DNA of 64,000 nucleotides from Nitrososphaera sp. (GCA_039938515.1 JBDUUL010000015.1:248001-312000), one strand, 5' to 3'; positions 1 through 64,000 are shown, counted from the stretch's first letter. The notes: generated from the sequence alone by a model not told the origin. Program-made: numbers and translations.

Positions 1-35
1 CAAGTTACCCTGCCATTGGACCGTTACCCGCCTTG
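1..35 (+). repeat. Repeat family B, copy 1 (truncated by window edge)
   Basis: Right half of a dispersed dyad element. It carries the arm CAAGTTAC followed by CCGTTACCCGCCTT, also seen at 10944-11027 and on the minus strand at 24148-24231. The left arm lies outside the window. Confidence 0.6.
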
Positions 36-68
36 TGTGAACCGCCCTAGGCGTATCAGGGCTAGTGT

Positions 69-266
69 ATGAAAGGCAATTGTTGTATTTATCTCCGGCA
101 GTCCACTTTTAGTTGCGATCAATGTCCTCAAGGGCGTAAATACCATGAGCTAGAGAACAAAGTGACGACTCTTCGAAAGAAGAGTTGTCCAAGAAACCTG
201 CTGCAGTCAGCGGGAGTTCCGATCACATCCCGCGGCTGCAGTGGATTCGCAAAAAAGAAGGGCTAA
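69..266 (+). CDS. Small Cys-rich hypothetical protein
   Basis: A 65-residue ORF with an N-terminal CC pair, a CDQC motif, and a basic C-terminus ending AKKKG. No clear Shine-Dalgarno or TATA box precedes the ATG. The frame at about 11140-11240 encodes a loosely similar string (LL...P...GCS...AKKG), which is the main reason to keep it. Its stop overlaps the stop of the convergent gene at 263-475 by a few bases. The DNA coding its C-terminus forms a GC-rich stem (CTGCAG/GCGGGA arms), so it could instead be a non-coding hairpin. Confidence 0.35.
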   Translation: MKGNCCIYLRQSTFSCDQCPQGRKYHELENKVTTLRKKSCPRNLLQSAGVPITSRGCSGFAKKKG

Positions 267-475
267 GCCCCGGTTTCCTTCTCTTGTAGGGTTTTGAACC
301 AATCGCCGAGCCTGTTAGAGTGGATGTAACACACCTCGGCGTAGTCCGCCAGCTCGTGCACTAACATTTCCGCCTGAGACTTGTCAAAGGCCACCGCTGC
401 CACTGCGAACGTTTTGTGCAGCCATGCGGGCAGTTCCAGGGTCACGGTGTAGGTTTTCGGCTTTTCCGTTGCCAT
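263..475 (-). CDS. Ribbon-helix-helix-like small protein
   Basis: 70 residues. The start is fixed by a strong Shine-Dalgarno (GGGAGGTG, about 6 nt before the ATG). The N-terminus reads TYTVTLELPAWL, a short beta strand followed by two predicted helices (about residues 17-30 and 33-48). This is the layout of MetJ/Arc-type ribbon-helix-helix DNA-binding proteins, which bind as dimers through the strand. The C-terminal 20 residues are not part of that fold. A short upstream frame (442-594) overlaps its start, so the two may be translationally coupled. The fold is inferred from layout only. Confidence 0.6.
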   Translation of the reverse strand: MATEKPKTYTVTLELPAWLHKTFAVAAVAFDKSQAEMLVHELADYAEVCYIHSNRLGDWFKTLQEKETGA

Positions 476-594
476 GCAATCACCTCCCTGTTTTCAATTG
501 GTGCAACCGTCAAACCGTGCTCTTCCAGCCTACGCGCGTCACAATAAAAGGACTTGATCGCCCGCAAGACGCTGCGTCCTATAATCCCTTCCAA
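442..594 (-). CDS. Possible 50-residue protein overlapping the RHH gene
   Basis: A TTG-started frame directly upstream of and overlapping the RHH-like gene by 34 nt. The product has a helical first half (SVLRAIKSFYCDARRLEEHG) and a basic tail. Codon choice resembles neighbouring genes and the overlap is typical of coupled archaeal genes. However, the RHH gene has its own strong Shine-Dalgarno inside this frame, so this could be a chance open frame. No family recognised. Confidence 0.35.
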   Translation of the reverse strand: MEGIIGRSVLRAIKSFYCDARRLEEHGLTVAPIENREVIAWQRKSRKPTP

Positions 595-1233
595 TAATCA
601 GAGGTTATGTAGCATAGTCTATACACCAATAAGATTGTGGTTGGCAAGAGCAACGTGAAAATCAACCGTTTAAGGTCCGAGACGAGCAGCTTTCTGAACA
701 TGAAATGTTGTAGAAGTTGCTAAATCGTTGAATGCCACTCTTTGTAGCGAGTACGTCATAGTCGCCATTCGCAGTCGTAATTGTTTGATTCGGGATTTTG
801 TGGATAGTATTATGTATTCTATTTGTAATTGTACATGAGTCAGGCTCCGAGGAAACAGCATGGATGCCACTTACTACTGCTGCTATTATCATACCAACAA
901 CAGTGTTTCATTATCGAAGGGGTAAGACCAAGTTGAACCTAGGATAATAGCGGTATTATTCTGCCCTCTTGGTCGATGCTGCGTTCTTGATCATTACCAT
1001 TCGTTCAAAGACTAGCATGGTTCTTTTGCAGCGACAGACAGAGGTAATCGAACTAGAGACATCAGCGTTACACCTTGATGTGAACGCAGATAAGCAAACG
1101 GCCAAGATTTCCAAATATATAAAACTGTTGCTGTAATATTTCTATTTGTACGCATAATCTAATAGAAATTATAGTAGCAGAAAATCTTAATTAGTTAAAC
1201 GTGCAATAAAATACCAGAAGGCACGGAAATCCC
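595..1233. other. Gene-poor spacer
   Basis: Two overlapping minus-strand frames (662-892 and 670-870) look like chance ORFs. A plus-strand frame at 1017-1136 could encode 39 residues (start MVLLQRQTEV, end KYIKLLL) but has no recognisable motif. An AT-rich stretch with ATAAAATA at about 1206-1213, some 25 bp before the ATG at 1234, is a plausible TATA box for the membrane protein. Confidence 0.5.
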
Positions 1234-2097
1234 ATGAACCTGCGAATGATTGCTGCCATTTTGGCAATCGCGGTCATAGTTGCAATCGTGTATGTGTCTT
1301 CCATCATCCCCTATCTGTCAACAGGCGGATCATCTTCTGCCGTCCGAGGGCTTGAGATCCTGATTCCTATCGGCGCAGCGCCGTTGGTATTAGTGCTCCT
1401 ATTCCTAGTACCCGCGAGGAGCACATTGGAAGAAATAGATGAAGAAGGCAAAGTCACAGTCGTATCAAGACCACCTTCGCGGGAGCAAGCAGTGCAAAGC
1501 GAGCGCATAAAAAGATTCGTTGTTGCGGGCAGCATTGCGGGCGTAGCAGCGGCACTAGTCCTAGTTGGATTGATCTCTGTAGGCGATTATTTTCTGGGTT
1601 TTCCGGGGGGCGCCTTCTACCAAATATTGGCCCTTGCGGTATTTGGTATAGCCAATAAGTCAATGGCAGTTTCTCTGGGACTTGCGCTGCACCTGTTAAG
1701 CGGTACAGCAATAGGCAGCGTTTTTGGCTTTCTCTCTGCAACGATCGGACCCTTTAACATCGACAGTATCCGCAAGGGTGCAGGCTTTGGGATGCTGGCC
1801 GGGTTTATCTCGTTTTCACTTCTGTTCATACCAGTTACACGGTTCCAGGTAGAACCAGCTCTTTCAGGTATCTTGCAGAACGCCGGAATAATACCGCAGA
1901 CTCTTAGCTCCATGGAATTGCAGAACAGAATAACTGACTTGATGTCCACTGTGCTTGCGTTCTCCATACTTTTCCACGTCTTGTATGGCGCAGTGATGGG
2001 GTCTCTTACTTCCATACTCATAGATCGTTTGCCGCGGCGCCGGCTGTCTTCAGATGAGGTGGAGACGGTCCGAGGCAAGCCAGCTGATTTTTCGTAG
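1234..2097 (+). CDS. Multi-pass membrane protein, paralog of 3054-3626
   Basis: 287 residues. An N-terminal pair of hydrophobic segments (about 5-28 and 43-62) is followed by a charged linker and then by about four or five membrane segments. The second half (about residues 95-270) aligns with the protein at 3054-3626. Shared landmarks are F-x-GxFYxI, GLALHLLSGTAIG versus GLHILTGTVLG, LLFIPVT, and FHxLxGAxxG. The tail is basic. An Lrp regulator lies between the two paralogs on the opposite strand and may control them (inference). No transport or enzyme family was recognised. Confidence 0.85.
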   Translation: MNLRMIAAILAIAVIVAIVYVSSIIPYLSTGGSSSAVRGLEILIPIGAAPLVLVLLFLVPARSTLEEIDEEGKVTVVSRPPSREQAVQSERIKRFVVAGSIAGVAAALVLVGLISVGDYFLGFPGGAFYQILALAVFGIANKSMAVSLGLALHLLSGTAIGSVFGFLSATIGPFNIDSIRKGAGFGMLAGFISFSLLFIPVTRFQVEPALSGILQNAGIIPQTLSSMELQNRITDLMSTVLAFSILFHVLYGAVMGSLTSILIDRLPRRRLSSDEVETVRGKPADFS

Positions 2098-2105
2098 TGC
2101 AGGCC

Positions 2106-2549
2106 TTATGCTTGAACGAACCCAAAGTCTTCCTTTGCAGTAATCATTACTAGGTGAGTAAGCGTTCGTTCTACATAAGGCAAGTTCAAATCATTTTTTA
2201 CAAAATCTGAAAGCTCTTTTCGGTTTCTGAACTTGGCTATTAGTATTATGTCTGTCAATCCGGTAATGTCGTAAACCGCACATATGTTTGGAAACTTGGC
2301 TAGCTGCCTTTCAAGCTCTGTTATTTTGGCCTTGGAAGCGCTAACCTCAATTATGACAGTTAGGTCATAGCCCAGCTTTTCGTGGTCAAGCACGGCAGAA
2401 TATCTCTTGATTATCATCTCCCGCTGAAGCCTCTCAATCCTGCTAAGGACTGTCGGTGGAGAAGTGCCAATTCGTTCGGCTATTTTTCGGTACGATAGTC
2501 GGGCATCAGACAAAAGGATCTTGAGTATCTTTACGTCCATATCATCCAT
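2106..2549 (-). CDS. Lrp/AsnC family transcriptional regulator
   Basis: 147 residues from the chosen ATG (MDDMDVKILKILL). This gives the usual length of about 150 for the family; the longer frame adds 27 non-homologous residues. An N-terminal winged helix-turn-helix (about 3-55, with RKIAERIGTSPPTVLSRIERL) precedes a RAM/AsnC ligand-binding domain (about 65-140, with YDITGLTDIILIAKF). Members sense amino acids or other small ligands and form octamers. It is convergent with the upstream membrane gene and sits between two paralogous membrane-protein genes. The ligand is unknown. Confidence 0.93.
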   Translation of the reverse strand: MDDMDVKILKILLSDARLSYRKIAERIGTSPPTVLSRIERLQREMIIKRYSAVLDHEKLGYDLTVIIEVSASKAKITELERQLAKFPNICAVYDITGLTDIILIAKFRNRKELSDFVKNDLNLPYVERTLTHLVMITAKEDFGFVQA

Positions 2550-2680
2550 GGATAGGAAACGGTTTAGAAGTTTACATGTAAAAGGCTTTTTCTCAAAACA
2601 CAGCTCAACTGTAAAGCAATCTAGCCACAAACTTTAATCGCGATTGCCTGCAAGAGAATATGAGGTGAAACAAGACAGAG

Positions 2681-2860
2681 ATGCAGAGCTCAAATGCCGG
2701 CGAGATTGACTTTGAAAAGAAAAAGATGATTGAAAATCTGTATGTAAGCGGAATGGAAGAAGAGTTTATCGCGATGCAGGTCGATGTCGATGTGCCGACC
2801 GTGATAGCAGTCCTGCGTGAGTTAGAGTCGTACCAGAGACTCGAGGCGGGCAAAGCCTAG
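2681..2860 (+). CDS. 59-residue helical (HTH-like) protein
   Basis: An AGGTG box lies 13-20 nt before the ATG. The product is acidic and helical. The segment YVSGMEEEFIAMQVDVDVPT followed by VIAVLRELE resembles the two helices of a short helix-turn-helix, as in small sigma-like or transposase-like HTH units, but the match is weak. It lies divergently from the Lrp gene (2106-2549) and ends 190 bp before the second membrane paralog. Codon use is gene-like throughout and there is no competing frame. Confidence 0.55.
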   Translation: MQSSNAGEIDFEKKKMIENLYVSGMEEEFIAMQVDVDVPTVIAVLRELESYQRLEAGKA

Positions 2861-3053
2861 TCGTCAACGCAGATGGCCTGCAGTACTGGTTTAACATTAG
2901 CCAAAGCTGAAAAGGCCATCTTATATCTTGATACAGATTGTCTATATCTATACAGAAAAAGTTGTGTATTATTTTATGCGGCCTGTGATATAACATAGGC
3001 TTTGCAACCTTGTCTTTAGTAATGTTAAAATTCTACTTTAGGCTATATTGTGT

Positions 3054-3626
3054 ATGAGTCAGGCGACTGGAATCAAGGGAAGACTTGCGCCAGGAATACT
3101 GGCAGGTGCAATTGCCGGGGCGGTCGCAACCTGGTCAATATCATTTGTCATCGCAATGACAGAACTTGTGTTACATTTTCCAATCGGTACATTTTATACA
3201 ATTATGGGCGTGAGCCTTGGGATTAATGTCACAACCACTGCCGCCTATGTGGCATTCGGGCTTCACATTTTGACTGGAACCGTTTTGGGGATGATAGTTG
3301 GGCTTGCCGTCGTCAGGCTGAAGGGAATTCTAAATACGGTCAAGAACGTTGAAATTGGGATAATCGCCGGAGTAATCATTTCGCTTGTATTGTTCATCCC
3401 AGTCACACTATTATTGATCGAGCCTTCCATTCGTCACATCGTCTCACTTTTGGGATCATCTGCTAACCAGACCGCACTTTCAAATAACATCAATGTATTT
3501 GTGTCGCAAGTAACTGCGAGCGCGGTTGCATTCCACATACTGTGGGGAGCGATTTTTGGTTACATGTTTAGCGCGATGCTGAGAATCCGGGCTTATCGGT
3601 TGAGTCACGTGGGATTAAATGTTTGA
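3054..3626 (+). CDS. Multi-pass membrane protein, paralog of 1234-2097
   Basis: 190 residues from the ATG (MSQATGIKG). A TTG two codons upstream is less likely. About five hydrophobic segments are present. It corresponds to the second half of the protein at 1234-2097, sharing FPIGTFYTIM, HILTGTVLG, LVLFIPVT and FHILWGAIFGYM. It lacks the N-terminal two-segment extension of that paralog. It probably arose by duplication, and the pair surrounds the Lrp gene. Function unknown. Confidence 0.85.
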   Translation: MSQATGIKGRLAPGILAGAIAGAVATWSISFVIAMTELVLHFPIGTFYTIMGVSLGINVTTTAAYVAFGLHILTGTVLGMIVGLAVVRLKGILNTVKNVEIGIIAGVIISLVLFIPVTLLLIEPSIRHIVSLLGSSANQTALSNNINVFVSQVTASAVAFHILWGAIFGYMFSAMLRIRAYRLSHVGLNV

Positions 3627-3799
3627 GGCCAGTTCAAGACGGGTATTGCCGATGGATGATACGGTGAACGCTCGTTTGCGGTCTGTGCGATTTTCTTGGA
3701 AGGACTAATCGCGAACATGCCCAAAGATATTGACGATCATCTTAAACGCTATGGAAAGGAACCTTGGGAAGTAGCCTATAGAGAACGATAGACCCGTCT

Positions 3800-3940
3800 A
3801 TGATACCGTCTGAAACTTATCGCTCATGCGTGGAGTGCAGCAAAAGGACGGCTCATGTTTGCATCAAGTGCGGCTATTGCTATTCATGTCATAGGAAGGT
3901 CGAGAAAGTATCGAGCCAGCTGCGGTTGGCTTTTGCCTAG
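3800..3940 (+). CDS. 46-residue zinc-binding protein
   Basis: A small ORF with three pairs of likely metal ligands: CVEC, CIKC and CYSCH, separated by short spacers (Cys 10, 13, 21, 24, 27, 30). The CIKCGYCYSC block looks like a treble-clef or B-box-like knuckle. Such proteins are common orphans in Nitrososphaera-type genomes, but no named family was recognised. Its stop overlaps the stop of the convergent gene at 3937-4113. Confidence 0.6.
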   Translation: MIPSETYRSCVECSKRTAHVCIKCGYCYSCHRKVEKVSSQLRLAFA

Positions 3941-4113
3941 CCCTCTCGACCAAGACAAAAGTCAAGCGAGCCGTTGCCCTGTTTGGTAGCGATTTTGCGT
4001 ATTTCGACCGCGTCTGGCATTGGTAAATCTTCGATGCTTTCACGGTTGCCTGCCTCGGCTAGCTGTCTAGCTCGCTCCCAATTGGCTTCCTCACGTTCAT
4101 AGAATGAGTGCAT
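3937..4113 (-). CDS. MHSFYER-box small protein, paralog of 8067-8318
   Basis: 58 residues from the first ATG (MHSFYEREEANWERARQLAE). The DNA is closely similar to 8090-8150, where the gene at 8067-8318 encodes DMHSFYERQEANWERAR. The frame stays open upstream to about 4200 without an ATG. The copy may therefore have lost its N-terminal Cys-containing half (5' truncation), or the gene may start internally. The remainder (EAGNRESIEDLPMPDAVEI) differs from the other copy. Helical and charged; function unknown. Confidence 0.5.
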   Translation of the reverse strand: MHSFYEREEANWERARQLAEAGNRESIEDLPMPDAVEIRKIATKQGNGSLDFCLGREG

Positions 4114-4335
4114 GTCGCAGATTTCCTGCCAGGTGAGGCCAGTAACATTGAGCCTTGCAAGGAATGAACGCCATGATGGCGAAACTGTGAAGATTGAAGG
4201 TTAGAACAAATGCGTAAACGCGATTCAGAGCGATTTTATTGACTACTGGATATTGTCGTGCTTGCAATCTGCTATGTTATTTTGTATAAAATATGACTTT
4301 ATGGTATTCTCCAGTCCCATTAATTCGGGAAAAAC

Positions 4336-4346
4336 ATATTTTTATA
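4336..4346 (+). promoter_or_regulatory. TATA box for the coiled-coil gene at 4369
   Basis: ATATTTTTATA, preceded by a purine-rich BRE-like stretch (GGGAAAAAC). It is centred about 28 bp before the ATG at 4369, as expected for a leaderless archaeal transcript. Confidence 0.6.
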
Positions 4347-4368
4347 CAAAGCATGGAACATAATATTC

Positions 4369-4572
4369 ATGGCAAGGGCATCAAATTCCGAGGGAATCGT
4401 ACACCCTGACGCACACCTCATGGCTATATTCAAAGAACTGCTCGAAACAACCAAGGATAACAACGACATTCTAAAGGAGAATCAGCAAATCATGCTACAG
4501 AACACCAAGCTGCTCATGAACTTGGATGAAAAGATGCGCAAGCTCGTGATGAACACTAGCAGTTTTCGCTAA
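4369..4572 (+). CDS. Small coiled-coil protein, paralog of 23398-23577
   Basis: 67 residues, almost entirely predicted helix with heptad-like spacing from about residue 18. It shares ILKENQ-x-IM, L-M-x-N-x-DEK and a C-terminal NTSS with the 59-residue protein at 23398-23577, so the two are paralogs. The N-terminal 15 residues are unrelated. A good TATA box lies upstream. The likely role is oligomerisation or partner binding; no enzyme motif is present. Confidence 0.75.
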   Translation: MARASNSEGIVHPDAHLMAIFKELLETTKDNNDILKENQQIMLQNTKLLMNLDEKMRKLVMNTSSFR

Positions 4573-4753
4573 TTATCCGCCGCGTGTTAACACTCATTTA
4601 AAAAACGCGAAGCGCCGCAAAGTAACAGGAATCCAGAAATCCAATAATATTATCATAATCTTGCGATTAGATTAAGTGAAACCTTTTTACATAATATTTC
4701 GTTTAACAAACCTGAAACTAATACCAAAAACGTCGCAAACGGGGCTTGGACCA

Positions 4754-4776
4754 GCCGGGCGTGTTTCATGCCCGGC
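4754..4776 (+). terminator. GC-rich hairpin
   Basis: GCCGGGC and GCCCGGC pair perfectly around a 9-nt loop. There is no T-run after it, so a terminator role is uncertain; it may be part of the adjacent repeat A element. Confidence 0.35.
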
Positions 4777-4825
4777 ACCCATGCCTCTGATCGGCCGCGA
4801 GGTATCTCCTGACTGGTTTTGAATT

Positions 4826-4894
4826 GGGAGAGTGCAATCATGCTAGACCAGCCTGCGTGACCAAGTTTGGCAAAGCATGAGCTGCCCCTCTCCC
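4826..4894 (+). ncRNA. Repeat A copy 1, candidate structured RNA
   Basis: The outer stem GGGAGAG/CTCTCCC encloses an inner stem TCATGCT/AGCATGA, which closes a loop of about 29 nt that is nearly identical to copy 2 (10639-10725). The loop contains CAGCCTGCG-Y-GACCAAGTTTG. The terminal inner pair is T:A here and C:G in copy 2, a compensatory change. It lacks the arms of a tRNA. Strand is arbitrary. Confidence 0.5.
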
Positions 4895-5141
4895 GGCTAT
4901 CGATTCTTACACCGTAGAATAAAAAGATCCTAGTTGTAGAGATTTGCTTTCTGGAAAAGGGCTAGCGGTGCCGAGTAAGGAAAGCAAGCCTCCATTGGTG
5001 TGCCTAAGGTAGAACATTTGTAACTCGGCATCAGCCATTCCCCGACATTTGGCGTACTATTCACTATTGTACAAAGGAAGATAAACGTTGTATTAGATTT
5101 GGAGGATGAATAATGCTGAATGGATTATGTTCAAAGTGAGA

Positions 5142-5199
5142 GGCCAGGGGAGACGCCTAAAGCCGTTGGGAGGGGAGAGAAGGGCGCTCAGCCTGGCCC
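5142..5199 (+). repeat. Repeat C copy 1
   Basis: GGCCAGGGGAGACGCC at the left and GGGCGCTCAGCCTGGCCCC at the right. The ends pair (GGCCAGG/CCTGGCC) and the inner parts GAG..GCC and GGC.CTC can pair too. A second copy is at 23153-23226 and a degenerate one at about 6033-6082. Confidence 0.5.
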
Positions 5200-5324
5200 C
5201 GTTATTGAGCTCATGAGAATGCCGGGTCAAGATAAAGACGTTGCAATCTTCGACTAGTTGATTGTTACCTATGAGATGATTCTTCCTTACCTGGGACATG
5301 GTGATCGGACGGTAAGCAATCCTG

Positions 5325-5406
5325 AAGAGGCGGTTACCTAGCCTGTATTATGATACACGACTATAGCCCTACACATTACTATGCAAGGAGGCCGTTACCC
5401 GCCTTT
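5325..5406 (+). repeat. Repeat family B, copy 2 (divergent)
   Basis: Arms AGAGGCGGTTACC and GGCCGTTACCCGCCTTT form an imperfect inverted repeat about 80 bp apart. Only the right arm is close to the other copies; the centre differs. Confidence 0.45.
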
Positions 5407-5517
5407 ATTTAGCCGAGCCCGCCGGGCCTCTGCTTGTGGAAATAGTGAACATAGTCCGTGACAGAAGGCTCAATAATCCAGAAAAAAGATAAGAGCGACT
5501 GCTAGGATCTCTCAGAC

Positions 5518-5949
5518 ATGGCAAGCATGGTTAGAAAAAGCTCAAGCAGTCCAGATGAGTCAAGAAAGTTTGAAAAAGGCAAGATGGACATAATGAATAT
5601 CGGCGGAACGCTTGTTGGGAAGGCTACATTTGAGCCTGGGTGGAGGTGGTCTACTTCTGTCAAGCCAATTGTAAAGACTGACAGCTGCAAAGTGAGCCAT
5701 ACGATGTACGTTATTTCCGGCAAGATGCGCGTAAGGATGGACGATGGGACGGAACTTGAATTTGGTCCGGGAGATGCAGGGTTGGTTCCTCCAGGACATG
5801 ATGCATGGACAGTCGGCAATGAAGCCTGCGTGGCGGTTGATTTTACTGGCGCGCCAAGCTATGCCGAAATAGCTGGCTGTAAAGCAACCATAGACACCCA
5901 AAGTAGGAGAGAGGAGCTTTGTGAAGGCAACCATGCAGGACTAGCATGA
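5518..5949 (+). CDS. Cupin-domain protein
   Basis: 143 residues with a single cupin barrel at about residues 40-115. Visible landmarks are GKATFEPGWRWS, the HTMYVISGKMRVRMDDG strand pair and the PGDAGLVPPGHDAW turn. Histidines at these turns are the usual metal ligands. Small stand-alone cupins are often dioxygenases, isomerases or ligand sensors, and nothing here decides between them. The tail is extended and carries two cysteines. A second ATG three codons in is possible. Confidence 0.85.
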   Translation: MASMVRKSSSSPDESRKFEKGKMDIMNIGGTLVGKATFEPGWRWSTSVKPIVKTDSCKVSHTMYVISGKMRVRMDDGTELEFGPGDAGLVPPGHDAWTVGNEACVAVDFTGAPSYAEIAGCKATIDTQSRREELCEGNHAGLA

Positions 5950-6020
5950 TAATCTCCTCTTCCCGCCTTACAATTATCCGGGAAAATCTTAAACTTTGCT
6001 CTTCGATCGCTGATCGGTAC

Positions 6021-6146
6021 ATGAGTTGCGTAGAGGCCAGGGGGAACGCCCGTATGGAAGTGGCCAATGTCAAGGGCGCTCACGTTTTTGTACCTAAAGA
6101 TTGGCTCGGCAAGAAGGTCAAAGTAACTCTGATTGAAGAAGAGTAG
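6021..6146 (+). CDS. DUF2080-like (AbrB-like) small protein
   Basis: 41 residues. The core AHVFVPKDWLGKKVKVTLIE matches the DUF2080 'transposon-encoded' family, a swapped-hairpin AbrB-like fold often found next to archaeal transposases. The start is uncertain: an ATG at 6021 lies about 30 bp after a TATA-like stretch (TCTTAAAC), and an in-frame ATG at 5946 would add 25 residues. After the TAG the same frame stays gene-like for 25 more codons (see findings). No transposase is nearby. The 5' part overlaps a degenerate repeat C copy. Confidence 0.6.
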   Translation: MSCVEARGNARMEVANVKGAHVFVPKDWLGKKVKVTLIEEE

Positions 6147-6284
6147 AGGGCCAAGGACGGAAATGACAGAGCATTAGAAGATATTGTAAAACTCCTGATT
6201 GAGGAATATCTAAAGAAAAAGTAGCTTGCTTCGGCCGCGGCTCTCATGAGTTAGTCTTTATAGCCGTCCGCACTCGTCGGCTCG

Positions 6285-6887
6285 ATGAACTTTAGACCCA
6301 TTACAAAGATCATACTGCTGACAAGCGTTGTTGCTCTCGGACTGGTCTTATCACTCATGTCAGCCAAATCTGCGTTCGCTCAAGCTCAAACTCAAACGGT
6401 AAATACAGGAAATGTTACTACGCCGACAACAGATATCTTCGTCAACCCAATCTGGGCAGGCAAGAATGTTCACTTACCTGTGACTCTGACTGACCACACT
6501 TCTTTGACTGGAGCGCCTGGAAGTGACAACTACACACTTGTTGTATTGCAAAATGGACAGCAGGTTTTCAACGGAACTGCTGGAAAAAGCACTCCTACAG
6601 TCTCTGCAGTTCTTGGGACCACAACTGTATTTGAAGTTCAAACCCTAAGCAAAACTCAGCCATATACGGTAGTGGTGACTCTATACGTCGTTGACGGATC
6701 TAAAATACCTCCCAAAACTGCGACGTTTAACTTTCCAGCATTTTCTGACCAAGGAAAGCAATCGACATCGTCAAATACCAATGCTACAACTCCTGAATTT
6801 CCGCTGAGCGCACCCATCGCGATAGCCGCTGTTGGTGGTCTCGTGGTATTGATGCGCTTTGCAGACAGGACAAAGAATATCCATTAA
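6285..6887 (+). CDS. Exported protein with PEF-type C-terminal sorting tail
   Basis: 200 residues. A Sec signal peptide spans about 1-33 (KIILLTSVVALGLVLSLMSA then SAFAQ). The middle is Thr/Asn-rich and predicted all-beta, with many N-x-S/T sites. The C-terminus has TPEFPLSAP, a hydrophobic segment and a basic end, the arrangement of archaeal PEF/PEFG-CTERM proteins processed by archaeosortase. It is probably anchored at or released to the cell surface. A similar tail (TPELPAATLVL) occurs in the protein at 21472-22149. Ligand unknown. Confidence 0.8.
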   Translation: MNFRPITKIILLTSVVALGLVLSLMSAKSAFAQAQTQTVNTGNVTTPTTDIFVNPIWAGKNVHLPVTLTDHTSLTGAPGSDNYTLVVLQNGQQVFNGTAGKSTPTVSAVLGTTTVFEVQTLSKTQPYTVVVTLYVVDGSKIPPKTATFNFPAFSDQGKQSTSSNTNATTPEFPLSAPIAIAAVGGLVVLMRFADRTKNIH

Positions 6888-7007
6888 GGCATGAAAAGCG
6901 AAGGTTAGTCTGCAGTCTTCTTGACCTAAAGCCGAATGAGGAAGACATTTGGGAAATTTCCATGGAAGGCAAGCAGAAAGTCGTTAAAGTGACAAAGGGC
7001 GATTAGG

Positions 7008-7250
7008 CTGACAGCATCAGAACTCTCGAAGCATTCTGACAAAGACGCGGCCAAAAAAGTTGCATGTCCTCGATGCAGTCAGCTATCCAAGATTTTCGCA
7101 GTTGTACATCGGGGAAACAAACCCTCATTGTTGTACTCCTGTGGGCCATGTATGATAGCCTGGTTCGTGGTGGGTGGTAAAACGTCAAAGATAGTTTACG
7201 CTGCAAATGCAGGTGTGCATACAAGTTCGGACAAACTGCAAAAACTATGA
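7008..7250 (+). CDS. Zinc-ribbon-like small protein (start uncertain)
   Basis: A gene-like frame with CPRC and CGPC about 30 residues apart, consistent with one zinc ribbon, followed by a hydrophobic AWFVV and a polar tail. Between the in-frame stop at 6990-6992 and the motif there is no ATG, GTG or TTG. CTG at 7008 is the best remaining candidate, so the 5' end may be damaged. Its TGA overlaps the ATG of the next gene (ATGA), which suggests translational coupling. Confidence 0.45.
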   Translation: MTASELSKHSDKDAAKKVACPRCSQLSKIFAVVHRGNKPSLLYSCGPCMIAWFVVGGKTSKIVYAANAGVHTSSDKLQKL

Positions 7251-7384
7251 CTGACATCGAAGACCATATCGAATACTGCCGCTATTGCGGCTCTGACGAG
7301 ATAGTCTTTAACATCCGGATAATTCAGGGCCAGAAGGTGCGGATCAGATTGTGCAATGCCTGCGGCACGCTTGACAGACTCTAG
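7247..7384 (+). CDS. 45-residue zinc-ribbon protein
   Basis: CRYCGS and CNACGT, 24 residues apart, form a classic four-Cys zinc ribbon with a positively charged centre (GQKVRIRL), as in many small nucleic-acid-associated archaeal proteins. Its ATG overlaps the stop of the upstream zinc-ribbon frame. A partial copy of its 3' end occurs 260 bp downstream (7575-7643). Specific function unknown. Confidence 0.6.
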   Translation: MTDIEDHIEYCRYCGSDEIVFNIRIIQGQKVRIRLCNACGTLDRL

Positions 7385-7555
7385 TCAGATATCTTTTGAA
7401 TCGTCCGCAAGCCAGCCTTTTCCAAAGCATTTGCCGCACTTTACGACCAAGCCTGAAGTGCTAGTTGTTAGAATGTTAGAGATACCGGTTTCACCGGTGA
7501 ACAGACCAGTACCTAGGCATTTCGGACATGGTTTTGGCAATGGCAATCTTTGCAA
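7385..7555 (-). CDS. DnaJ-type zinc-finger small protein
   Basis: A frame with CPKCLGTG and CGKCFGKG, two CxxCxGxG repeats as in the Cys-rich domain of DnaJ and related proteins, enough to bind one zinc ion. Only TTG codons are available as starts (7555 is the first of three). It is convergent with the zinc-ribbon gene ending at 7384, with no gap. The opposite-strand 7356-7643 frame is mostly a shadow of this gene. Confidence 0.5.
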   Translation of the reverse strand: MQRLPLPKPCPKCLGTGLFTGETGISNILTTSTSGLVVKCGKCFGKGWLADDSKDI

Positions 7556-7574
7556 TTTGGCAGCCTTAAAGTGT

Positions 7575-7643
7575 GTTTTGAATTACATAGTCATCCCTGG
7601 GAAGGAAATACTGGTTAGGTTTTGCAATGCCTGCGGCACCTAA
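7575..7643 (+). pseudogene. 3' remnant of a zinc-ribbon gene
   Basis: The last codons read GKEILVRFCNACGT then stop, matching the 3' end of 7247-7384 at DNA level (TTTGCAATGCCTGCGGCAC versus TTGTGCAATGCCTGCGGCAC). The first Cys pair is absent, so this looks like the remnant of a tandem duplication. Confidence 0.45.
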
Positions 7644-7715
7644 AGCAGAAAAATTAATTTAGAAGCAACTGCATTTTTTGGCTCGTGTGCTGTCTATTGA
7701 GTTGCAATAGGAATC

Positions 7716-7973
7716 GTGAATAATGTCATGGTTGATACAGAAGATGAGAAGCAATTCAGAGGAAGGTACGCAGACGAGCTTAGAAAGATAAAGAATAGCG
7801 GCAATAATTCTGATTTGGACGTTGAAAGAAGCGAAGTAAAGAACCAGGGAATGAAAACACCGGGGAGAAGAGGAGAGCAGATCAAAAATGAGGAAATTGA
7901 CAAAGAGATTGTCAGGCGCTATACTTCCAGACTAGAAAAGAAAAAAGCCGATGATGCCAAAGGCGCAAGCTGA
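7716..7973 (+). CDS. Charged hydrophilic protein
   Basis: 85 residues (81 if it starts at the second ATG, 7728). Very rich in Lys, Glu, Arg and Asp, with no hydrophobic core segment, so probably disordered or helical. Landmarks are EDEKQFRGRYADELRKIK and EEIDKEIVRRYTSRLEKKK. An AT-rich promoter-like stretch (AAAAATTAATTTA) lies 60 bp upstream. No family recognised. Confidence 0.5.
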   Translation: MNNVMVDTEDEKQFRGRYADELRKIKNSGNNSDLDVERSEVKNQGMKTPGRRGEQIKNEEIDKEIVRRYTSRLEKKKADDAKGAS

Positions 7974-8070
7974 CCAGTTAAACCAGGTAATAGCAAACGC
8001 TCAGGCAATACAGTCTGCTGCTCAGACAGAGCTGGCTTGCGACCCGGCTGCTAGCCTTCTTTTTTCTTAG
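7951..8070 (+). CDS. Possible 39-residue helical protein
   Basis: Starts ATGATG inside the 3' end of 7716-7973 (+2 frame). It encodes an Ala/Gln-rich amphipathic helix (QLNQVIANAQAIQSAAQTEL). The overlap with the upstream gene suggests coupling, but the length makes chance plausible. Confidence 0.3.
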   Translation: MMPKAQADQLNQVIANAQAIQSAAQTELACDPAASLLFS

Positions 8071-8318
8071 TCTTGTATTTGGCATGTCCTAGCCCGCTCC
8101 CAATTGGCCTCCTGGCGTTCATAGAATGAGTGCATGTCGCGGATTTCCTGCATTAACAGGTTGATTTTTTCATCGTCGGAAAGCTTGTGGAACCCTTCTG
8201 CATACACTCGCATATCGTAAACCCGTCCGCGGTAGTCTATGCAGTCGCCGCACCTGTGGCCCGGGAAGTTGCCAGTAATGACAGCGCCAAAGGCTGAACA
8301 CTCGTTAGTCTCGTTCAT
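8067..8318 (-). CDS. MHSFYER-box protein with CxxC motif
   Basis: 83 residues. The N-terminal half has CGDC, preceded by GH and followed by a YDMRVYAEG strand. The C-terminal half is helical with DEKINLLMQEIRDMHSFYER then QEANWERAR. A paralogous C-terminal half is at 3937-4113. Just before the stop, the +1 frame continues as GHAKYKTKKKEG, a lysine-rich ending typical of such proteins, so a one-base frameshift may have altered the end of this copy. A TATA-like TTAATTT lies about 26 bp upstream of the ATG. Confidence 0.65.
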   Translation of the reverse strand: MNETNECSAFGAVITGNFPGHRCGDCIDYRGRVYDMRVYAEGFHKLSDDEKINLLMQEIRDMHSFYERQEANWERARTCQIQD

Positions 8319-8432
8319 TCACAGCTCTAATCTACGCTTTCAAATTAACCGCGGCGTCTCGGCCGGGAAGTGTGTCGAGGCATCAAAAGGAAATCACGGA
8401 ATTGAAAAGCTACAAAGACAACTTTGAAAATA

Positions 8433-8681
8433 TTAATCGATCGCCAATTTGTCCAGTTTCTCTAACGAAGCAATGATTTGAAGGCCCTCAGGGGTAGTTT
8501 TGTATTTGTTTCCAAGTGAGACCTCCAGCAGTCCGGCCTTGACTAGCGCATTGATATATGCGTCTAATTGAATGGGTGAAAGAAGGACTGCGTCTCTTAT
8601 TTGCGTCTTTGTCGCCCCGACGTTAGAGGTGTCGAGTATCTGAGAAACTATGTCAGTCCGGCTCCTATGTCGCAATTTCAT
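8433..8681 (-). CDS. ArnR-like winged-helix regulator
   Basis: 82 residues with the typical layout of thaumarchaeal single-domain winged helices (ArnR1-like HTH). It opens RSRTDIVSQILDTSNVGATK, continues TQIRDAVLLSPIQLDAYINAL as the recognition region, then a wing with YKTTPEGLQII. Such proteins are DNA-binding regulators of local or global genes. It stands alone, so its target cannot be inferred. Confidence 0.85.
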   Translation of the reverse strand: MKLRHRSRTDIVSQILDTSNVGATKTQIRDAVLLSPIQLDAYINALVKAGLLEVSLGNKYKTTPEGLQIIASLEKLDKLAID

Positions 8682-9110
8682 ACTGTGATAGATAGGACTA
8701 GATTTATTTCATGACCCGAAAGAGTTTTGGAGAACTCTAAAGGAAAACATTAGGTCTCGGTTCATTCCAAAAGGCGAACCTGAGAAAAAGGAAAAGCGCT
8801 CGATAACCCCACTGTCATTTCATGCATCTGTGCATTCCCCGACGTTTGGGTTATTTTTCTCATCTTAGTGATCATTGCAAAGGCAATTTCCGACCCGCCA
8901 GTTGCAGACACAAGGGATGCAAGAGTGTTTCGAAACCATCGTTGTCTTGCAATGGCCGGCATTCCTTATTTCTCAATGAGAACCCCATGAGAGATGTCAA
9001 AGTGTCTTTTACACGACATGCAAAAACCGATCAGAATACATGATCAGCGTTGTTTTAGCTAGTTTTTACAGCTAGAATTATGACTAAATAATACGTGCCG
9101 AGTTGAAGAT
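8682..9110. other. Spacer without a firm gene
   Basis: A plus-strand frame at about 8830-8990 reads FPDVWVIFLILVIIAKAIS, a possible membrane segment, but it has no start codon and may be a decayed gene. The string CATTCCCCGAC-R-TTTGG at about 8833 recurs at about 5036; significance unknown. Confidence 0.4.
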
Positions 9111-9251
9111 TTACGCCTCGGAGACCTCGGCATGTCCTCCAGAAGGCGTGTAGCCGGCCCGATACCTCTTTGCCCTTGACGCGAAAAGGATGGCTGCAAG
9201 GAAGGCAAAGATTCCGGCGACGATCGCATACGTAGAAGTCGCGTCTGCCAT
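9111..9251 (-). CDS. 46-residue single-span membrane protein
   Basis: A short N-terminus (MADATST) is followed by one clear transmembrane helix (YAIVAGIFAFLAAILFA), a basic stop-transfer SRAKRYR and a polar tail. A second in-frame ATG six codons upstream (9269) is possible. An AT-rich TATA-like stretch lies upstream. Similar single-span miniproteins occur at 16525-16641 and 63720-63821. Function unknown. Confidence 0.6.
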   Translation of the reverse strand: MADATSTYAIVAGIFAFLAAILFASRAKRYRAGYTPSGGHAEVSEA

Positions 9252-9587
9252 CAATATGGTATCACGCATCAACGCTATCTACTTATCCAAAGCGGAAAAC
9301 AGCTTATGTAAAAATAATATTGAACACCGGGCTACGAATCGAAGTCAGTTGTCCCTAGTCATTCTGGATTGAAAGCATCTGGATGGAATGCGATAGGCTA
9401 ATTGCCTGACATTTCTAGTGCCGATTGGCTTTTTCGGTTTTGGCGCCTATTTTCAAAGTACTCTCAAAACTAGTTAGCCATTTCTATAGGACGATAAATT
9501 GAACAGGCTCTTTCCAATCAGCATACTTGTTGTATAATTTCTAAACTGACATGAGGTTATAGGTCATGGATTGGCAATTATCCCTAA
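9252..9587. other. Spacer
   Basis: Nothing convincing on either strand apart from promoter-like AT-rich tracts near 9300-9325 (minus) and 9530-9550 (plus). Confidence 0.45.
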
Positions 9588-10046
9588 TTGCGGATACTAG
9601 TCGCTGAAGACGAAGAATCAATTGCACTTGTATACAAGGCAGTATTGGAGTCGCTTGGCCACGAAGTGATAATTGTAGCTGATGGCGAGCAATGTCTACA
9701 AACATTGTATGCAGCAGCCGACCACAGTGAATCATTCAATATAGTAATACTTGACCACAGAATGCCCAAGAAAAGCGGCGTGTCCGTAGCAGCCGAAATA
9801 CAGTTGCACTGGCCAAATCAAAAGGTAATCATGCTAAGTGCATATGTAGAAGACGTAATTCACGCTACTATGCAAGATCTAGAGCATCCAGTCGTGTGCT
9901 TGCAAAAGCCGATTGACCTTGATTTGTTTGGCAGTATAGTTGAAGACGAAGCCGAATTGCATGCAAGCTCTGGAAATCTAGGGCCCAGTGAGCCCCAGTT
10001 GGCAGTTTCACGCAAAAGCATTTCCAAGGATACAGATGCTGCATAG
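9588..10046 (+). CDS. Stand-alone response-regulator receiver protein
   Basis: 152 residues with a complete receiver domain: acidic pocket E7-D8-E9, phospho-acceptor D56 in VILDHRMP, the switch Ser in IMLSAY, and the conserved Lys in LQKP. A tail of about 35 polar residues carries no output domain. The start is a TTG directly after an in-frame TAA, the only possibility besides downstream codons. No histidine kinase is nearby, so it is an orphan. It likely acts by phospho-dependent protein interaction. Confidence 0.9.
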   Translation: MRILVAEDEESIALVYKAVLESLGHEVIIVADGEQCLQTLYAAADHSESFNIVILDHRMPKKSGVSVAAEIQLHWPNQKVIMLSAYVEDVIHATMQDLEHPVVCLQKPIDLDLFGSIVEDEAELHASSGNLGPSEPQLAVSRKSISKDTDAA

Positions 10047-10145
10047 CCGCCTTAGATACTCTCGCTGAGACGAGAGCAAGCTGCGATAGGTAAACACGCG
10101 ATATAGCATTAGTAGCCGCAACTGAAAATCAAGCAATTCCGGGTT

Positions 10146-10397
10146 TCACAGCGGATGAGCTGCTAGCCAACTTCTAGCCTTGTCTGTCACTTTCAACCCC
10201 CCAGTATTGTTAGATTCAAGCCAGTGATTATGTCGCATGTATGAGATCCAAAGGTCTACCAGCTGCTCGTCTCCGTTGAAACGTTTTACAATTTCCTGTT
10301 TACTCTTGCCGAGATCAATGTATCGCATGATAAAAATCGCCTGATTCAAGCCCCTCAGTGACAATGGATTGGCGGTTCTATCAAAGCGGTTAGGCAT
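10146..10397 (-). CDS. Small winged-helix-like protein
   Basis: 83 residues. The region MRYIDLGKSKQEIVKRF then GDEQLVDLWISYMRHNHW, with a short turn and LKVTDKARSWL, resembles the helix-turn-helix plus wing of small thaumarchaeal regulators (an end-of-wing VTDKA matches the usual VT-x-KG). Cysteines are absent. Probably DNA binding; target unknown. Confidence 0.6.
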   Translation of the reverse strand: MPNRFDRTANPLSLRGLNQAIFIMRYIDLGKSKQEIVKRFNGDEQLVDLWISYMRHNHWLESNNTGGLKVTDKARSWLAAHPL

Positions 10398-10638
10398 CAG
10401 ACGCCATCTCTAATGATTATCGTTATGGTATACCTCATCTTGTTGAGGCAGCAATAATATTTATTATTTTAGATATATTCTCCTAGCTTTTATGATTGCG
10501 CTTCACTGATAGCGCATTTATAACAATAATGTTACGTTTTTATGATAAACTTTGGGTTATTCTCTGAACTCTAACGACATTATTCTTCCCGAGAAAAATC
10601 TGGCAAACCGCAGTCATTTTTTAAAGCTAAAAGTAAAC

Positions 10639-10725
10639 GGGGAGGGGGCTTTTGATGAACAAGGCAACCATGCTAGATCAGCCTGCGCGACCAAGTTTGA
10701 CACAGCATGGCTAACCCCCTCTCCC
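10639..10725 (+). ncRNA. Repeat A copy 2, candidate structured RNA
   Basis: Same design as 4826-4894. A long GC outer stem (GGGGAGGGGG with CCCCCTCTCCC, one bulge) encloses a 7-bp inner stem CCATGCT/AGCATGG and the conserved loop CAGCCTGCGCGACCAAGTTTG. A TGATGA string occurs in the left strand, but no matching D box, so a C/D guide RNA is not supported. Confidence 0.5.
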
Positions 10726-10943
10726 GGCTGAAGCATTTCTCCGGGACAGATTTAACTGATTGTTCCATCATTGCCCTGTGGTTCGCTGATTGCCAAATTT
10801 TGCAACGGTGTGCATCGTTTGTTCGCCTTTAGAAATATTAGGCTGATGCTCTGATTACTAATTCGCGCGTCAATTCGTGCAGGCAGGGGTATTGGTTCAA
10901 TTGAGCTCAAACTTTTGGACTGTACCCCTCCTTCTTTTAATAG

Positions 10944-11027
10944 AAAAGGCGGGCACGTAGTCCTGAATTATCAGGAGTGAGACCTCCTTATGGCAAGTTA
11001 CTCGCCATTTGGCCGTTACCCGCCTTT
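10944..11027 (+). repeat. Repeat family B, copy 3 (complete)
   Basis: Imperfect terminal inverted repeats AAAAGGCGGGCACG and CCGTTACCCGCCTTT flank a centre containing CTCCTTATGGCAAGTTAC. The same centre and arms occur in inverse orientation at 24148-24231. About 84 bp, with no coding capacity. Confidence 0.65.
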
Positions 11028-11266
11028 ATGGAAACTCCGATAACAGCGAGAGTGCATTGAGTATCAAACGCGATAGCGTCTTTGCTGGGAGACATTTCCT
11101 AAAGTCCACAAGTTGCAGGCGAGCCAGATCAAGTATCGCTGTCTAATAAGGCAGATTCCACACCTGCTGCGGCCGACTTGCCCACAAATTCCCGGCTGCA
11201 GCAGGCTCTTCAAATTATCCAATGCGAAAAAAGGGCAGGAGGCTTTCAACATACAAACGAACGTGC

Positions 11267-11524
11267 CTAGAGAGCACAAGTTATCTCTTTTAGCCTCTTG
11301 TTCATGCGCGAGATTATCATCTGGGACCCCTGCCCGAAGGCCAGGCCCAGAGCAATCTGCACATCTTCGGCTGTTGTTCTGTCGCCTTCCAGATTGATGC
11401 CATAGTTTCTTTTCAGGTACGCAATCACTCCTATCTTCGTGTTTTCGTCAAGGAACGACAGCGCGCTGTCCAGAGATTCCCGTATGGCGTCATTTGGAAA
11501 GACAACTATGTTGTCTTGGTTCAT
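11267..11524 (-). CDS. Stand-alone NitrOD5-like domain protein
   Basis: 85 residues from the ATG (MNQDNIVVFP); 13 upstream codons are excluded because a GAGGT box precedes this ATG. The sequence IRESLDSALSFLDENTKIGV then IAYLKRNYGI, and later ALGLAFGQGSQMIISRMNKRL, follows the pattern of NitrOD5, an archaeal sensory output domain described from Nitrososphaera and Nitrosopumilus. A paralog is at 53345-53653. The domain is usually fused to sensors; here it stands alone. Confidence 0.75.
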   Translation of the reverse strand: MNQDNIVVFPNDAIRESLDSALSFLDENTKIGVIAYLKRNYGINLEGDRTTAEDVQIALGLAFGQGSQMIISRMNKRLKEITCAL

Positions 11525-11652
11525 CGTGGTTGCCTTACCTCTGAATGGAGCGACGATTGCCAAAACATGACACTAAAGGTAATGTGTGAAATTGTTCTTT
11601 CTCTGAGAGACCTGACGAAGTGGTTGCTAATCGTTATACAGATTGACATTGT

Positions 11653-12552
11653 TTGGATGTTGAAAGTAGCATGCTTGCCCGCGCTGCCGTGTCTAAGAGG
11701 AACGTGATGCTGGTTCTAACGGTTTTGCTTATTATGGTGGTTTCAATAGGACTTGTGAAGTATGGCGCCTCTCTTGGAAATGCAAATCCAGACCCATCCG
11801 TTTTGGCCACCAATGTCACGACTTCCTCCGGCAACGCCTCGGCTGGCACAAATCCTGTTCGAGTTCATGAGAACAATTCGAGCTCACTAAAAAGCGCCTC
11901 ATACGGCCCGGATAACGACAATTATTCCAGAAACAGCCTGCATGACGATTTCGGAGGTCCGGCCTACATCCTTCATCCGCTTCAGTTATCGCCTAACGGA
12001 GAATGGTTCGGGCTGTGGAATGGCGGAGGCTCGTTTGGCACAGTGCACGATTCAAAGTCAGATACCAATGTGTTCTTCCTTGCGCCCAAGACTGCCAGCC
12101 AGAGAAACGAAACGCACTCGGCGCTTGTCGTCAGCTCCAAGGAATTCAAGAATTTTCATCTCTCCGCAGACATTAGAATTGACAAGCAGGTTAGGACAAA
12201 TATCAGCGCTAACCCCTGGGAAGGCGGCTGGATAATGTGGAGGTGGAATGACCCCACGCACCACTACTATATCGCACTCAAAACATCAGGCCAGGAAATA
12301 GGCAAGTATGACGGTGGAACGAATCCTCAAAGCCAGATTATATTAAAGACAACGCGGACCCCTCCAGCTGAAGTAGGAGAATGGGATCACTTGGACTTGA
12401 CTGTCAATGGCAGTCATATCGTAGCGGTAATCGACGGGATAAAGACTTTTGACTTTATTGACAAGTCGTCATTTGACGCCGGCAAGATAGCCATGTACTG
12501 CGAGGATGCAAGAGTGAGTTTCGACAATATACGGGTTGAGGCAATAAATTGA
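11653..12552 (+). CDS. Membrane-anchored LamG/concanavalin-like exported protein
   Basis: 299 residues. An N-terminal signal anchor (about 17-38, VMLVLTVLLIMVVSIGLV) and a Ser/Asn-rich linker precede a jelly-roll domain (about 95-299). Beta-strand landmarks are EWFGLWNGGGSFG, WEGGWIMWRWND, HHYYIALKTSG and EVGEWDHLDLTVNG, ending DARVSFDNIRVE. This ending and the low Cys content fit DUF1080/laminin-G-like folds that bind or cleave carbohydrate. No catalytic residues can be assigned. It acts outside the cytoplasmic membrane. Confidence 0.75.
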   Translation: MDVESSMLARAAVSKRNVMLVLTVLLIMVVSIGLVKYGASLGNANPDPSVLATNVTTSSGNASAGTNPVRVHENNSSSLKSASYGPDNDNYSRNSLHDDFGGPAYILHPLQLSPNGEWFGLWNGGGSFGTVHDSKSDTNVFFLAPKTASQRNETHSALVVSSKEFKNFHLSADIRIDKQVRTNISANPWEGGWIMWRWNDPTHHYYIALKTSGQEIGKYDGGTNPQSQIILKTTRTPPAEVGEWDHLDLTVNGSHIVAVIDGIKTFDFIDKSSFDAGKIAMYCEDARVSFDNIRVEAIN

Positions 12553-12636
12553 AACTGCACACTGCATAAATGAACTGTTAAGTGAAAAACCAAAGGGCCA
12601 GGATTTGAAAGGTGCAGATGCTTTGTCGGTATTTCT

Positions 12637-12882
12637 TTACCGTGCAGCCTTTTTTCTGGCCCGTTGCATGGCAAAGATTCCAGCCGCAATGAGAGCAATC
12701 CCTGCGACTGTTGCAGCGGCACCGTGGGTTACGTGCCTGCCGAAATCATCTGCTAAAAAGCTTGTATTGGTCGTGAAATAAAAGACTCCCAGCCCAACAA
12801 GGGCGACTCCTATAGCTAGAGCGACGTACCCGAAGACAGGTTTCTTGACTTTTACCTGAGAACTTGGCAAGTGTTCAACCAA
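12637..12882 (-). CDS. Two-span small membrane protein
   Basis: 81 residues (TTG start). Two hydrophobic helices, GYVALAIGVALVGLGVFYF and ATVAGIALIAAGIFAM, are separated by a polar loop, with a basic C-terminus RARKKAAR. Convergent with the LamG-like gene. No family recognised. Confidence 0.65.
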   Translation of the reverse strand: MVEHLPSSQVKVKKPVFGYVALAIGVALVGLGVFYFTTNTSFLADDFGRHVTHGAAATVAGIALIAAGIFAMQRARKKAAR

Positions 12883-13189
12883 TTCTATGCGCTCTGATAT
12901 TTAATTGCGTATTGTATTGAGGCTCTACAAGTCAAGCCTGCATTCTGGAGCCGCAATTACTCGGGGCCTCACGTTTGTTGGACGCGATTTTCGGTCGGAC
13001 TCACCTACTCTTTCACTCAGCCTTCAAGTGGCGACTCTGACATACAAGCACAGGATACATGATGTTCTTTAGGTGGGGATCCAGCCGGTTATTTTACGAA
13101 AAGGACAGTTGTCGGGAAAGTATACGCTCGGTAAATCCGACTAACAATGTTAATCCATCCTTAAATACTGAACTCAGCTCCCGGCGTGT
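12883..13189. other. Spacer
   Basis: No gene seen. AT-rich promoter-like sequences lie just upstream of 12882 (minus, ATATTTAATTG) and at about 13150-13165 (plus, CCTTAAATAC), the latter about 30 bp before the ATG at 13190. Confidence 0.5.
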
Positions 13190-13420
13190 ATGAAGGATTC
13201 CATAGTGAACTGGGAGTCAATAATACACAAGAACGTGAGGAGCAGCGACAACGAAAATGCGGGCAACGTGATAGAAATCGAAGACGACACGATAACCATT
13301 GTCCATGGAACAAAGGTGGAATTCGTTATTCCAAAAGAATACGTTGCCGGCTTTAACGGTGCTGAAGTGACGCTAGACCTTCCCTACAGAGAACTGGGCA
13401 AGTACCTGAAAAGAACGTGA
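13190..13420 (+). CDS. PRC-barrel-like small protein
   Basis: 76 residues matching small PRC-barrel-like proteins common in Nitrososphaera: NWESIIHKNVRSSDN, NVIEIEDDTITIVHG, VEFVIPKEYVAGFNGAEVTL and a final LPYRELGKYLKR. The family binds RNA or charged polymers in ribosome maturation and photosystem contexts, but the single-domain archaeal forms have no proven role. A TATA-like CTTAAATAC lies about 30 bp upstream. The next gene starts 12 nt downstream, probably in the same transcript. A more distant relative is at 57616-57858. Confidence 0.75.
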   Translation: MKDSIVNWESIIHKNVRSSDNENAGNVIEIEDDTITIVHGTKVEFVIPKEYVAGFNGAEVTLDLPYRELGKYLKRT

Positions 13421-13432
13421 ATTTAACAATAC

Positions 13433-13939
13433 TTGGCTGACATCGCAACCGCGATATCCACCCTACTCCACGACCCTATCTTTGTAAAGTTTGGCCTGGC
13501 AGGCCTATTCTTAAACTGCCTGCTCTCGCCATTCGTTCCGATCCCGACAGAAATTGCAGTTTCAGCACTTGTGCTTGCTGATCAAAGTCTGTATTTGATT
13601 CTAATAGTGCTAATTTCGGGCTCGATTATCGGCAGTTTTCTTGGCTACTTTGCAGGTTACTCGGGAAACAAACTTTTTCTCAAACTGCACAGGAGGACTC
13701 ATACCAAGGCGCAGGAGAAGGAGCACCGACTACTCTCAAAATACAGCTGGCTAGTTATCCTCTTTTCTCCTTGGTTGCCGTTTGTCGGAAACGCGATTGT
13801 CATCACAGCAGGCGTGAAAAAATACAATCTCACGATCTTCTCGCTATCAATCATTGCTGGCCAAGCGCTAAAAGCAGCGGCGACGGTATTTTTGATTAAC
13901 ATTATCCTTACTCATTTGCTGAAAGGCGTTCTGCACTGA
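13433..13939 (+). CDS. DedA/VTT-family membrane protein
   Basis: 168 residues from a TTG start (a TAA lies three codons upstream, so no earlier start exists). DedA landmarks are PIPTEIAVSALVLA, GSFLGYFAGYSGNK, the charged loop RRTHTKAQEKE and SPWLPFVGNAIVITAG-x-KK. DedA (SNARE-associated/VTT) proteins are lipid scramblases or flippases that maintain membrane composition. The protein is shorter than bacterial DedA (about 200). It lies 12 nt after the PRC-like gene. Confidence 0.85.
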   Translation: MADIATAISTLLHDPIFVKFGLAGLFLNCLLSPFVPIPTEIAVSALVLADQSLYLILIVLISGSIIGSFLGYFAGYSGNKLFLKLHRRTHTKAQEKEHRLLSKYSWLVILFSPWLPFVGNAIVITAGVKKYNLTIFSLSIIAGQALKAAATVFLINIILTHLLKGVLH

Positions 13940-14058
13940 TAACTTCATATTCTAACATGAAGTCTAGTGACTTCAATTACGACGAAAGATAAGCCCCGTA
14001 TGATTTTGACCGTGCTCAAGCTATTGACGGTGCGCTCGGCAGTGGAACTTCAAAGATC

Positions 14059-14256
14059 ATGCTAAAGACTCTGGAACTGATTTATCACATCGATAGAAAC
14101 AGCATCGTGCATAAGCCCGAATTGCTTCAGAGTAAGCTGCATAAGATACTTGGAGCGTCTTCTGATGTCGTAATCCCTCGAATCAAGACAGAAATAACAG
14201 CTGAGCTGATGTACATGCGGAAAATTGAAGATGCGAATACTAGAAATGGACAATAG
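14059..14256 (+). CDS. Small protein upstream of the MEDS gene
   Basis: 65 residues, mixed helix. Landmarks are LELIYHIDRNSIVHKPELLQ, KLHKILGASSDVVIPRI and ITAELMYMRKIED. No family recognised. It ends 3 nt before the ATG of the MEDS-domain gene, so they are co-transcribed and perhaps partners. The short length and lack of Cys or membrane segments suggest a cytoplasmic regulator or accessory subunit (inference). Confidence 0.6.
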   Translation: MLKTLELIYHIDRNSIVHKPELLQSKLHKILGASSDVVIPRIKTEITAELMYMRKIEDANTRNGQ

Positions 14257-14259
14257 CTT

Positions 14260-14904
14260 ATGACTTTCAACCAGCTAGATCATTTCCTTGAAAATCTCGA
14301 CTCCTCGGTCCATAAACACTTGGTCATGTTTTACGAGGAACCAGAATATGCAAGGAAAATCCAGCTGCGATTCATAAATGATGGGCTGAAGCGGGGAGAT
14401 TGCAGCGTGTATGCAGCTAGAGACGATGACGACTTGGTGCTTACAGAAAGAGACATGAAGGATAATGGCATTGACGTCGAAAAGTTTAGCGCCAGTGGGC
14501 ATTTGCAGTTCTACCTAAACAAACCGCGAATTGTTGATGCAGAGTCATACAATAAAGCCATAGCAGCATTTCGAGAAGCAGTTGCCAAACAACTTTCAAA
14601 ATCCCGAAATAACTCCGCATCAACCTTTCCCAAGATACGAGGAGTAGGCAGCATCCACCGCGACTTATTTTACAACAATGATGTGGAGATAAACCGCCCT
14701 ATGGCATCAAGTCAACTTCTGACGGAGAGACTTTATCAACTCAACAATAATGCTTCATTTGACGGCCTGTGGCTTTGCGCGTATCATGTCAATGACATTC
14801 ATGCCCAAATGGACAAGGAGTGGATGTACGAACTGTTGCAAACTCATGACGCGGTATTGTTTCTGCCAAAATTCTCAAACGGTCTAGCGCTCAGCCTTAA
14901 ATAA
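14260..14904 (+). CDS. MEDS-domain sensory protein (DcmR-like)
   Basis: 214 residues covering a full MEDS domain (methanogen/methylotroph DcmR sensory). Landmarks are HLVMFYEEPEYARKIQLRF, GLKRGDCSVYAARDDD, later LTERLYQLNNN, and the C-terminal AVLFLPKFSNGLAL. In DcmR this domain is thought to sense one-carbon or chlorinated compounds; in archaea it is often fused to kinases, but here it stands alone. It overlaps nothing and follows a 65-residue gene by 3 nt. Confidence 0.85.
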   Translation: MTFNQLDHFLENLDSSVHKHLVMFYEEPEYARKIQLRFINDGLKRGDCSVYAARDDDDLVLTERDMKDNGIDVEKFSASGHLQFYLNKPRIVDAESYNKAIAAFREAVAKQLSKSRNNSASTFPKIRGVGSIHRDLFYNNDVEINRPMASSQLLTERLYQLNNNASFDGLWLCAYHVNDIHAQMDKEWMYELLQTHDAVLFLPKFSNGLALSLK

Positions 14905-14918
14905 TCAAGCGGGAGACT

Positions 14919-15050
14919 CTGCAGTACTCGCCGCAGGTATTCCAGAGCTCGGATGATGCTTCAGTATTTTGGGCCATTGCAATAGTTGCTGTTTCAATCA
15001 GCACCACTATGCATTATTTGTTTAAGGTTAGAGTGCAACAAGCGATCTAG
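14919..15050 (+). CDS. Possible single-span membrane miniprotein
   Basis: A frame between the MEDS gene and the methyltransferase with a membrane segment VFWAIAIVAVSISTT and a basic end. The frame opens right after the MEDS stop codon but holds no ATG, GTG or TTG before the hydrophobic part; CTG at 14919 is the only near-standard option. It may be real with an unusual start, or a remnant. Confidence 0.3.
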   Translation: MQYSPQVFQSSDDASVFWAIAIVAVSISTTMHYLFKVRVQQAI

Positions 15051-15105
15051 TAGTGTTTGTCTAGTTTCAAACGCTAAATTTACCGATTGCATCTTGAAAG
15101 GGCAA

Positions 15106-15723
15106 ATGAGTGAGGTTTGGAACAGGGCGTACTCCTCGGACAAGAGCTTTTTCGGAGAGGAGCCGAGCAATTTTGCGATGCTTTGCTTTAACCATATGAA
15201 GGTCAATAATGTCAAGAAAGTCTTGGAGCTAGGTGCAGGCCATGGGAGAGACAGCGTATTCTTTGCATCAAACGGGATCAATGTAACGGCACTTGATTAT
15301 TCTTCAGTCGGAGTCAGTATTATTAGCAGGCTGGCAACTGAAAATAGGCTACCATTAGTTGCCAAGGTATTCGATGTGAACATGCCACTGCCTTTTGAGG
15401 ACGGCTCTTTTGACGCAGTCTATTCGAATATGGTATTCAATATGCGCTTTTCAATAGAGCAGCTGCACTCTATATTTGCCGAAATAAGAAGAGTCCTAAA
15501 ACGAAGGGGATTCAATTTCTTCTCTGTCCGAAACATTAACGACAAATCCTTTGCTAAAGGCGTCAAGGTAGAGGAAGGCATCTACGACATTAACGGCTTT
15601 CAGATTCGCTTCTTTACAGAGCAGCTTATACAGGACTTGACTGAAGGCTTTGAGATATTTTGGATAAATGAGGAATCGGTTGGCCAGGTAACGCTATACC
15701 TTGTTTCGAGCAGAAAAGCCTAG
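15106..15723 (+). CDS. Class I SAM-dependent methyltransferase
   Basis: 205 residues from the ATG (MSEVWNRAYSS). The longer frame would add 40 Cys-rich residues atypical of the family. SAM-binding motif I is VLELGAGHGRDSVFFASNG, followed by the acidic loop TALDYSS, motif II DGSFDAVYSNMVF, and a post-motif VLKRRGFNFFSVR. The best resemblance is to small tellurite-resistance/thiopurine-type methyltransferases (TehB-like). Substrate unknown. A purine-rich AAAGGG lies 6 nt upstream. Confidence 0.85.
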   Translation: MSEVWNRAYSSDKSFFGEEPSNFAMLCFNHMKVNNVKKVLELGAGHGRDSVFFASNGINVTALDYSSVGVSIISRLATENRLPLVAKVFDVNMPLPFEDGSFDAVYSNMVFNMRFSIEQLHSIFAEIRRVLKRRGFNFFSVRNINDKSFAKGVKVEEGIYDINGFQIRFFTEQLIQDLTEGFEIFWINEESVGQVTLYLVSSRKA

Positions 15724-15796
15724 TCCGATATAGATTCCACACTGGAATTCACTTATACGAGGTATGCGATTCTGCACTGTGAGTAGCGCAACAGTC

Positions 15797-16225
15797 ATGG
15801 GGAACATGCAGCTCATGCAAACTTTGGACAATGCGTGGAATTCTCAGGACTGGAATACCTTTGAGAAGCGGCATGCAGAGAATGTTGCAGTTTATTGGCC
15901 GGGCCAACCTGAGCCAACAAGGGGCGTGCATAATCATAGAGCAGAGTCCATTGAATTTTTCAAAGCATTTCCGGATAATCACCTTGTAAACAATCCGTAT
16001 AAAATTCTGTTTGCAAACGGCGACCATACATGCTCAATTGCAGACTTTACCGGCACATTCAAAGGACCCATGAAGGGCGCTGACGGGAAGACTATTCCAC
16101 CCACTAACAAGAAATTCCATCTGGAATTTTGTACAGTGGCTACTTGGAAAGACGGCAAAATCACTGAAGAGCGATTATTCTACGACTTGGTTGGTATGCT
16201 AAAACAAATAGGCGTGATGTCCTAG
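15797..16225 (+). CDS. SnoaL-like (NTF2-fold) protein
   Basis: 142 residues from the ATG MGNMQLMQTLDNAWNSQDW; an in-frame ATG at 15764 would add 11. The fold is an alpha+beta cone with AVYWPGQPEPTRGVHNHRAE, FFKAFPDNHL, the strand TCSIADFTGTFKGPM, and a C-terminal KITEERLFYDLVGMLKQIG. This matches the polyketide-cyclase-like SnoaL group, in which His/Asp residues in the cone act as acid-base. Here the physiological reaction is unknown. Monocistronic. Confidence 0.8.
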   Translation: MGNMQLMQTLDNAWNSQDWNTFEKRHAENVAVYWPGQPEPTRGVHNHRAESIEFFKAFPDNHLVNNPYKILFANGDHTCSIADFTGTFKGPMKGADGKTIPPTNKKFHLEFCTVATWKDGKITEERLFYDLVGMLKQIGVMS

Positions 16226-16257
16226 TACTCCACTAGGCCGTCATTGAAGATTGGACT

Positions 16258-16319
16258 CTGTTAACTTGGCGGAGGCCAGCGCTGGTCTCAAAGGCATCAA
16301 TACCCACCAAGTTAACAGC
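16258..16319 (+). repeat. Repeat family D copy 1 (inverted repeat)
   Basis: CTGTTAACTTGGCGG and CCACCAAGTTAACAG pair with one mismatch around a 32-bp centre that itself contains the palindrome GGCCAGCGCTGG. It lies 33 bp after the SnoaL-like gene and could also act as a terminator. Confidence 0.55.
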
Positions 16320-16524
16320 ACCGCTCGAGATGCAGAGCGTGGCAATTACAGTTGTTGAGCCTGATCCTGCTCTGGTTGAGAAAGCGAAGAACAGCAAGTA
16401 AGGACTGAAGAGAAAGCCACAGAATATAGTGTTATACTATGGTTACTGCTTGCTTATGGGGTTTGCTTAACATGCATCAGCCAACCTTATCGGGCAGACG
16501 GACGTTAATTACTATGAGATACAA

Positions 16525-16641
16525 ATGCTGCCAACAGACATTCTGGCAATGATCCTTGGAATAGCTGGTCTATGCGGAGCACTCGCGTATGTGGTCGCAG
16601 GATCTAAGATAAGACACGCGCTCCACATCACACATGCATGA
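16525..16641 (+). CDS. 38-residue single-span membrane protein
   Basis: MLPTDILAMILGIAGLCGAL continues AYVV as one transmembrane helix, followed by GSKIRHALHITHA, a basic His-rich tail. It is flanked by two inverted repeats (16258-16319 and 16729-16800). No family recognised; size and layout resemble other single-span miniproteins in this window. Confidence 0.5.
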   Translation: MLPTDILAMILGIAGLCGALAYVVAGSKIRHALHITHA

Positions 16642-16728
16642 TGACCAGCCTCCACTTTTTCTGGATTGATTATTGAAGGCAAATCTGTCCGTGCACACAG
16701 CTATAATCTAAAGTGCTTCACAGGCGGC

Positions 16729-16800
16729 TCTGGTAACTTAACGGGACATGATTCGAATTGCGTGCGTAGATTTCCATCCATGTCCCGCCAAGTTACCAGA
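16729..16800 (+). repeat. Repeat family D copy 2 (inverted repeat)
   Basis: TCTGGTAACTT..GGGACATG and CATGTCCCGCC-AAGTTACCAGA form 20-bp arms with a 3-base mismatch, around a 29-bp centre. The arms share GTAACTTGGCGG with copy 1. It lies between a miniprotein gene and the 3' end of the minus-strand gene at 16829. Confidence 0.55.
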
Positions 16801-16828
16801 ACTTGTGTTTGAATATGGATCACCTCTT

Positions 16829-17473
16829 TCAGCCTTCCAAGAATACTGTAAAGTAGTCTGGAAATACCTGCACTGACTGTTGCTCGCTTGGAGAGGCATT
16901 CTTTACATTAGTTATTGTGAGGGCTGGATTGAATTGGAGTGTTTTTCCTACCATTTCGCTTGGAAAGTCCTTTGGCAGATTGACAGTTGCTGTTATCGTA
17001 GCATTCTCGCCTGCAGCAATGTCTACTGCGCTCGGAGAGTAAGAGATGTAGGGACTAAGACTCATTAGACCTGGTGGCTTCTTTCCTTGAATAATGTACT
17101 GAGATCTCTCAAAAGCAGTCATGTTTTTGGCAAATGACGGAAGCACCATCATTCCGCTTGAGCCCTTTGCTACAACATGGAGCGTCGGATAGTCTGAAGA
17201 ATTTGAAATATGGTGCAGCACTATGGTGACTGTTCCATTCTCGCCGCGTGTGAGGTTAAGGAGTTTAGGAGAGATGCTCACATCGATTGCCTGCTTTCCT
17301 CCTGCATGTAGAAATGAGGAAGGATCGTCCACCAAACTACCGACACTAGTGCTGTTTACAGGTTGCGTAGTGCTGGCTGCAGAAGGTGCGGGTCTGAAAA
17401 GAAGCCAGGCAGCCCCCAGCAAGACTCCGGCTGCTACGATACCTGCGATAAGTCCGTACCTTTGATTCTTCAA
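16829..17473 (-). CDS. Membrane-anchored exported protein, beta-rich
   Basis: 214 residues from a TTG preceded by a GAGGAG Shine-Dalgarno. The N-terminal signal anchor is YGLIAGIVAAGVLLGAAWLLF. The rest is a Ser/Asn-rich ectodomain with Ig-like features (VSISPKLLNLTRGENGTVTI, ITATVNLPKDFPSEMVGKTL), like archaeal surface adhesin or NEW3-type beta domains. No catalytic motif. Probably a surface protein. Confidence 0.7.
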   Translation of the reverse strand: MKNQRYGLIAGIVAAGVLLGAAWLLFRPAPSAASTTQPVNSTSVGSLVDDPSSFLHAGGKQAIDVSISPKLLNLTRGENGTVTIVLHHISNSSDYPTLHVVAKGSSGMMVLPSFAKNMTAFERSQYIIQGKKPPGLMSLSPYISYSPSAVDIAAGENATITATVNLPKDFPSEMVGKTLQFNPALTITNVKNASPSEQQSVQVFPDYFTVFLEG

Positions 17474-17641
17474 AGCGACTCCTCTTGAGGAGAGAACTAC
17501 ATAATATTTCTGGAATCAGACATTAGAAGATTTCCTGCTGATCCGAGGCTCAGTTATACAGGGTTTGCGGCTCTATGAATGAAAGGTCATTTTTCAGGCT
17601 ATTGTAGCGCGAATTAACGAGAGCGGCGTGATTGTTGTCCC

Positions 17642-17983
17642 CTAGCTAAAGTTCTTTGTCCGAACCTGCATCAAATGATACCACAAATCCCTGATAGACC
17701 TCCCAGTATCAGTATCATTCCTTATGAAGTAGGTGTTTACTTCCTTGTCCTCGGTAGCGCTGCTTGGGTCTTGGATCCTCTTTGCGCCAATTCCTGCAGC
17801 GTCTATATCTAAGAGGTCGTCAATCGTTCTGTTTATGGCGCCCATGGCTGCCCCAGTGTCTTCTCGAATCTCAGCTGCTGTCCGGTGGTCTTCAGTCGAT
17901 AGAAGATAATCTATAATGACAGCCGCTTCGCTTCCGACAAATAGTGAGTTCAACGGAGTGCTAGGCTGTTTCGTTGTACTCAT
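17642..17983 (-). CDS. Winged-helix regulator
   Basis: 113 residues from the ATG MSTTKQPSTPLN (an upstream in-frame ATG would add 7). Helix-turn-helix region AAVIIDYLLSTEDHRTAAEI followed by REDTGAAMGAINRTIDDLL, then a short wing including VNTYFIRND and a C-terminal helix WYHLMQVRTK. Probably a DNA-binding regulator. It sits directly downstream of the flavoprotein gene on the same strand but is separated by 90 bp and read away from it. Confidence 0.7.
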   Translation of the reverse strand: MSTTKQPSTPLNSLFVGSEAAVIIDYLLSTEDHRTAAEIREDTGAAMGAINRTIDDLLDIDAAGIGAKRIQDPSSATEDKEVNTYFIRNDTDTGRSIRDLWYHLMQVRTKNFS

Positions 17984-18073
17984 TAAGATCAACGTTCCTA
18001 CCACGGCGCTTTACTTAAAGAACTCCCTTTTCAACTCTGCATTGGCAACGAGAGACTGATCGGTAATCGTGTT

Positions 18074-19747
18074 CTAGTCTCGAATTGCTTGATGGACAAA
18101 TGAAATGGCAATAGACCCCTCGCCAACGGCCGATGCGACTCGCTTGATGCTACCGCTTCGCACGTCTCCTACCGCAAATACTCCCGGCAGGCTCGTCTCG
18201 AGCATGTGCGGCGCGCGTCTCCGAGGCCAGCGCGCGACGCCTAGGTCCTCCGTTGTCAGTTCAGAGCCTGTTTTTATAAAGCCCTTATCGTCCTGCGCTA
18301 TGCATCCGCCAAGCCAGCGAGTATTTGGAACGGCGCCTGTCATAAGAAAAACATGCCGAATATTGCAGTCTTGCAGCTGTCCCGTCAGATTATCCTTCCA
18401 TCGAACCGTTTCCAGATGCGCACTGCCGCCAAGGGATGCGATCTCGGTGTGTCGGTGCAACGTGATTGAAGGAGTATCCTCAATGCGACGGACAAGGTAG
18501 CGTGACATTGTCTCGGCCAGGTCCGAAGACCGTATGAGAATGTGCACTCGTTTGGAAAAACCGGCCAGGAAAACCGCAGCCTGGCCAGCCGAGTTTCCCC
18601 CGCCGACTACAATTACTTCCTCACCTTTGCAAAGCTGCGATTCAACAAAGGTTGCCCCGTAGTACACTCCAACCCCTTCAAAATGCGACAGGTTGTCAAG
18701 CGGCAGCTTTCTGTACTCTACCCCGGTCGAGATTATAATAGCTCGGCTTGGAATTTGGGCACCGCTCTCGACTTCCACCAGGTACGGCCTACGGTCACAC
18801 ACAAGACGGACCACCTTGGCAATGCGCACCTGCGCGCCAAACTTTTCTGCCTGCATGTAGGCACGACCCGCTAGCTCCTGGCCGGATATGCCGGTGGGAA
18901 ATCCTAGGTAATTTTCAATTCTAGAGCTAGAGCCCGCCTGGCCACCCGGAGAATTAGTTTCCAGAAGCAAGACATCAAGGCCTTCGGAGGCGCCATAGAC
19001 GGCGGCAGCCAAGCCGGCGGGACCTGCACCGATGATAACCAGGTCACGAATATGCGCCTGGTCAAAGATTTCGTTAAATCCAAGGCAATCCGCAACCTGC
19101 TGGTTAGTGGGGTTCTTTAGCACGATTTGACCCCTGCAAATCATTACAGGAACATCGGTAGTTTCGATTTTGAAACTATCCAGCAGCTGCTGGACGTCGG
19201 GGCTGCCTTCCAGGTCAATGTAAGAATAAGGGTGCCCGTTACGTGTCAAGAATTCTTTGATTCTGAGTGTTCCTGCAGAGTGCGTCGAGCCAACAAGCAC
19301 GACGTCCCCCATACCCGCAGCTACTAACTCGACCCTGCGGAGAATAAACGCTCTTATCAGTATCTCTCCTATTTCCATATCATTCTGCATCAGGGAAATC
19401 ATCTGAAGTCGGCCAAGTTTGACAAGTTCGCCCGCTTTCGTGGCACGCATTCTTACCATGGTCGGGCGACCTGAAAGGTTGTTGACCTCCCCCGTGAATT
19501 CACCGGGCCCATGAATAGTAATGAGCGTTTCTGAACCTAATGAAGGTCTCAGGATTTCCAATTCTCCTGAGACAATCACAAAGAATGGGATGTCCCTGTC
19601 ACCCTGCTCGACGAGTACTTCGCCAGGCTGCATCGCATACACGCTCCCTTGGGTTTTGATGCGATCAATTTGTGCTGCAGTCAGCTTTGGAAATATCCTG
19701 TCAAGCCGAGATTTGTTAAGAGGAAGTCCTCTGCGAGCATCGCTCAT
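18074..19747 (-). CDS. cNMP-binding / thioredoxin-reductase-like flavoprotein
   Basis: 557 residues in three parts: an N-terminal cyclic-nucleotide-binding beta roll (about 15-135, GELEILRPSLGSETL, GPGEFTGEVNNLSG); a thioredoxin/glutaredoxin-like linker (about 150-225, cis-Pro in DVPVMIC); and a pyridine-nucleotide-disulfide reductase module (about 235-557) with FAD site VIIGAGPAGLAAAVYGAS, NADPH site VIVVGGGNSAGQAA and C-terminal FAVGDVRSGSIKRVASAVGEG. The redox CxxC of true thioredoxin reductases is absent (YYGATFVE at that place), and the linker lacks CxxC too. The architecture is best known in bacteria, which suggests transfer (inference). Confidence 0.93.
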   Translation of the reverse strand: MSDARRGLPLNKSRLDRIFPKLTAAQIDRIKTQGSVYAMQPGEVLVEQGDRDIPFFVIVSGELEILRPSLGSETLITIHGPGEFTGEVNNLSGRPTMVRMRATKAGELVKLGRLQMISLMQNDMEIGEILIRAFILRRVELVAAGMGDVVLVGSTHSAGTLRIKEFLTRNGHPYSYIDLEGSPDVQQLLDSFKIETTDVPVMICRGQIVLKNPTNQQVADCLGFNEIFDQAHIRDLVIIGAGPAGLAAAVYGASEGLDVLLLETNSPGGQAGSSSRIENYLGFPTGISGQELAGRAYMQAEKFGAQVRIAKVVRLVCDRRPYLVEVESGAQIPSRAIIISTGVEYRKLPLDNLSHFEGVGVYYGATFVESQLCKGEEVIVVGGGNSAGQAAVFLAGFSKRVHILIRSSDLAETMSRYLVRRIEDTPSITLHRHTEIASLGGSAHLETVRWKDNLTGQLQDCNIRHVFLMTGAVPNTRWLGGCIAQDDKGFIKTGSELTTEDLGVARWPRRRAPHMLETSLPGVFAVGDVRSGSIKRVASAVGEGSIAISFVHQAIRD

Positions 19748-19934
19748 TCAACCCGTCTCCCGTGCATCCGGGCTTGCACAGCCATCAGTGTGGCATTGCA
19801 TTATAGTCGCATAAACCTTCGGACAGGTGGCTTTTAAGAAGTGTGAAAATCGAATTTGATATCATGGTAATGTAAAATGGCATGACAATAGAACAGGCGA
19901 GTCAAGCGTAGTGAACTGTATTATTCAGCTTCAG

Positions 19935-20196
19935 TTATGATGTGGAGGATTCCCGCACTGCAGACAGCCCTTCTTCTGTTATGCTCCATAATCTGTAATC
20001 ATCATGCGGAGGACGAGGTTGTCCTTCTTTAACCAACCTTCGCCATTCCAGTTTATTCGTATTCTCTTGCCAGAGTAACTGAAAGCCCACTCCGAGAGAT
20101 TATTTCCGTTTCAAGGACGTCCTTCTTGACATTATTTCGGGACAGCTCGGCTACTATACCGAGAATTTCGTGGCTTACTTCGTCAGGACCGGCCAT
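19935..20196 (-). pseudogene. Frameshifted small winged-helix gene
   Basis: The first frame (start 20196) encodes MAGPDEVSHEILGIVAELS and continues to SGLSVTLAREYE, then stops at 20053. Shifting by one base at that stop gives KLEWRRLVKEG and then YRLWSITEEGLSAVRES, stopping at 19935. Joined, the two halves form a typical thaumarchaeal winged helix with a WSITEEG wing end. A single inserted T in the TACGAATAAACT region explains the break. Sequencing error or programmed frameshifting cannot be excluded. Confidence 0.6.
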
Positions 20197-20343
20197 CGTT
20201 AAACCGCGAGGACTATGCTATTAAGAATTGTCTTTGCGTGACCATTATCCTGTTAACGCAATTGAATCACAAAACGTAACAAGCCTCAAGCCGTGTCCCT
20301 TCGACTTGAGTGACGCACTTGAAGACCCACTAGTGCTAAATAC

Positions 20344-20991
20344 GTGAACCACGCACTAGAAGTGAAATCTGCTCTGACGGATATTCCTAACCCACAAAAC
20401 CATACTGAGGTTGACAATGCAATTGGCCCGGTCACAGTAATCGTCACGCGGAGAGCAAGGGTGGGAAAAAACAATGAATTTGAACAGTGGATGGATGGAA
20501 TCCTCCATGCAGCAATGAAATTTGAAGGCCATATGGGAGTAAACGTTATTCGCCCAACTACACCCAGCCGAGATTATACCATAATCTTTCGATTCGACAC
20601 CTATTCCAATTTAACCAGGTGGGAAAATTCTGAAATCAGACAGGTGTGGCTCAAGAAAAGTTTAGAGATAACAGAAGGCGAGCCAGTGGTTGAGAAGCAA
20701 ACTGGGCTGGAATTCTGGTTTACGCCAAAAGAGCTTGTCAAGGATGGCCAGCTGATTCAGCGACCAACAATCCCGCCAAGATACAAAATGGCGATCGTAA
20801 CAGGCGCATTTGTATTTCTACTTCTTATCAGTATCGCTCAGGCACTGAGGCAAACTTTAGGATCAGTATTGCCATCAATTCTTGTCACTTTGATTTCCGT
20901 AATAGTCATGGTTATACTCATGACGTACGTAATAATGCCGTCAGCTACCAAGCTTTTGAGGCCTTGGCTCTACAAGGACAAGCCTTTCTGA
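20344..20991 (+). CDS. ABM-domain protein with C-terminal membrane anchor
   Basis: 215 residues (GTG start). An antibiotic-biosynthesis-monooxygenase-type ferredoxin-like domain spans about 28-125 (PVTVIVTRRARVGKNNEFEQ, FEGHMGVNVIRP, YTIIFRFDTYSNLTRWENSE). It is followed by two hydrophobic helices (about 147-170 and 178-200, AIVTGAFVFLLLISIAQAL and ILVTLISVIVMVILMTYVI). Such fusions occur in bacteria and archaea as putative membrane-bound heme- or quinone-handling proteins; function not established. Confidence 0.85.
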   Translation: MNHALEVKSALTDIPNPQNHTEVDNAIGPVTVIVTRRARVGKNNEFEQWMDGILHAAMKFEGHMGVNVIRPTTPSRDYTIIFRFDTYSNLTRWENSEIRQVWLKKSLEITEGEPVVEKQTGLEFWFTPKELVKDGQLIQRPTIPPRYKMAIVTGAFVFLLLISIAQALRQTLGSVLPSILVTLISVIVMVILMTYVIMPSATKLLRPWLYKDKPF

Positions 20992-21471
20992 ACAATTAAC
21001 TCCAAGGTAGGCCCAGCTTTTCGGAGGACAATAGGTGTCACCAGTTTATCCACAAAAAAGTGCCAACTTGAAAATCGCATGTCTCTGGGGACTTAGAGAC
21101 ACCCGCGCTTTCGCGGATGAATGTCGACAGATCAGAACAATCTAGTACGCGGCACCATGCGCGCGATCTGCGCCCGAGAAAAGTTGCCTCGCACACAGGT
21201 ATTTTGCATCTTTCGAGCTAATCTAGAGCGACGATCCCGTTTCAAACTTTCCGATGTTCAACGACGTGGTTGGCGAATTTGAAGTCTAATTGCCTTCGCC
21301 TTGTCCCGTACGATGGCCGGAGCAACTACTCAAGATAATTTTATGAAGCTCGCTTTCTGGGTCTGACACTCCTATACCCTTGCGACCAATCCATACCCTT
21401 GGTCTTCTTACCAGCTGACAAGTCAAAATGCAATGCTTTAATCCCGCAGTATTAGCTGTCTGCATCAGACA
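20992..21471. other. Spacer with tandem hairpins
   Basis: No gene supported. It contains the two adjacent hairpins at 21080-21116 and otherwise nothing recognisable. A minus frame at 21286-21657 is a shadow of the 21472 gene. Confidence 0.5.
21080..21116. other. Two adjacent perfect hairpins
   Basis: TGTCTCT/AGAGACA with an 8-nt loop, then one base, then CCGCG/CGCGG with a 4-nt CTTT loop. Stacked short stems like these are more typical of a structured RNA than of an archaeal terminator. No T-run follows. Confidence 0.45.
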
Positions 21472-22149
21472 ATGAAATTTGCCATGCTGGGAGCAATTTC
21501 CTGCGCCCTTGCCGCGCTTGTTATCATCGCCATTCCAGTGCCAAACGCACGCGCAGGAAGCCTGGACATTAGTGATATCAATCTGAATGGAAACAAGACC
21601 AGCGCTCCAGTGGTGCAGTCTCCCGCTGCAATGACAACCACTGCGAGAAATATCCAAGTCAGGCTGTCATGGCCCCAGCCAATCAACTCGATCAGCAATC
21701 AGACCACCACATTTTCAATCGAGTTTTGGAACGCCAGTACAAACCAGAGGTTAAATTCAGTTGCCTATTCGGTTCACATGGCACTCAATGGCACAAGCAT
21801 AGGCCACGTTCGTAACCTTACAACGGCTGGCGGAGTCGGAACTGTCGTGCAAAAGTTCAACTGCTCCGGGACGCTGAGCGTGTTTGTTGACATCCAGAAA
21901 GCCGGGGCGTTGCCGGTAAACCAGACGGTTCAGTTCAACATTGCCGTAACACCCGAATTGCCAGCGGCTACGCTTGTCCTCACAGCGTCGTTATCTGCCC
22001 TGATAGCGATTTTGCTGGCCAGGCGACGGCTTGTGCATCCATCGCGGCAGGTCGGCTACCCGAGGACTATTATTCAAGGCGCAGGCAGTATTCCGGAGAA
22101 ATACTATTGCGACTGCAGAGCCTGTACAGGCCGGCAAGGAGCTGTTTAG
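21472..22149 (+). CDS. Exported protein with PEF-like C-terminal anchor
   Basis: 225 residues. Signal peptide at 1-28 (MLGAISCALAALVIIAIPVP, cleavage near ARAG). The beta-rich ectodomain has many Asn-x-Ser/Thr sites. Then VTPELPAATLVLTASL continues as a membrane helix to ARRR, a PEF-like sorting tail. Unusually, about 37 residues follow the basic stop, with a CDCRAC cluster; the family normally ends at the arginines, so the frame may extend past a lost stop. Relative in design to 6285-6887. Confidence 0.7.
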   Translation: MKFAMLGAISCALAALVIIAIPVPNARAGSLDISDINLNGNKTSAPVVQSPAAMTTTARNIQVRLSWPQPINSISNQTTTFSIEFWNASTNQRLNSVAYSVHMALNGTSIGHVRNLTTAGGVGTVVQKFNCSGTLSVFVDIQKAGALPVNQTVQFNIAVTPELPAATLVLTASLSALIAILLARRRLVHPSRQVGYPRTIIQGAGSIPEKYYCDCRACTGRQGAV

Positions 22150-22294
22150 ATCAAGGCTTGCACCGGGCGATTGTACTTCTCTTGTGACTCGTATCGAGAA
22201 AAAGGGCCTGCCGGTGACAGATTTGGCCACCGCAGCCGGCAAGCCCTGCCTTGCTGCGCTCTTTAAAGCGCAAAAACGACTGCAGAGAACTTGA
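22031..22294 (+). CDS. Possible overlapping ORF
   Basis: The frame overlaps the 3' end of the exported-protein gene. Only its second half looks gene-like (SLVTRIEKKGLPVTDLATAA, ending FKAQKRLQRT), and its stop overlaps the TTG of 22291-22383. No good start in the gene-like part. Uncertain. Confidence 0.25.
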   Translation: MCIHRGRSATRGLLFKAQAVFRRNTIATAEPVQAGKELFRSRLAPGDCTSLVTRIEKKGLPVTDLATAAGKPCLAALFKAQKRLQRT

Positions 22295-22383
22295 TTATAA
22301 CTATAGTAGAGGAGGCTGCGGCCAAAACTTCGGAGGCCGAGGTCGAGGCATGGCTGAAATGTATTTTAGTGGAGCGTAGGTAA
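22291..22383 (+). CDS. 30-residue acidic helical miniprotein
   Basis: TTG start overlapping the preceding stop (TTGA). Product IITIVEEAAAKTSEAEVEAW then LKCILVERR, an amphipathic helix. Followed 9 nt later by another miniprotein gene. Plausible coupled microproteins; no family. Confidence 0.35.
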   Translation: MIITIVEEAAAKTSEAEVEAWLKCILVERR

Positions 22384-22392
22384 TCACCTAAC

Positions 22393-22515
22393 ATGGAGCG
22401 CCTTGCGAAGATGACCGAGCAGGAAAAAGCAGCACGTCAGAAGCGCATGCTGCAGGAAGGCCTCGCCATAATAATAGAAGACCGAGAGTTTCTAGAAGAG
22501 CTGGGCAGGCTCTAA
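22393..22515 (+). CDS. 40-residue helical miniprotein
   Basis: ATG-started, rich in Glu/Lys/Arg: LAKMTEQEKAARQKRMLQEG then LAIIIEDREFLEELGRL. Predicted two amphipathic helices, no Cys. Codon use is gene-like and the stop is followed by a spacer. No family recognised. Confidence 0.5.
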   Translation: MERLAKMTEQEKAARQKRMLQEGLAIIIEDREFLEELGRL

Positions 22516-22713
22516 CGTTTTCGTGCTTATTTGAGCCGATTTTTGTCAGTGACCTTGTCCACGAGGTCCAGTATATTGCCGAGCCATTCAGAGAGGCCTA
22601 CTTAAGACAGGGTGGGCTGGTAGACAGGCAGAAGCCTCATGGTGTCGATGCTGTCGCCCCCTCTCCCCCCAAGTGCCAGCTATGCTATAAGGTGGGCATT
22701 TCAGCTCGCCTCG

Positions 22714-22929
22714 ATGCAATGCATCCTTTATTGCAACTGGGTTGGACGCAAAGCTGCGAATTTTGGTGAAGGCTGGAAATACTGCTCTCTATGCTGTACT
22801 TACTTTAACCAGAAAGGCGTCCGGTGTCCTTGCTGTGGACGGACTCTAAGAGATGCCAGTTATCCTCGCTGCGAGAAATGCGGCAGGAAGCTCAAAGCGG
22901 GCGTTTGCTATTTCTGTAAAGAAAAGTGA
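22714..22929 (+). CDS. Double zinc-ribbon small protein
   Basis: 71 residues from the ATG MQCILYCNW; the frame extends upstream to 22639. Three or four Cys pairs are present: CSLCC, CPCC, CEKC and CYFC, spaced as two zinc ribbons, with a basic RTLRDASY between them. A paralog with the block RCTSCGIYI-x7-RCPCC is encoded at 28957-29265. Proteins like this are frequent in Nitrososphaera; likely nucleic-acid or protein binding. Confidence 0.65.
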   Translation: MQCILYCNWVGRKAANFGEGWKYCSLCCTYFNQKGVRCPCCGRTLRDASYPRCEKCGRKLKAGVCYFCKEK

Positions 22930-22940
22930 AAAAACGGAGA

Positions 22941-23102
22941 CTACAGGTCTCGCTTTAGATCCTTAGCTGCGTCGCCTGCCTTTATCTTGGCTCTGTTCAG
23001 TGTTTCAGAGCTAGGCTTGCCTTCAGCGTGATCCTTGGCAGTCTCTGCCTTTGCCCTGACATTCTGTTCCAAGTTTTTCAGGTCCTTTTTGATGTCTGTC
23101 AT
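22941..23102 (-). CDS. 53-residue CsbD/LEA-like hydrophilic protein
   Basis: A fully hydrophilic, Lys/Ala/Asp-rich helix: MTDIKKDLKNLEQNVRAKAE, KDHAEGKPSSE, LNRAKIKAGDAAKDLKRDL. Composition and the KAGDAAKDLK repeat resemble CsbD-like or LEA-type stress proteins. A TATA-like AAGTTTATCAG lies about 20 bp upstream. It is convergent with the zinc-ribbon gene. Confidence 0.65.
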   Translation of the reverse strand: MTDIKKDLKNLEQNVRAKAETAKDHAEGKPSSETLNRAKIKAGDAAKDLKRDL

Positions 23103-23152
23103 TATATTACTGATAAACTTGATTGCTTAAGACGGCTTCACAATACATTGAA

Positions 23153-23226
23153 AGGCCAGGGGAGACGCCACTCAAAGACAAGAGTGATTGGCGCTGGTGG
23201 GAAGTAGGGCGAGCTCCGCCTGGCCC
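23153..23226 (+). repeat. Repeat C copy 2
   Basis: GGCCAGGGGAGACGCC identical to 5142-5157, and GGGCGAGCTCCGCCTGGCCC at the right. The end stem GGCCAGG/CCTGGCC is kept. The centre is longer and has its own hairpin (CACTC/GAGTG). It lies 170 bp upstream of the coiled-coil gene at 23398. Confidence 0.55.
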
Positions 23227-23397
23227 GATGTAGCTCTTGCAGCTTGTCACATAACACATTGAATAGTATCACGCCGTCCGTACGTAGCATTCGCTTTGCT
23301 GTGGTTGAGGTGACGATAGTGAACTGCAGGATAGATAACACTTCCAAAAATGAAATTTGTCTGCTCACTCTTATAGAAGATTCTTGCTTTACACCGT

Positions 23398-23577
23398 ATG
23401 GCTACCCAGAGCGTAAAGCGCAAACTTGAAGAGATGTTTGAGGAGAACAATGAGATTCTTCGGCAGAACACCGCCATACTCAAAGAGAATCAGGCAATCA
23501 TGAAAGAGAACAACCGACTTATGGCAAACGTAGACGAGAAACTGCGAAAGATAATAATCAACACTTCAAGCCGATAA
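23398..23577 (+). CDS. Small coiled-coil protein, paralog of 4369-4572
   Basis: 59 residues: KLEEMFEENNEILRQNTAIL, KENQAIMKENNRLMANVDEK, LRKIIINTSS. A continuous heptad-repeat helix. It matches the C-terminal 45 residues of the protein at 4369-4572 including the NTSS end. The N-terminus is shorter. Each copy has a repeat C element nearby. Likely forms dimers or trimers or binds a partner. Confidence 0.7.
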   Translation: MATQSVKRKLEEMFEENNEILRQNTAILKENQAIMKENNRLMANVDEKLRKIIINTSSR

Positions 23578-24377
23578 TTAGACAGGCGCTAGTATTCTGT
23601 GTCCTCCCGCTCAGTCGAGCGTTTCTGAAAGACACCCCTTACCGTCGCATTTGCAACATGCAAGATGAGCCGATAAACGAAAGGGCACTGTCCAATAAGT
23701 AACCCGCTACCTAGGGATATAGGACAGAACCTTGGCAATGCCTACGCATGCAATTTCATAGACATAAACTGTATGCTGAGCCAACAATGGTAAAGCCCTC
23801 TCTTCTTTTATCTTTGAGGTTTACTGCATCTGCACCCAAACATCTGACAAGATACGATGCCGCCCCAATGAAGAACTCTATCCGAGAATGCCTCTACCGA
23901 ATGATCACAGTCTGAGCGCAACATTGCGCTAGGCGTCTGCAGTTCACATTATTCAATGCTTGCATCTGAGAAGCAGCCTTTGCAATGGCTGCCTAAATCC
24001 ATAAGGTGTCCGTGCTCTAATCAGTTGCTCAGGAATGCAAGTCCTCAAACTGTCGAAGCTGGCAAAAACTTACTGCCGAGGATAAAAGGAAGCAGCACTG
24101 TAGTAATACACGCGCATAATGGCGCGACTTAAAGACTCGGTTCACACAAAGGTGGGTAACGGTTGTTTGGCTTGGTAACTTGCCATAAGGAGCCCTCAAC
24201 TCCTGTATTCCGGCCATGTGCCTGCCTTTTTGGATATTTCAGTCGAGAAATAATAAACGCCCCGCGACCTGTATCCTCTTTGTGACATTCCCAGTCGATG
24301 AAGAGCAAACACTTGAAGCCATACATTGCACAAGTATAGATTTGCCTCATGCTTTCACTCGTCTCATAGTTTCATAA
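23578..24377. other. 800-bp spacer
   Basis: No firm gene. Contains repeat B copy 4 (24148-24231). Minus frames at 24029-24350 are not gene-like. The remainder has scattered short frames only. Confidence 0.5.
24148..24231 (-). repeat. Repeat family B, copy 4 (complete)
   Basis: Inverse orientation of 10944-11027. On the minus strand it reads AAAAAGGCAGGCACATGGCC, then CTCCTTATGGCAAGTTACC, and ends CCGTTACCCACCTTT. Confidence 0.65.
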
Positions 24378-24485
24378 TCATCTTGGAATGAAAAGCCATC
24401 TAATGAAACGCTCGCTGTCGGAAAAGAGACTTGTTCCGTCAGCATACGATGAATCGTCAGTATTAGGCTTCTGCCCGTCGCTCAT
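24378..24485 (-). CDS. 35-residue protein with strong Shine-Dalgarno
   Basis: AAAGGAGGGCCG directly precedes the ATG (GGAGG, 5-nt spacing), the strongest ribosome-binding site in this region. Product MSDGQKPNTDDSSYADGTSL then FSDSERFIRWLFIPR: polar N-terminus, aromatic basic C-terminus. Unknown function; may be a fragment of a longer ancestor. Confidence 0.5.
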   Translation of the reverse strand: MSDGQKPNTDDSSYADGTSLFSDSERFIRWLFIPR

Positions 24486-24597
24486 CGGCCCTCCTTTTCT
24501 TTTTCTAAATAGCTAACCTATTCATTGTATGAGTGCGAAGCTCACAGAACGTGCTCCACTTGTTGGACCTATGTCGTTTCAAGCCGGCGTGTTTGTT

Positions 24598-24717
24598 CTA
24601 ACTTTTAACCTTGCTCGGTAACGGCAACTTTGACCCGCAATCAACGCAGTGCAATTCGTGCCTAAAGTCGTCTGGTACAGTTTCAGTTCGCCCGCAATTG
24701 GGGCAATGCAACTTCAT
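24598..24717 (-). CDS. 39-residue zinc-ribbon protein
   Basis: MKLHCPNCGRTE and LHCVDCGSKLPL give two CxxC pairs 20 residues apart, the minimal zinc ribbon. It may bind nucleic acid or be a metal-storage peptide; no partner gene overlaps. Confidence 0.6.
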   Translation of the reverse strand: MKLHCPNCGRTETVPDDFRHELHCVDCGSKLPLPSKVKS

Positions 24718-24759
24718 GAATATTGCGAACAGCGAATATTGGCTTAATTCTAGTATCGT

Positions 24760-25080
24760 CTAAGACGAACTAAACTTGGCGTAAAGGCTGCTGTACATTG
24801 TTGCCAGCAATTTGTGCTGACTCGCAACAATGGGCTGTTTTTCGACTTTGGCGCGCTCTTGGTGGTATTGGGCATTGCTTAGGACGGCGGTCTTGCGGCT
24901 ATCGATTAGCTTTTGTAATATCTGCTCGTCAGTCATGTCATAGTTTGCTTGAATAATTGCGATAAGGTATTTCTCAAAGGTCGCCTGTAATTGGGCGTGT
25001 AGGTCAGCGGCTTGCTGCATAAGCGCTGCTTGATTCTTTGGCGAATTGTCTAGCTTCTTGTTCAAGTCTGCCATTGCCAT
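24760..25080 (-). CDS. Helical hypothetical protein next to a response regulator
   Basis: 106 residues from an ATG preceded by AGGTGG (a TTG three codons earlier is possible). Entirely helical: LNKKLDNSPKNQAALMQQAA, DEQILQKLIDSRKTAVLS. Ala/Gln-rich, no Cys. It lies 174 bp downstream of the response regulator on the same strand and shares its TTG/CAA-rich codon use, so the two may form one unit with 25700-25876 (inference). Confidence 0.6.
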   Translation of the reverse strand: MAMADLNKKLDNSPKNQAALMQQAADLHAQLQATFEKYLIAIIQANYDMTDEQILQKLIDSRKTAVLSNAQYHQERAKVEKQPIVASQHKLLATMYSSLYAKFSSS

Positions 25081-25254
25081 TGCAGACAACCACCTAATAA
25101 GACAATCGACAAATTTCTAGAGCATGCATACCCTTTGCTTTGGCAGTTATTTGCCCTGTTAAATGCGTAATGGGCAGCCAGTAAACAAACACTAAGTAAA
25201 TTTCGATGTCCAAAACTAATACCCTAACCAAGTACGCAGGTTAGGCCGGCGGGT

Positions 25255-25638
25255 TTATTGCTTTACAAAATGTGATTGAATGTGGCTTGCTATTTTCTCT
25301 ATCGACATTGGCTTTTTCAAAAAGCAATGCGTCTTTAGCGACGGCAATACCGCCTTTGCCTCGGTTTCGAAAATTTCAAAACCAGTCAAAAAGCATACTT
25401 GCAAGTTTTCATTTTTTTGCCATAATTCGCGGGCTAGCTGAAAGCCATTTAATTCAGGCATGCGAATATCAAGAATTGCAATGTCGTACCTGGTGGGATC
25501 GCATTTGGCTGCCTGCAGCGATTCGTTAAAAGTGTCTATTTTGTAGCCCCTGGCAGTCAAGCCTTTAGACATCGACAAAGTAATGTCAGGCTCGTCGTCA
25601 ACCAGCAATACCGACAAGCCGCTAGCCGTGGTTTGCAA
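25255..25638 (-). CDS. Stand-alone response-regulator receiver protein
   Basis: 127 residues from a TTG start. Receiver landmarks: acidic D14-D15-E16, phospho-acceptor D57 in ILDIRMPELNGF, T/S position FLTGFE, and Lys in FLKKP. No output domain. It is a paralog of 35917-36315 (shared GFQLAR, FE...E..VLP, FL-x-KP-x-S). A 58-residue Cys-rich gene lies immediately upstream, and the paralogous regulator has the same neighbour. No kinase in the window. Confidence 0.9.
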   Translation of the reverse strand: MQTTASGLSVLLVDDEPDITLSMSKGLTARGYKIDTFNESLQAAKCDPTRYDIAILDIRMPELNGFQLARELWQKNENLQVCFLTGFEIFETEAKAVLPSLKTHCFLKKPMSIEKIASHIQSHFVKQ

Positions 25639-25699
25639 GGGCGTGCTAAATTAATTGCAGTTATATTTCAAGTTTGTTTTGGTTAGTGTTTAAGTCAAA

Positions 25700-25876
25700 C
25701 TACGGTTGCAAATAGGCTTGTGCATTAATGCCAGCCAGTATCGAAAATTCGTCTTCTAAGTTGCAGCATTTGCAATCGACCTCAATGCACTGGCCTCGAA
25801 GTTTATGGTCGCATTCTTTGCAAGGACAAGCTGCAATTTCAGGTGTAGTTATGCCCAGCGATTGCAATTGACGCAT
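25700..25876 (-). CDS. Cys-rich miniprotein paired with response regulator
   Basis: 58 residues: CPCKECDHKLRGQC, CKCCNLEDEFSILAGINAQ. Eight cysteines and one histidine could form one or two metal sites. A paralog at 35704-35884 shares CPC-x-DC/EC..., CxCCNLEDEFSILAGINAQ. Both copies adjoin a paralogous stand-alone receiver gene, here 61 bp upstream of 25255-25638 on the same strand. A partner or modulator role for the regulator is inferred from the conserved pairing. Confidence 0.65.
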   Translation of the reverse strand: MRQLQSLGITTPEIAACPCKECDHKLRGQCIEVDCKCCNLEDEFSILAGINAQAYLQP

Positions 25877-25920
25877 ATTTGTCTTAGCATAAGTTAGTGT
25901 TTACAATTAAGTTCATTTGC

Positions 25921-26007
25921 CTAGTCTTCTTTGGCAACAAATGAATCGTGACCAGCTGCATTGGCATGTATTCTAAACTCGCACTTGTATCCAACCCAGG
26001 GGCGGGT
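25921..26007 (-). pseudogene. 3' remnant of a C2H2-like small protein
   Basis: An open frame without a start codon: PWVGYKCEFRIHANAAGHDS then FVAKED. The HANAAGH pattern recalls the His side of a small C2H2 finger, but the expected CxxC is incomplete. Bounded upstream by an in-frame TGA at 26008-26010. Confidence 0.3.
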
Positions 26008-26100
26008 TCAAGTCCCTCTCCAATCGATATCACGCGAATGAATGCACTGCCATGCACAATATTCTTCCTGCTTAAATGTAAATTCTGAAACAGCAGTTTT

Positions 26101-26241
26101 ATGAAGAACTACGAGTCGAACCAAAAGAGCAAAGATACTCTGTGCTATGTCTGTGGTATCGATTATCCGCTGTTTGCTACAAAGTGTCTATGCTGCGGCG
26201 GCAGGCTGTACCGGTCGTATTCAGCATCTAGAGCAAAATAG
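26101..26241 (+). CDS. 46-residue zinc-ribbon protein
   Basis: CYVCGIDYPLFATKCLCCGGRL provides CxxC plus CxCC 16 residues apart, a compact ribbon resembling the second ribbon of 28957-29265. The remainder is Lys/Ser-rich. A repeat B copy follows 130 bp downstream. Confidence 0.55.
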   Translation: MKNYESNQKSKDTLCYVCGIDYPLFATKCLCCGGRLYRSYSASRAK

Positions 26242-26372
26242 TCGCAACACATACAGGTCTTCAAGGGGGAGGCAGTAACAAAGTGAAGAATTGCGCATAG
26301 TCGCACGGTCCTTCCAGAACTCAAAAATACAAATCATCGGAACAGAAATTGCCTTCGTAGTCCCGACAAAGC

Positions 26373-26457
26373 AAAAAGGCGGGCAACCGCCTCTTGGAGA
26401 TGGTAACACTTCAGGGCAGATTGAGAAACGCCGCCATTTGGGCCATGTGCCCGCCTT
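26373..26457 (-). repeat. Repeat family B, copy 5
   Basis: On the minus strand the ends are AAGGCGGGCACATGGCCC and GCGGTTGCCCGCCTTTTT; the ends can pair over about 15 bp. The centre differs from copies 3 and 4 apart from a GTTACC string. Confidence 0.55.
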
Positions 26458-26510
26458 CTCTAATTGAGATAAGAGGTTTTTTATATTAGATTCTTCTTTG
26501 TCTGCTTGAA

Positions 26511-27230
26511 ATGTTTGACTTCTCTAAAGACAAATGGAAGCTGGTATCCTTTGGCCTTATGGCAATATTGGCAACTGGTCTTGTAGCACCGCAGGCTTTC
26601 GCAGCTGGAACACAGGACGTACTTTCCATCGTGACAGGTATTCAGACAGCTATCTCTGACCCATCACACGGCTTGCAGGCAATTCAGAATAATGTTAATA
26701 CAAGAGCGACTCAGACGTCAGTAAATACCTTACAGACTACTGACAGTGCGATAAAGGCAAAGACAGACAATCTGCCATCTGAGCCGGCAAGCAACACTGC
26801 AATCACAAATGCTATCGGGACAATAAATTCACACACTGATTCAGCTGTAGCCTCAGTTCCACCAGGAATGACACAGGCCCAGTTCCAGACTTTGAAATGC
26901 CAGTCTGAGCCTAGACCATATGGGAATTACACGAATTGCGATTTGGAGGATGTCAGATTCATAGAAGCGAGCCTCGTCCATGCCGACTTGAGCGGTGCAA
27001 AACTCAACGATGCAATTCTCCAAGGTTCTCTACTTCCTAATGCTAACTTGAGTGGTGCCGACCTGACCCTCACAAACTTCGGCGGTGCCTCGCTCGCCTA
27101 TGCAAACTTGAATGGTACAAACCTATCCAATACTATTTTTCAGAATGCAGACTTGACTGGCGTGACCTATGCGGGATGTACTGGAAAGCCGGTAGGCACT
27201 CCGTTGTATGGAACGCTCCCGACCTGCTAG
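26511..27230 (+). CDS. Exported pentapeptide-repeat protein
   Basis: 239 residues. Signal peptide at 1-31 (VSFGLMAILATGLVAPQAFA). A helical linker (about 35-125) with TRATQTSVNTLQTTDSAIKA is followed by a pentapeptide-repeat helix (about 145-225) with A(D/N)LSGA units such as HADLSGAKL, PNANLSGADL and YANLNGTNL. Two Cys pairs at the ends of the repeat may cap it. Such quadrilateral helices mimic nucleic acid or bind partners; here it acts outside the membrane. Promoter-like AT tract 25-45 bp upstream. Confidence 0.85.
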   Translation: MFDFSKDKWKLVSFGLMAILATGLVAPQAFAAGTQDVLSIVTGIQTAISDPSHGLQAIQNNVNTRATQTSVNTLQTTDSAIKAKTDNLPSEPASNTAITNAIGTINSHTDSAVASVPPGMTQAQFQTLKCQSEPRPYGNYTNCDLEDVRFIEASLVHADLSGAKLNDAILQGSLLPNANLSGADLTLTNFGGASLAYANLNGTNLSNTIFQNADLTGVTYAGCTGKPVGTPLYGTLPTC

Positions 27231-27522
27231 AAGGTCGTCTCTTTTTTTCTTATCTAAAAGCAAACTTTTGGGCCCTTCCGTAAACTTTTCCCACGCGCAA
27301 AACGGTTTGGAGGGGATACGCGACTGGTAGGCTCTGGACCGGATTTATGCTGCACAACCATTGGATGGAGAAAGGGAAACCGGGCAAGGGACGGGCCATT
27401 ACCCCGCTTGGCGAAGACCGGCTGGCAAGGTGCCCAGTCAGTGACCCGGTTTTTCATACTAGCAGGATTGACTGGCAGCCGGATGCATGGTCGCGTGGAG
27501 ATTCTGCCTGACCCCTTTCTGG
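27231..27522. other. GC-rich spacer, no gene accepted
   Basis: Open frames on the minus strand (27254-27583) give a composition unlike neighbouring proteins. No inverted repeat stands out. Left unexplained. Confidence 0.35.
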
Positions 27523-27630
27523 CTATTCGAGCGCTGTAGTGACAAAGCCAGCGTGGCCAGTCTCTTTCTGATGCTGCTCCCAATCTTCCAAAAACAAAAC
27601 CACCAAACCACAGGCCGTGCAGATGTACAT
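27523..27630 (-). CDS. 35-residue C2H2-type zinc finger
   Basis: CTACG at residues 4-8 and HQKETGH 15 residues later give Cys2His2 geometry. Sequence pieces MYICTACGLVVLFLEDWEQH and KETGHAGFVTTALE. Matches the one-finger proteins common in Nitrososphaera-type genomes. The frame is open upstream with TTG/GTG options that would add up to 14 residues. Possible DNA- or RNA-binding finger. Confidence 0.6.
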   Translation of the reverse strand: MYICTACGLVVLFLEDWEQHQKETGHAGFVTTALE

Positions 27631-27828
27631 CTTGTCTATTACTTCGGTTAGACCCTGACGCAAACTCACTCTGGGAGAACCGTGTGTTTAAAGAACGAAT
27701 CGGTGAAATGTTCGTAGAAAAAACTCCATTTCTGATCAGTGACTGACCGGTGGGTTACAAGGTCCGCGTAAGCTTCTCCTACCAACTCTCCTGGTTATTA
27801 AGAATAATTGCAGTATTGAGAAATAAGG

Positions 27829-28116
27829 CTAAAACATTGTCAAGCTGCCGCCGCATTTCAAGCACGAATCTGCAAAGCTCGGATAGTCGATTGCGCACCA
27901 ATGGCAAATATTTCTGGGAGTCAGGCGAGCATTTACCCGCGAATTTGAGGAGAGTATTCTGCCAATCACATCATACAGCGCCTCCAGATCGTTTTCGGAG
28001 GGCTTGAATGAAAGTATCAGATCAATATTGACGCCCATTAAACGCAACTCCTCACAAAGAAATTCGAATCTGGAAGGCGGACTGTCCCGTGGCAACGCAG
28101 CGAGCTTCCTTTCCAA
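27829..28116 (-). CDS. Helical protein with C-terminal zinc ribbon
   Basis: 95 residues (TTG start). A helical N-terminal part (RFEFLCEELRLMGVNIDLIL, NDLEALYDVIGRILSSNS) leads to a ribbon CHWCAIDYPSFADSCLKCGG. The region between is basic. Likely a nucleic-acid binding or adaptor protein; no family recognised. Confidence 0.6.
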   Translation of the reverse strand: MERKLAALPRDSPPSRFEFLCEELRLMGVNIDLILSFKPSENDLEALYDVIGRILSSNSRVNARLTPRNICHWCAIDYPSFADSCLKCGGSLTMF

Positions 28117-28337
28117 GTGTAGTTAAAGACAAGGAATGCAGTGCATTACAATTTAAAATTAAATTGCAGCGGTTACAGCTCCTGCAGCCATGTCCTGGCT
28201 CCAAGCACAGGGCGTTCTTCGCGATAACTGGCATCAGTTACAGAATTTTCAAAAATGCACTCAAGTGCCATGCATTGTACTCCGGGGCCTTAATTATGCC
28301 GACAGCTATTAGCATTAGCGTGAGTTGACCAAGTCAA

Positions 28338-28712
28338 ATGACCAATATGCTCGAAAGGCGAATGGAGTACGGAATCCCTGCCTCTCACGAGACCATGGAG
28401 TGGTTGCTGCATAACGAATCGGCTCGCAAGGTAGTTAAGCTGATGGACATCGCCAGCCTCTCAACGCTTGAACTCTTGGAATTTGGCATGACAAAGCAGG
28501 ACATTGTGTTTGCCTTTGTAAACGGCGTCTTGGAAATTGACACCCGCTACATTAATGCAAATTCTGACCCGTCTGTTGTAAGCAGGATTGTTGACGGCAG
28601 GTACGATTACTGGAACAGCAGAAAGTTTGTGCTCTCTAGGCTAGGCCTACAGCTTCTAGACCGTATAAAGGGCGAAGATGTCCCGACTGTCTGGCCTCCC
28701 GCAGCAGCCTAG
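28338..28712 (+). CDS. Helical protein, winged-helix-like
   Basis: 124 residues. Landmarks: MEWLLHNESARKVVKLMDIA, STLELLEFGMTKQDIVFAFV, then VDGRYDYWNSRKFVLSRLGL. The pattern (three helices, then a hydrophobic helix ending QLLDRI) resembles winged helices with an extra C-terminal dimerisation helix. Not assignable to a named family. Confidence 0.6.
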   Translation: MTNMLERRMEYGIPASHETMEWLLHNESARKVVKLMDIASLSTLELLEFGMTKQDIVFAFVNGVLEIDTRYINANSDPSVVSRIVDGRYDYWNSRKFVLSRLGLQLLDRIKGEDVPTVWPPAAA

Positions 28713-28956
28713 ATTGCGCGCAAGTGGAAAAACCGATACAGGCAGGGTTACACGCATGGCGCCCTCGCAGGCTAACGAGCGACCGCTCTAGCTGTGAAAG
28801 ACGCGAGGACAGAAGCCTTATCCGAGACAAATGGAGCACGCGCGCCAAAAAGACACTGCGACAAATGCTTGCGCGACGCAAAGATGCAAGTGCGAATCTG
28901 TCCGGCCAATTAGCGCAATCGCGCTCTGGTTTCCAAAGTCAATAGCCTAGCTTGCA

Positions 28957-29265
28957 ATGGTCAACTCCGCAGACAAGAACAGGCCTTTGAGTACGTTTAT
29001 TTTCGTGCACTGCATATTTCAGGCATTGGCCTCTGGTTGCCGCGGCAACTGTTCTAGGCTGGAGACGACAGGCGGCAATGATACTCCGGGCGCCGGACTC
29101 AAAAAATGCCTCAGCTGTGGCGCTGAAATAATTGGAGGCGGCAAGAATTCTGCATACAAGAATGGCTTTAAGAGATGCACAAGCTGTGGCATTTACATAA
29201 AGGTACAGGACAATAGGTGCCCATGCTGCAAGCACCCGTTGAGGGTGAGGCGCAGGTCATACTAG
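28957..29265 (+). CDS. Zinc-ribbon protein, relative of 22714-22929
   Basis: 102 residues if started at the first ATG. Only the part from about residue 48 (KKCLSCGAEIIGGG onward) is clearly gene-like. CLSC..., CTSCGIYIKVQDNRCPCC and a basic RVRRRSY end give one or two zinc sites. The Cys-containing N-terminal 45 residues have no counterpart in the relative. Downstream spacer (29266-29539) holds only the promoter of the next gene. Confidence 0.6.
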   Translation: MVNSADKNRPLSTFIFVHCIFQALASGCRGNCSRLETTGGNDTPGAGLKKCLSCGAEIIGGGKNSAYKNGFKRCTSCGIYIKVQDNRCPCCKHPLRVRRRSY

Positions 29266-29476
29266 TACCGTGATTTGCAACCTGCCATGTTGAAAGACAT
29301 CTAGGACACAGGGCTGCGGCCCAGACGGGCTAGCGGGTCGAGGCCTGAAGTACGACAGCTTATCGTGGCGCCTGATTCACGCGGGAATTCTGCATTATGC
29401 TTGGAACTCTAGGTTTCTGGGATTATCAGCTGCGATGCAACGTATTATCGGTTCGTGCGTCCGCATCCAAGAAAAT

Positions 29477-29487
29477 TGCTTAAATAA
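29477..29487 (+). promoter_or_regulatory. TATA box for the methyltransferase gene
   Basis: TGCTTAAATAATC about 55 bp before the ATG at 29540, implying a 5' leader of about 30 nt. The leader contains a GGAGG-like TGGAGGTT 12-20 nt before the ATG. Confidence 0.45.
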
Positions 29488-29539
29488 TCATGATTCGTTC
29501 AATGTTCCATGAGCCCAGACTGGAGGTTCAAGTAAAAAA

Positions 29540-30598
29540 ATGCCGATTGATCAGGCAAGACTGCAACAGTTCATAGGAAAAGCAATCAATGAATGGGGCG
29601 CCGCCGAAGGCACGCTGCTCAATTTTATCGGTGACAGGCTAGGACTCTTCAAGGCGATGGCCGGTGCCGGTCCGCTGACACCGGAGGAACTAGCGGCAAA
29701 GACAGGAACACACCCTAGAATGATACTTGAATGGCTCGCCGCCCAAGCTGCAGGGGGCATTGTCACCTACAATGCTGCTACCAAGACTTATGTGATACCG
29801 GAAGAGCATGCCATGGCTCTTACAGACGAAAATAGTCCTGCATATATTGCTGGCTTTTACCAGACCATTGTCAGCCTTTTCAAGGATGAAGAGAAGATAA
29901 TCAACGCCTACAGGACAGGCACTGGTCTTGGATGGGGAGACCATCACCACTACCTGTTTGAAGGCACGGAGAGGTTCTTCAAGCCAAATTACGTTGCAAA
30001 CTTGATTTCAAGCTGGATCCCTTCACTGGATGGCGTCGAAGCAAGGCTCAAAAATGGTGGCGCAAAAGTGGCAGACGTGGGATGTGGTCACGGAGCATCG
30101 ACCATTTTGATGGCACGGTCGTACCCTGATGCGAAAATAATCGGATTCGACTATCACCGGCCATCCATAGAATCTGCAAGAAACCGCGCAGAACGCGCCG
30201 GGCTAAAGAATGTAACATTTGAAGTTGCAGGATCGACAAACTATCCCGGCGACGACTATGACTTTGTAACCTGCTTTGACTGCTTCCATGATATGGGCGA
30301 CCCATCAGGGGCCGCAAAGTACGTGCTTCAATCACTCAGGAAAAAAGACGGAACGTGGATGCTTGTCGAGCCTTTTGCCAATGACAAGGTTGAAGACAAT
30401 CTCAACGAAGTTGGTCGGGTATTCTATGCTGCATCGGCGACCATATGCGTTCCTGCTTCCCTGAATGAACACGGGCCAGCGTTAGGCGCGCAGGCCGGCG
30501 AGGCAAGAATCAAAGAGATAGTCACGCGCGCGGGATTTACAAGGTTTCGAAGGGCTGCGCAGACTCCATTTAACTTCGTCTTTGAGGCAAGGCCGTAG
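29540..30598 (+). CDS. Class I SAM methyltransferase with N-terminal winged helix
   Basis: 352 residues. An N-terminal winged-helix dimerisation domain (about 15-95, LGLFKAMAGAGPLTPEELAA then THPRMILEWLAAQAAGG) precedes a Rossmann methyltransferase domain (about 165-352) with KVADVGCGHGASTILMARSY, the acidic IIGFDYHRPS, and DFVTCFDCFHDMGDPSGA. This is the Rv2258c-like/O-methyltransferase architecture. The reaction is probably methylation of a small molecule; substrate unknown. Confidence 0.9.
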   Translation: MPIDQARLQQFIGKAINEWGAAEGTLLNFIGDRLGLFKAMAGAGPLTPEELAAKTGTHPRMILEWLAAQAAGGIVTYNAATKTYVIPEEHAMALTDENSPAYIAGFYQTIVSLFKDEEKIINAYRTGTGLGWGDHHHYLFEGTERFFKPNYVANLISSWIPSLDGVEARLKNGGAKVADVGCGHGASTILMARSYPDAKIIGFDYHRPSIESARNRAERAGLKNVTFEVAGSTNYPGDDYDFVTCFDCFHDMGDPSGAAKYVLQSLRKKDGTWMLVEPFANDKVEDNLNEVGRVFYAASATICVPASLNEHGPALGAQAGEARIKEIVTRAGFTRFRRAAQTPFNFVFEARP

Positions 30599-30863
30599 TA
30601 ATGCAGGAAACTGCTGAGCCTCGGGTAGGAAGGTAGTGAATAACGCGTCACTGTCAAGGCAATTATTTGACCGAGTGATTCTTTCAGGCATTCAACGTGG
30701 ACTTTAGCACTTCCTGCCAGTAACTCAGCAATGCCCTGACCGGATCGAAGGTATGAATTGAACATTCACATCTGTTGAAGGTTTTGTCGTGACAGTAGCA
30801 CAAGACTGATGCCAAGGTCCTCCGCCCCAGGTAAATGCAAAGTTGTCCGGAATCCAGCTTGCG

Positions 30864-31187
30864 CTAGGCGATGTGCATTGGCGCTAGCAGTTCTTTATCA
30901 TGCTCAATTACCATGCTGTCAAAAGCACCAAAATTTACTTCCAAGAACGGAGATATGAAAAAAGCAGCGCCGTATTTGCCCCCAATCCGAATTACCAGAT
31001 TATTACTTTCAAGCACTTTGAGATGGTGTTGGATTGCCTTGTAATTCAGGTCCAGATTGATAGACAGCTGGTACGCATTGAGCGGTCTCTGCCGCAGCTG
31101 CGACACTATTCTCATTCGATTGACGCCTCCCTTTGAGGCTGTAAAGACGAATTGCAGCAGGTGCCTTGCATACGAGTTTGTTTCCAC
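30864..31187 (-). CDS. ArsR-type winged-helix regulator
   Basis: 107 residues from a GTG. Typical ArsR-like HTH: RMRIVSQLRQRPLNAYQLSI, NLDLNYKAIQHHLKVLESNN, LVIRIGGKYGAAFFISP. No metal-binding Cys. It is the next gene downstream of the cupredoxin at 31242-31820 on the same strand (54 bp), so they may be co-regulated. The interval 30599-30863 downstream holds no gene. Confidence 0.85.
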   Translation of the reverse strand: METNSYARHLLQFVFTASKGGVNRMRIVSQLRQRPLNAYQLSINLDLNYKAIQHHLKVLESNNLVIRIGGKYGAAFFISPFLEVNFGAFDSMVIEHDKELLAPMHIA

Positions 31188-31241
31188 CGCGCTACCCCAT
31201 CCTGCCTTTTTTCAAGGGCTCGTAATGTGACGACAATATCA

Positions 31242-31820
31242 TCACGCCGCGGGCCTTGGCAGCACCACGATTTCTCCACGCATGTTGGGCATATGGACAT
31301 GACAGAAGTAATTTATCGTCCCGACTTTGTCAGCAGTGAATGTCACGGTGTGAATTTGGCCCCTTGTGAGCGCAAATGATGCTATTCCCTGAACTTCGAT
31401 GTAGTGGGATGGACCCTGCACCCCCACAAAATTAAGCGTTACTTTATCACCTTGGTATACGACTATCTGAGACGTGGAAAAGGTAAACGACCTGAAATTC
31501 CATGCGCCGGTTTTGTCAGGAGCAGTTAGCACAAATCCACCGCCCGAGGGGTAGGTGGCATTTACGGGAAACGGTTCTGGTGGGTGTTTACTATCGCCGT
31601 AAATGTTTGCACTTCCGTCCAGATGAATTGTATCAATCCAGAATGTCCGGTTCGTGGTAGACCATCCTGATGTGTTACTTGCTGCAGCAGGTGCCAGATT
31701 ATTTGTCGAAGTATTGGCTGCACTGTTGCCTGCTGAAACAACCAGGACTACAATTATCGCAGCTATGCCTGCGCCCAAGGCGGCTCCGAGGTAGACCGAT
31801 TTTGATCGAATCGATTTCAA
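31242..31820 (-). CDS. Membrane-anchored cupredoxin
   Basis: 192 residues from a TTG. Signal anchor about 8-33 (VYLGAALGAGIAAIIVVLVV). Plastocyanin-like fold with type 1 copper ligands visible: His in PSHYIEV, then Cys, His and Met in FCHVHMPNM. The N-terminal beta region (FWIDTIHLDGSANIYGD) recalls archaeal cupredoxins that carry an extra strand pair. Electron carrier or sensor on the outer membrane face. Upstream promoter-like ATTTTATAATC on the minus strand. Confidence 0.85.
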   Translation of the reverse strand: MKSIRSKSVYLGAALGAGIAAIIVVLVVSAGNSAANTSTNNLAPAAASNTSGWSTTNRTFWIDTIHLDGSANIYGDSKHPPEPFPVNATYPSGGGFVLTAPDKTGAWNFRSFTFSTSQIVVYQGDKVTLNFVGVQGPSHYIEVQGIASFALTRGQIHTVTFTADKVGTINYFCHVHMPNMRGEIVVLPRPAA

Positions 31821-31976
31821 GTTTGACCGTACTTTAGTTACAAGCTTTTGATTATAAAATTAGAGACAAAATCCTTGTCTGAATTTTAAGAATGAAATCC
31901 AAAGCTGGATATCGTAGATCTATTTTTATAACTTTTCAGTCAGTTCAAAAATAGTACATGCCGACAGGTAGGCAGG

Positions 31977-32297
31977 ATGCTTTTCATATTGATTCAAGCA
32001 CTGTACAATCTCATTGATGCTGTTGCCTATTTTGCATCTGCGGCCGTTCCGCTCTACTTTATAATCAAATCAAAGAAAAGCACCGACAACCCAATGAGAG
32101 TCACAATGGTTATCCTCGCCGGTTTTGTTATCGCTCAGGGCGTGTATCATACCGCTTCTGTCTTTGGATTGAATCTGTTGTCAAAGGCTGTACTTGAGCC
32201 GCTATCTGCTGCCGTCCTTGCTGCCGCAGCTCTTTCTTATTTGCTAATGAGCAAGGGGCTGCAGAAGCAGAAGGTCAGGAGCCACGTGACGAAATAA
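31977..32297 (+). CDS. Three-span small membrane protein
   Basis: 106 residues. Hydrophobic helices: LIDAVAYFASAAVPLYFIIK, MVILAGFVIAQGVYHTASVF, VLEPLSAAVLAAAALSYLLM. Basic C-terminus. A purine-rich AGGTAGGCAGG lies just before the ATG. Paired with the 32318 membrane gene 20 bp downstream, and placed between two cupredoxin genes; a role in that redox block is only inferred. Confidence 0.7.
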   Translation: MLFILIQALYNLIDAVAYFASAAVPLYFIIKSKKSTDNPMRVTMVILAGFVIAQGVYHTASVFGLNLLSKAVLEPLSAAVLAAAALSYLLMSKGLQKQKVRSHVTK

Positions 32298-32317
32298 CAA
32301 ATTCTGGATGCTGTTAA

Positions 32318-32650
32318 ATGGCTTCCACTGACCTTGTTTTCTTTGCCGGGCTTCTTACAAGCGGCCTTTTCCTGGCTTCTCTTGGAATTTTTGTGGCCCT
32401 TGCTGCAAAGAGCAGAAACCTGAAAAGCTTTCCGACGCAAATATCGGTGTTTATAGGCATCTACGTCGTCGGTGAACTGGCAGAACTGAGCCCCATTCAA
32501 GCAGCCACCGGCTTGCCTCCAGAAGCAGGTTCGGAGCTCCACGTACTTGCAACAATATTTCTTACCACAGTCTTGTGGTCGAGGCTTGTTCTTTCAAACA
32601 GGGCAACAAGGCGCCTAGCCGACAGGTATGATAGTGCGGTTCAGGATTAG
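32318..32650 (+). CDS. Three-span small membrane protein
   Basis: 110 residues. Helices FFAGLLTSGLFLASLGIFVAL, ISVFIGIYVVGELAELSP and LHVLATIFLTTVLWSRLV with a short polar tail. Follows the 31977 gene by 20 bp. It is probably a partner membrane protein. Convergent with the winged-helix gene at 32676. Confidence 0.7.
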   Translation: MASTDLVFFAGLLTSGLFLASLGIFVALAAKSRNLKSFPTQISVFIGIYVVGELAELSPIQAATGLPPEAGSELHVLATIFLTTVLWSRLVLSNRATRRLADRYDSAVQD

Positions 32651-32675
32651 CGAGAAAAAACAGATGATGTCAGCA

Positions 32676-33029
32676 TTATTCCACTGAAAAGAATTTTTCC
32701 ATTACCTTTCTTACAACATCAACATTTTGATCAGCTTCGACCGAAATATCGTGCTGTACGTACTTGACAGTGATCGATTTTAGCACGGTGTGGACAAGGC
32801 TCGATTTCTTGCCGTCGGGCGTTATGTCTATCTTTGAAACGACGAGAAGCCCTTCGTCCAAAAGCCATTTGGTCTTCCGGTAGGTCGTAGTATAGGGTAT
32901 CTTTTTTTCTCTCATTATTTCGTTGACAGACATGGGTTTTTCCATAACGCAGTCTAGGATCTTTACCATTTCTTCGTCTGCAAGAGCCGTGAGGATTGCC
33001 TGTTTTGCTTTACGGCTTGTAACTAACAT
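32676..33029 (-). CDS. Winged-helix regulator divergent from a cupredoxin
   Basis: 117 residues. HTH region MVKILDCVMEKPMSVNEIMR then KKIPYTTTYRKTKWLLDEGL, wing VVSKIDITPDGKKSSLVH, then a C-terminal helix VDVVRKVMEKFFSVE, a likely dimerisation segment. ArsR/TrmB-like single-domain regulator. It is transcribed away from 33184-34515; the direct repeats at 33143-33161 between them are a possible operator. Confidence 0.85.
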   Translation of the reverse strand: MLVTSRKAKQAILTALADEEMVKILDCVMEKPMSVNEIMREKKIPYTTTYRKTKWLLDEGLLVVSKIDITPDGKKSSLVHTVLKSITVKYVQHDISVEADQNVDVVRKVMEKFFSVE

Positions 33030-33142
33030 CCCCGAGGCTGCCCTTTTTGGTAAGCTACGGTAGCGCGGGTTATTTAATTATCGAATCCAGCGTGCGTTCT
33101 GCATTACAACACGCTATTCCTGCGGCTAAATTTGTATTAGAT

Positions 33143-33161
33143 TTGTACATGAATTGTACAT
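33143..33161 (+). promoter_or_regulatory. Direct repeat TTGTACAT, possible operator
   Basis: TTGTACAT occurs twice with 11-bp periodicity (33143-33150 and 33154-33161), and each contains the palindrome TGTACA. It lies in the divergent promoter region between the regulator at 32676-33029 and the cupredoxin gene. Preceded by a TATA-like TTTGTATTAGATT. Confidence 0.45.
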
Positions 33162-33183
33162 AACGCTATATGCAAATTCATTG

Positions 33184-34515
33184 ATGCTCTGGCCAATGAA
33201 AACAAAGGCCATATTAGTTGCAGCAGCGGTTGCATCTGTTCTCATGGCAGCTCTGGCAGGCTCCGAGCTCTTTAACAGTACCCTCCAGACGCGTTCTGCA
33301 GTCGCTCAGCCAAGCTCCATGTCTCAGATGTCAATGACGACGGACGGTGGACAACAGCCCAGCGGCGCAGTAGATTCTCAAAACAAGCCGCTCTCAAAAG
33401 TGTCAGACGGAATAAAGCTGTCTTTTTCAGCACAACCTATAATCCACGCATATGATCTGGCGTCAGTTCAGCTGCAGGTGATGGACGCAAATTCGTCGGC
33501 ACGACTGAGCCATGTTGACTGGGCAATTTCGGTAAAAGATCCTGATGGAAAGGTCATTTACAAGACAACCACCGGTCATACGCATGTCGGGGTAATGAAC
33601 TTCAAAGTCGCTTTCCCTACAGCCGGAAATAACTCTGTGTCGTTGACGGTGTCTTCCATTGGAAGCATGATGATGGGTCTTGAGGTTGAACCCCAGGGGA
33701 GGACACACACAATGCTCTCAGGCAGTCCCATGGGATTCAAAACCGATCCGGTCAACGACTTTGGGGCAAGAACATTTGACTTTCCAGTCTACGTTCAGCC
33801 CTACAATCAAGTGCATACAATTGCCGGGACTGTACCGGGGACGGGTCTGAATGTGGAGCTGGCAAGCACCGCAAGCGCGATTGTGACGGACAAACTTACA
33901 CCATTTGTGATAACGGTTACAAGGGCAAACGACAGTGCCATGATAACTCATCCAGATCTTCAGGTAACCGTCACGGAAAGTAGCTCTGGGTATGTCCTGT
34001 CGCAGTCAGCCCCAGTGGAAGACATGATGACAATGCACGGCGCCATACATGGACACACCGGTGTTATGACTTTGATGCCGTCATTTCCTATTCCGGGCAA
34101 TTATGTGATTGATGTAAACCTGCAGCCAAGCCCGCTTTCAAACTACACTTGGGGCCAGGCGCATACTCAATTCAACATTATTGCTGCTCAATCGTCCACG
34201 GGGACAGCAAACGCGTCTAGTGCCGCCAATCCGCAGCAGAGCAATACAGTGAGCATTGTGGGTCTCGAGTCACCATTCTTTGTTCCAAATACCCTGAATA
34301 TCAAAGCCGGAACTACTGTCACGTTTGTAAACACGGATGGAAATACCCACACGGTAACGTCAGTAAAAGCTGGAACGACTGAGCCGGACGGAACTTTTGA
34401 CAGCGGGGTTTTAAGAGCCGGCAAGACGTTCTCGTATACCTTCAACAGCCCCGGGACTTACGAGTACATCTGCATGATACATACCCATATGCGCGGAGTC
34501 ATACAAGTTTCATAA
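33184..34515 (+). CDS. Two-domain exported cupredoxin
   Basis: About 443 residues; the start may be this ATG or the next one (33196, MKTKAILVAAAVAS). Signal peptide about the first 35. The middle part (about 60-320) is two repeats of a beta domain, each with HVDW/HPDLQV and a GHTGVM/GHTHVGVM turn, resembling CopC/YtkA-like or FixH-like modules. The C-terminal about 90 residues are a plastocyanin with the His of NTHTV and the Cys-His-Met of YICMIHTHMRG. The length, duplicated beta domain and copper site suggest an electron carrier or copper-binding surface protein. Confidence 0.85.
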   Translation: MLWPMKTKAILVAAAVASVLMAALAGSELFNSTLQTRSAVAQPSSMSQMSMTTDGGQQPSGAVDSQNKPLSKVSDGIKLSFSAQPIIHAYDLASVQLQVMDANSSARLSHVDWAISVKDPDGKVIYKTTTGHTHVGVMNFKVAFPTAGNNSVSLTVSSIGSMMMGLEVEPQGRTHTMLSGSPMGFKTDPVNDFGARTFDFPVYVQPYNQVHTIAGTVPGTGLNVELASTASAIVTDKLTPFVITVTRANDSAMITHPDLQVTVTESSSGYVLSQSAPVEDMMTMHGAIHGHTGVMTLMPSFPIPGNYVIDVNLQPSPLSNYTWGQAHTQFNIIAAQSSTGTANASSAANPQQSNTVSIVGLESPFFVPNTLNIKAGTTVTFVNTDGNTHTVTSVKAGTTEPDGTFDSGVLRAGKTFSYTFNSPGTYEYICMIHTHMRGVIQVS

Positions 34516-34779
34516 CCGAGACTTCCGTCCTCTCTTTTTGACCGATTGACAGCCATACAATCCTTGGAAAATCATATCCATCTAGAGATCCAGACCGGCG
34601 CGGACATGAAGCATGCTGCAAAGGGTAATGATTCTTTAAAATGCATGGCAAGATTACCTGCATTGTACAACTCGCGTTTAGCCGACCAGCCCGAGTTAGA
34701 GCATCGAGGCGCCAGTTTGACGGTAGAGTCTTCAAGCATTCATTATGCTTTTACTACGGTGCACAACACGTAAGCAAGA

Positions 34780-35151
34780 ATGGTAGTTCAAGAATTAACT
34801 GCACAGTCATGGAATGACAATGTGCTATCGTCAAAGCTGCCAGTAATAGTAAATTTCACTGCTGTCAGATGCGGCTTTTGCAAAGCCTTGGAGCCGCTGT
34901 ACAGCAAATTATCTGACCAGTACGGAGACAGGTTGACGTTTTATAGACTAGTGGTTGACTTTCCCGCCAACCATCAAATACTCAACAAAGTTGCAATTCA
35001 GGGCACGCCTACGCTCAAGTTCTACTGCAAAGGAAGGGAGGTCGGCGAGCACGTTGGATACGCTATAGAACCAGTCTTGAAGAAAAAGATTGACGAATCG
35101 CTGCAAGAGATGGAAAGTTGCCTGGCAAATAGCACACCGGTGGGTAGGTAG
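34780..35151 (+). CDS. Thioredoxin
   Basis: 123 residues. Catalytic CGFC at about 31-34 in NFTAVRCGFCKALEPLY and the cis-Pro in IQGTPTLKFY. The usual WC before GPC is replaced by RC-GF. A short Cys-containing C-terminal extension (SCLANSTPVGR). Cytoplasmic disulfide reductase or oxidant handling protein; it follows the cupredoxin block and precedes a VOC-family gene. Confidence 0.9.
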   Translation: MVVQELTAQSWNDNVLSSKLPVIVNFTAVRCGFCKALEPLYSKLSDQYGDRLTFYRLVVDFPANHQILNKVAIQGTPTLKFYCKGREVGEHVGYAIEPVLKKKIDESLQEMESCLANSTPVGR

Positions 35152-35218
35152 AAAGGAACCGGACTAGAAAGCGTCTTAGATCAAACTTTTAAAGGCTAGC
35201 GAGAATCTGGCAGGTACA

Positions 35219-35650
35219 ATGACAGAAGCAAGTCCGGTAGTGCATTTTGAAATGGGCTATAATGACAGAAAGAGGATGGTGGACTTTTACACAAGAGTGT
35301 TTGGCTGGCAGTCCAAGGAGATGGGGCCTGAGATGGGCAATTATGTGGTCGTCACAACTTCGGAAAGCGACGAAAGGACGGGCCGCCCAAAAAATCCCGG
35401 CTCGATTAACGGCGGTTTCTACCAAAAGATAGAGAACCCCCTGTCGCACGCCCCGTCAGTCGTCATAGCGGTACATGACATCAACAAGTCAATGAAAGAA
35501 GTCGTCGCCGCGGGGGGCAAGATATTAGGTGCAATGGACGGCTCAGGCAAACCCAGCATGGAACCCATGGAAATACCGAACGTAGGCCTGTGGATATCGA
35601 TTATGGACACGGAAGGAAACCGCGTGAGCATGCTGCAGCCAAAAATGTAG
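35219..35650 (+). CDS. VOC (glyoxalase/bleomycin-resistance fold) protein
   Basis: 143 residues with two betaalphabeta-beta-beta modules: VVHFEMGYNDRKRMVDFYTR then VFGWQSKEM, and SVVIAVHDINKSMKEVVAAG then MDTEGNRVSML. Metal ligands would be the first-strand His, a central residue and a final Glu; the final Glu (TEGN) is present. Likely a small-molecule binding or lyase protein. Specific substrate not deducible. Confidence 0.85.
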   Translation: MTEASPVVHFEMGYNDRKRMVDFYTRVFGWQSKEMGPEMGNYVVVTTSESDERTGRPKNPGSINGGFYQKIENPLSHAPSVVIAVHDINKSMKEVVAAGGKILGAMDGSGKPSMEPMEIPNVGLWISIMDTEGNRVSMLQPKM

Positions 35651-35703
35651 GACGGCTGTTTGCATTGGTCTGAAAACGATCCACTTTAGAAAAAATTCAA
35701 ATA

Positions 35704-35884
35704 GCAATTCAGTAGCGACAAAGCCATACTCCATACCAGACCTGAAAACGCAGTTTGTCCCTGCAGCGATTGCACCCACGAGCTTCGAAGCCAGTGCATC
35801 GAGGCTGGCTGCCAGTGCTGCAACCTGGAGGACGAATTTTCTATTCTGGCAGGCATTAACGCGCAAGATTATTTGCGCAAGTAA
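35704..35884 (+). CDS. Cys-rich miniprotein, paralog of 25700-25876 (no standard start)
   Basis: A frame open from 35704 to 35884 encodes ENAVCPCSDCTHELRSQC then QCCNLEDEFSILAGINAQ. The Cys pattern and C-terminus match 25700-25876 closely. No ATG, GTG or TTG occurs upstream of the first Cys; ATA at 35722 is the nearest possibility. Either the start is unusual or the 5' end has decayed. It converges on the paralogous response regulator gene 35917-36315. Confidence 0.5.
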
Positions 35885-35916
35885 CGGCCCCGGGAAGGTA
35901 CGATTGAAGATCCAGG

Positions 35917-36315
35917 TTATTCTATACCAAGCTGCTTCTGCACGGTCTCTGCAAGCTGTTTCAGAGAGACTGGCTTTTCCAGGAACGCGTCCACGGGTAC
36001 ATCAGGCAGTACAGTCTCAAATTCCGACTTGTTGACCTCAAACGCGCTCGTCAAGACTACCTTGACATGCGGGTTTATCTCCTTGACCTTCCGGGCAAGC
36101 TGAAACCCACTGAGCCCCGGCATGCGGACATCGGATATCAACACCTGACATTCGTTTGGAGAATACTTGAAATGCTCAAGCGCTATTAGCGGGTTGGAAA
36201 AAGCATGAACATTAAAGCCGTCTCTTTTAAGGCCCGCGCTAAAGACGCCAAGCGCGTCCACTTCATCGTCCACTAACATTACCAATGCTTTCTTTTGCTG
36301 CTGTTCCTGCGTCAT
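35917..36315 (-). CDS. Stand-alone response-regulator receiver protein
   Basis: 132 residues from the ATG MTQEQQQKKALVML. The longer frame (to 36450) adds 45 non-homologous residues. Receiver signature: D16-D17-E18, phospho-acceptor D62 in LISDVRMPGLSGF, the TSAFEV loop and FLEKPVS. Paralog of 25255-25638. It converges with the paralogous Cys-rich miniprotein, 32 bp apart. No output domain; orphan with respect to a kinase. Confidence 0.9.
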   Translation of the reverse strand: MTQEQQQKKALVMLVDDEVDALGVFSAGLKRDGFNVHAFSNPLIALEHFKYSPNECQVLISDVRMPGLSGFQLARKVKEINPHVKVVLTSAFEVNKSEFETVLPDVPVDAFLEKPVSLKQLAETVQKQLGIE

Positions 36316-36528
36316 CTCCTCATATTGCGGGCCAGAAGTATATACCCATGAGGAATTTATTGTGCGAATACCGGAAAATTGTTTGGTTTGAGGCAAGACC
36401 TGCGGTTTGTTTACATAAACCTGCAATGTGCGAATCGGTTTGCAGAGCACGCATTTTCTAAATTGCTTCAGTTGCCGGGTTGGTGGTTTCTAGCAGAAGC
36501 ACCGTCAAGGAAGTAGCACCTGTTCGTC

Positions 36529-36645
36529 ATGCATCATGACATGGGCGAGCGGTGGTCGCTGTACTTTGTCGAGCTATATCGCTTTGCGTTTGAGGGAAAA
36601 GGTATATTGATCTTCAGCATACTCTCGTTTGAAGCGGAATCTTGA
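36529..36645 (+). CDS. 38-residue aromatic-rich miniprotein
   Basis: MHHDMGERWSLYFVELYRFA then FEGKGILIFSILSFEAES. A hydrophobic central stretch could sit at a membrane interface. Gene-like codon use; no ribosome-binding site clearly visible. Function unknown. Confidence 0.4.
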   Translation: MHHDMGERWSLYFVELYRFAFEGKGILIFSILSFEAES

Positions 36646-36677
36646 AAAACGCTGCTTTTGATTGAGGCAAGAACCGT

Positions 36678-36875
36678 CTACAGAGTGCTGATTTTTCTGT
36701 CGAGGTCCTTGATCTGTCTGCGGTAACCAAATGCTCGCAAAACGTCATTGTCGTCCATTGCTGCCATCATTTGCTCGACTTTGGCCGCTCTCAGTTCTCT
36801 CAGCTCGTTGCGCAGCTCGGCAGCTTCTGCTTGCTCTGTCAGTTCCTTTTCGTCTGGAATAGGCTGACTTTGCAT
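36678..36875 (-). CDS. Small coiled-coil protein
   Basis: 65 residues from the ATG MQSQPIPDEKELTEQ; a GTG five codons upstream is the alternative. Glu/Ala-rich coiled coil EQAEAAELRNELRELRAAK with a second helix RQIKDLDRKISTL. Likely oligomerises. Confidence 0.6.
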   Translation of the reverse strand: MQSQPIPDEKELTEQAEAAELRNELRELRAAKVEQMMAAMDDNDVLRAFGYRRQIKDLDRKISTL

Positions 36876-37057
36876 CCTCTCTTGTAGCACCGCCTAGCTG
36901 AAATCGTTGAAGGTCGAAATAGTTTGGCTTTTTGGATCAATTGTTATTGAGTAATGAGGTGCAGCTTTCCACATTCTTGAATATTGGTCACTAGCGCAGA
37001 AAAAATAGAGAATCAAAGCATAATGTGTACACAAATCGACATGATCCGTGGAGATTT

Positions 37058-37068
37058 CTTTTATAATT
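37058..37068 (+). promoter_or_regulatory. TATA box for the membrane protein at 37108
   Basis: CTTTTATAATTGG, about 40-50 bp before the ATG, implying a leader of about 15 nt. Confidence 0.5.
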
Positions 37069-37107
37069 GGTTTACGTAGTTGGTCTGAAAATTGTGATAG
37101 CCGCCAA

Positions 37108-38517
37108 ATGAAACTGCTAGTCATCACGGACATCATTACCAAGAAAACATACCTGATGACTTTTGTTGCTTGGGCGATAATTCTGGCGGATGTTGTCTTT
37201 GGCACCTTCCTTGACCGTTTTGGAAAACCTCTTGACTCCAACTTTGGCGTGGCTTTGTTCATAGCAATGACAGCCGCGGTTTTCTTCGCCGGCCTGTATC
37301 TCCTGCGGGACTGCATGAAAGTACTGCGCAAGGACCTCGAAGGTCAATCATTTTTTAACAGACTTTACCGGGCAACGCCAAAGTTTCTGTACGCTCTCCT
37401 GGCAATCTTTGCAGCAATAATCGTAGAGATGGTGGTTTTCTCGCAGTACAGCACAGCCCTGATAATACCGCTTGTGCTGATAAGCGGAATTGTCCCCATG
37501 TTGTTCTTTGGCTTTCGCACCTTCAAATTCCTCTCATGGTTCAAGTCGAGCAGCAACAAGCGGCGTAACGCCATGATACTTGCATTTGCCGTATCGTCAA
37601 TGCTATTTGCCATCAGCGTGACCACCACCACTGTGCTTGACACCAAGGTCTTTGTTTTTTCAAGGCCGCAGGCCATAACCCCGGCCTACCAGTCAAGCAA
37701 CGACATCACAATAACCCTGTCAGGCACGGAAAACCTGGTTCTCCTTTACGTCTTTATTGTGCCTGTGGTTCTTGCCATTCCCGCAGAAACTGTTGCCGTG
37801 GCGTTTTTCCTGCGATTCTTCAAGGACCAGATAGGAAGGGCGACATTCTGGGCAATAGTAATCCTGCCTCCGTTCCTCAATTTTTTCGGGATATTTGCGC
37901 CGCAGCTGCTGACGACTGGGTCAGCATTCGTGTATGCCGACCCCCGGTTCATCTACTTTAGGATTATAGGGACCGCCGGCTGGGTCGCGGCAGACTTTGT
38001 GATACTCTTTGCATACCTTCTGGTAGCTAGGACTGTCGAAAAGCAAGTCGGAAGTGCCGGCAACAAGAAAATCATCAACTATCTGATAATTGCGGCTCTC
38101 TCAACCATTCTGGTATCGCCAACGGCTAACAACTGGATTCCAAACGCCTCCTACCCGCCCTTTGGAGCTATCCAGCGCGCCTTAGCGGTGCTTGGCGCCT
38201 TCATGTTTACCATTGGCATTTACGCGGTCAGCCTGTCACTTGTACAGGACGCGGAACTTCGGAATTTAGCTCGAAGGTATGCTAAGGACTATGCCTTGCT
38301 TGATACTCTTGGCAACGCGCAGATGGAGGCCGAGGTCACGAGAAAGGTCGTAAAACTGGTCCGCCAGCAGGCAGACGTGATGGAAAGGGAGACAGGGGTT
38401 GAATCCGAGATGACAGATGATAACGGGGTTAAAGAGTATCTGGAACTTGTGATAAGAGAGGCTCGGGAAAAGAAGGCACTAAAGAGTGGCCGCCAGCCCA
38501 GCCCGTCGGAATCTTGA
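37108..38517 (+). CDS. Large multi-pass membrane protein with cytoplasmic C-terminus
   Basis: 469 residues from the ATG MKLLVITDIITKKTYLM; the longer frame lacks any signal feature. Ten or so hydrophobic segments over residues 15-400 (for example LMTFVAWAIILADVVFGTF, ETVAVAFFLRFF, AALSTILVSPTAN, AVLGAFMFTIGIYAVSLSLV). A charged C-terminal region of about 80 residues follows, with coiled-coil character (MEAEVTRKVVKLVRQQADVM, EREKKA). A thaumarchaeal-type membrane protein; no transporter motif recognised. Possibly scaffolds or senses at the membrane. Confidence 0.8.
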   Translation: MKLLVITDIITKKTYLMTFVAWAIILADVVFGTFLDRFGKPLDSNFGVALFIAMTAAVFFAGLYLLRDCMKVLRKDLEGQSFFNRLYRATPKFLYALLAIFAAIIVEMVVFSQYSTALIIPLVLISGIVPMLFFGFRTFKFLSWFKSSSNKRRNAMILAFAVSSMLFAISVTTTTVLDTKVFVFSRPQAITPAYQSSNDITITLSGTENLVLLYVFIVPVVLAIPAETVAVAFFLRFFKDQIGRATFWAIVILPPFLNFFGIFAPQLLTTGSAFVYADPRFIYFRIIGTAGWVAADFVILFAYLLVARTVEKQVGSAGNKKIINYLIIAALSTILVSPTANNWIPNASYPPFGAIQRALAVLGAFMFTIGIYAVSLSLVQDAELRNLARRYAKDYALLDTLGNAQMEAEVTRKVVKLVRQQADVMERETGVESEMTDDNGVKEYLELVIREAREKKALKSGRQPSPSES

Positions 38518-38661
38518 GCCGTATTTGCGCACTTTGTGAACGTTGGGGGATTGCAATTCACGACTGCAACTCTATCTGAAAACGCAATTGTATGTTCCAT
38601 CGGGCAATTATCATAAAGTTCACGAGAGCGCCTTGAACACAAGCGCTCGAGATTTGAGACC

Positions 38662-39924
38662 TTACGAGCCACTTACACAGGACTTTTTCTGGTAGTCCAT
38701 GCCCTCCTTTATCATCTGATCAATTGTTTCAAAAGTTAAATCGGTCCACTTGGCCCAGACACCATTCGGATCATGTTTTCTCTGGATGGTTGTCACATTG
38801 CGCAGAGTTACTCCTCCTTGCAACAGTTCGCGGAATGTTCTGGCAGTCCCATCTCGTTTTTTGCTTGATGCATTTCGGTTGAGAATTGCAGCCAAAGCAG
38901 GTGCCGGCGCCCCACTGTCAGCTGCAAGTTGCATAAGGCTCTTTGACAGCGTAATCAAATCCGTGACTAGCATTCCCACTTTTTTGTCATAATCCGATCT
39001 GTCGCAATAAATCAAGTCCTGCATCCTGTCCTTGACGCCATCGTGGTCGGTCGGCAGCGACGGGGTTTCTGAAGGCCATACATCGACGATGTACACTTCA
39101 AGGTCAGGAACTAAAGCCGCGTGTACTGTATTTGTCCAGTAATCCTGATGCGACTGTATGAGCTCTCGCAGGGGCGTATTGCTGACAAGCCATCCATCCC
39201 AGAAGTATCTGCCGCTTGCCTGCTGGTAGTCGTAAATGAGCGGCACCGTGCAGCTCGCCAAAATGTGTTCCGGCCCCATTCCTGCAGGGTACTCCAAGTT
39301 TACGTCAGTGGGTTTGCACGTAACCGGATCGCAGTAATTGAAAGTCGATTTTAGAGTATAACTGTCAAATGTCACTGCTTGACCATACTGTGCCTCCGTT
39401 GCCACCGCAAGCAGCCTAGGCTCAGGGGGACTTGTCTTTAGTGGAAAGTTAATGAAAGGCGCTCCGTTGAAAGTGCTTTGTATAGCATTTGAAAGAGGAG
39501 TGTCGTCATATTTGTACCACACATTGTTGGTGCTATCGCCGGGGGTATTGTCGTTGAACCTGGAGTCGGGCACAGGAATGGGAGGACTATATGTTGACGT
39601 AAGACCGGTAAAGAAAAACTGTTTCGTTGAATAGTATCTCCTTACGTCTTCTGGAAACAAAGGAACTCCGAAAGGGGTCGCGACTGCGGCTTTGTGGTAC
39701 CAGTAATCCAAAACTCTGTCCGCTGCACCGTTCCAACTACCTGTCTGCTGAAAGTAGCTGACCAGAATTGCAGCATTAATGGCACCCGAGGATGTCGCAG
39801 CGATGATATCAGGCTTGAGCCCTAGATTATCAAATAACCCCTTGATAACTCCTGCTTCATATGCTCCAAGAGCAGCACTTCCCTGAAGGATCAGAGCCGT
39901 CTGCACCGCTGGAGGAGCTGCCAT
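38662..39924 (-). CDS. Patatin-like phospholipase with altered active-site glycines
   Basis: 420 residues. Patatin layout: oxyanion loop LQGSAALGAYEAG (canonical GGGxLG; here GSAALG), nucleophile elbow ATSSGAIN with Ser45 but Ala where the usual first Gly stands, and the DG dyad motif FWDGWLVSNTPL. The C-terminal region has KKRDGTARTFRELLQGGVTL and TIQRKHDPNG. It is a divergent paralog of 44514-45920. The changes suggest weakened or altered lipase activity (inference). Soluble; no signal peptide. Confidence 0.88.
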   Translation of the reverse strand: MAAPPAVQTALILQGSAALGAYEAGVIKGLFDNLGLKPDIIAATSSGAINAAILVSYFQQTGSWNGAADRVLDYWYHKAAVATPFGVPLFPEDVRRYYSTKQFFFTGLTSTYSPPIPVPDSRFNDNTPGDSTNNVWYKYDDTPLSNAIQSTFNGAPFINFPLKTSPPEPRLLAVATEAQYGQAVTFDSYTLKSTFNYCDPVTCKPTDVNLEYPAGMGPEHILASCTVPLIYDYQQASGRYFWDGWLVSNTPLRELIQSHQDYWTNTVHAALVPDLEVYIVDVWPSETPSLPTDHDGVKDRMQDLIYCDRSDYDKKVGMLVTDLITLSKSLMQLAADSGAPAPALAAILNRNASSKKRDGTARTFRELLQGGVTLRNVTTIQRKHDPNGVWAKWTDLTFETIDQMIKEGMDYQKKSCVSGS

Positions 39925-40107
39925 AGAATCTTGACATGCGCAGTAATTATTAAGTATAGTATAGGAAAAGCAGTCAATTATGGCCGCTGTTTCGAGGCTT
40001 TACAAGACCCTATTTCAACGAATTTCAGGTTAGAGAATAACTCATCGCGAACTATTGAGTGGGCAGAGAGAATTATCGCTCCGACGATATGCCTGGGAGC
40101 TATTCTT

Positions 40108-40392
40108 TCAGGGTACTAGTCTAATTGCCCTTCCGTCGTCGACTACCAGCGAAACCCACTTGCCAATCCTTCGTTCCAATTCTGCCTGTAATGCAGGATT
40201 GTAGTCATACCTTCCATCAAGCTTGGTGGCGGCTTGCCAGAAAGACACGAAATATTGGAAGGCTGGAGGCACGGGCCCGGGGTTCGTCAAGAAGCGGTAA
40301 AAGGCAGGCTGATCCGACTCTACTGGCCCTTCGATTACGAGCCTGTTTGTGGCAGGGTTTATCGACTTGAGCATCCCGGTGACTGATATCAT
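40108..40392 (-). CDS. Hypothetical protein
   Basis: 94 residues from the ATG MISVTGMLKSINPATNRLVI (an ATG five codons upstream is also in frame). It continues GPVESDQPAFYRFLTNPG and FQYFVSFWQAATKLDGRYDY, ending WVSLVVDDGRAIRLVP. Mostly beta, with an OB-like feel at both ends. No family recognised. Confidence 0.55.
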   Translation of the reverse strand: MISVTGMLKSINPATNRLVIEGPVESDQPAFYRFLTNPGPVPPAFQYFVSFWQAATKLDGRYDYNPALQAELERRIGKWVSLVVDDGRAIRLVP

Positions 40393-40602
40393 TACCACGC
40401 TAATCAACTTGGTACGGTTTCATATAAAGAATCTCAGGGAGCGATACAGTTGCTGCCACGCAGTACATTTTGACACTGGTTCCGGCATTTCTTTGCCTTC
40501 TGCCCGTATCATACAGGTTCGTACAGCACTATAATGAATCGTGATAAAATACGACAAATAGCCATTAGCGCACTGCGCAATCGAATTACTGTTTATCGGC
40601 CG

Positions 40603-41490
40603 CTAGCTGTGACGCAAAAACTGCTTCACAACCTCACAGAACACGGCAGGCTTTTCTGAAAACGGCGCGTGGCCTGCATCGTCTATTACAACGAGTCTTG
40701 AATCCCTGATTGACTGGTGGAAAATGTTGCAATACGGCTCTAGTGGAATAAGCTTGTCCTGCGACCCCCAGATTAACAGAGTCTTGCTGGCAATCTGTTC
40801 AAGTCTTTGTTTTCCAAGCTGAGTGCTGACGCTATTATCGTATGCAGCGACAAATGCCTCTCTCGCGCCCTGCAACCCAAGACGGTATATGAACCCGTCT
40901 ACCAGCGCATCAGGTATCCTCACAGGATTTGCGACCAGCTGTTCGAGAACTGGCCGTACTGTCTGCCGTGTCGGGTTCAGAGCCGCCGCAAGGTACTGCT
41001 TGAGCAGGGGAGTTGGACCATCAAGCATTCCTGACGTGTCAACCAGTACCAGTTTGTCAACCAATTCCCTATTTTGAACCGCCACCTCGGCGGCGATATA
41101 CCCGCCAAGTGAATGTCCCACAAGAGTTGTCCGTCTGTCTTCAAAACCTAAACTGCGCAAAAATTGAACTACAAACCGGGCAAAGTCTTGAATGGTGTAT
41201 TCCATGGCACCCCCCGGGCTGGGCTTGTCACTCAGTCCAAAGCCTGGCAGGTCTATTGCAAGGGTGTGATAGTGGAATGATAATGCAAGGGGGATGTCAA
41301 GCCACCTGTCCGCGGAAGAGCCGAGCCCGTGAATAAACAATACATGACCCTGTGTGTCAGGACCGGACTCAAAATAATGTGTCTTGATCCCGTCGACTGT
41401 CGTAATGTGCTCCTGTGGAACTTTGACGATTGAATTGCTGTGACCCCGTGTTGCCAGCGTGCCGGAATTATCTCGAGCCATTTCATGCAT
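40603..41490 (-). CDS. Alpha/beta-fold hydrolase
   Basis: 295 residues. Nucleophile elbow GHSLGG in TTLVGHSLGGYIAAEVAV, acid Asp in LIWGSQDKLIPLEP, and His in DDAGHAPFSEKP. The HG oxyanion motif is VLFIHGLGSSADRW. Typical of esterases or hydrolases of the epoxide-hydrolase/meta-cleavage group. Length is normal. No signal peptide, so cytoplasmic. Substrate unknown. Confidence 0.92.
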   Translation of the reverse strand: MHEMARDNSGTLATRGHSNSIVKVPQEHITTVDGIKTHYFESGPDTQGHVLFIHGLGSSADRWLDIPLALSFHYHTLAIDLPGFGLSDKPSPGGAMEYTIQDFARFVVQFLRSLGFEDRRTTLVGHSLGGYIAAEVAVQNRELVDKLVLVDTSGMLDGPTPLLKQYLAAALNPTRQTVRPVLEQLVANPVRIPDALVDGFIYRLGLQGAREAFVAAYDNSVSTQLGKQRLEQIASKTLLIWGSQDKLIPLEPYCNIFHQSIRDSRLVVIDDAGHAPFSEKPAVFCEVVKQFLRHS

Positions 41491-41625
41491 GCTTGAGCTA
41501 TCGGATAGACGTAAGCGTTGCTTTTAAAATTTTGAAAGCATGCGCCCGGCTAAACGGTCGTTCATTGTAGCTTTCCGAGTAAAGAAAGAGAAAATGGACT
41601 GGAGAAAATGAAGTCTGTTGGTTTA

Positions 41626-41636
41626 CTTAAATAAAA
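41626..41636 (+). promoter_or_regulatory. TATA box for the MinD-like gene
   Basis: ACTTAAATAAA about 30 bp before the TTG at 41662, supporting that start on a leaderless transcript. Confidence 0.6.
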
Positions 41637-41661
41637 CGAATGTTAACCCAATCCGAGCCCA

Positions 41662-42516
41662 TTGAGCCGCGTTCCAAAATCTATCGCATTCCATTCATAC
41701 AAGGGCGGAACCGGAAAGACGACTCTGGCCTGCAACCTGGCCGCCCTTCTGGCGACTCGGGGCTACAAAGTTTCCATGCTGGACCTTGACGTGTATGCTC
41801 CGAGCCTTCAGGCCTACTTTGCACACACACCCAAAAGGTGGATTAACGACCTGCTCCTCGGCGACGCAGACGTTTCCCAGGTCATGGTCGACATGACGCC
41901 TGCCATCAGCGGTCTTGGCGCGGACAAGGTCGGCAAGTTGTGGGTAGGATTTTCAAACCCCCAGAAGGAGGAAATCTTCAAGGTCGATAGCGGCCTTGGC
42001 AAGGACGAGAAGCCGAAGCTCAAGCTGCTAAGCAAGTTCATCCAGCTCCGCGAGAGCCTGATTTCGGATTTTGATTCTGATTTTATCCTCATCGACACAA
42101 GCCCGGGCATAAGGTTCTGGTCGATCAACTCGCTTGCAATAGCTGACATTCTCCTGCTTACGCTCAAGTTCGGCGAACTTGACATAGACGGCACAAGAAG
42201 GATGGCTGCAGAGCTTTACAGGGCATTTGAGGAATTTGGCGCAAAACCATTCCTTCTCTTAAACAGGGTGAACGGCTACTGCGTTCCCCATCCTTCCTTC
42301 CAGAGGACAAAACAAGGCGATACGGCCGTGCCCGCACAGTTTGAAGAAACGGAGCCGGGCGCCAGCCTTTCGCGCGAAATCGGGATGGACATGATCTCTG
42401 CCATTCCGTGCTACTGTGACATCCAGTTTGACAAAAAGGAGTTTCTCACCGTCCTGCGCCACAGAAATCATCCGTTCGCGGAAAAACTCGAACAGCTGGC
42501 GGCACGGTTCTCGTAG
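41662..42516 (+). CDS. MinD/ParA-family ATPase
   Basis: 284 residues from a TTG (supported by the promoter). Deviant Walker A YKGGTGKTTLACNLAALLAT, Walker A' LDLDVYAPSLQAYF, Walker B-like DFILIDTSPGIRF. After about 190 the sequence is atypical: a CVPHP loop and AIPCYCDIQFDKKEF. ParA/MinD enzymes act as dimeric switches for positioning or as electron/metal chaperones. No ParB or plasmid locus is adjacent, so a non-partition role is likely. Confidence 0.92.
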   Translation: MSRVPKSIAFHSYKGGTGKTTLACNLAALLATRGYKVSMLDLDVYAPSLQAYFAHTPKRWINDLLLGDADVSQVMVDMTPAISGLGADKVGKLWVGFSNPQKEEIFKVDSGLGKDEKPKLKLLSKFIQLRESLISDFDSDFILIDTSPGIRFWSINSLAIADILLLTLKFGELDIDGTRRMAAELYRAFEEFGAKPFLLLNRVNGYCVPHPSFQRTKQGDTAVPAQFEETEPGASLSREIGMDMISAIPCYCDIQFDKKEFLTVLRHRNHPFAEKLEQLAARFS

Positions 42517-42517
42517 T

Positions 42518-42694
42518 TCAGTGATAGCTGGAAAGAAAGTCTTTGCCGTAAACCCGGTAGAGCTTTTTGAACGTGACCTGGCAAATAGTCTTGTCGAATA
42601 CGTACTCGACTCCGTCCAAGGTCTCTACCAGCGCGCCTGAGGCAGGCTCCCTGCCGCACAAAATACACTTCTTGTCGTTTGTTGTTAGCGAAAT
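42518..42694 (-). CDS. Small CxxC protein (no standard start)
   Basis: A gene-like frame: SLTTNDKKCILCGREPASGA, LVETLDGVEYVFDKTICQVT then FKKLYRVYGKDFLSSYH. One CxxC plus a later Cys. Convergent with and 1 bp from the ATPase gene. After the upstream in-frame stop at 42701-42703 the only possible starts are ATT (42694) or later codons. Either a rare start codon is used or the 5' end is lost; the sequence itself is well kept. Confidence 0.5.
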   Translation of the reverse strand: MSLTTNDKKCILCGREPASGALVETLDGVEYVFDKTICQVTFKKLYRVYGKDFLSSYH

Positions 42695-42838
42695 TTCTGG
42701 TCAGCTATTATCCTATCCTGCAATACTTAATTTTTAGCGTGTGCTGCCTCGCATTCTGTGCATTTGAAAAATATCAGATGCACACTATGCACTGCCGTTT
42801 TGGTCAACTATTTTATCAAAACCTCCATTACAGGTATC

Positions 42839-43315
42839 ATGAGTCTATTCCGGCTCGCAAATGAAGATTCAAAGATTAACCAAGGTGGTAAGGCAGGCAG
42901 CCAGTTTGACATCGGGGTTTATCGCGACCCCCAGGTACTAGTCGACGGACCAAATCCCGCAATGCCCCAGAGGGACACAAGTTTAGCGCTTGATTACCTG
43001 AACCCGCCAGAGATAGACGCCAAGTTTCAATCCCTGCTAGTCAAGGCGAGGTGCGCGTGCGAAAAATCAAAGGTTGAATTCCGGGTCCTCTCAACTGTCC
43101 AGCGAAAATTCGTCACGCACTACCGCTGCCCCCAGTGTGGTCTGCTGCCGCTATACCATCTGGACCTCACCCATCCAAAAAGGGTCCGCTGCGGCAAATG
43201 CAGGCACACAGTCCCGCTCAGAAATAACGGCAAGTACGGCAGGCTGAGAAAGGAAATAGCAATTGAGCTGTGGCTTGCAGGACAGGAGCGTGGAGAGCAT
43301 TACCACCGGAAGTGA
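42839..43315 (+). CDS. Zinc-ribbon protein
   Basis: 158 residues from the ATG MSLFRLANEDSKI. Two zinc-binding parts: CACEKS (with CxC) and the ribbon CPQCGLLPLYHLDLTH then CGKCRHTVPL. The C-terminus is basic and helical. The first half (residues 10-60) has QFDIGVYRDPQVLVDGPN. The next gene overlaps its 3' end by 26 nt, so the two are coupled. Confidence 0.7.
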   Translation: MSLFRLANEDSKINQGGKAGSQFDIGVYRDPQVLVDGPNPAMPQRDTSLALDYLNPPEIDAKFQSLLVKARCACEKSKVEFRVLSTVQRKFVTHYRCPQCGLLPLYHLDLTHPKRVRCGKCRHTVPLRNNGKYGRLRKEIAIELWLAGQERGEHYHRK

Positions 43316-43577
43316 AGAAGCGCTGCTTGAAGCTCTTAACCTGGAGCTGTCAAAGCTTGGCGATTCGCCTCTGCACGGCGAGATTACACTTGCCTGCTCG
43401 TTTTACGTAATGCCAAACGGGATCAAGTGCTGCAACGTCCAGGTCCTGTGCAGTTCCGGGTGCGGACACCTCATAGTGGCTCTTGACGACGAGGCCGAGC
43501 TTTTGAACCGGCTGGCCCTAGTGATAAAAGGGATACTGGAGCGGCCAGCCGTTCTGGATTCTCCGCTGCGCTGCTAG
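43290..43577 (+). CDS. Small Cys-containing protein overlapping the zinc-ribbon gene
   Basis: 95 residues from a GTG preceded by GGAG; a TTG nine codons earlier is also in frame. Landmarks: ALLEALNLELSKLGDSPLHG, CSFYVMPNGIKCCNVQVLC then SSGCGHLIVALDDEAELLNR. Five cysteines, perhaps a metal site. Overlaps 42839-43315 by 26 nt and precedes the winged-helix protein by 63 bp. Confidence 0.6.
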   Translation: MESITTGSEEALLEALNLELSKLGDSPLHGEITLACSFYVMPNGIKCCNVQVLCSSGCGHLIVALDDEAELLNRLALVIKGILERPAVLDSPLRC

Positions 43578-43640
43578 GCGCGGGGAGGATCGGGATTGGT
43601 TAAATATTTGCGCCCGGCTAGAAATTTAAAGGCCAGGATT

Positions 43641-44462
43641 TTGAGTTCAGGCGATTACGCTGCGAGCAGGACGCATGCTCTGCCTTTGGTATTTCGGGGA
43701 AGGGAGGGCAGGCTCAACGCGCGCATAATCCGGTTTCTGGCCCTCAACGGGCCTTCGCTTATCTACTCGGTCTCAAAATTCCTGTCCGACACCTCCAAAA
43801 CAAGAATCCATTATCCCACGATTAACAGGAGAATGCACGATCTGCTAAACCAGAACTACCTGCAGAAAGCCGGCGCCAAGAGCACAAAGACCGGGGTCAT
43901 GGCCGACCTATACGCCACTACCATACGGGGCGACTTTGCCGCATTTGTGGATCTTGCTGAAGGAGACGACAGATTAGTCGACCTGTCCCCAAGTCAAGCG
44001 CGGCAGATTATAGACGCCGCATCAAAGAGGCACGGGTCTCCTTTTCTTCTCCTTGAGCACATATCCAAGGACAGCTCGGCAGGCAGTAGCCTTGTGGGCA
44101 CGCTCCTGGTTCCGGAAATTGCCAAAAGCGTCAAGAACGGCTATCTGAATCTTGAGGCAACCGACGACTCGATAATGTGCAGCTCGTTTGCCTCAGTCGT
44201 GGCCCGGGCAGTAATGGGTATGATGATAAAATCCGGCATTGAGGCTAACCCTCAAATTGGCTCAAAAGAAGGTGGCCAGTACGCCAAAATATTGCTTCGA
44301 TGCGTCGACAGGATGCTGGCTGAAGACCGCGTTCCGGCCAACGAAAACGGAAAAGACGGTTCCTTTTCAGAACACCTTACTCCGGTTCCCATGCGCTGGG
44401 CAAAAGAACTCAAGGTGTTTCTGAGACTGAGCGCAGTAAGTCTTGACCGCGGAATGGATTAG
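43641..44462 (+). CDS. Winged-helix-containing protein
   Basis: About 273 residues if started at the TTG at 43641, which lies about 35 bp after the TATA-like GTTAAATATTTG. The open frame to 43596 starts inside that promoter. The N-terminal winged helix (about 20-100) includes RIIRFLALNGPSLIYSVSKF then YPTINRRMHDLLNQNYLQKA. A long C-terminal helical region follows (SPSQARQIIDAASKRHGSPF, EGGQYAKILLRCVDRML). Possibly a regulator with its own ligand or partner domain. Positioned before the second patatin gene. Confidence 0.75.
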   Translation: MSSGDYAASRTHALPLVFRGREGRLNARIIRFLALNGPSLIYSVSKFLSDTSKTRIHYPTINRRMHDLLNQNYLQKAGAKSTKTGVMADLYATTIRGDFAAFVDLAEGDDRLVDLSPSQARQIIDAASKRHGSPFLLLEHISKDSSAGSSLVGTLLVPEIAKSVKNGYLNLEATDDSIMCSSFASVVARAVMGMMIKSGIEANPQIGSKEGGQYAKILLRCVDRMLAEDRVPANENGKDGSFSEHLTPVPMRWAKELKVFLRLSAVSLDRGMD

Positions 44463-44513
44463 GCTATGACGGTTGCGGAAATGCACAAATAATTCTCATA
44501 ACATCTAGGGTCA

Positions 44514-45920
44514 ATGGCTCCAATCCCCAAGAGACAGCGCGTCTTTATCATGCAGGGCGGAGGCGCTCTCGGTGCTTATGAGGCCGGAATCTTTGAGGTT
44601 ATTTCTTCAAGAATCAAAAGGAAAGATCCAAACTGGAAGACCACACTTTTTGATGTAGTCGCGGGCGCTTCCATCGGCGCGATTAACGCCACAGTCCTTG
44701 TAGACCACTACCAGAAAAGCAAGAGCTGGGAAGGGTCAGCAGAGTCGCTTCTGCAATCGTGGAACCAGTTAAAGAACAACACCTGGGTGGACTATGGCCA
44801 CAACCCCGCAGCCCGCGCCATGTTTGAGAGCATGTGGAATTTCATGGACAAAATGAACCCGGCGCTTGCTCATCCGGAAGGCGCGCGGAGGTACTGGTCT
44901 TGGGTGCAGCTGGCAAACACGCCTTACATGGGCGCAAAGAATCTGTCCTGGACTATACCAAAGTTTGACTACAAGTTCCTCGACGCCAACCCCTTTGATT
45001 CCGCGTGGCTGGGCTACGACTATGCGCCGCTAAGGTCGTTTCTTTCAGAAAACGTAAACTTTCCGATAAAAAACCAATTTGGAGAAGGCCCAAGGTTGCT
45101 TCTGGTCGGAGTGGATGTTCAGGACTGCACCGAGGCCGTGGCTTTTGACAGCTACCCAAGGGATGCAAACGAATGGTATTCAAGCTATGCCCGCAGCGAC
45201 GGCGGACTCTACAAGGTAAAGTACGACGGAATCGGGCTGGACCAGCTGCTGGCATCATGCATGTTCCCCTACTCCCTTTATCACCCCCGTATGGTGGACC
45301 AAAATACCGGAAAGGAGAGGACTTTCTGGGATGGAGCCTTCCTTAGCAACACGCCGCTGCGTGAGGTGCTCCAGCGCCACAGGGACTACTGGCTACGGTA
45401 TTTCGAGATGCACAAGATGGACTATGACCGGGGCGCCGACGAAAAAGCAGGCAAGCCAAGAGTGCCGGACCTTGATGTGTACATCGTCAACCTGTACCCT
45501 TCAACAGAGGACCAGGTTCCGGCCGACCTTGATGCCATCAGGGACCGAGAGATTGACATCAAGTTCCATGACCGGACAAAGTACGACGAGCAGGTTGCGC
45601 ACCTGGTCTCCGATTATATCAACCTGGTCCAGGATTTTATCGCGCTTGCCAGAAGCAAAAAGGCGGCGCAGTCAGAAATCGATTCCATCCTGAACAAGGA
45701 CCGGAAACTGCGCAGCGAAGACAGGGCAGGGCATAGCAGGAGAAACTACCGCGAGCTGTTGGAAGGAAGGTTTGAGGTCAACGTTGTAAGGATTGACAGG
45801 CAAGACGATGGGAACACGATTTTCGGCAAGCATGCCGATTTTTCGGCGACCACGATTGACAGCCTCATTGAAGCGGGAAGAAGGGACGCAAACAGGATAC
45901 CGGATGCCGAAATAGTATAA
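44514..45920 (+). CDS. Patatin-like phospholipase (canonical active site)
   Basis: 468 residues. Complete motifs: MQGGGALGAYEAG oxyanion loop, GASIGAIN with Ser53 nucleophile, and FWDGAFLSNTPL with the Asp of the catalytic dyad. It shares the C-terminal block RRNYRELLEGRFEVNVVRID with 38662-39924 (TFRELLQGGVTLRNVTTIQR) and the internal LQSWNQLKNN region. No signal peptide. Probably a cytoplasmic acyl hydrolase of lipids or another ester. Patatins serve as anti-phage effectors in CBASS, but no cyclase gene is present here. Confidence 0.93.
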   Translation: MAPIPKRQRVFIMQGGGALGAYEAGIFEVISSRIKRKDPNWKTTLFDVVAGASIGAINATVLVDHYQKSKSWEGSAESLLQSWNQLKNNTWVDYGHNPAARAMFESMWNFMDKMNPALAHPEGARRYWSWVQLANTPYMGAKNLSWTIPKFDYKFLDANPFDSAWLGYDYAPLRSFLSENVNFPIKNQFGEGPRLLLVGVDVQDCTEAVAFDSYPRDANEWYSSYARSDGGLYKVKYDGIGLDQLLASCMFPYSLYHPRMVDQNTGKERTFWDGAFLSNTPLREVLQRHRDYWLRYFEMHKMDYDRGADEKAGKPRVPDLDVYIVNLYPSTEDQVPADLDAIRDREIDIKFHDRTKYDEQVAHLVSDYINLVQDFIALARSKKAAQSEIDSILNKDRKLRSEDRAGHSRRNYRELLEGRFEVNVVRIDRQDDGNTIFGKHADFSATTIDSLIEAGRRDANRIPDAEIV

Positions 45921-45969
45921 TCCAATAGAATCTGGGCGTCGCCAGAACGTCAAGCAGAGTCGCGAGGAC

Positions 45970-45980
45970 TCTTTAATTAC
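45970..45980 (+). promoter_or_regulatory. TATA box for the UBP zinc-finger gene
   Basis: CTCTTTAATTACG about 25-30 bp before the ATG at 46001, a leaderless-type promoter. Confidence 0.5.
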
Positions 45981-46000
45981 GCTAGGCTCGTAACCAGAGC

Positions 46001-46270
46001 ATGAAAGGTGAACAGGTGCAGTGCACGCACCTAAAGACCGTGAACCAGAGCATCAAGGGAAACACCAAGGGCTGCGAGGAATGCGAGAAAATCGGTTCAA
46101 CGTGGGTCCACCTGAGGCTATGCCTGACATGCGGCCACGTCGGATGCTGCGATTCGTCGCCTAACAAGCACGGAACAAAACACTTCCACCAAACGAATCA
46201 CCCCATTATCAAGTCCTACGAGCCGGGCGAAGACTGGGAATGGTGCTACATCGACAAGGTTTATTTGTAA
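46001..46270 (+). CDS. UBP-type zinc-finger protein, paralog of 55109-55387
   Basis: 89 residues made entirely of one ZnF-UBP domain: CTHLK, GCEECEKIGSTWVHLRLC, LTCGHVGCCDSSPNKHGTKH then HPIIKSYEPGEDWEWCY. All eight expected Cys/His ligands are in place. In eukaryotes this fold binds the C-terminus of ubiquitin; in archaea the ligand is unknown. The paralog is 65% or more similar by eye over the finger. Strong TATA box upstream. Confidence 0.92.
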   Translation: MKGEQVQCTHLKTVNQSIKGNTKGCEECEKIGSTWVHLRLCLTCGHVGCCDSSPNKHGTKHFHQTNHPIIKSYEPGEDWEWCYIDKVYL

Positions 46271-46374
46271 AATGGGAGTGCTCTACCGCTCTTCCTTTTT
46301 GAAATGCCAAGTTTGTGTGGGATCCAAAGCAACATCTCTAAAAGGATAAAAAGCCTGGCTCCCCGGTGCACAAC

Positions 46375-46713
46375 ATGAGCCGGATAACGGACGAGTACAT
46401 GCGTGAAATGCTGGCCAAGTGCAGGCCCTATACCCTTGTGATATTGCACAAGACACCAAAGCTCGCCGAGCCGGGAATTGACAGGGTTATCTGGGAGCAC
46501 GGCAGAAGGAATTTTGAACTAAGAAGGGACGGCAAACTTCACATTGTATGCCCTGTCAGGGACGAGACTAACACCGCCGGCATCTGCGTCTTTTCTGCCG
46601 ACCCAGTCGAGACGAAAAGCATCATGGAAGGGGACCCTGCGGTAAGAGCTGGTGTTCTGACCTTTGAAATCCACCCGACCATAAGCTTTCCTGGCTCCTA
46701 TCTCCCTGGCTAG
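46375..46713 (+). CDS. YCII-like protein
   Basis: 112 residues from the ATG MSRITDEYMREML (a GTG three codons earlier would add 3). Layout: YTLVILHKTPKLAEPGIDRV, DGKLHIVCPVRDETNTAGIC, VFSADPVETKSIMEGDPAVR and a final strand. Matches the YCII/dimeric alpha+beta barrel family, small enzymes or chlorite-dismutase-like relatives. The essential His is HGRRN. Follows the UBP finger by about 100 bp. Confidence 0.75.
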   Translation: MSRITDEYMREMLAKCRPYTLVILHKTPKLAEPGIDRVIWEHGRRNFELRRDGKLHIVCPVRDETNTAGICVFSADPVETKSIMEGDPAVRAGVLTFEIHPTISFPGSYLPG

Positions 46714-46790
46714 TCAACCCGTACTATCTAGTCAAGTCTCGAAAAAAGTTAAATCATAAGCGGCATTGACCATCAAGTAGCTCCTCACGC

Positions 46791-47900
46791 TTGATAGATT
46801 ATAACCTTCAAAACGGAGATTCGCTCGGTGTCCTGCAGGCCCTAGCACGGGATCCAAAGGAGAATGAAAAATATCGCGTTATCATCACCTCCCCGCCATA
46901 TTTTGGCCACAGGCGATACGGCCAGAATCAAAGCGAGGTCGGGCGGGAAAAGACAGACGAGCAGTTTATCGACCGGCTCGCAGATATTTTCAGCGCTTGC
47001 CAGAAGCTTCTGACAAGCGACGGCTCGCTCTGGATAGTCATAGGCGACACCCGCAGAAGCAACAGGAAACTAATGATCCCCCACAGGCTTGCGCTGAAGC
47101 TTGTGGACGCGGGCTATACCTTCAGGGAAGACATCGTCTGGTACAAGAAAAACAACGTTTCTAGCAGCACAAGGCAGAACCTTTCGCAGGCCTATGAGTT
47201 TATCCTCTTTCTATCAAAAAACGAAAGGTCATTTGCAAACCTTGACCTTATCAGGGTAGGCGGCAACGAGGCAAGGGAGGGAAGGAACAAGGTGCCTCCA
47301 AAGCACCTTCTGCAGTTCCAGCCGGTCAACCCGGACAAGCAAAAGATCCAGGAGCTTCAGGAAATAATCCACAGCTCGAGGCCCGACACCAAGTTCAGCT
47401 CGCTCCCTACGACAAGTGAAATCTCGGCTGCCTACGGATACGACCCGGAAAAATACTGCCCGACCTGTTACAGGAAGTTCAAGAGGCACGCGACGCGAAA
47501 GCGAATAGGCGACCACAAGCACTACCCGATATTTGCAGTCTGCAATCCGGCGGGCAAGAACCCCGGCAACGTCTGGGAGATCTCTACAAAGGCACACTAT
47601 GGAAACGAGCACTTTGCAATCTTTCCCGAGGACCTTGTGGCCCGGATAATCAACTTTGCATCAGAGAAGGGTGACTGGGTTCTTGACCCGTTCATGGGCC
47701 GCGGAACGACCGGCATCGTGTGTGCGCTTACCGGCAGAAATTTCACCGGGATCGACCTTTATCCTGAAAACGTCAAGACGGCTGAGAAGAACATTCGCGA
47801 CGCCATCAGCGGCAGGTATGACCAGAAGCTGGCGCAGACCGTAGCAAGAGAGTCCTCAAACCATCTGGAGATTCTGGTCAGGGCCGACGATTCCGCCTAG
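46791..47900 (+). CDS. SPPY-type DNA methyltransferase with zinc-finger insertion
   Basis: 369 residues from a TTG. Catalytic motif IV IITSPPYFGHRRYG (residues 34-37 SPPY, usual for N4-cytosine enzymes of the beta class), motif I WVLDPFMGRGTTGIVCA at about 300, SAM motif LTGRNFTGIDLYPENV. A probable zinc finger (CPTCYRKFKRH then H) sits at about 225-245, inside the target-recognition region. No restriction endonuclease or specificity gene is adjacent, so it looks like an orphan methyltransferase. Confidence 0.9.
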   Translation: MIDYNLQNGDSLGVLQALARDPKENEKYRVIITSPPYFGHRRYGQNQSEVGREKTDEQFIDRLADIFSACQKLLTSDGSLWIVIGDTRRSNRKLMIPHRLALKLVDAGYTFREDIVWYKKNNVSSSTRQNLSQAYEFILFLSKNERSFANLDLIRVGGNEAREGRNKVPPKHLLQFQPVNPDKQKIQELQEIIHSSRPDTKFSSLPTTSEISAAYGYDPEKYCPTCYRKFKRHATRKRIGDHKHYPIFAVCNPAGKNPGNVWEISTKAHYGNEHFAIFPEDLVARIINFASEKGDWVLDPFMGRGTTGIVCALTGRNFTGIDLYPENVKTAEKNIRDAISGRYDQKLAQTVARESSNHLEILVRADDSA

Positions 47901-47982
47901 CGCTCCTGCCTCCGTTGTAACCTAGATCGGCCAGACAGAATTGGGCCGGAGCTCCAAGCTAAGCAAGTCATAAATTGATGGT

Positions 47983-48660
47983 TTGCGAGTGAGCAGGGAA
48001 AACGGGAGGATTTGCACGCTGTATTCGGTCAAGATTGTCCAGTTTATCGCTATAGCCATTCTAGCCATCGGCTCTGTCGCCACAGGCATGGCCTTGTACG
48101 GGTCTCTAGTGGCGCTGCCGCCTGCCCTAAACGGCATAGACCAGACGGCAGGCTACCTGAGCAGCTTTCAAATCCCGAATGTCTCCGGGCAGGTTGGAAC
48201 AGCCGCCGACAACCTGCGAAACGCCTCGTCAAACATCCAGGGTGCAGGAAACAACCTGAAGGCAACGGCCGACAGCATGCCGTGCGCTTTTGGCTGCAGC
48301 GTCGCAGGAATCAAGATCATTGACCTCAGCCAAATGAGGTCAAACCTTGAAAACACCGCAACAAATCTGCAGGGACTGGGTTCAAACGGCCTTGCCCTTG
48401 CAGGCAACGTCGACAACTTGGGCAACAGCATTGGCTCTACATCGCAGAGCATAGAGAATCAGGTGCACCAAGCAGGCTATAATCTGTACAATGTCAAAGC
48501 CGTGTTTCAGTTTGGGCTTTTGTCGATTCTGGCCATCGCTATCGTCGGCGTACTTTCCGGCGCCGGTCTGCTTTTACTGGCTACAAGGATGAACAGGATA
48601 CTCTTGGACCACCTGTCTGCAAGGGACAGCCAAACAGGGGCCGACAGTTCAGCCGCGTAA
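47983..48660 (+). CDS. Two-span membrane protein with extracellular helical region (SPFH cluster)
   Basis: 225 residues. An N-terminal membrane helix (about 19-42, FIAIAILAIGSVATGMALYG) and a C-terminal helix (about 178-202). The loop between is about 130 residues, predicted helical, with a CAFGC and repeats such as LRNASSNIQGAGNNLKATAD and LENTATNLQGLGSNG, like methyl-accepting or pilin-type extracytoplasmic coils. First gene of a four-gene cluster with an SPFH protein. TTG start; a GTG two codons later is possible. Confidence 0.75.
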   Translation: MRVSRENGRICTLYSVKIVQFIAIAILAIGSVATGMALYGSLVALPPALNGIDQTAGYLSSFQIPNVSGQVGTAADNLRNASSNIQGAGNNLKATADSMPCAFGCSVAGIKIIDLSQMRSNLENTATNLQGLGSNGLALAGNVDNLGNSIGSTSQSIENQVHQAGYNLYNVKAVFQFGLLSILAIAIVGVLSGAGLLLLATRMNRILLDHLSARDSQTGADSSAA

Positions 48661-48705
48661 TCATGGACGCCAGCCTGATGAGCCTGGTAAAGGGACTCAG
48701 GCGAG

Positions 48706-49374
48706 ATGCAGGGTTGCGAAATGGTGCATGGCCAAGCAGGTGCCCCCCTTTTGCGGCCAATGGACCACAGGCATTGGGAGCAACCCGCCAAGTTTATTAT
48801 CGTCAACGGCGAATTCTCTACGAGTCGCACACAATTGTCAGCAGGCAACCCTGACCTGAGACGCCAGGTCGAAGAAAACAGAGGCCCGCTAAAGAAGCTT
48901 CAGCTCCTGATCCCCGGCCTCAACAGCTACAGGAGAAGCGAGGATATCCGCGTCGCAGACGAACTTTTGCGCAACCAGGTCGCAGACAAGCTTGACCTCT
49001 CGAGGGAAAACCTTGAAGGGCTGAGAAAGCAGATGGCAAACGCGGGCGATTTTACAAACTTGTCTTCAGTCGGATCGCTTATTTTTCAAATCCAGCAGTT
49101 TTCGGGCGAAGTGCGCCACGCGCAGCAGGGCTATTCCGGCCTGGCGGCATCAATAAGCATTGATGAGGCAAAGCTGAACAGCCTTTACGAGTATGACTAT
49201 GAATTTGTCAGCTCCTCGATATCCGTACTTGGCAGCACCTCTGCCCTTGTTTATGACCCTTCATCACCCGGCAACATACTTGCGGCGCTATCAACCATCA
49301 GCCACAACCTTTCAGATCTAAAGCGCAAGTGGTCCATAAGGATGGAAGCAGTCAGTAACATCCAGCTAAAATAA
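48706..49374 (+). CDS. Helical protein in SPFH cluster
   Basis: 222 residues from the first ATG; alternatives are M6 and M19 (MDHRHWEQPAKFII). Predominantly helical with long amphipathic stretches (RRQVEENRGPLKKLQLLIPG, LRNQVADKLDLSRENLEGLR, IFQIQQFSGEVRHAQQGY). Ends 10 nt before the SPFH gene. Bacterial SPFH loci often contain a comparable helical partner, but no family was assigned here. Probably cytoplasmic, membrane-associated through the complex. Confidence 0.7.
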   Translation: MQGCEMVHGQAGAPLLRPMDHRHWEQPAKFIIVNGEFSTSRTQLSAGNPDLRRQVEENRGPLKKLQLLIPGLNSYRRSEDIRVADELLRNQVADKLDLSRENLEGLRKQMANAGDFTNLSSVGSLIFQIQQFSGEVRHAQQGYSGLAASISIDEAKLNSLYEYDYEFVSSSISVLGSTSALVYDPSSPGNILAALSTISHNLSDLKRKWSIRMEAVSNIQLK

Positions 49375-49384
49375 CTGTGGGAAA

Positions 49385-50491
49385 GTGAAAATGTTTCACA
49401 GGCATCCAGACAAAAACGAAGGCGGGAGCGACATTCCCGCCCAGGGAGGCAGCGTCCTTGGCTCTATCACGATAAACTGGGAGGACCAGTACAAGCAGAA
49501 TAACGTCATGTGGAAAGTGCCGCGCAACATAAGGCTTAACGACAACATTGTGGTGCGCGAAGACGAAATCGCGGTCTTTTACCGCGACGGCAAGGTGCTG
49601 ACTTACTTTGACCAGCCAAACCGCTATGCGCTGACCAGTATCAATGCCCCCATAGTCGGCAGCCTCCTAAAATATTTCACGGGCGTCCAGCAGCAGGCCG
49701 AGGTCTATTACCTTCAGAAGCGTTTCATGGACGGCAAGTTTGGAAGCACACAGCCGTACCAGTTCATTGACCAGCTCTTTGGAATAGTGAACCTCAGGGT
49801 ATATGGCGAATACAGATGGAGGGTGTCATCGCCGGAGAACTTTATCAACCAGTTTGTCGGCACCTTCAACCTCGAAACTTCCGACCAGATCGAAGGCAGG
49901 CTGCGTGAGCAACTGGTCGTGCTTGTTTATAGCGCAATCGGCAAGATGAAGGCGCAGGGAATGAAAGTCACCGACCTTGCTCCAAACCTTACAAGCATCG
50001 AGCAGGTGGTGCTCTCCACCTCACCTGACAACTTTGGCCAGTACGGGGTAGAGATTAACAAGATCTCCGGTCTTACCATAAGCCTTCCAGACGAAGTTCA
50101 AAAGGCAATTGACACCAGGTCGGAAATGTCCGTCCTCGGCGTCAATTACATGCAGTACCAGGCAGGCCAGGCAATGACAGAGGCTGCGAGCAATCCGTCC
50201 GGGGGCGCAGGCTCGCTCGCCGGCCTTGGAGCAGGGTTTGGCGCTGGCAGCGGAATCGGCTACGCAATGGGCGGACAGATGGCACAAGGCATGAACCAGC
50301 CGCCCTCAAAGAGCTGCATAAAATGCGGCACAATTATCTCGGCGTCGAACAATTTCTGTCCAAACTGCGGCGCTGATCAGAAGCAGACTCCCTCCCAGCA
50401 GCAGGGTGCCAAATTCTGCCCTAACTGCGGCTCGACCGTCTCTGCAGGCTCAAAATTCTGCGCAAACTGCGGAAACAAAATCGCGGTGTAG
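49385..50491 (+). CDS. SPFH/Band-7-like protein with C-terminal zinc ribbons
   Basis: 368 residues. The SPFH/YdjI-type core spans about 20-265: ITINWEDQYKQNNVMWKVP, NIVVREDEIAVFYRDGKVL, a positively charged linker, and the C-terminal ALGIEVEKI-like VEINKISGLTISLPDEV. A Gly/Ala-rich hinge (GAGSLAGLGAGFGAGS) leads to two tandem CxxC ribbons (CIKCG-CPNCG and CPNCG-CANCG). It follows the helical gene by 10 nt and precedes the zinc-ribbon gene by 8 nt. SPFH proteins form membrane microdomain cages. Confidence 0.88.
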   Translation: MKMFHRHPDKNEGGSDIPAQGGSVLGSITINWEDQYKQNNVMWKVPRNIRLNDNIVVREDEIAVFYRDGKVLTYFDQPNRYALTSINAPIVGSLLKYFTGVQQQAEVYYLQKRFMDGKFGSTQPYQFIDQLFGIVNLRVYGEYRWRVSSPENFINQFVGTFNLETSDQIEGRLREQLVVLVYSAIGKMKAQGMKVTDLAPNLTSIEQVVLSTSPDNFGQYGVEINKISGLTISLPDEVQKAIDTRSEMSVLGVNYMQYQAGQAMTEAASNPSGGAGSLAGLGAGFGAGSGIGYAMGGQMAQGMNQPPSKSCIKCGTIISASNNFCPNCGADQKQTPSQQQGAKFCPNCGSTVSAGSKFCANCGNKIAV

Positions 50492-50499
50492 GCGAAAAG

Positions 50500-51516
50500 A
50501 TGCCATTCTACTGTACCAAATGTGGAACCCAGCTTCCAGACGGCGCTGCCTTCTGCCTAAAGTGCGGTACCAACCAGCAGCAATCGGCCACAAGCCCTCC
50601 GCAGCAAGTTATTGCTTCTCCGGTCGCCAGCCAGCTAAAGTGCTCAAGCTGCGGTGCCCCTATCACGCCTAAGTTCGGCGAGATGGTCATCGCCTGTGAA
50701 TACTGCGGCACAAGCATCACGCTTGGAACCGAAGGATGGAAGAACATACAAAAGCACACCATGCTTGCGGCAAAGGTGCGCGACAAGGACAAGATTACTG
50801 GCATAATCCACGATGTAATGGACAAGGGAATTTTCAGGCACCACCTGCAGGAGAGCTCTACACTCGAGGAAATGAACCTGAGCTACATACCTTATTGGAT
50901 CGTCCCCGTGTCCGCTAGAACTGAGATCATATCTGTTGACACCGCGAGCGAGGCCGGCTCGATAGCCACGACCGCGGCGCTTCTGGCAGTGATGGGCGGT
51001 TTGGGAAGCCAGCGAGGAGGCCGCGGAGGGTTTGGAATGGGAGGCGGTGGCCTGCTGGGGGGAGCGATGCTTGGAGGCATGATGGCCGGAGGCGGTGGCC
51101 TAATCGGTGGCGGGATGAATCAGAAAAGAACATACAAGCTTGATCAGAACTACAACTATCCTGTCGTCGCCCTCAAAGCCCTTACGGAGTACCAGCCGCA
51201 CGATTACAACTTTTCGCTGGACGATAGAAAGTTGTTCGACGCCTCGACCTTTGACAAGAGCATCAAGGCGCTAAACGGCGACATCAGCGAGGACATGGCC
51301 AAGTACCAGGCCAAGACGTATGTGGACCAGCGGCAGTCCGAGCGCGCTCATGCGCAGTACCACATGATCCAGCAGATTCATACAGAGATGGAAGTTGCGG
51401 AGGCTGAATTGCTCCATGCACCCATCTGGTTCGCCCGTTACGATCACAAGGGCAATAAGATAATCTTTGTAATTGACGCAAATTCAGGAACGCCAATAAA
51501 CAGTATCGGCATCTGA
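50500..51516 (+). CDS. Zinc-ribbon protein with Gly-rich linker (SPFH cluster)
   Basis: 338 residues. A first ribbon CTKCG-CLKCG and a second CSSCG-CEYCG precede about 80 residues of helical region with TITLGTEGWKNIQKHTMLAA. Then comes a Gly/Met-rich stretch (about 168-205, GGRGGFGMGGGGLLGGAML) that could be flexible or interact with a membrane. The C-terminal part (about 215-338) ends in strands LLHAPIWFARYDHKGNKIIF. Only 8 nt after the SPFH gene, so clearly co-translated. Probably recruits partners to the SPFH assembly (inference). Confidence 0.8.
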   Translation: MPFYCTKCGTQLPDGAAFCLKCGTNQQQSATSPPQQVIASPVASQLKCSSCGAPITPKFGEMVIACEYCGTSITLGTEGWKNIQKHTMLAAKVRDKDKITGIIHDVMDKGIFRHHLQESSTLEEMNLSYIPYWIVPVSARTEIISVDTASEAGSIATTAALLAVMGGLGSQRGGRGGFGMGGGGLLGGAMLGGMMAGGGGLIGGGMNQKRTYKLDQNYNYPVVALKALTEYQPHDYNFSLDDRKLFDASTFDKSIKALNGDISEDMAKYQAKTYVDQRQSERAHAQYHMIQQIHTEMEVAEAELLHAPIWFARYDHKGNKIIFVIDANSGTPINSIGI

Positions 51517-51602
51517 GTGCCCAAAGGGTTTCCTCGCAACCTGCCTGACAAGAGCCTAGTTCTCCCTCTGAACCAGCTGCATAGGTATGGGGAACGGGTC
51601 GG

Positions 51603-52640
51603 CTAGTCGTGCCTTATGATTGCCCTGAACCTAGCGGTCCTTCTGAGCGGCTGAAACTCTGGCGCATCATTTGCGCGTTCGACGCAGTTTGGGTTCAGGC
51701 GCACGGCCTCGGCGAGCAGGTCGATCGATATGTCACTTTTGCCCTGGACCGCCATCAGCCGGGCCTTGTTGTAGTACGCGTTTGAGTAGTAAGGCGCAAT
51801 CTCAAGTGCCTTGTCGTAACAGCTGGCGGCATCATAGTACCTCCCAACTGCCTGCAACAACACCCCCTTGTTGGTCAGCGCAACGAAGTTGCCCGGGTCA
51901 ATTGAAATCGCCAACTCGAAGCATTCACGCGCGTCTTCAGGCCTGTCAAGGAGTTCAAGAGTCGTGCCCTTGTCGGTCAAAAGCACGGAATTCTGCGGAT
52001 CTATTGCAAGCGCCCGGTCGAACGCCCCTATTGCCTCTTCATATTTTCGCTGCGAGCAGAGAAGGTTCGCCCTTGCCTGGAGCGTAAAACGATCCTCTGG
52101 GCTTATTCTCAAAAGCGTGTCTACTACCTCAAGCGCCCCTGCATAGTTCCTGTACCCATCGCACTCCACCCTGGCAACGTTCCACAGTATGTACAGCGAA
52201 TCGGGGTTGAGATCCTTTGCCTTGATATAGCAGCCGAGTGCGTCCTCGTGCCTGCCCAGTCTCCCAAGCATTCTCCCTTTCCAGATTAAGGCCCTGCTGC
52301 TCCTCGGATGGGCCGACAGTATCGCATCAAATTTCTCCGGCTCCTCGCCAAAGGATGCGCGCAGCAGCTTGTCCTCAAAGCCGTTTGCATATTTGCAGAA
52401 AGCGTAATCGACCCAGACTGCCGCAAGCTCCGGATGTATCGCAAATAATCCGTAAAAACAGCGTTCTGCCTCGTCATAGTCTCCCCTGTCCGCTGACCTG
52501 TGGCCGCGCTCTACAAGTGAGGCCGCAATTTCAATTTCGCGCTTGTCAGTGCTCTTGATGGAAGGCAAAATTGCAGCCACCTGAGCCTTTGCAGACAAGG
52601 CCCTGTTTCCGATCCAAAGCAAATGAAAGGGCCCGTCCAT
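51603..52640 (-). CDS. TPR-repeat protein
   Basis: 345 residues from the ATG, supported by a TATA-like GCTTAAGAA about 25 bp upstream; a TTG five codons earlier is also in frame. Six to eight TPR units are visible, for example LGRHEDALGCYIKAKDLNPD, RKYEEAIGAFDRALAIDPQN, RPEDARECFELAISIDPGN, VGRYYDAASCYDKALEIAPY. TPR solenoids mediate protein-protein contacts. No catalytic domain. Confidence 0.9.
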   Translation of the reverse strand: MDGPFHLLWIGNRALSAKAQVAAILPSIKSTDKREIEIAASLVERGHRSADRGDYDEAERCFYGLFAIHPELAAVWVDYAFCKYANGFEDKLLRASFGEEPEKFDAILSAHPRSSRALIWKGRMLGRLGRHEDALGCYIKAKDLNPDSLYILWNVARVECDGYRNYAGALEVVDTLLRISPEDRFTLQARANLLCSQRKYEEAIGAFDRALAIDPQNSVLLTDKGTTLELLDRPEDARECFELAISIDPGNFVALTNKGVLLQAVGRYYDAASCYDKALEIAPYYSNAYYNKARLMAVQGKSDISIDLLAEAVRLNPNCVERANDAPEFQPLRRTARFRAIIRHD

Positions 52641-52863
52641 GAAGACTGTACTCAATTCAATTTCTTAAGCATATCCCCGCGGCATTTGGAAACGTTACCA
52701 GTCGATCAATGATTGCCAGTTCCTTTCTTCGCAGCTCATGCGTTACTTCCAGCCCTGTCGACCCTAATCAACACCAGACTCTTCATTACCTGCAGCGCCA
52801 GTCAAGCTCAATCTGCCTGCACTGCCACGGGTTCTTGTCTAATGCATGATCACGATCCGTTCT

Positions 52864-53196
52864 TTAGAGCGGCCCCGGGGCAGTTGGAAGGAGCAAGCCG
52901 ACAATGGTTGCCACGAACCAGATAACCAAAGCGACAATGAGGGCCTTGAGCCATCCCATCTTGTACAGGGCGCGGAGGGCAATGAGCCATACTATGCCCC
53001 CGATTATGGCGGCGAGCCAACCCCGGCCTAAAAGGTAGTAGACTGCAGAGTAGACTATGGTCCCGACAATGGCAGCTACGACTGCCCGCCCAATCCCTCC
53101 CTTTTCGCCGAACAACTTTGTAATCAGGAAAATAATGACTGTAGATACTGCAAGTCCGACAAGAAAAATAACTGCAGAATAAATCGCGTTTGGCAC
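52864..53196 (-). CDS. Four-span small membrane protein
   Basis: 110 residues (GTG start). Segments AIYSAVIFLVGLAVSTVIIF, GRAVVAAIVGTIVYSAVYYL, GWLAAIIGGIVWLIALRAL, LIVALVIWFVATIVGLL. Short loops and no conserved charged residues, like small GlsB/TMEM-type proteins. Function unknown. Confidence 0.75.
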   Translation of the reverse strand: MPNAIYSAVIFLVGLAVSTVIIFLITKLFGEKGGIGRAVVAAIVGTIVYSAVYYLLGRGWLAAIIGGIVWLIALRALYKMGWLKALIVALVIWFVATIVGLLLPTAPGPL

Positions 53197-53344
53197 ACTG
53201 GATATTGTCGCGCTGGCTATAAAGCCGGATGCAGACGGCGAAATTCCTCACTTAAACTCATCTGTCAGAATTCTCCCGGGCGCGATGATCCGGAGATTTG
53301 AGTCGACTTTGCTTAGAGGGGACAGTACCTTGCGACGAGATCAT

Positions 53345-53653
53345 TCATGTAACTGCAGATGTGGCTGCCATTCTTTCTGGCCGCATGCCGCGCTGCTTTT
53401 GTTCTATTATCTCTAGGTAGCGCCTGACGACTTCGGCAATGAAGATTCTTGCAGGGGAGCCAAAAAAGCCAAGCAGACCCAGCTCGACTTCGACTATCGT
53501 AACAGGCGGCTCCCGCCGACTGAGAAGCTTGTATTTTTTTTCAAGGTAAGACATGACCGACATTCTTGCCTCTTCCGGGAGCAGGGAGCCCAAGGTTGAC
53601 TCGAGAGCTTGTCGTACTTCCCTGCCGGTCATGGTTTCTTTGTCTGGATTCAA
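53345..53653 (-). CDS. Stand-alone NitrOD5-like protein, paralog of 11267-11524
   Basis: 102 residues from a TTG with a GAGGGAG Shine-Dalgarno 5-6 nt upstream; the ATG six codons later is less likely. ALESTLGSLLPEEARMSVMS then YLEKKYKL and VEVELGLLGFFGSPARIFIA then VVRRYLEIIEQ show the NitrOD5-like helix pattern (ALxxxL-x8-YLxKxYx...LxxxFG...AxI). The C-terminal 20 residues are Arg/Ala-rich. Confidence 0.75.
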   Translation of the reverse strand: MNPDKETMTGREVRQALESTLGSLLPEEARMSVMSYLEKKYKLLSRREPPVTIVEVELGLLGFFGSPARIFIAEVVRRYLEIIEQKQRGMRPERMAATSAVT

Positions 53654-53776
53654 CTTTACTCCCTCTTGCTTATATCGCAGTGTCGTTTCATCTGAAAACT
53701 GCTTGTATGTAAGCGCCGATTACATGCAGCCAAAGCCATTCTGAAGGAATGCCAGTAAGATCTGCTGAAACTGTCA

Positions 53777-53968
53777 ATGACGGCATTGCAAATAGTTCTG
53801 AGTTCATATCGAGATGCGGCTATTTGCGCCATAACAGATGATTTAGCAAACATCAGGCCAAATGCAATAAACGGGCTCATCGGAAGGCAAATTGTGCAAA
53901 CCGCCGAATTATCAAAGGCACTCCCGGCGCGGCGGTACAAAGAAGGAGCCGAATTCTGGAAAGGCTAG
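53777..53968 (+). CDS. Possible 63-residue protein
   Basis: MTALQIVLSSYRDAAICAIT, ANIRPNAINGLIGRQIVQTA, ALPARRYKEGAEFWKG. Mildly gene-like. The opposite strand (53656-53940) is also open but less plausible. Uncertain. Confidence 0.35.
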   Translation: MTALQIVLSSYRDAAICAITDDLANIRPNAINGLIGRQIVQTAELSKALPARRYKEGAEFWKG

Positions 53969-54027
53969 CGTTTTTATCGAACAGCCCAATGTAAACCATT
54001 AGTCGCCAGAGGCATCTCCTCGGGGCT

Positions 54028-54900
54028 CTAGTAGGCCAGCGAGGGCAGGAACAGACCAGCAGGCTCTTGGTAGGGGCCGAAGGTCATCAGGTTAGCCGGC
54101 CATTCGATTCTAAACTTGCAGTCAAACAGCCAATTCATAAGTTCATGATTTCTTGCTGGCACAAAGAAGCCCGGTCCCGTTATCGTTGGGGCAGAAGAGA
54201 TAAGGGCCTTCAGGTCATTGTTTGATTTTGCAACGGCATGACCGAACAATCCAATACCTGCGGCATAGCCTGAAATCTGGCCGCCCCGCTCTATCATCAA
54301 CGCTGCGCCGTGGTCAATTGCCTGCCTAAGCTCTCCTTCCCTCGTAAAGCCGTGCACTTTTCGGCACATTTCATTGCAAGACGCTATGTCCGTTGCATTC
54401 CGAACTGGTCTGACGTTTTTCGCATCATCGCTCTTTTGCTCATTAGTCAGTGGCTGGCCCTGCATTAGAAACAGAGGTTCGCGTAAGGCAAAGCCGCACT
54501 TTGTATAAAGTGCAAAGGATCTGATGTGGCTTGGAGACTGCACCAATCTTACTTGGCCCATATGCTGTTTTCCCGCCTGAGTAAGGACTGCATCCATAAG
54601 TGCTCTCCCGACCCCTCCTTGAGCCGAAGGTCGGACAGTAAGCGGACCTATCACTGCTACAGGCGAGGGCGGGAATTTGTGCAGGAAAATGCTTCCCAAT
54701 ACAGTGCCTTCAGCCTCTGCAAGGACACCAAAAGAGTTCGGGTTGTCAAGAAGCATTTTGACAAGTCCGATGCCATGCTCTTCAGTAGGTTGTTCGGACG
54801 GATATCCATGAGCGGCGGAAACGGTTTTGTGGGCCTCATACCCGATCTTGCCGCATACTTCAACATCGTGTTTCTCTATAGGCCGAATCGTCAGGCTCAT
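54028..54900 (-). CDS. GNAT acetyltransferase
   Basis: 290 residues from the ATG MSLTIRPIEKHDVE. Two GNAT-like halves. The first (about 1-150) has VAVIGPLTVRPSAQGGVGRA then LMDAVLTQAG, the acetyl-CoA site, and VRLVQSPSHIRSFALYTKCG. The second half (about 165-290) is a degenerate GNAT (RPVRNATDIASCNEMCRKVH, GAALMIERGGQISGYAAGIG). Length and tandem layout match two-domain N-acetyltransferases (mycothiol synthase or Eis-like arrangements). Substrate unknown. The 22 upstream codons are excluded by comparison. Confidence 0.85.
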   Translation of the reverse strand: MSLTIRPIEKHDVEVCGKIGYEAHKTVSAAHGYPSEQPTEEHGIGLVKMLLDNPNSFGVLAEAEGTVLGSIFLHKFPPSPVAVIGPLTVRPSAQGGVGRALMDAVLTQAGKQHMGQVRLVQSPSHIRSFALYTKCGFALREPLFLMQGQPLTNEQKSDDAKNVRPVRNATDIASCNEMCRKVHGFTREGELRQAIDHGAALMIERGGQISGYAAGIGLFGHAVAKSNNDLKALISSAPTITGPGFFVPARNHELMNWLFDCKFRIEWPANLMTFGPYQEPAGLFLPSLAY

Positions 54901-55108
54901 TTTGTTCGCGAAGTTATTTTTCGCTAATAAGTGTAGTGAGCAACGTGCATTGCCCTTGCCTTCCAAACGGTCATGCTCAATGCGGATTGTGCCGTGTCAA
55001 GACTCATCGTCGGCAAAACCTGACAGCGCGTTAATATTATGGAGAATGGCGGGCGCGTGATGTCACATGCCTCCAGTTCAGTGAGAAAGACTCGGTATAC
55101 CCCTGATG

Positions 55109-55387
55109 TTAGAGATATGTCTCGTCGACGTAGCACCACTTCCAGTTCTCGCCCGGCTCGTACGACTTGATTATGGGGTGCCTTGAGTGCTTGAAGTGCT
55201 TGGTTGCATGCTTGTTGGGCGACGAATCGCAGCAACCTACGTGGCCGCAGGTAAGACATAGCCTCAGTTTCACCCAGCCGGAGCCGAGCTTTTCGCATTC
55301 CTCGCAACCCTTTGTGTTGCCGGCTATGTCCGGGTTTATCTTGACAATATGCTCGCACTGAACGGTTTCTGCGCTGCGTCTTACCAT
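55109..55387 (-). CDS. UBP-type zinc-finger protein, paralog of 46001-46270
   Basis: 92 residues from the ATG MVRRSAETVQCEHIVK; the frame reaches 55408. Complete ZnF-UBP pattern: CEHI, GCEECEKLGSGWVKLRLC, LTCGHVGCCDSSPNKHATKH then RHPIIKSYEPGENWKWCY. It is nearly identical to the other copy in the finger, but with Lys/Arg at the exposed edge where the other has His/Gln. Ubiquitin-like ligand unknown. Confidence 0.92.
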   Translation of the reverse strand: MVRRSAETVQCEHIVKINPDIAGNTKGCEECEKLGSGWVKLRLCLTCGHVGCCDSSPNKHATKHFKHSRHPIIKSYEPGENWKWCYVDETYL

Positions 55388-55446
55388 GCAGAACTCATGC
55401 ACAAACACCTAGTTAAGCGGTTCAAAGGCTCTTCCGCATCTTATGC

Positions 55447-55761
55447 TTAGGCTTGGGAGTCCTCGCGCTGCCTTCGCTTCAGGCCCAGCACAAAATTGCG
55501 CATATAAGTCGCAAGAATCAGCTCCCTCATTTCCTTGAGCGGGTCGAGTTCATTTTGCACACAGTGCGCTTCAAATGCTTCCCACTCCGGTCTTGGAAGC
55601 TTGGCAACGTATTCGTTTATCAGCCTGATGTCATGGGCGGAGAGCTTTCTCTCTCGCTGCCGGGCGTACAGCTCGTCTGACTCGAGCACCTGTATAAGGA
55701 CGGCCGTCGCAGTGCCTGACGAGCCTACACCGCCGGCGCCACCCCGTCTGTATGATACCAT
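55447..55761 (-). CDS. Helical hypothetical protein
   Basis: 104 residues. A Gly-rich N-terminus (RRGGAGGVGSSGTATAV), then helices LIQVLESDELYARQRERKLS, DIRLINEYVAKLPRPEWEAF, and MRELILATYMRNFVLGLKRR. It may be a nucleic-acid binding helical protein; no family recognised. It lies between the UBP finger and a single-span membrane protein. Confidence 0.65.
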   Translation of the reverse strand: MVSYRRGGAGGVGSSGTATAVLIQVLESDELYARQRERKLSAHDIRLINEYVAKLPRPEWEAFEAHCVQNELDPLKEMRELILATYMRNFVLGLKRRQREDSQA

Positions 55762-55830
55762 GCGTCAGGCGGAGCTTGCCCTTGGCATCCTTTAGTCGGC
55801 GCGTGTGTTCAACCTAATAATACGGCCGCC

Positions 55831-56304
55831 TCACGTTGCCGGCTCCTCCATCGCCGGCACAATCTCCTCTGCGATAAACGCCCTGAAGCCCGGGTCAAAC
55901 CAGCTCTCTATGTTCATGGACTTCCAGTCTTCTCGTATTGTGCCGAACTTGAATGCGTTTCTCATCCATGCCAGCCATCCTTCCCACTCGTTGTCACTTA
56001 GGACCTTTCGCTGGCGCATGTGGTAAGCGTGCGAGCATATGTAAAGAACGTAGTATGTAAACACGCCCTCTTCATCAGCCTCCGGCCTTCCCTTTGCTAT
56101 GACCTTGAGCAGGCCGGGCCTCTCTATCAGGATCTCGCCCATCCTGTGTATTTTTTCGTCAAGGTCGTTCAACACCCTCGTTTCGACGTCGACCGAAATG
56201 CCCTGAATCTGCCTTTTCGAAAAATACAGAGTCATAAGCATAGTCCCGACGATTCCAATAGTCTGCGCGATAGTCAGCCAGTCGTCAAACGACAAATCCG
56301 CCAT
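55831..56304 (-). CDS. Single-span membrane protein with cytoplasmic domain
   Basis: 157 residues. N-terminal membrane helix about 9-28 (LTIAQTIGIVGTMLMTLYF), then a soluble helical part: RVLNDLDEKIHRMGEILIER, YVLYICSHAYHMRQRKVLSD, NEWEGWLAWMRNAFKFGTI. This N-terminal-anchor plus helical-bundle pattern resembles DUF families of archaeal and bacterial membrane proteins without assigned function. Confidence 0.7.
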   Translation of the reverse strand: MADLSFDDWLTIAQTIGIVGTMLMTLYFSKRQIQGISVDVETRVLNDLDEKIHRMGEILIERPGLLKVIAKGRPEADEEGVFTYYVLYICSHAYHMRQRKVLSDNEWEGWLAWMRNAFKFGTIREDWKSMNIESWFDPGFRAFIAEEIVPAMEEPAT

Positions 56305-56348
56305 GAAAGGACTATCAGAAGTGCGTATTGAAAAGGCTGATCCAGCTC

Positions 56349-56690
56349 CTAGGCCGCAGAGCTGTCTGCAAGCCTCGCGGCCTCGACTACCTCAAAGACG
56401 TTGTAGTACTGCCTATCGTCGAATATCTTGTCGACAAGCGCGATTGTCTCCGCGCGCGACATGGTCGAGTTTTCAGGGAAACTGGTGCTCAGGTATTCCA
56501 TGATCTTACTCTTGTCAGCCGGAAACGTGACGTTTTTTAGTACCTGCGCAAGCGCCGCAGCTTTTGGAAAGTCGTGGACCATCATGTCATCCCGCTGCAT
56601 GCCCTCGACCCCCTCCTGCTTGCGCAGAACATCCGCGATATGTTCAACGTTTCGCTCCGTAGGAATTTGATCTTTGTTTTCTCTGGACAT
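56349..56690 (-). CDS. DUF2795-like protein
   Basis: 113 residues. The second half matches DUF2795: ALAQVLKNVTFPADKSKIME then TMSRAETIALVDKIFDDRQY then YNVFEVVEAARL. The pattern (FPA-x-K, then loop, then L...L...Y.n..EV) is the family signature, small helical modules of unknown function. The N-terminal part is acidic/basic and flexible. Divergent from the HAD gene. Confidence 0.8.
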   Translation of the reverse strand: MSRENKDQIPTERNVEHIADVLRKQEGVEGMQRDDMMVHDFPKAAALAQVLKNVTFPADKSKIMEYLSTSFPENSTMSRAETIALVDKIFDDRQYYNVFEVVEAARLADSSAA

Positions 56691-56780
56691 TCTTACGCCG
56701 TATATTGCGCAGCAAGATATTTACGCGCACCGCAGGCACGGATAACCGATTTAATCAATAAGATATGTCTTGTACTTCAG

Positions 56781-57512
56781 ATGGCTCACGCTATGGAGTA
56801 TGATAAGAAGGCTGCTGCCTTTGGAGGATTTGACGCTCTGCTGTTTGATCTTTTTGGAACGCTAGTAGATACGAGTTCGCTTGCCCGCGGCTTTGAAGAA
56901 ATAGGCATCGCCGTCGACGTCAAGGCATTTTCAGAGGCGTGGCAGTCCAAGCGGCTGCAGTACATGTGGGTAAACTCGCTTCTGACCAAGAGCAGCTCAA
57001 ATACAGCTCCGGTCGTACAATTTCAACCGTTTGAAAAACTGTCTATTAGAGCCCTCAGTTATACTGCAAAGATGCACGGCATAAACCTGAGTGAGGATCA
57101 GATTGTAAGGATATCCGAGTCGCAGCTCTCTCTTGACATTTTGCCGGACGTGAGGCAGGGCCTAGAAAAGGTGCATTCGGCCGGCAATATCAGGATGTCC
57201 GTGCTTACAAACGGCTCAAGTCGGAACACGGAGAAGCTGTTACAGAAAAATGGATTGGACCATTACTTTGAGGCAGTAATAAGCGCCGAGGATGTGCGCT
57301 ATTACAAGCCGAGCCCCGAACCATATTATCACGCGGCAAATGTTTTGAAGCTCCCAGCAAGCAGGCTGGTAATGGTGAGCGCGAACCTCTGGGACATTGC
57401 GGGGGCCCAGAACGCGGGCATGAAGGCGTGCTGGATAAACCGCGAGGCGATTTTGGATATCGACCAGATGGACGTTCGGGGCGACCTCTCCTTTCCGTCG
57501 CTTATCGAGTGA
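56781..57512 (+). CDS. HAD-superfamily hydrolase (haloacid-dehalogenase type II-like)
   Basis: 243 residues from the ATG MAHAMEYDKKAAAF (a second ATG four codons later). The longer frame to 56574 overlaps the opposite gene and is rejected. Motif I LLFDLFGTLVD with nucleophile D23, motif II VLTNGS, motif III Lys in YYKPSPEPYY, motif IV MVSANLWDIAGAQNAGMKAC. The helical cap between I and II (about 30-110) fits L-2-haloacid dehalogenase. Substrate could be haloacid or another phosphoester/organic acid. Confidence 0.9.
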   Translation: MAHAMEYDKKAAAFGGFDALLFDLFGTLVDTSSLARGFEEIGIAVDVKAFSEAWQSKRLQYMWVNSLLTKSSSNTAPVVQFQPFEKLSIRALSYTAKMHGINLSEDQIVRISESQLSLDILPDVRQGLEKVHSAGNIRMSVLTNGSSRNTEKLLQKNGLDHYFEAVISAEDVRYYKPSPEPYYHAANVLKLPASRLVMVSANLWDIAGAQNAGMKACWINREAILDIDQMDVRGDLSFPSLIE

Positions 57513-57615
57513 ATGCAGTTCTTCGCTTCGGCGAGCCGGATTGGGGCACGCGCAGCCTAAGAAAGGTGGATAACCGATAAATGAAATGCACGCTAACCGG
57601 CCGGTAGAATTCAGG

Positions 57616-57858
57616 ATGTCTGATTCGATAGACTCGGTTCCGCTAACGGGATTGTCCGTGTTTACCAAGGAAGACGAGGATCATTCCGTGGGAGTGGTCG
57701 AAGACGTCGAGGAGGAGAGCGGAAGCTTGATTGTCCGCGGTAACTTGGATCTTAGAAAATATTCTATTCCCCGCGACACTGTCGTGGGAATTGATCCCAC
57801 TAATGAAAAGTTGATTCTGGACATGACGCGAGACGACTTCATCGAGTATGAAAAATGA
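57616..57858 (+). CDS. PRC-barrel-like small protein
   Basis: 80 residues from the ATG MSDSIDSVPLTGLSVF, preceded closely by AGG; an upstream ATG (57586) would add 10. GVVEDVEEESGSLIVRGNLD then KYSIPRDTVVGIDPTNEKL resembles the PRC-barrel-like fold of 13190-13420, though weaker. Acidic; cytoplasmic. The next gene overlaps in another frame by about 10 nt if its first ATG is used. Confidence 0.65.
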   Translation: MSDSIDSVPLTGLSVFTKEDEDHSVGVVEDVEEESGSLIVRGNLDLRKYSIPRDTVVGIDPTNEKLILDMTRDDFIEYEK

Positions 57859-57901
57859 TGGCTTTTTACATACTTTTGCGACCAGGAGAGTCGAGCGGTT
57901 A

Positions 57902-58039
57902 ATGTCGGGCATTCTAAATGACGACCAGTATGTTTGCGAGGTCTGCGGTCGGGGTTTTGGCACGAAGGAGAAACTGAGGGAGCACCTCTTTGAGCACGGC
58001 GCCGATAAGGTGCAAGAGCGGCTGGAACGAGCGCTCTAA
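57902..58039 (+). CDS. Single C2H2 zinc-finger protein
   Basis: 45 residues from the ATG MSGILNDDQYVCEVCGRGF (an upstream ATG 18 codons earlier is also in frame). Classic C2H2: CEVCGRGFGTKEKLREHLFEH, CxxC-x12-H-x4-H. One finger, followed by a helix DKVQERLERAL. Convergent with the cupredoxin at 58052. Confidence 0.8.
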   Translation: MSGILNDDQYVCEVCGRGFGTKEKLREHLFEHGADKVQERLERAL

Positions 58040-58051
58040 ATGACGGTGCAC

Positions 58052-58765
58052 TTAACCTACTACATTTAGCGTACCGTGCATGAACGGATGTATTGTACAA
58101 TGGTAGGCTAGCGAAGGCTGAGGAGTTGACGGCATCTTTGCCGAGCCGGATTGCCCGGCGGCGATTATCCCGGTGTCAAACGATCCATTGTCTGCTGTCG
58201 CAGTATGGGGCGCCGTGTCTCTGTTGTCCCATACCATCGGAACCCCGGCCTGCACTGAAGCGGGATTAGGCTGGTAGTACTCCTTTACCTGCTGCGCCCC
58301 GGCTCCCGCGGGGATTCGGATAGCTACAATGACGTTTCTTGCCCTTGTAGAGTTGTTTGACGGGCCGCTAGCCGAAGTGCTTGCTGCCGCTCGCTGGCCT
58401 GCTGTCTGATTTGAAGTCGCTGACCCTGTAGCATTTCCAGTCGCCGTGGTGTTGGCCAGGTTGGTGGTACTGTTTGAAGCAATCTGCGTTTCATTTGAAA
58501 AGCCGCGCAAAGACGGCGGGATCTCGGCCTCCTTGGGAGTAAGAACCGGTTGCGCAGGAAGGCCGTACTGCTTCCTCAGTGTATCCTGCTGCTTTTGGAG
58601 CACCGTAGTTGAAAAGCTTGACCCCAGATGACCAAACGACAAATAAAGTGCGATAATCGCCGTGATTGAAATCCCCATTACAAGCAGGCCGCCGGCCACT
58701 CCTTTCATGTACTTCGAGTAGCCGCCTGCATCCTCGTCGCCTCCCTTCTTTCCGGCAGCAGACAT
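58052..58765 (-). CDS. Membrane-anchored plastocyanin-like protein
   Basis: 237 residues from the ATG MSAAGKKGGDEDAGG. Membrane anchor about 20-45 (GVAGGLLVMGISITAIIALY). A long Ser/Thr/Asn/Ala-rich linker (about 90-145) leads to a C-terminal plastocyanin domain with His in NRDTAPHTATA, then Cys, His and Met in YHCTIHPFMHG. Type 1 copper site intact. It is the first of three cupredoxin-fold genes on this strand up to 61174. Confidence 0.88.
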   Translation of the reverse strand: MSAAGKKGGDEDAGGYSKYMKGVAGGLLVMGISITAIIALYLSFGHLGSSFSTTVLQKQQDTLRKQYGLPAQPVLTPKEAEIPPSLRGFSNETQIASNSTTNLANTTATGNATGSATSNQTAGQRAAASTSASGPSNNSTRARNVIVAIRIPAGAGAQQVKEYYQPNPASVQAGVPMVWDNRDTAPHTATADNGSFDTGIIAAGQSGSAKMPSTPQPSLAYHCTIHPFMHGTLNVVG

Positions 58766-58818
58766 CCGCAAGTACTATATGCAGACATCAAATGAAAGGG
58801 GTTCGCTAGGCCAGGCTG

Positions 58819-59796
58819 TTAGCCAGTATTTTTCTTGGGAGGCAGGAACAATAAAGACGAAGTCGGGCTATTGCTGTCTGTGCCGGTGGTAATAGTGGTA
58901 TTGGTTGAACTGGGGTCTGACACCGAACTCAGGGTGAACTTGTCAGTCATTTGCGGCTGGGTGTATACATGGTTGCCCTGAGACAGTATTCTCACCGTAA
59001 GATAATAGGGGACGTTTTTTGTCATGATGGGTCCCTGCAGATGAAACGTCCCCGAGCCGGAGTGGTCATGATGCCCTCTAAAGTCAGGCCCCCAGGTTGT
59101 GAACTGGGAGGCAATAGGCTTGGTAGCATTGCCGGCCGTTGCATTTAGCGGCAATAGTTCCAGATCGAGGATTCCGCTTTCTGTAACAAAGCTGTGCCGG
59201 CAGAGCACTGCAGTGTCATTTGAAACCGTGACGTTGTACTTCAGCCCCTGGACTGGCGGAATTGAAACCAGCTTGGGGACAAACGAGACAACAAAACTTG
59301 TCTTGCTCGATGCATCAAAAGGCAAGGTCCCCACACCGCCAATGAGCATGTTCATGTAATAGCCCTTCTGCGTGGTGTTGCCCACGTTAATCGTTCCCTG
59401 AAGAGAGCTGTCCAGAGTATCCGAGTAATGGTAAGTGCCAGCATGGGTGAACTGGTGGGCGTACCAGCCGCCGTTTGCAAGAATGATTTTTGAGTCAAAG
59501 TTTTCCGGCGAACCAGAAGAGGTCACTGTATGGTTGGCACCGTCGTTGTTCACCCACAGCACCGTCAAGTTCAGAGGAATCGATGCGACCGACGGCTTGA
59601 GCTCCCAGGTGCCGCTTGATGCAGAAGTTATTGTAATGTTGTACGATGGTACCTCCCGTAGCTTGGATAACATCGGCGGGTCTGCCGTTGTTACCTGCAC
59701 GGGAAAGCTGGCACTGTAGGCTGACAGAAAAATCCCATCGCCAGAGGCAAGGACAAGCAGGCCGGCAAAGCAGCAAAACTGAAAATATAGTCTCAT
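58819..59796 (-). CDS. Exported cupredoxin-fold protein with degenerate copper site
   Basis: 325 residues from the ATG MRLYFQFCCFAGLLVLA, a signal peptide. N-terminal cupredoxin-like domain (about 30-140): VLWVNNDGANHTVTSSGS and HAGTYHYSDTLDSSLQGTI. The first His is present, but the C-terminal loop has no Cys, His or Met (YSDTLDSSLQG). A second domain (about 145-325) with MNMLIGGVGTLPFDASSKTS, QFTTWGPDFRGHHDHSGSGT and FHLQGPIMTKN is shared with 59999-61108. Tandem paralogs. Confidence 0.85.
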   Translation of the reverse strand: MRLYFQFCCFAGLLVLASGDGIFLSAYSASFPVQVTTADPPMLSKLREVPSYNITITSASSGTWELKPSVASIPLNLTVLWVNNDGANHTVTSSGSPENFDSKIILANGGWYAHQFTHAGTYHYSDTLDSSLQGTINVGNTTQKGYYMNMLIGGVGTLPFDASSKTSFVVSFVPKLVSIPPVQGLKYNVTVSNDTAVLCRHSFVTESGILDLELLPLNATAGNATKPIASQFTTWGPDFRGHHDHSGSGTFHLQGPIMTKNVPYYLTVRILSQGNHVYTQPQMTDKFTLSSVSDPSSTNTTITTGTDSNSPTSSLLFLPPKKNTG

Positions 59797-59998
59797 GTTG
59801 TGCTCGCCTGCTCTACGCGGTGAAGCAATCACCGACCTATGGCGATTGCTAACCGCAAATTCACCTAATAATGGTTTTAGAATCTTTTACGTGCAAAAAG
59901 TTCCCAGCATACAACCTGCGCAGCCGAGATTTCAACGGTCGAAAGAAAAGAAAAATCCCGCCCGGCGCGCCAAACCGGAGCGGGCGGACATTCTTAAC

Positions 59999-61108
59999 CT
60001 ACTTGCCTGAGGGGGAATTGCTGGATGTGTAATTGCCAACTGGCATTTGGTTCGGAGCCGCTTTTGACGGTGTCATTGCAGGATTTGGCAAAACTGTATA
60101 AGTAGAGGTGCTATGGCCTGAACTGCTGCCCGATGCAGAAGTCGTCCCCGCGGAAAACGCCGGCAGGGCGAACTGATCTGTTTCATTGCTAAGCTTCGAG
60201 CTGTCCTTGGTGACGATCTGGACCTTGAGCGTGTACTGAGTATTCTGGGTCATCACCGGCCCCTGTATATGGAAGGTGCCAGTGTTACCATGACCTTCCT
60301 GGCTTACAAAGTCTGGACCCCATGTCGTGAACTGCTGCTGGATTGGCTTCGTGCTGTTGATTCCATGACTTGGCTTTGGCACAAGCTCTAGGTAAAGGAT
60401 GCCTGATACGGTGTCATATGCATGAGAGTACAGCCTGGCAGTAGAGTTCGAAATGGTAACATTGTACGTCGTTGCGACAGCAGGAGGTATGCTGATGTCC
60501 TTTGGCACAAAGACCGTCACAAAACTCTGCGGATTTGATGCGTTGAAAGGAAGTACTCCAAGCCCGCCAATCAGCATGTTCATGTGCGAGCCTACCTCCA
60601 TCCCATTGCCCACGTTGATTATGCCCTTGTCGGTCGCATTCTGGCCGTCATAATAGATGTACGTTCCGACCTTGTTGAATTTGAACATGAACGAACCGCC
60701 GTTAGGCGCCAGCGCGCGCGAGAATATTGTGGCCGGTGGAGTATATGTCGAGTTAACCACCGTCTGGACCGTATGGATGCCAATATCATTGTTAAACCAT
60801 ATTACAGTCGTGTTGACCGGGATTGACACGACCCTTGGGGTAAACTGCGTTGAGCTGTTTTGCGAAGATGGCTGCAGGTTGATTGTATAGGTCGGTTCGT
60901 CGCTGAAGGTGTAGAAGATCGGAGGAGGAAAGGTACCCTGAGCAAACGAGTTTGTGTTCAGCTTCGCGGTCGGCTGGGCATAGGAGCTTGCCGGCACGAC
61001 AATAAGTGAAGTGGCTGCCAGCAGCAGTAGGGCTGGCACAATACGGGCGTTGTGAGAATTAGCCGGCGTTCCAGTGTTTTTCTTTGCCGAAGAGAACGGG
61101 TCTATCAT
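59999..61108 (-). CDS. Exported cupredoxin-fold protein, tandem paralog of 58819
   Basis: 369 residues from the ATG MIDPFSSAKKNTGTP; the frame extends to 61174. Signal peptide about 24-45 (IVPALLLLAATSLIVVPASS). Same two-domain design as 58819-59796: TVIWFNNDIGIHTVQTVVN, GTYIYYDGQNATDKGIINVG, MNMLIGGLGVLPFNASNPQS, QFTTWGPDFVSQEG and FHIQGPVMTQN. The C-terminal copper loop again lacks Cys, His and Met. A long Ser/Pro-rich tail follows. Separated from its paralog by 203 bp with no gene. Confidence 0.85.
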   Translation of the reverse strand: MIDPFSSAKKNTGTPANSHNARIVPALLLLAATSLIVVPASSYAQPTAKLNTNSFAQGTFPPPIFYTFSDEPTYTINLQPSSQNSSTQFTPRVVSIPVNTTVIWFNNDIGIHTVQTVVNSTYTPPATIFSRALAPNGGSFMFKFNKVGTYIYYDGQNATDKGIINVGNGMEVGSHMNMLIGGLGVLPFNASNPQSFVTVFVPKDISIPPAVATTYNVTISNSTARLYSHAYDTVSGILYLELVPKPSHGINSTKPIQQQFTTWGPDFVSQEGHGNTGTFHIQGPVMTQNTQYTLKVQIVTKDSSKLSNETDQFALPAFSAGTTSASGSSSGHSTSTYTVLPNPAMTPSKAAPNQMPVGNYTSSNSPSGK

Positions 61109-61269
61109 GCTGCAATGTTTGGCGCCCGAAGAAATATTGGATTTACTTGATTTTTCCAGCATCTGCCTCGGCATCCGGCATCGGTGAGAACATACAATAT
61201 CTTATTGCGGAACGCCCCAGCAAGTATTTTTCTCGCTTCGAACGGTACGTCCATGCGTCTTGGAAAACA

Positions 61270-61959
61270 TCATTTGGCCAGGCGGCCAAACGTACGTTCA
61301 AAGCTGTCTGAAATTGGCGTCACAAGCACCTTGTCCAGCTTGCCAGCAACTGATACAAAGAGCAGCGCGACCGCTACACCAAGCATAATGCCTCCGGCAA
61401 CGTCGAGCGGAGTGTGGGCCCCGAGATAAACACGTGACAAGCAGACAACCCCTGCTTCAGCGGTCATTGCAATGGAAATGACAGTCTGCCTTGGCGTGCC
61501 GCGGTAAAGCGCCAGCAGTACCGTTGCGCCTGCGGAAACGAGCAGGGCATGGCCAGAGGGAAAAGAAAACGAATTGTCCGGCGCAATCACAAAGTCGTCG
61601 GCAGGAATCGCAGGCCGCGGCCGGCCAACAATTTCTTTGGCCACAGTACCAATCGGAATAAGTGCAATCATCAGCAGCCCCATCGTCACCGCAGCGATTC
61701 TTCCCTGCCTGCCTCCAAATACAAAAAGCAGGATACCGGCCGCCGGCCACACGACTTCTCTGCCATAAGCAGTAGCAAGGAGCATGAGCGAATTGAGAAT
61801 ACCATAGTGAGGCTCGTTTAATTGCAAAAACATCGACCGGTCCGAATGCTGAACTGGGGACGGAACGCCTGTATTACAGCAGCTTCCTGGCGAGACAAGA
61901 ACTGCCAGCAAAACAAACAAAACAAAGAGCGCGGCAGCAGCCGCAACAAACCTCCTCAC
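61270..61959 (-). CDS. PAP2-family membrane phosphatase
   Basis: 229 residues from a GTG (a TTG one codon earlier is also possible). Signal anchor VAAAAALFVLFVLLAVLVS and four more membrane segments. The three PAP2 motifs are present: KEIVGRPRP, SFPSGHALLVS, and SRVYLGAHTPLDVAGG. Catalytic His and Arg are in place. Likely undecaprenyl- or phosphatidyl-phosphatase acting on the outer face; near the cupredoxin cluster. Confidence 0.9.
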   Translation of the reverse strand: MRRFVAAAAALFVLFVLLAVLVSPGSCCNTGVPSPVQHSDRSMFLQLNEPHYGILNSLMLLATAYGREVVWPAAGILLFVFGGRQGRIAAVTMGLLMIALIPIGTVAKEIVGRPRPAIPADDFVIAPDNSFSFPSGHALLVSAGATVLLALYRGTPRQTVISIAMTAEAGVVCLSRVYLGAHTPLDVAGGIMLGVAVALLFVSVAGKLDKVLVTPISDSFERTFGRLAK

Positions 61960-62060
61960 CAATTCAACCCTTTATGCCAATTAGCGTTGCAAGCCATCCT
62001 TAATTATATTGCTAGTTTGTACGCCACCGAGTTGCTGTGCGATGGCGCGTTTGTGGGCTA

Positions 62061-62070
62061 GATTTAAGTA
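62061..62070 (+). promoter_or_regulatory. TATA box for the SDR gene
   Basis: GATTTAAGTA about 25-30 bp before the ATG at 62093, a leaderless-type promoter that also decides the start. Confidence 0.55.
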
Positions 62071-62092
62071 CGCTGGCGGCAATCTAGCTGCA

Positions 62093-62953
62093 ATGTCGGC
62101 ACCTCAAAAAGTTGCGGTTGTTACTGGAAGCTCTAGCGGAATCGGGCACGCAGCAGCCGTTGCACTTGCGAACAACGGATTTCTCACTTTTGCCACCATG
62201 CGCGACCTGGGAAAAAGAAGTACCATAGATTCTGCCGCAAAAGGCATGCCTGATGGCGGCAAGAATCTGAGGGTTGTACAGCTCGACGTTACTGATGACT
62301 CGTCAGTGAAAAACGCGGTGCAGTCGATCGTGTCAGAATCGGGCAGGATTGACGTGCTTGTAAACAACGCCGGTTTTGGCGTCATGGGGGCTTTTGAAGA
62401 CGTTTCAATAGAAGAGCTTAGAAAGCAGTTTGAGACCAACGTGTTTGGAGCTGTGCGCGTCACGCAGGCTATCTTGCCGACAATGAGAAAGCAAAGGTCG
62501 GGCAGGATTATCAACATGAGCTCCGGTGCAGGCAGGCTTGGATACCCTGGCGGCTCGGCGTACATTGCCTCAAAGTTTGCCCTTGAGGGCATCAGCGAAT
62601 CGCTCGCCTATGAGGCAGACTTTTTCGGCATCCAGGTTTCTCTTATCGAACCGGGATTTATCCGGACTAACTTTGGCAACGGCATGATCCTTGCAAAGAA
62701 GGCGCAGGACACAGGCTCACCGTATCTGCAAATGATGCACGGTATGTCTAGCTTTTTCGACAAGGCCATGGAAAACGCCAGCCCGCCGGAGCTTGTTGCA
62801 GACCGAGTGGTTGAGGCCGCTACTGCCAGCAAGCCCAAATTGCGCTATCTGGCTGGGAAGGACGTTGAGCAGTGGGTAGGCGCCCGGAACAGCATGTCGG
62901 ACGATGACTTTTTTGCAATGATCAAGCAGGGCATGATGCCAAGTAGCGGATGA
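62093..62953 (+). CDS. Short-chain dehydrogenase/reductase (SDR)
   Basis: 286 residues from the ATG MSAPQKVAVVTGSSSGIGHA; the longer frame (to 62009) has no homology and includes the TATA box. Rossmann motif TGSSSGIG, NNAG, catalytic Ser-Tyr-Lys (NMSSGAGR, YIASK). Classical SDR. The C-terminal extension of about 60 residues includes VADRVVEAATASKPKLRY, typical of retinol dehydrogenase-like archaeal members. Substrate unknown; NADPH or NADH dependent. Confidence 0.92.
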   Translation: MSAPQKVAVVTGSSSGIGHAAAVALANNGFLTFATMRDLGKRSTIDSAAKGMPDGGKNLRVVQLDVTDDSSVKNAVQSIVSESGRIDVLVNNAGFGVMGAFEDVSIEELRKQFETNVFGAVRVTQAILPTMRKQRSGRIINMSSGAGRLGYPGGSAYIASKFALEGISESLAYEADFFGIQVSLIEPGFIRTNFGNGMILAKKAQDTGSPYLQMMHGMSSFFDKAMENASPPELVADRVVEAATASKPKLRYLAGKDVEQWVGARNSMSDDDFFAMIKQGMMPSSG

Positions 62954-63042
62954 GCTTTATCTGACTCCCACAGTGGCTTCAGTAAAAGCCATTACCGGTT
63001 ATCGCCCGCTATGTATTTCCGCCGCGCCAGAGTGTGAGCCAG

Positions 63043-63342
63043 CTAGATCATCAAGAGGTCGTCGACAGGCTGTATCATAACCACAACCTTGTCACCCTTG
63101 AGCGCTTTTTTAATCCTCCCTGAGATCTCTTCCACGTCGTCCGAGTTTACCACAAAGGCGATCACCTTTCGGGTAGTATAGGCGAGCTCGGCGGTGCCGA
63201 CACCTCTTCCTGTTGTAACTCGCTCTTTTTCCTTTGTCGCTCTCTTGACATCATAGATTGTCGCGTCTAGTCCCATTTCCCTGATGGCTGCTGAAATAGC
63301 GTCTATGTTTTCCGGTTTGGCTATTATTGCAAGCCTTTTCAT
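63043..63342 (-). CDS. PII-like signalling protein
   Basis: 99 residues from the ATG MKRLAIIAKPENIDAISAAI; the frame goes to 63414. PII-like fold: GLDATIYDVKRATKEKE, the T-loop region VTTGRGVGTAELAYTTR, then KVIAFVVNSDDVEEISGRIK. Lacks the uridylylated Tyr motif of true PII; the C-terminal loop KVVVMIQPVDDLL is present. Likely a sensor of energy or nitrogen status through ATP/2-oxoglutarate-like ligands. Alone in this window; no amt gene nearby. Confidence 0.85.
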   Translation of the reverse strand: MKRLAIIAKPENIDAISAAIREMGLDATIYDVKRATKEKERVTTGRGVGTAELAYTTRKVIAFVVNSDDVEEISGRIKKALKGDKVVVMIQPVDDLLMI

Positions 63343-63719
63343 GTTCTTTGATTTCTTGCTCGGTTTTTCAGAGTAAGTGATTTCAAAGGGGAGCGTCAGG
63401 CTTTCCCTTGTCAACCCTGTACTTGCCCCTGCCGCAGTAGAAAAGCCATTGTATCACGCTGCACTGCATTTGTGGAAAATTACATAACTTCAAAATTCTC
63501 CAAACGTACGGCAGACAGCAATATTTTCCCCGTATTCTTGCACTTTTGCTTCGAAATATCCAAAAAGGCTAATAATGATAGCAAGCTACAGCTGAATGCC
63601 ATGCGGGGAGATGCGCCTTTCTCCATCCCCTCAGATGCAACTTGGCGCACCAATGACCCGTATGGATGATAATTTTATCAAATTGCATACGGTACGCTAT
63701 TCTAAATGTCTTTTGCAAT
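63343..63719. other. Spacer
   Basis: A plus-strand frame at 63472-63669 is open but not gene-like. No hairpin stands out. AT-rich tracts near 63440-63520 may be promoters. Confidence 0.45.
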
Positions 63720-63821
63720 TCAATTGCAGTTGGCCATGTCTGGGTCGCCGCTGATAAACGCGCCATAATCAAACCATGCTCCAGTCAGCAGGAGCGAAAT
63801 GCCTAGTCCAAAAGCGCCCAT
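63720..63821 (-). CDS. 33-residue membrane miniprotein
   Basis: MGAFGLGISLLLTGAW is the membrane segment, followed by a polar end FISGDPDMANCN with one Cys. The longer form starting one ATG upstream is out of frame. It is followed on the same strand, 75 bp upstream, by the partial gene at the right edge, so it may belong to that transcript. Confidence 0.5.
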   Translation of the reverse strand: MGAFGLGISLLLTGAWFDYGAFISGDPDMANCN

Positions 63822-63896
63822 ATCATGCGTGTGCTGGAATTACTGGACATTAAGCGTTATCGTGATGCGCCAGTTCCATTCGTTTTTGGAAGTTTT

Positions 63897-64000
63897 TCAC
63901 GACTCATCCTGGAGTTTCACTGTAGCGTCTTGATGCCTTTCGTCTTGGGGTTTCAGATAGTAGTCAAGTGAGCCCTTGTCGCGGTTTGCAGTTAGCGCAT
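63897..64000 (-). CDS. Partial gene entering from the right edge
   Basis: The last 34 codons of a minus-strand gene: ALTANRDKGSLDYYLKPQDE then RHQDATVKLQDES. Gene-like codon use with a single reading frame; the 5' end lies outside the window. No family can be assigned. Confidence 0.45.
   Translation of the reverse strand, partial: ALTANRDKGSLDYYLKPQDERHQDATVKLQDES

Follow-up and report, generated by a model that had tools for sequence, protein, structure and literature searches.

A widely conserved three-gene SPFH/zinc-ribbon module of archaea that includes an undescribed helical protein family

The sequence analysed is a stretch of 64,000 nt from Nitrososphaera sp. (referred to here as the window), and the locus occupies positions 47983–51516 on its (+) strand. 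All four open reading frames (ORFs) are present. Gene 1 (47983..48660, +) encodes a membrane protein that has two spans and an outer helical loop. Gene 2 (48835..49374, +) encodes a 179-aa four-helix protein of an uncharacterised family, without any Pfam family. Gene 3 (49391..50491, +) encodes a YdjI-type SPFH protein (PF13421, Band_7_1) with a Gly/Ala-rich linker and two C-terminal zinc ribbons. Gene 4 (50500..51516, +) encodes a YdjG-like protein with two zinc ribbons, a beta-rich domain and no transmembrane (TM) span. The earlier note on this DNA described the four genes as one operon with spacings of 45, 10 and 8 nt. The present analysis keeps genes 2, 3 and 4 as a module and treats gene 1 as a neighbour.

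Two of the three spacings had to be revised. The start of gene 2 is the TTG at 48835 and not position 48706, orthologues beginning at the residue encoded there, so that genes 1 and 2 are separated by 174 nt. Gene 3 probably starts at the ATG at 49391, where its relatives start (or else at an in-frame GTG, 49385), which gives a gap of 16 nt after gene 2. The 8 nt between genes 3 and 4 are unchanged. A TATA-like box, TTTATTAT (48793..48800, +), lies in the gap between genes 1 and 2, at −42 relative to the TTG; it is likely the promoter of a three-gene operon, as judged from a consensus match only. The nearest relative (L030) carries the same motif at the same position. Of 78 loci, 30 have a TATA-like motif between −50 and −20 of gene 2, where shuffled sequences would give 8.2 (300 shuffles, maximum 14); the 78 loci being mutually related, this count is support and not proof. 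Upstream of the SPFH gene, such a motif occurs in only 3 of 79 loci. That genes 2, 3 and 4 (48835–51516) form one transcription unit is part of the best explanation of the locus, which is held as a whole with slightly better than even confidence.

Loci for comparison were collected by a search of genome contigs with the SPFH domain, which gave 80 named archaeal loci (identity 68–87%). A homologue of gene 2 is located directly upstream of the SPFH gene in 79 of them, and the sequence of the exception (L065) begins at a contig end, 35 nt before the SPFH ORF. A homologue of gene 4 is located downstream in 69/80. Spacings within the module are mostly −4 to 50 nt in the 80 loci. The gene order is thus conserved far beyond chance for genes 2, 3 and 4, and this conservation is absent for gene 1. 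The comparison across Nitrososphaerota proposed in the earlier note strengthened the reading as a three-gene unit, gene 1 not being syntenic.

Gene 1 has the two spans attributed to it, with Kyte–Doolittle (KD) peaks at residues ~9–45 and ~169–203. It matches no Pfam family over cut-off, and its codon-position GC is coding-like. No homologue is encoded in any of the 80 named SPFH loci; among 200 genomes of the class, the gene is found in its own genome, plus one weak partial match (E=1.8e-5). It is probably a genuine gene confined to its lineage. It is a hitchhiker because it has no homologue in module loci and only that partial match in the class genomes; gene 2 is not. The earlier note had counted gene 1, as a sensor-like membrane protein, in a four-gene operon. 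The view that it serves there as sensor or anchor can appeal to a coding-like gene that adjoins gene 2 on the same strand and to small membrane proteins found beside the module in other archaeal lineages, but the lack of homologues, the 174-nt gap and the promoter-like box inside it make it most improbable, and gene 1 was excluded from the operon on these grounds.

Gene 2 occurs in two phyla. Of 300 Thermoproteota genomes, 154 match its profile, in nearly all cases at a single locus; in the Thermoplasmatota, the phylum of a Thermoplasmata relative, 61 of 194 do. The four-helix family is present in about half of the sampled Thermoproteota genomes and a third of the sampled Thermoplasmatota ones. 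In the same 300 Thermoproteota genomes, a strong PF13421 match is found in 145 of the 149 listed genomes with gene 2, and the remaining four have weaker or fragmentary PF13421 matches. Three reverse cases, i.e. genomes with the SPFH protein that are off the list of gene-2 positions, have weaker or fragmentary matches in the genome table of gene 2, the match in one of them (G263) being as weak as E=3e-4. Across the 300 genomes, almost every genome that has one of the two genes has the other as well. The SPFH gene is directly downstream of gene 2 on the same strand in 126 of the 145 genomes where both were mapped; in the other 19, the two are mostly within about 4 kb or parted by contig ends.

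Sixty loci were also sampled across Thermoproteota families. Gene 2 and the SPFH gene adjoin in 54 of them, usually −1 to 50 nt apart, and an SPFH ORF is found somewhere in the retrieved sequence around 58. In 31/60, the same strand carries zinc-ribbon homologues no further than 4 kb away, often as tandem pairs and sometimes upstream. A small protein with 2–4 TM spans is encoded in or near the unit in 27/60, in other archaeal families. In the clade of the Nitrososphaera sp. locus (73 loci), no TM gene is closer than 60 nt on the upstream side. Neither protease nor respiratory genes, and neither regulator, polymerase nor repair genes, recur as neighbours in the named loci or in the 60 sampled ones. 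A defence system was considered and set aside, the PADLOC scan having given nothing meaningful.

Among near relatives the distribution is uneven: most of the genus of Nitrososphaera sp. lacks the module, which, in family f9, is found in only one of the sampled genera, whose SPFH protein is 97.5% identical to that of a named Nitrosotalea. In the SPFH tree (a quick tree with few starred branches and an arbitrary root), the Nitrososphaera sp. sequence groups with that of another Nitrososphaeraceae metagenome-assembled genome. The 16 Thermoplasmatota sequences form one clade nested among Nitrososphaeria in this tree, which suggests transfer between phyla.

The product of gene 2 was proposed to be helical and soluble. 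This is borne out by a KD profile without TM span and by the AlphaFold2 model, a four-helix arrangement (pLDDT 80, pTM 0.76). Members of the family share the motif PGxxxYR..ED.R..D..LR, and gene 2 reaches the cut-off of no Pfam family. Among the 50 PDB matches listed for its predicted fold, none is below E=0.1. Homology of gene 2 to PDB entries was rejected, the matches being only compositional, to coiled coils and designed bundles. PspA/ESCRT-III was rejected as an identity for gene 2, since neither is among the 50 fold matches and the gene-2 profile (A6) does not match the PspA of the same genome. The sole named relative is the NCBIfam family NF047596 (LIMLP_15305, Leptospira), hit at 36.7 bits (E=3.7e-9), below its equivalog cut-off of 210 bits. 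NF047596 matches 46 of 54 members of the gene-2 family (best E=2.8e-18), far below that cut-off; on sequence similarity, the two belong to one homologous superfamily and are not the same equivalog. LIMLP_15305 is mentioned in PMC7567364, which gives no functional information. A search of bacterial plasmids with one archaeal query returned no gene-2 homologue.

Gene 3 matches PF13421 with E=1.9e-32 (113 bits, for a Pfam cut-off of 24). Four CxxC motifs form its two zinc ribbons (50315..50482, +; CIKC...CPNC and CPNC...CANC), over which Zn_Ribbon_1 and DZR exceed their cut-offs; the description of gene 3 as an SPFH protein with two zinc ribbons is thus confirmed. Of 80 relatives, 78 have 4 or 6 CxxC, which makes two or three ribbons. 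No KD window exceeds 1.6, and no TM span is found. Gene 3 therefore has the features of the YdjI type: a soluble SPFH protein without TM span, with C-terminal zinc ribbons and, in the 69 loci mentioned above, a neighbour of the YdjG-like double-zinc-ribbon kind.

Gene 4 combines two CxxC...CxxC pairs (50512..50706, +; CTKC...CLKC and CSSC...CEYC) with a Gly-rich stretch, in line with the zinc-ribbon, Gly-rich protein of the earlier note. The cysteines of the second ribbon are invariant in 47 sequences. The predicted structure is a confident beta-rich domain broken by a disordered, Gly/Ala/Met-rich loop (50971..51111, +), a low-confidence insert with pLDDT <50 for most of residues 158–204. This loop is present in nearly all relatives and, from the model, is a candidate segment for contact with the membrane or with a partner. 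The KD maximum is 1.39 and no TM helix is found. No PDB fold was matched by the beta domain. The N-terminal pair of zinc ribbons is like that of YdjG; similarity to bacterial zinc-ribbon/TM proteins is piecewise, and the YpeB structure 5boi is reached only at E=6.7. Gene 4 is best called YdjG-like without TM, because of the description of YdjG and of homologous zinc-ribbon proteins adjacent to bacterial SPFH genes. Such homologues directly follow plasmid SPFH genes of the same class in Paracoccus, Comamonas and Vibrio.

These bacterial plasmid pairs share with the archaeal module the order SPFH gene, then homologous zinc-ribbon gene, and the comparison strengthened the three-gene reading. They differ in that the bacterial partner ends in a TM helix and in that no gene-2 homologue is encoded near the eight plasmid SPFH loci. 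Another archaeal SPFH protein with a zinc ribbon is found in a membrane-remodelling gene context, at the Meth_adaptin ESCRT loci (PMC10936438). In contrast, no ESCRT, adaptin, GOLD or Vps4 gene is seen at the Nitrososphaera sp. locus, and none of these is prominent among the genes that recur near the sampled loci.

What is known of YdjI-type SPFH proteins concerns mainly their role as helpers of the phage-shock protein PspA. In Bacillus subtilis, YdjI is a soluble protein with a C-terminal zinc finger, which depends on YdjG and YdjH to get to the membrane, brings PspA there and is required for PspA localisation (PMC8581546). B. subtilis YdjG is described as a protein whose two zinc ribbons are accompanied by a YpeB-related domain and by a TM segment (PMC11237479). 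The control search with PF13421 was positive in B. subtilis. The archaeal locus resembles pspA-ydjGHI in encoding a soluble SPFH protein of the PF13421 class with C-terminal ribbon(s), beside a double-zinc-ribbon protein that has an extra domain. It differs in three respects. The archaeal operon lacks PspA and YdjH: no TPM domain (YdjH) is found in the four proteins, and the third protein of the module belongs to an unrelated helical family. The ydj operon, conversely, lacks a counterpart of gene 2. Gene 4, unlike YdjG, has no TM helix in this clade and has the Gly-rich loop.

The link to phage shock made in the earlier note was not upheld. Neither pspA nor pspC is found among the scanned genes of the window, and the PspA of this genome is encoded on another contig (G000:C10). 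PspA is over the Pfam cut-off in 7/300 Thermoproteota genomes, of which 2 belong to the 154 that have gene 2; it is not associated with the module (Fisher p=0.27). Sulfolobus acidocaldarius, for one, has PF13421 and lacks PspA. Recruitment of PspA by YdjI-type SPFH proteins cannot be general because PspA is missing from 152 of the 154 module genomes. An accessory module of phage shock, whose SPFH complex, like YdjI in B. subtilis, recruits PspA to the stressed membrane, would agree with the dependence of PspA on YdjI in that species and with the PspA encoded elsewhere in this genome. Since PspA is unseen at module loci and in almost all module genomes, and since YdjH/TPM is missing, this account is improbable for the locus and largely refuted for the phylum. 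The locus is not a phage-shock locus.

The explanation favoured, by a little over even chances, is that the three-gene unit is an archaeal counterpart of YdjI/YdjG with a dedicated helical subunit, which would provide an SPFH scaffold, an adaptor and a docking surface. It builds on gene order, the co-occurrence of genes 2 and 3, homology to YdjI/YdjG, the absence of TM spans and independence from PspA. The SPFH protein, which has no membrane span, would use its SPFH domain to assemble into an arc or ring that lies on the cytoplasmic side of the membrane and, by homology, would do so with its zinc-ribbon partner. The four-helix protein, as a guess drawn from gene order and shared occurrence, would serve it as obligate adaptor or as partner in assembly. 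The double-zinc-ribbon protein, together with the ribbons of the SPFH protein itself, would provide a cytosolic docking surface for clients or membrane partners. The three proteins would form a physical complex, with a role in membrane integrity or in the assembly of membrane complexes. In this clade, where none of the three proteins has a TM span and no TM gene adjoins upstream, membrane association is suggested by homology. The small 2–4 TM protein of other archaeal families is a possible anchor and fits a membrane-docked complex; in the clade studied here, contact with the membrane might be made by the Gly-rich loop of gene 4.

Two other roles can be assigned to the same components. A constitutive scaffold for assembly or quality control, HflK/C- or prohibitin-like and distinct from a stress response, could confine membrane proteins, or a protease of the membrane, and would use the zinc ribbons as arms that bind clients. 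Among SPFH relatives of solved structure, the profile search found only HflC chains, with a weak match (E=0.02); chaperone-like roles in assembly have been proposed for band-7 proteins and related partners (PMC11237479), and the module is kept in single copy in many families, as a housekeeping function would be. With no protease or respiratory gene recurring beside it, and with its absence from most of its own genus and from the other sampled genera of family f9, such a scaffold seems rather unlikely. A complex acting on nucleic acids or in transcription, in which the zinc ribbons bind DNA or RNA and the SPFH protein merely tethers them, is very improbable: TFIIB-type ribbons are seen weakly in the bacterial partners and DNA binding has been suggested for YdjG (PMC9239133), but the ribbons here are of the short generic Zn_Ribbon_1/DZR type, often protein-binding, and no regulator, polymerase or repair gene recurs nearby.

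The three-gene archaeal SPFH module is genuine and widely conserved. Its YdjI/YdjG kind is already known and its helical partner family is undescribed; the earlier description of an uncharacterised archaeal SPFH/zinc-ribbon operon of conserved order, related to the YdjI type, holds for these three genes. A helical family without assigned function is linked, strongly and on genetic grounds, to a partner, and the link offers a clear test: whether the family binds the SPFH protein or takes part in assembling it. The role of YdjI-type SPFH proteins where PspA is absent becomes a question in its own right. Tentatively, and at somewhat less than even confidence, the archaeal YdjI-type SPFH protein may be a PspA-independent membrane scaffold with the four-helix family as obligate partner. 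If so, the coupling to PspA in Bacillus would be the add-on of one lineage to an older SPFH/zinc-ribbon core.

Small proteins of about 110-140 aa with two to four transmembrane segments are encoded within or adjoining the unit formed by gene 2 and the SPFH gene in 27 of the 60 loci sampled across Thermoproteota families (L140-L199). They fall into protein clusters 3, 5 and 9 and include at least two unrelated sequence types; a Pfam search of these proteins gave no family over the cut-off. They are possibly lineage-specific membrane anchors.

Other variants affect the genes of the module. One gene 2 homologue (L109:2182-2880) carries an additional N-terminal zinc ribbon, which indicates that every part of the module can bear ribbons. 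Six tandem zinc-ribbon ORFs resembling gene 4 are located upstream of gene 2 and the SPFH gene in one Thermoproteota genome (L152:42-5763), and elsewhere, too, gene 4 is often duplicated in tandem. Within the archaeal family f19 (L185-L187), an additional gene separates the SPFH gene from the zinc-ribbon gene; its product, 320-340 aa long, shows weak TPR/MIT-like matches. Identical SPFH domains are found at two loci, on two contigs, of Candidatus Nitrosotalea sp. TS (L071 and L072). The genes adjoining the SPFH gene look broken in L072. This pair results either from a recent duplication or from an assembly artefact.

The genuine PspA gene of the window's genome (L212, G000:C10:132276-132959) shows no linkage with the SPFH operon. 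An ArsA/GET3-like ATPase gene precedes it, and the gene after it encodes a 158-aa protein that resembles the PspAA partner. In the window, two paralogous small Cys/His-rich proteins (LRLCLTCGHVGCCDSSPNKH...), resembling a UBP-type zinc finger, bracket the region on opposite strands (46001-46270, + strand; 55109-55408, - strand).

The record titles of many close relatives (L030-L109), from various phyla, hint at acidic habitats: Nitrosotalea, Gagatemarchaeum from bog, Marsarchaeota, Sysuiplasma, and MAGs from acid soil and mine drainage. These habitats are presumed acidic from the record names. The distant families bearing the module need not be acidophilic.
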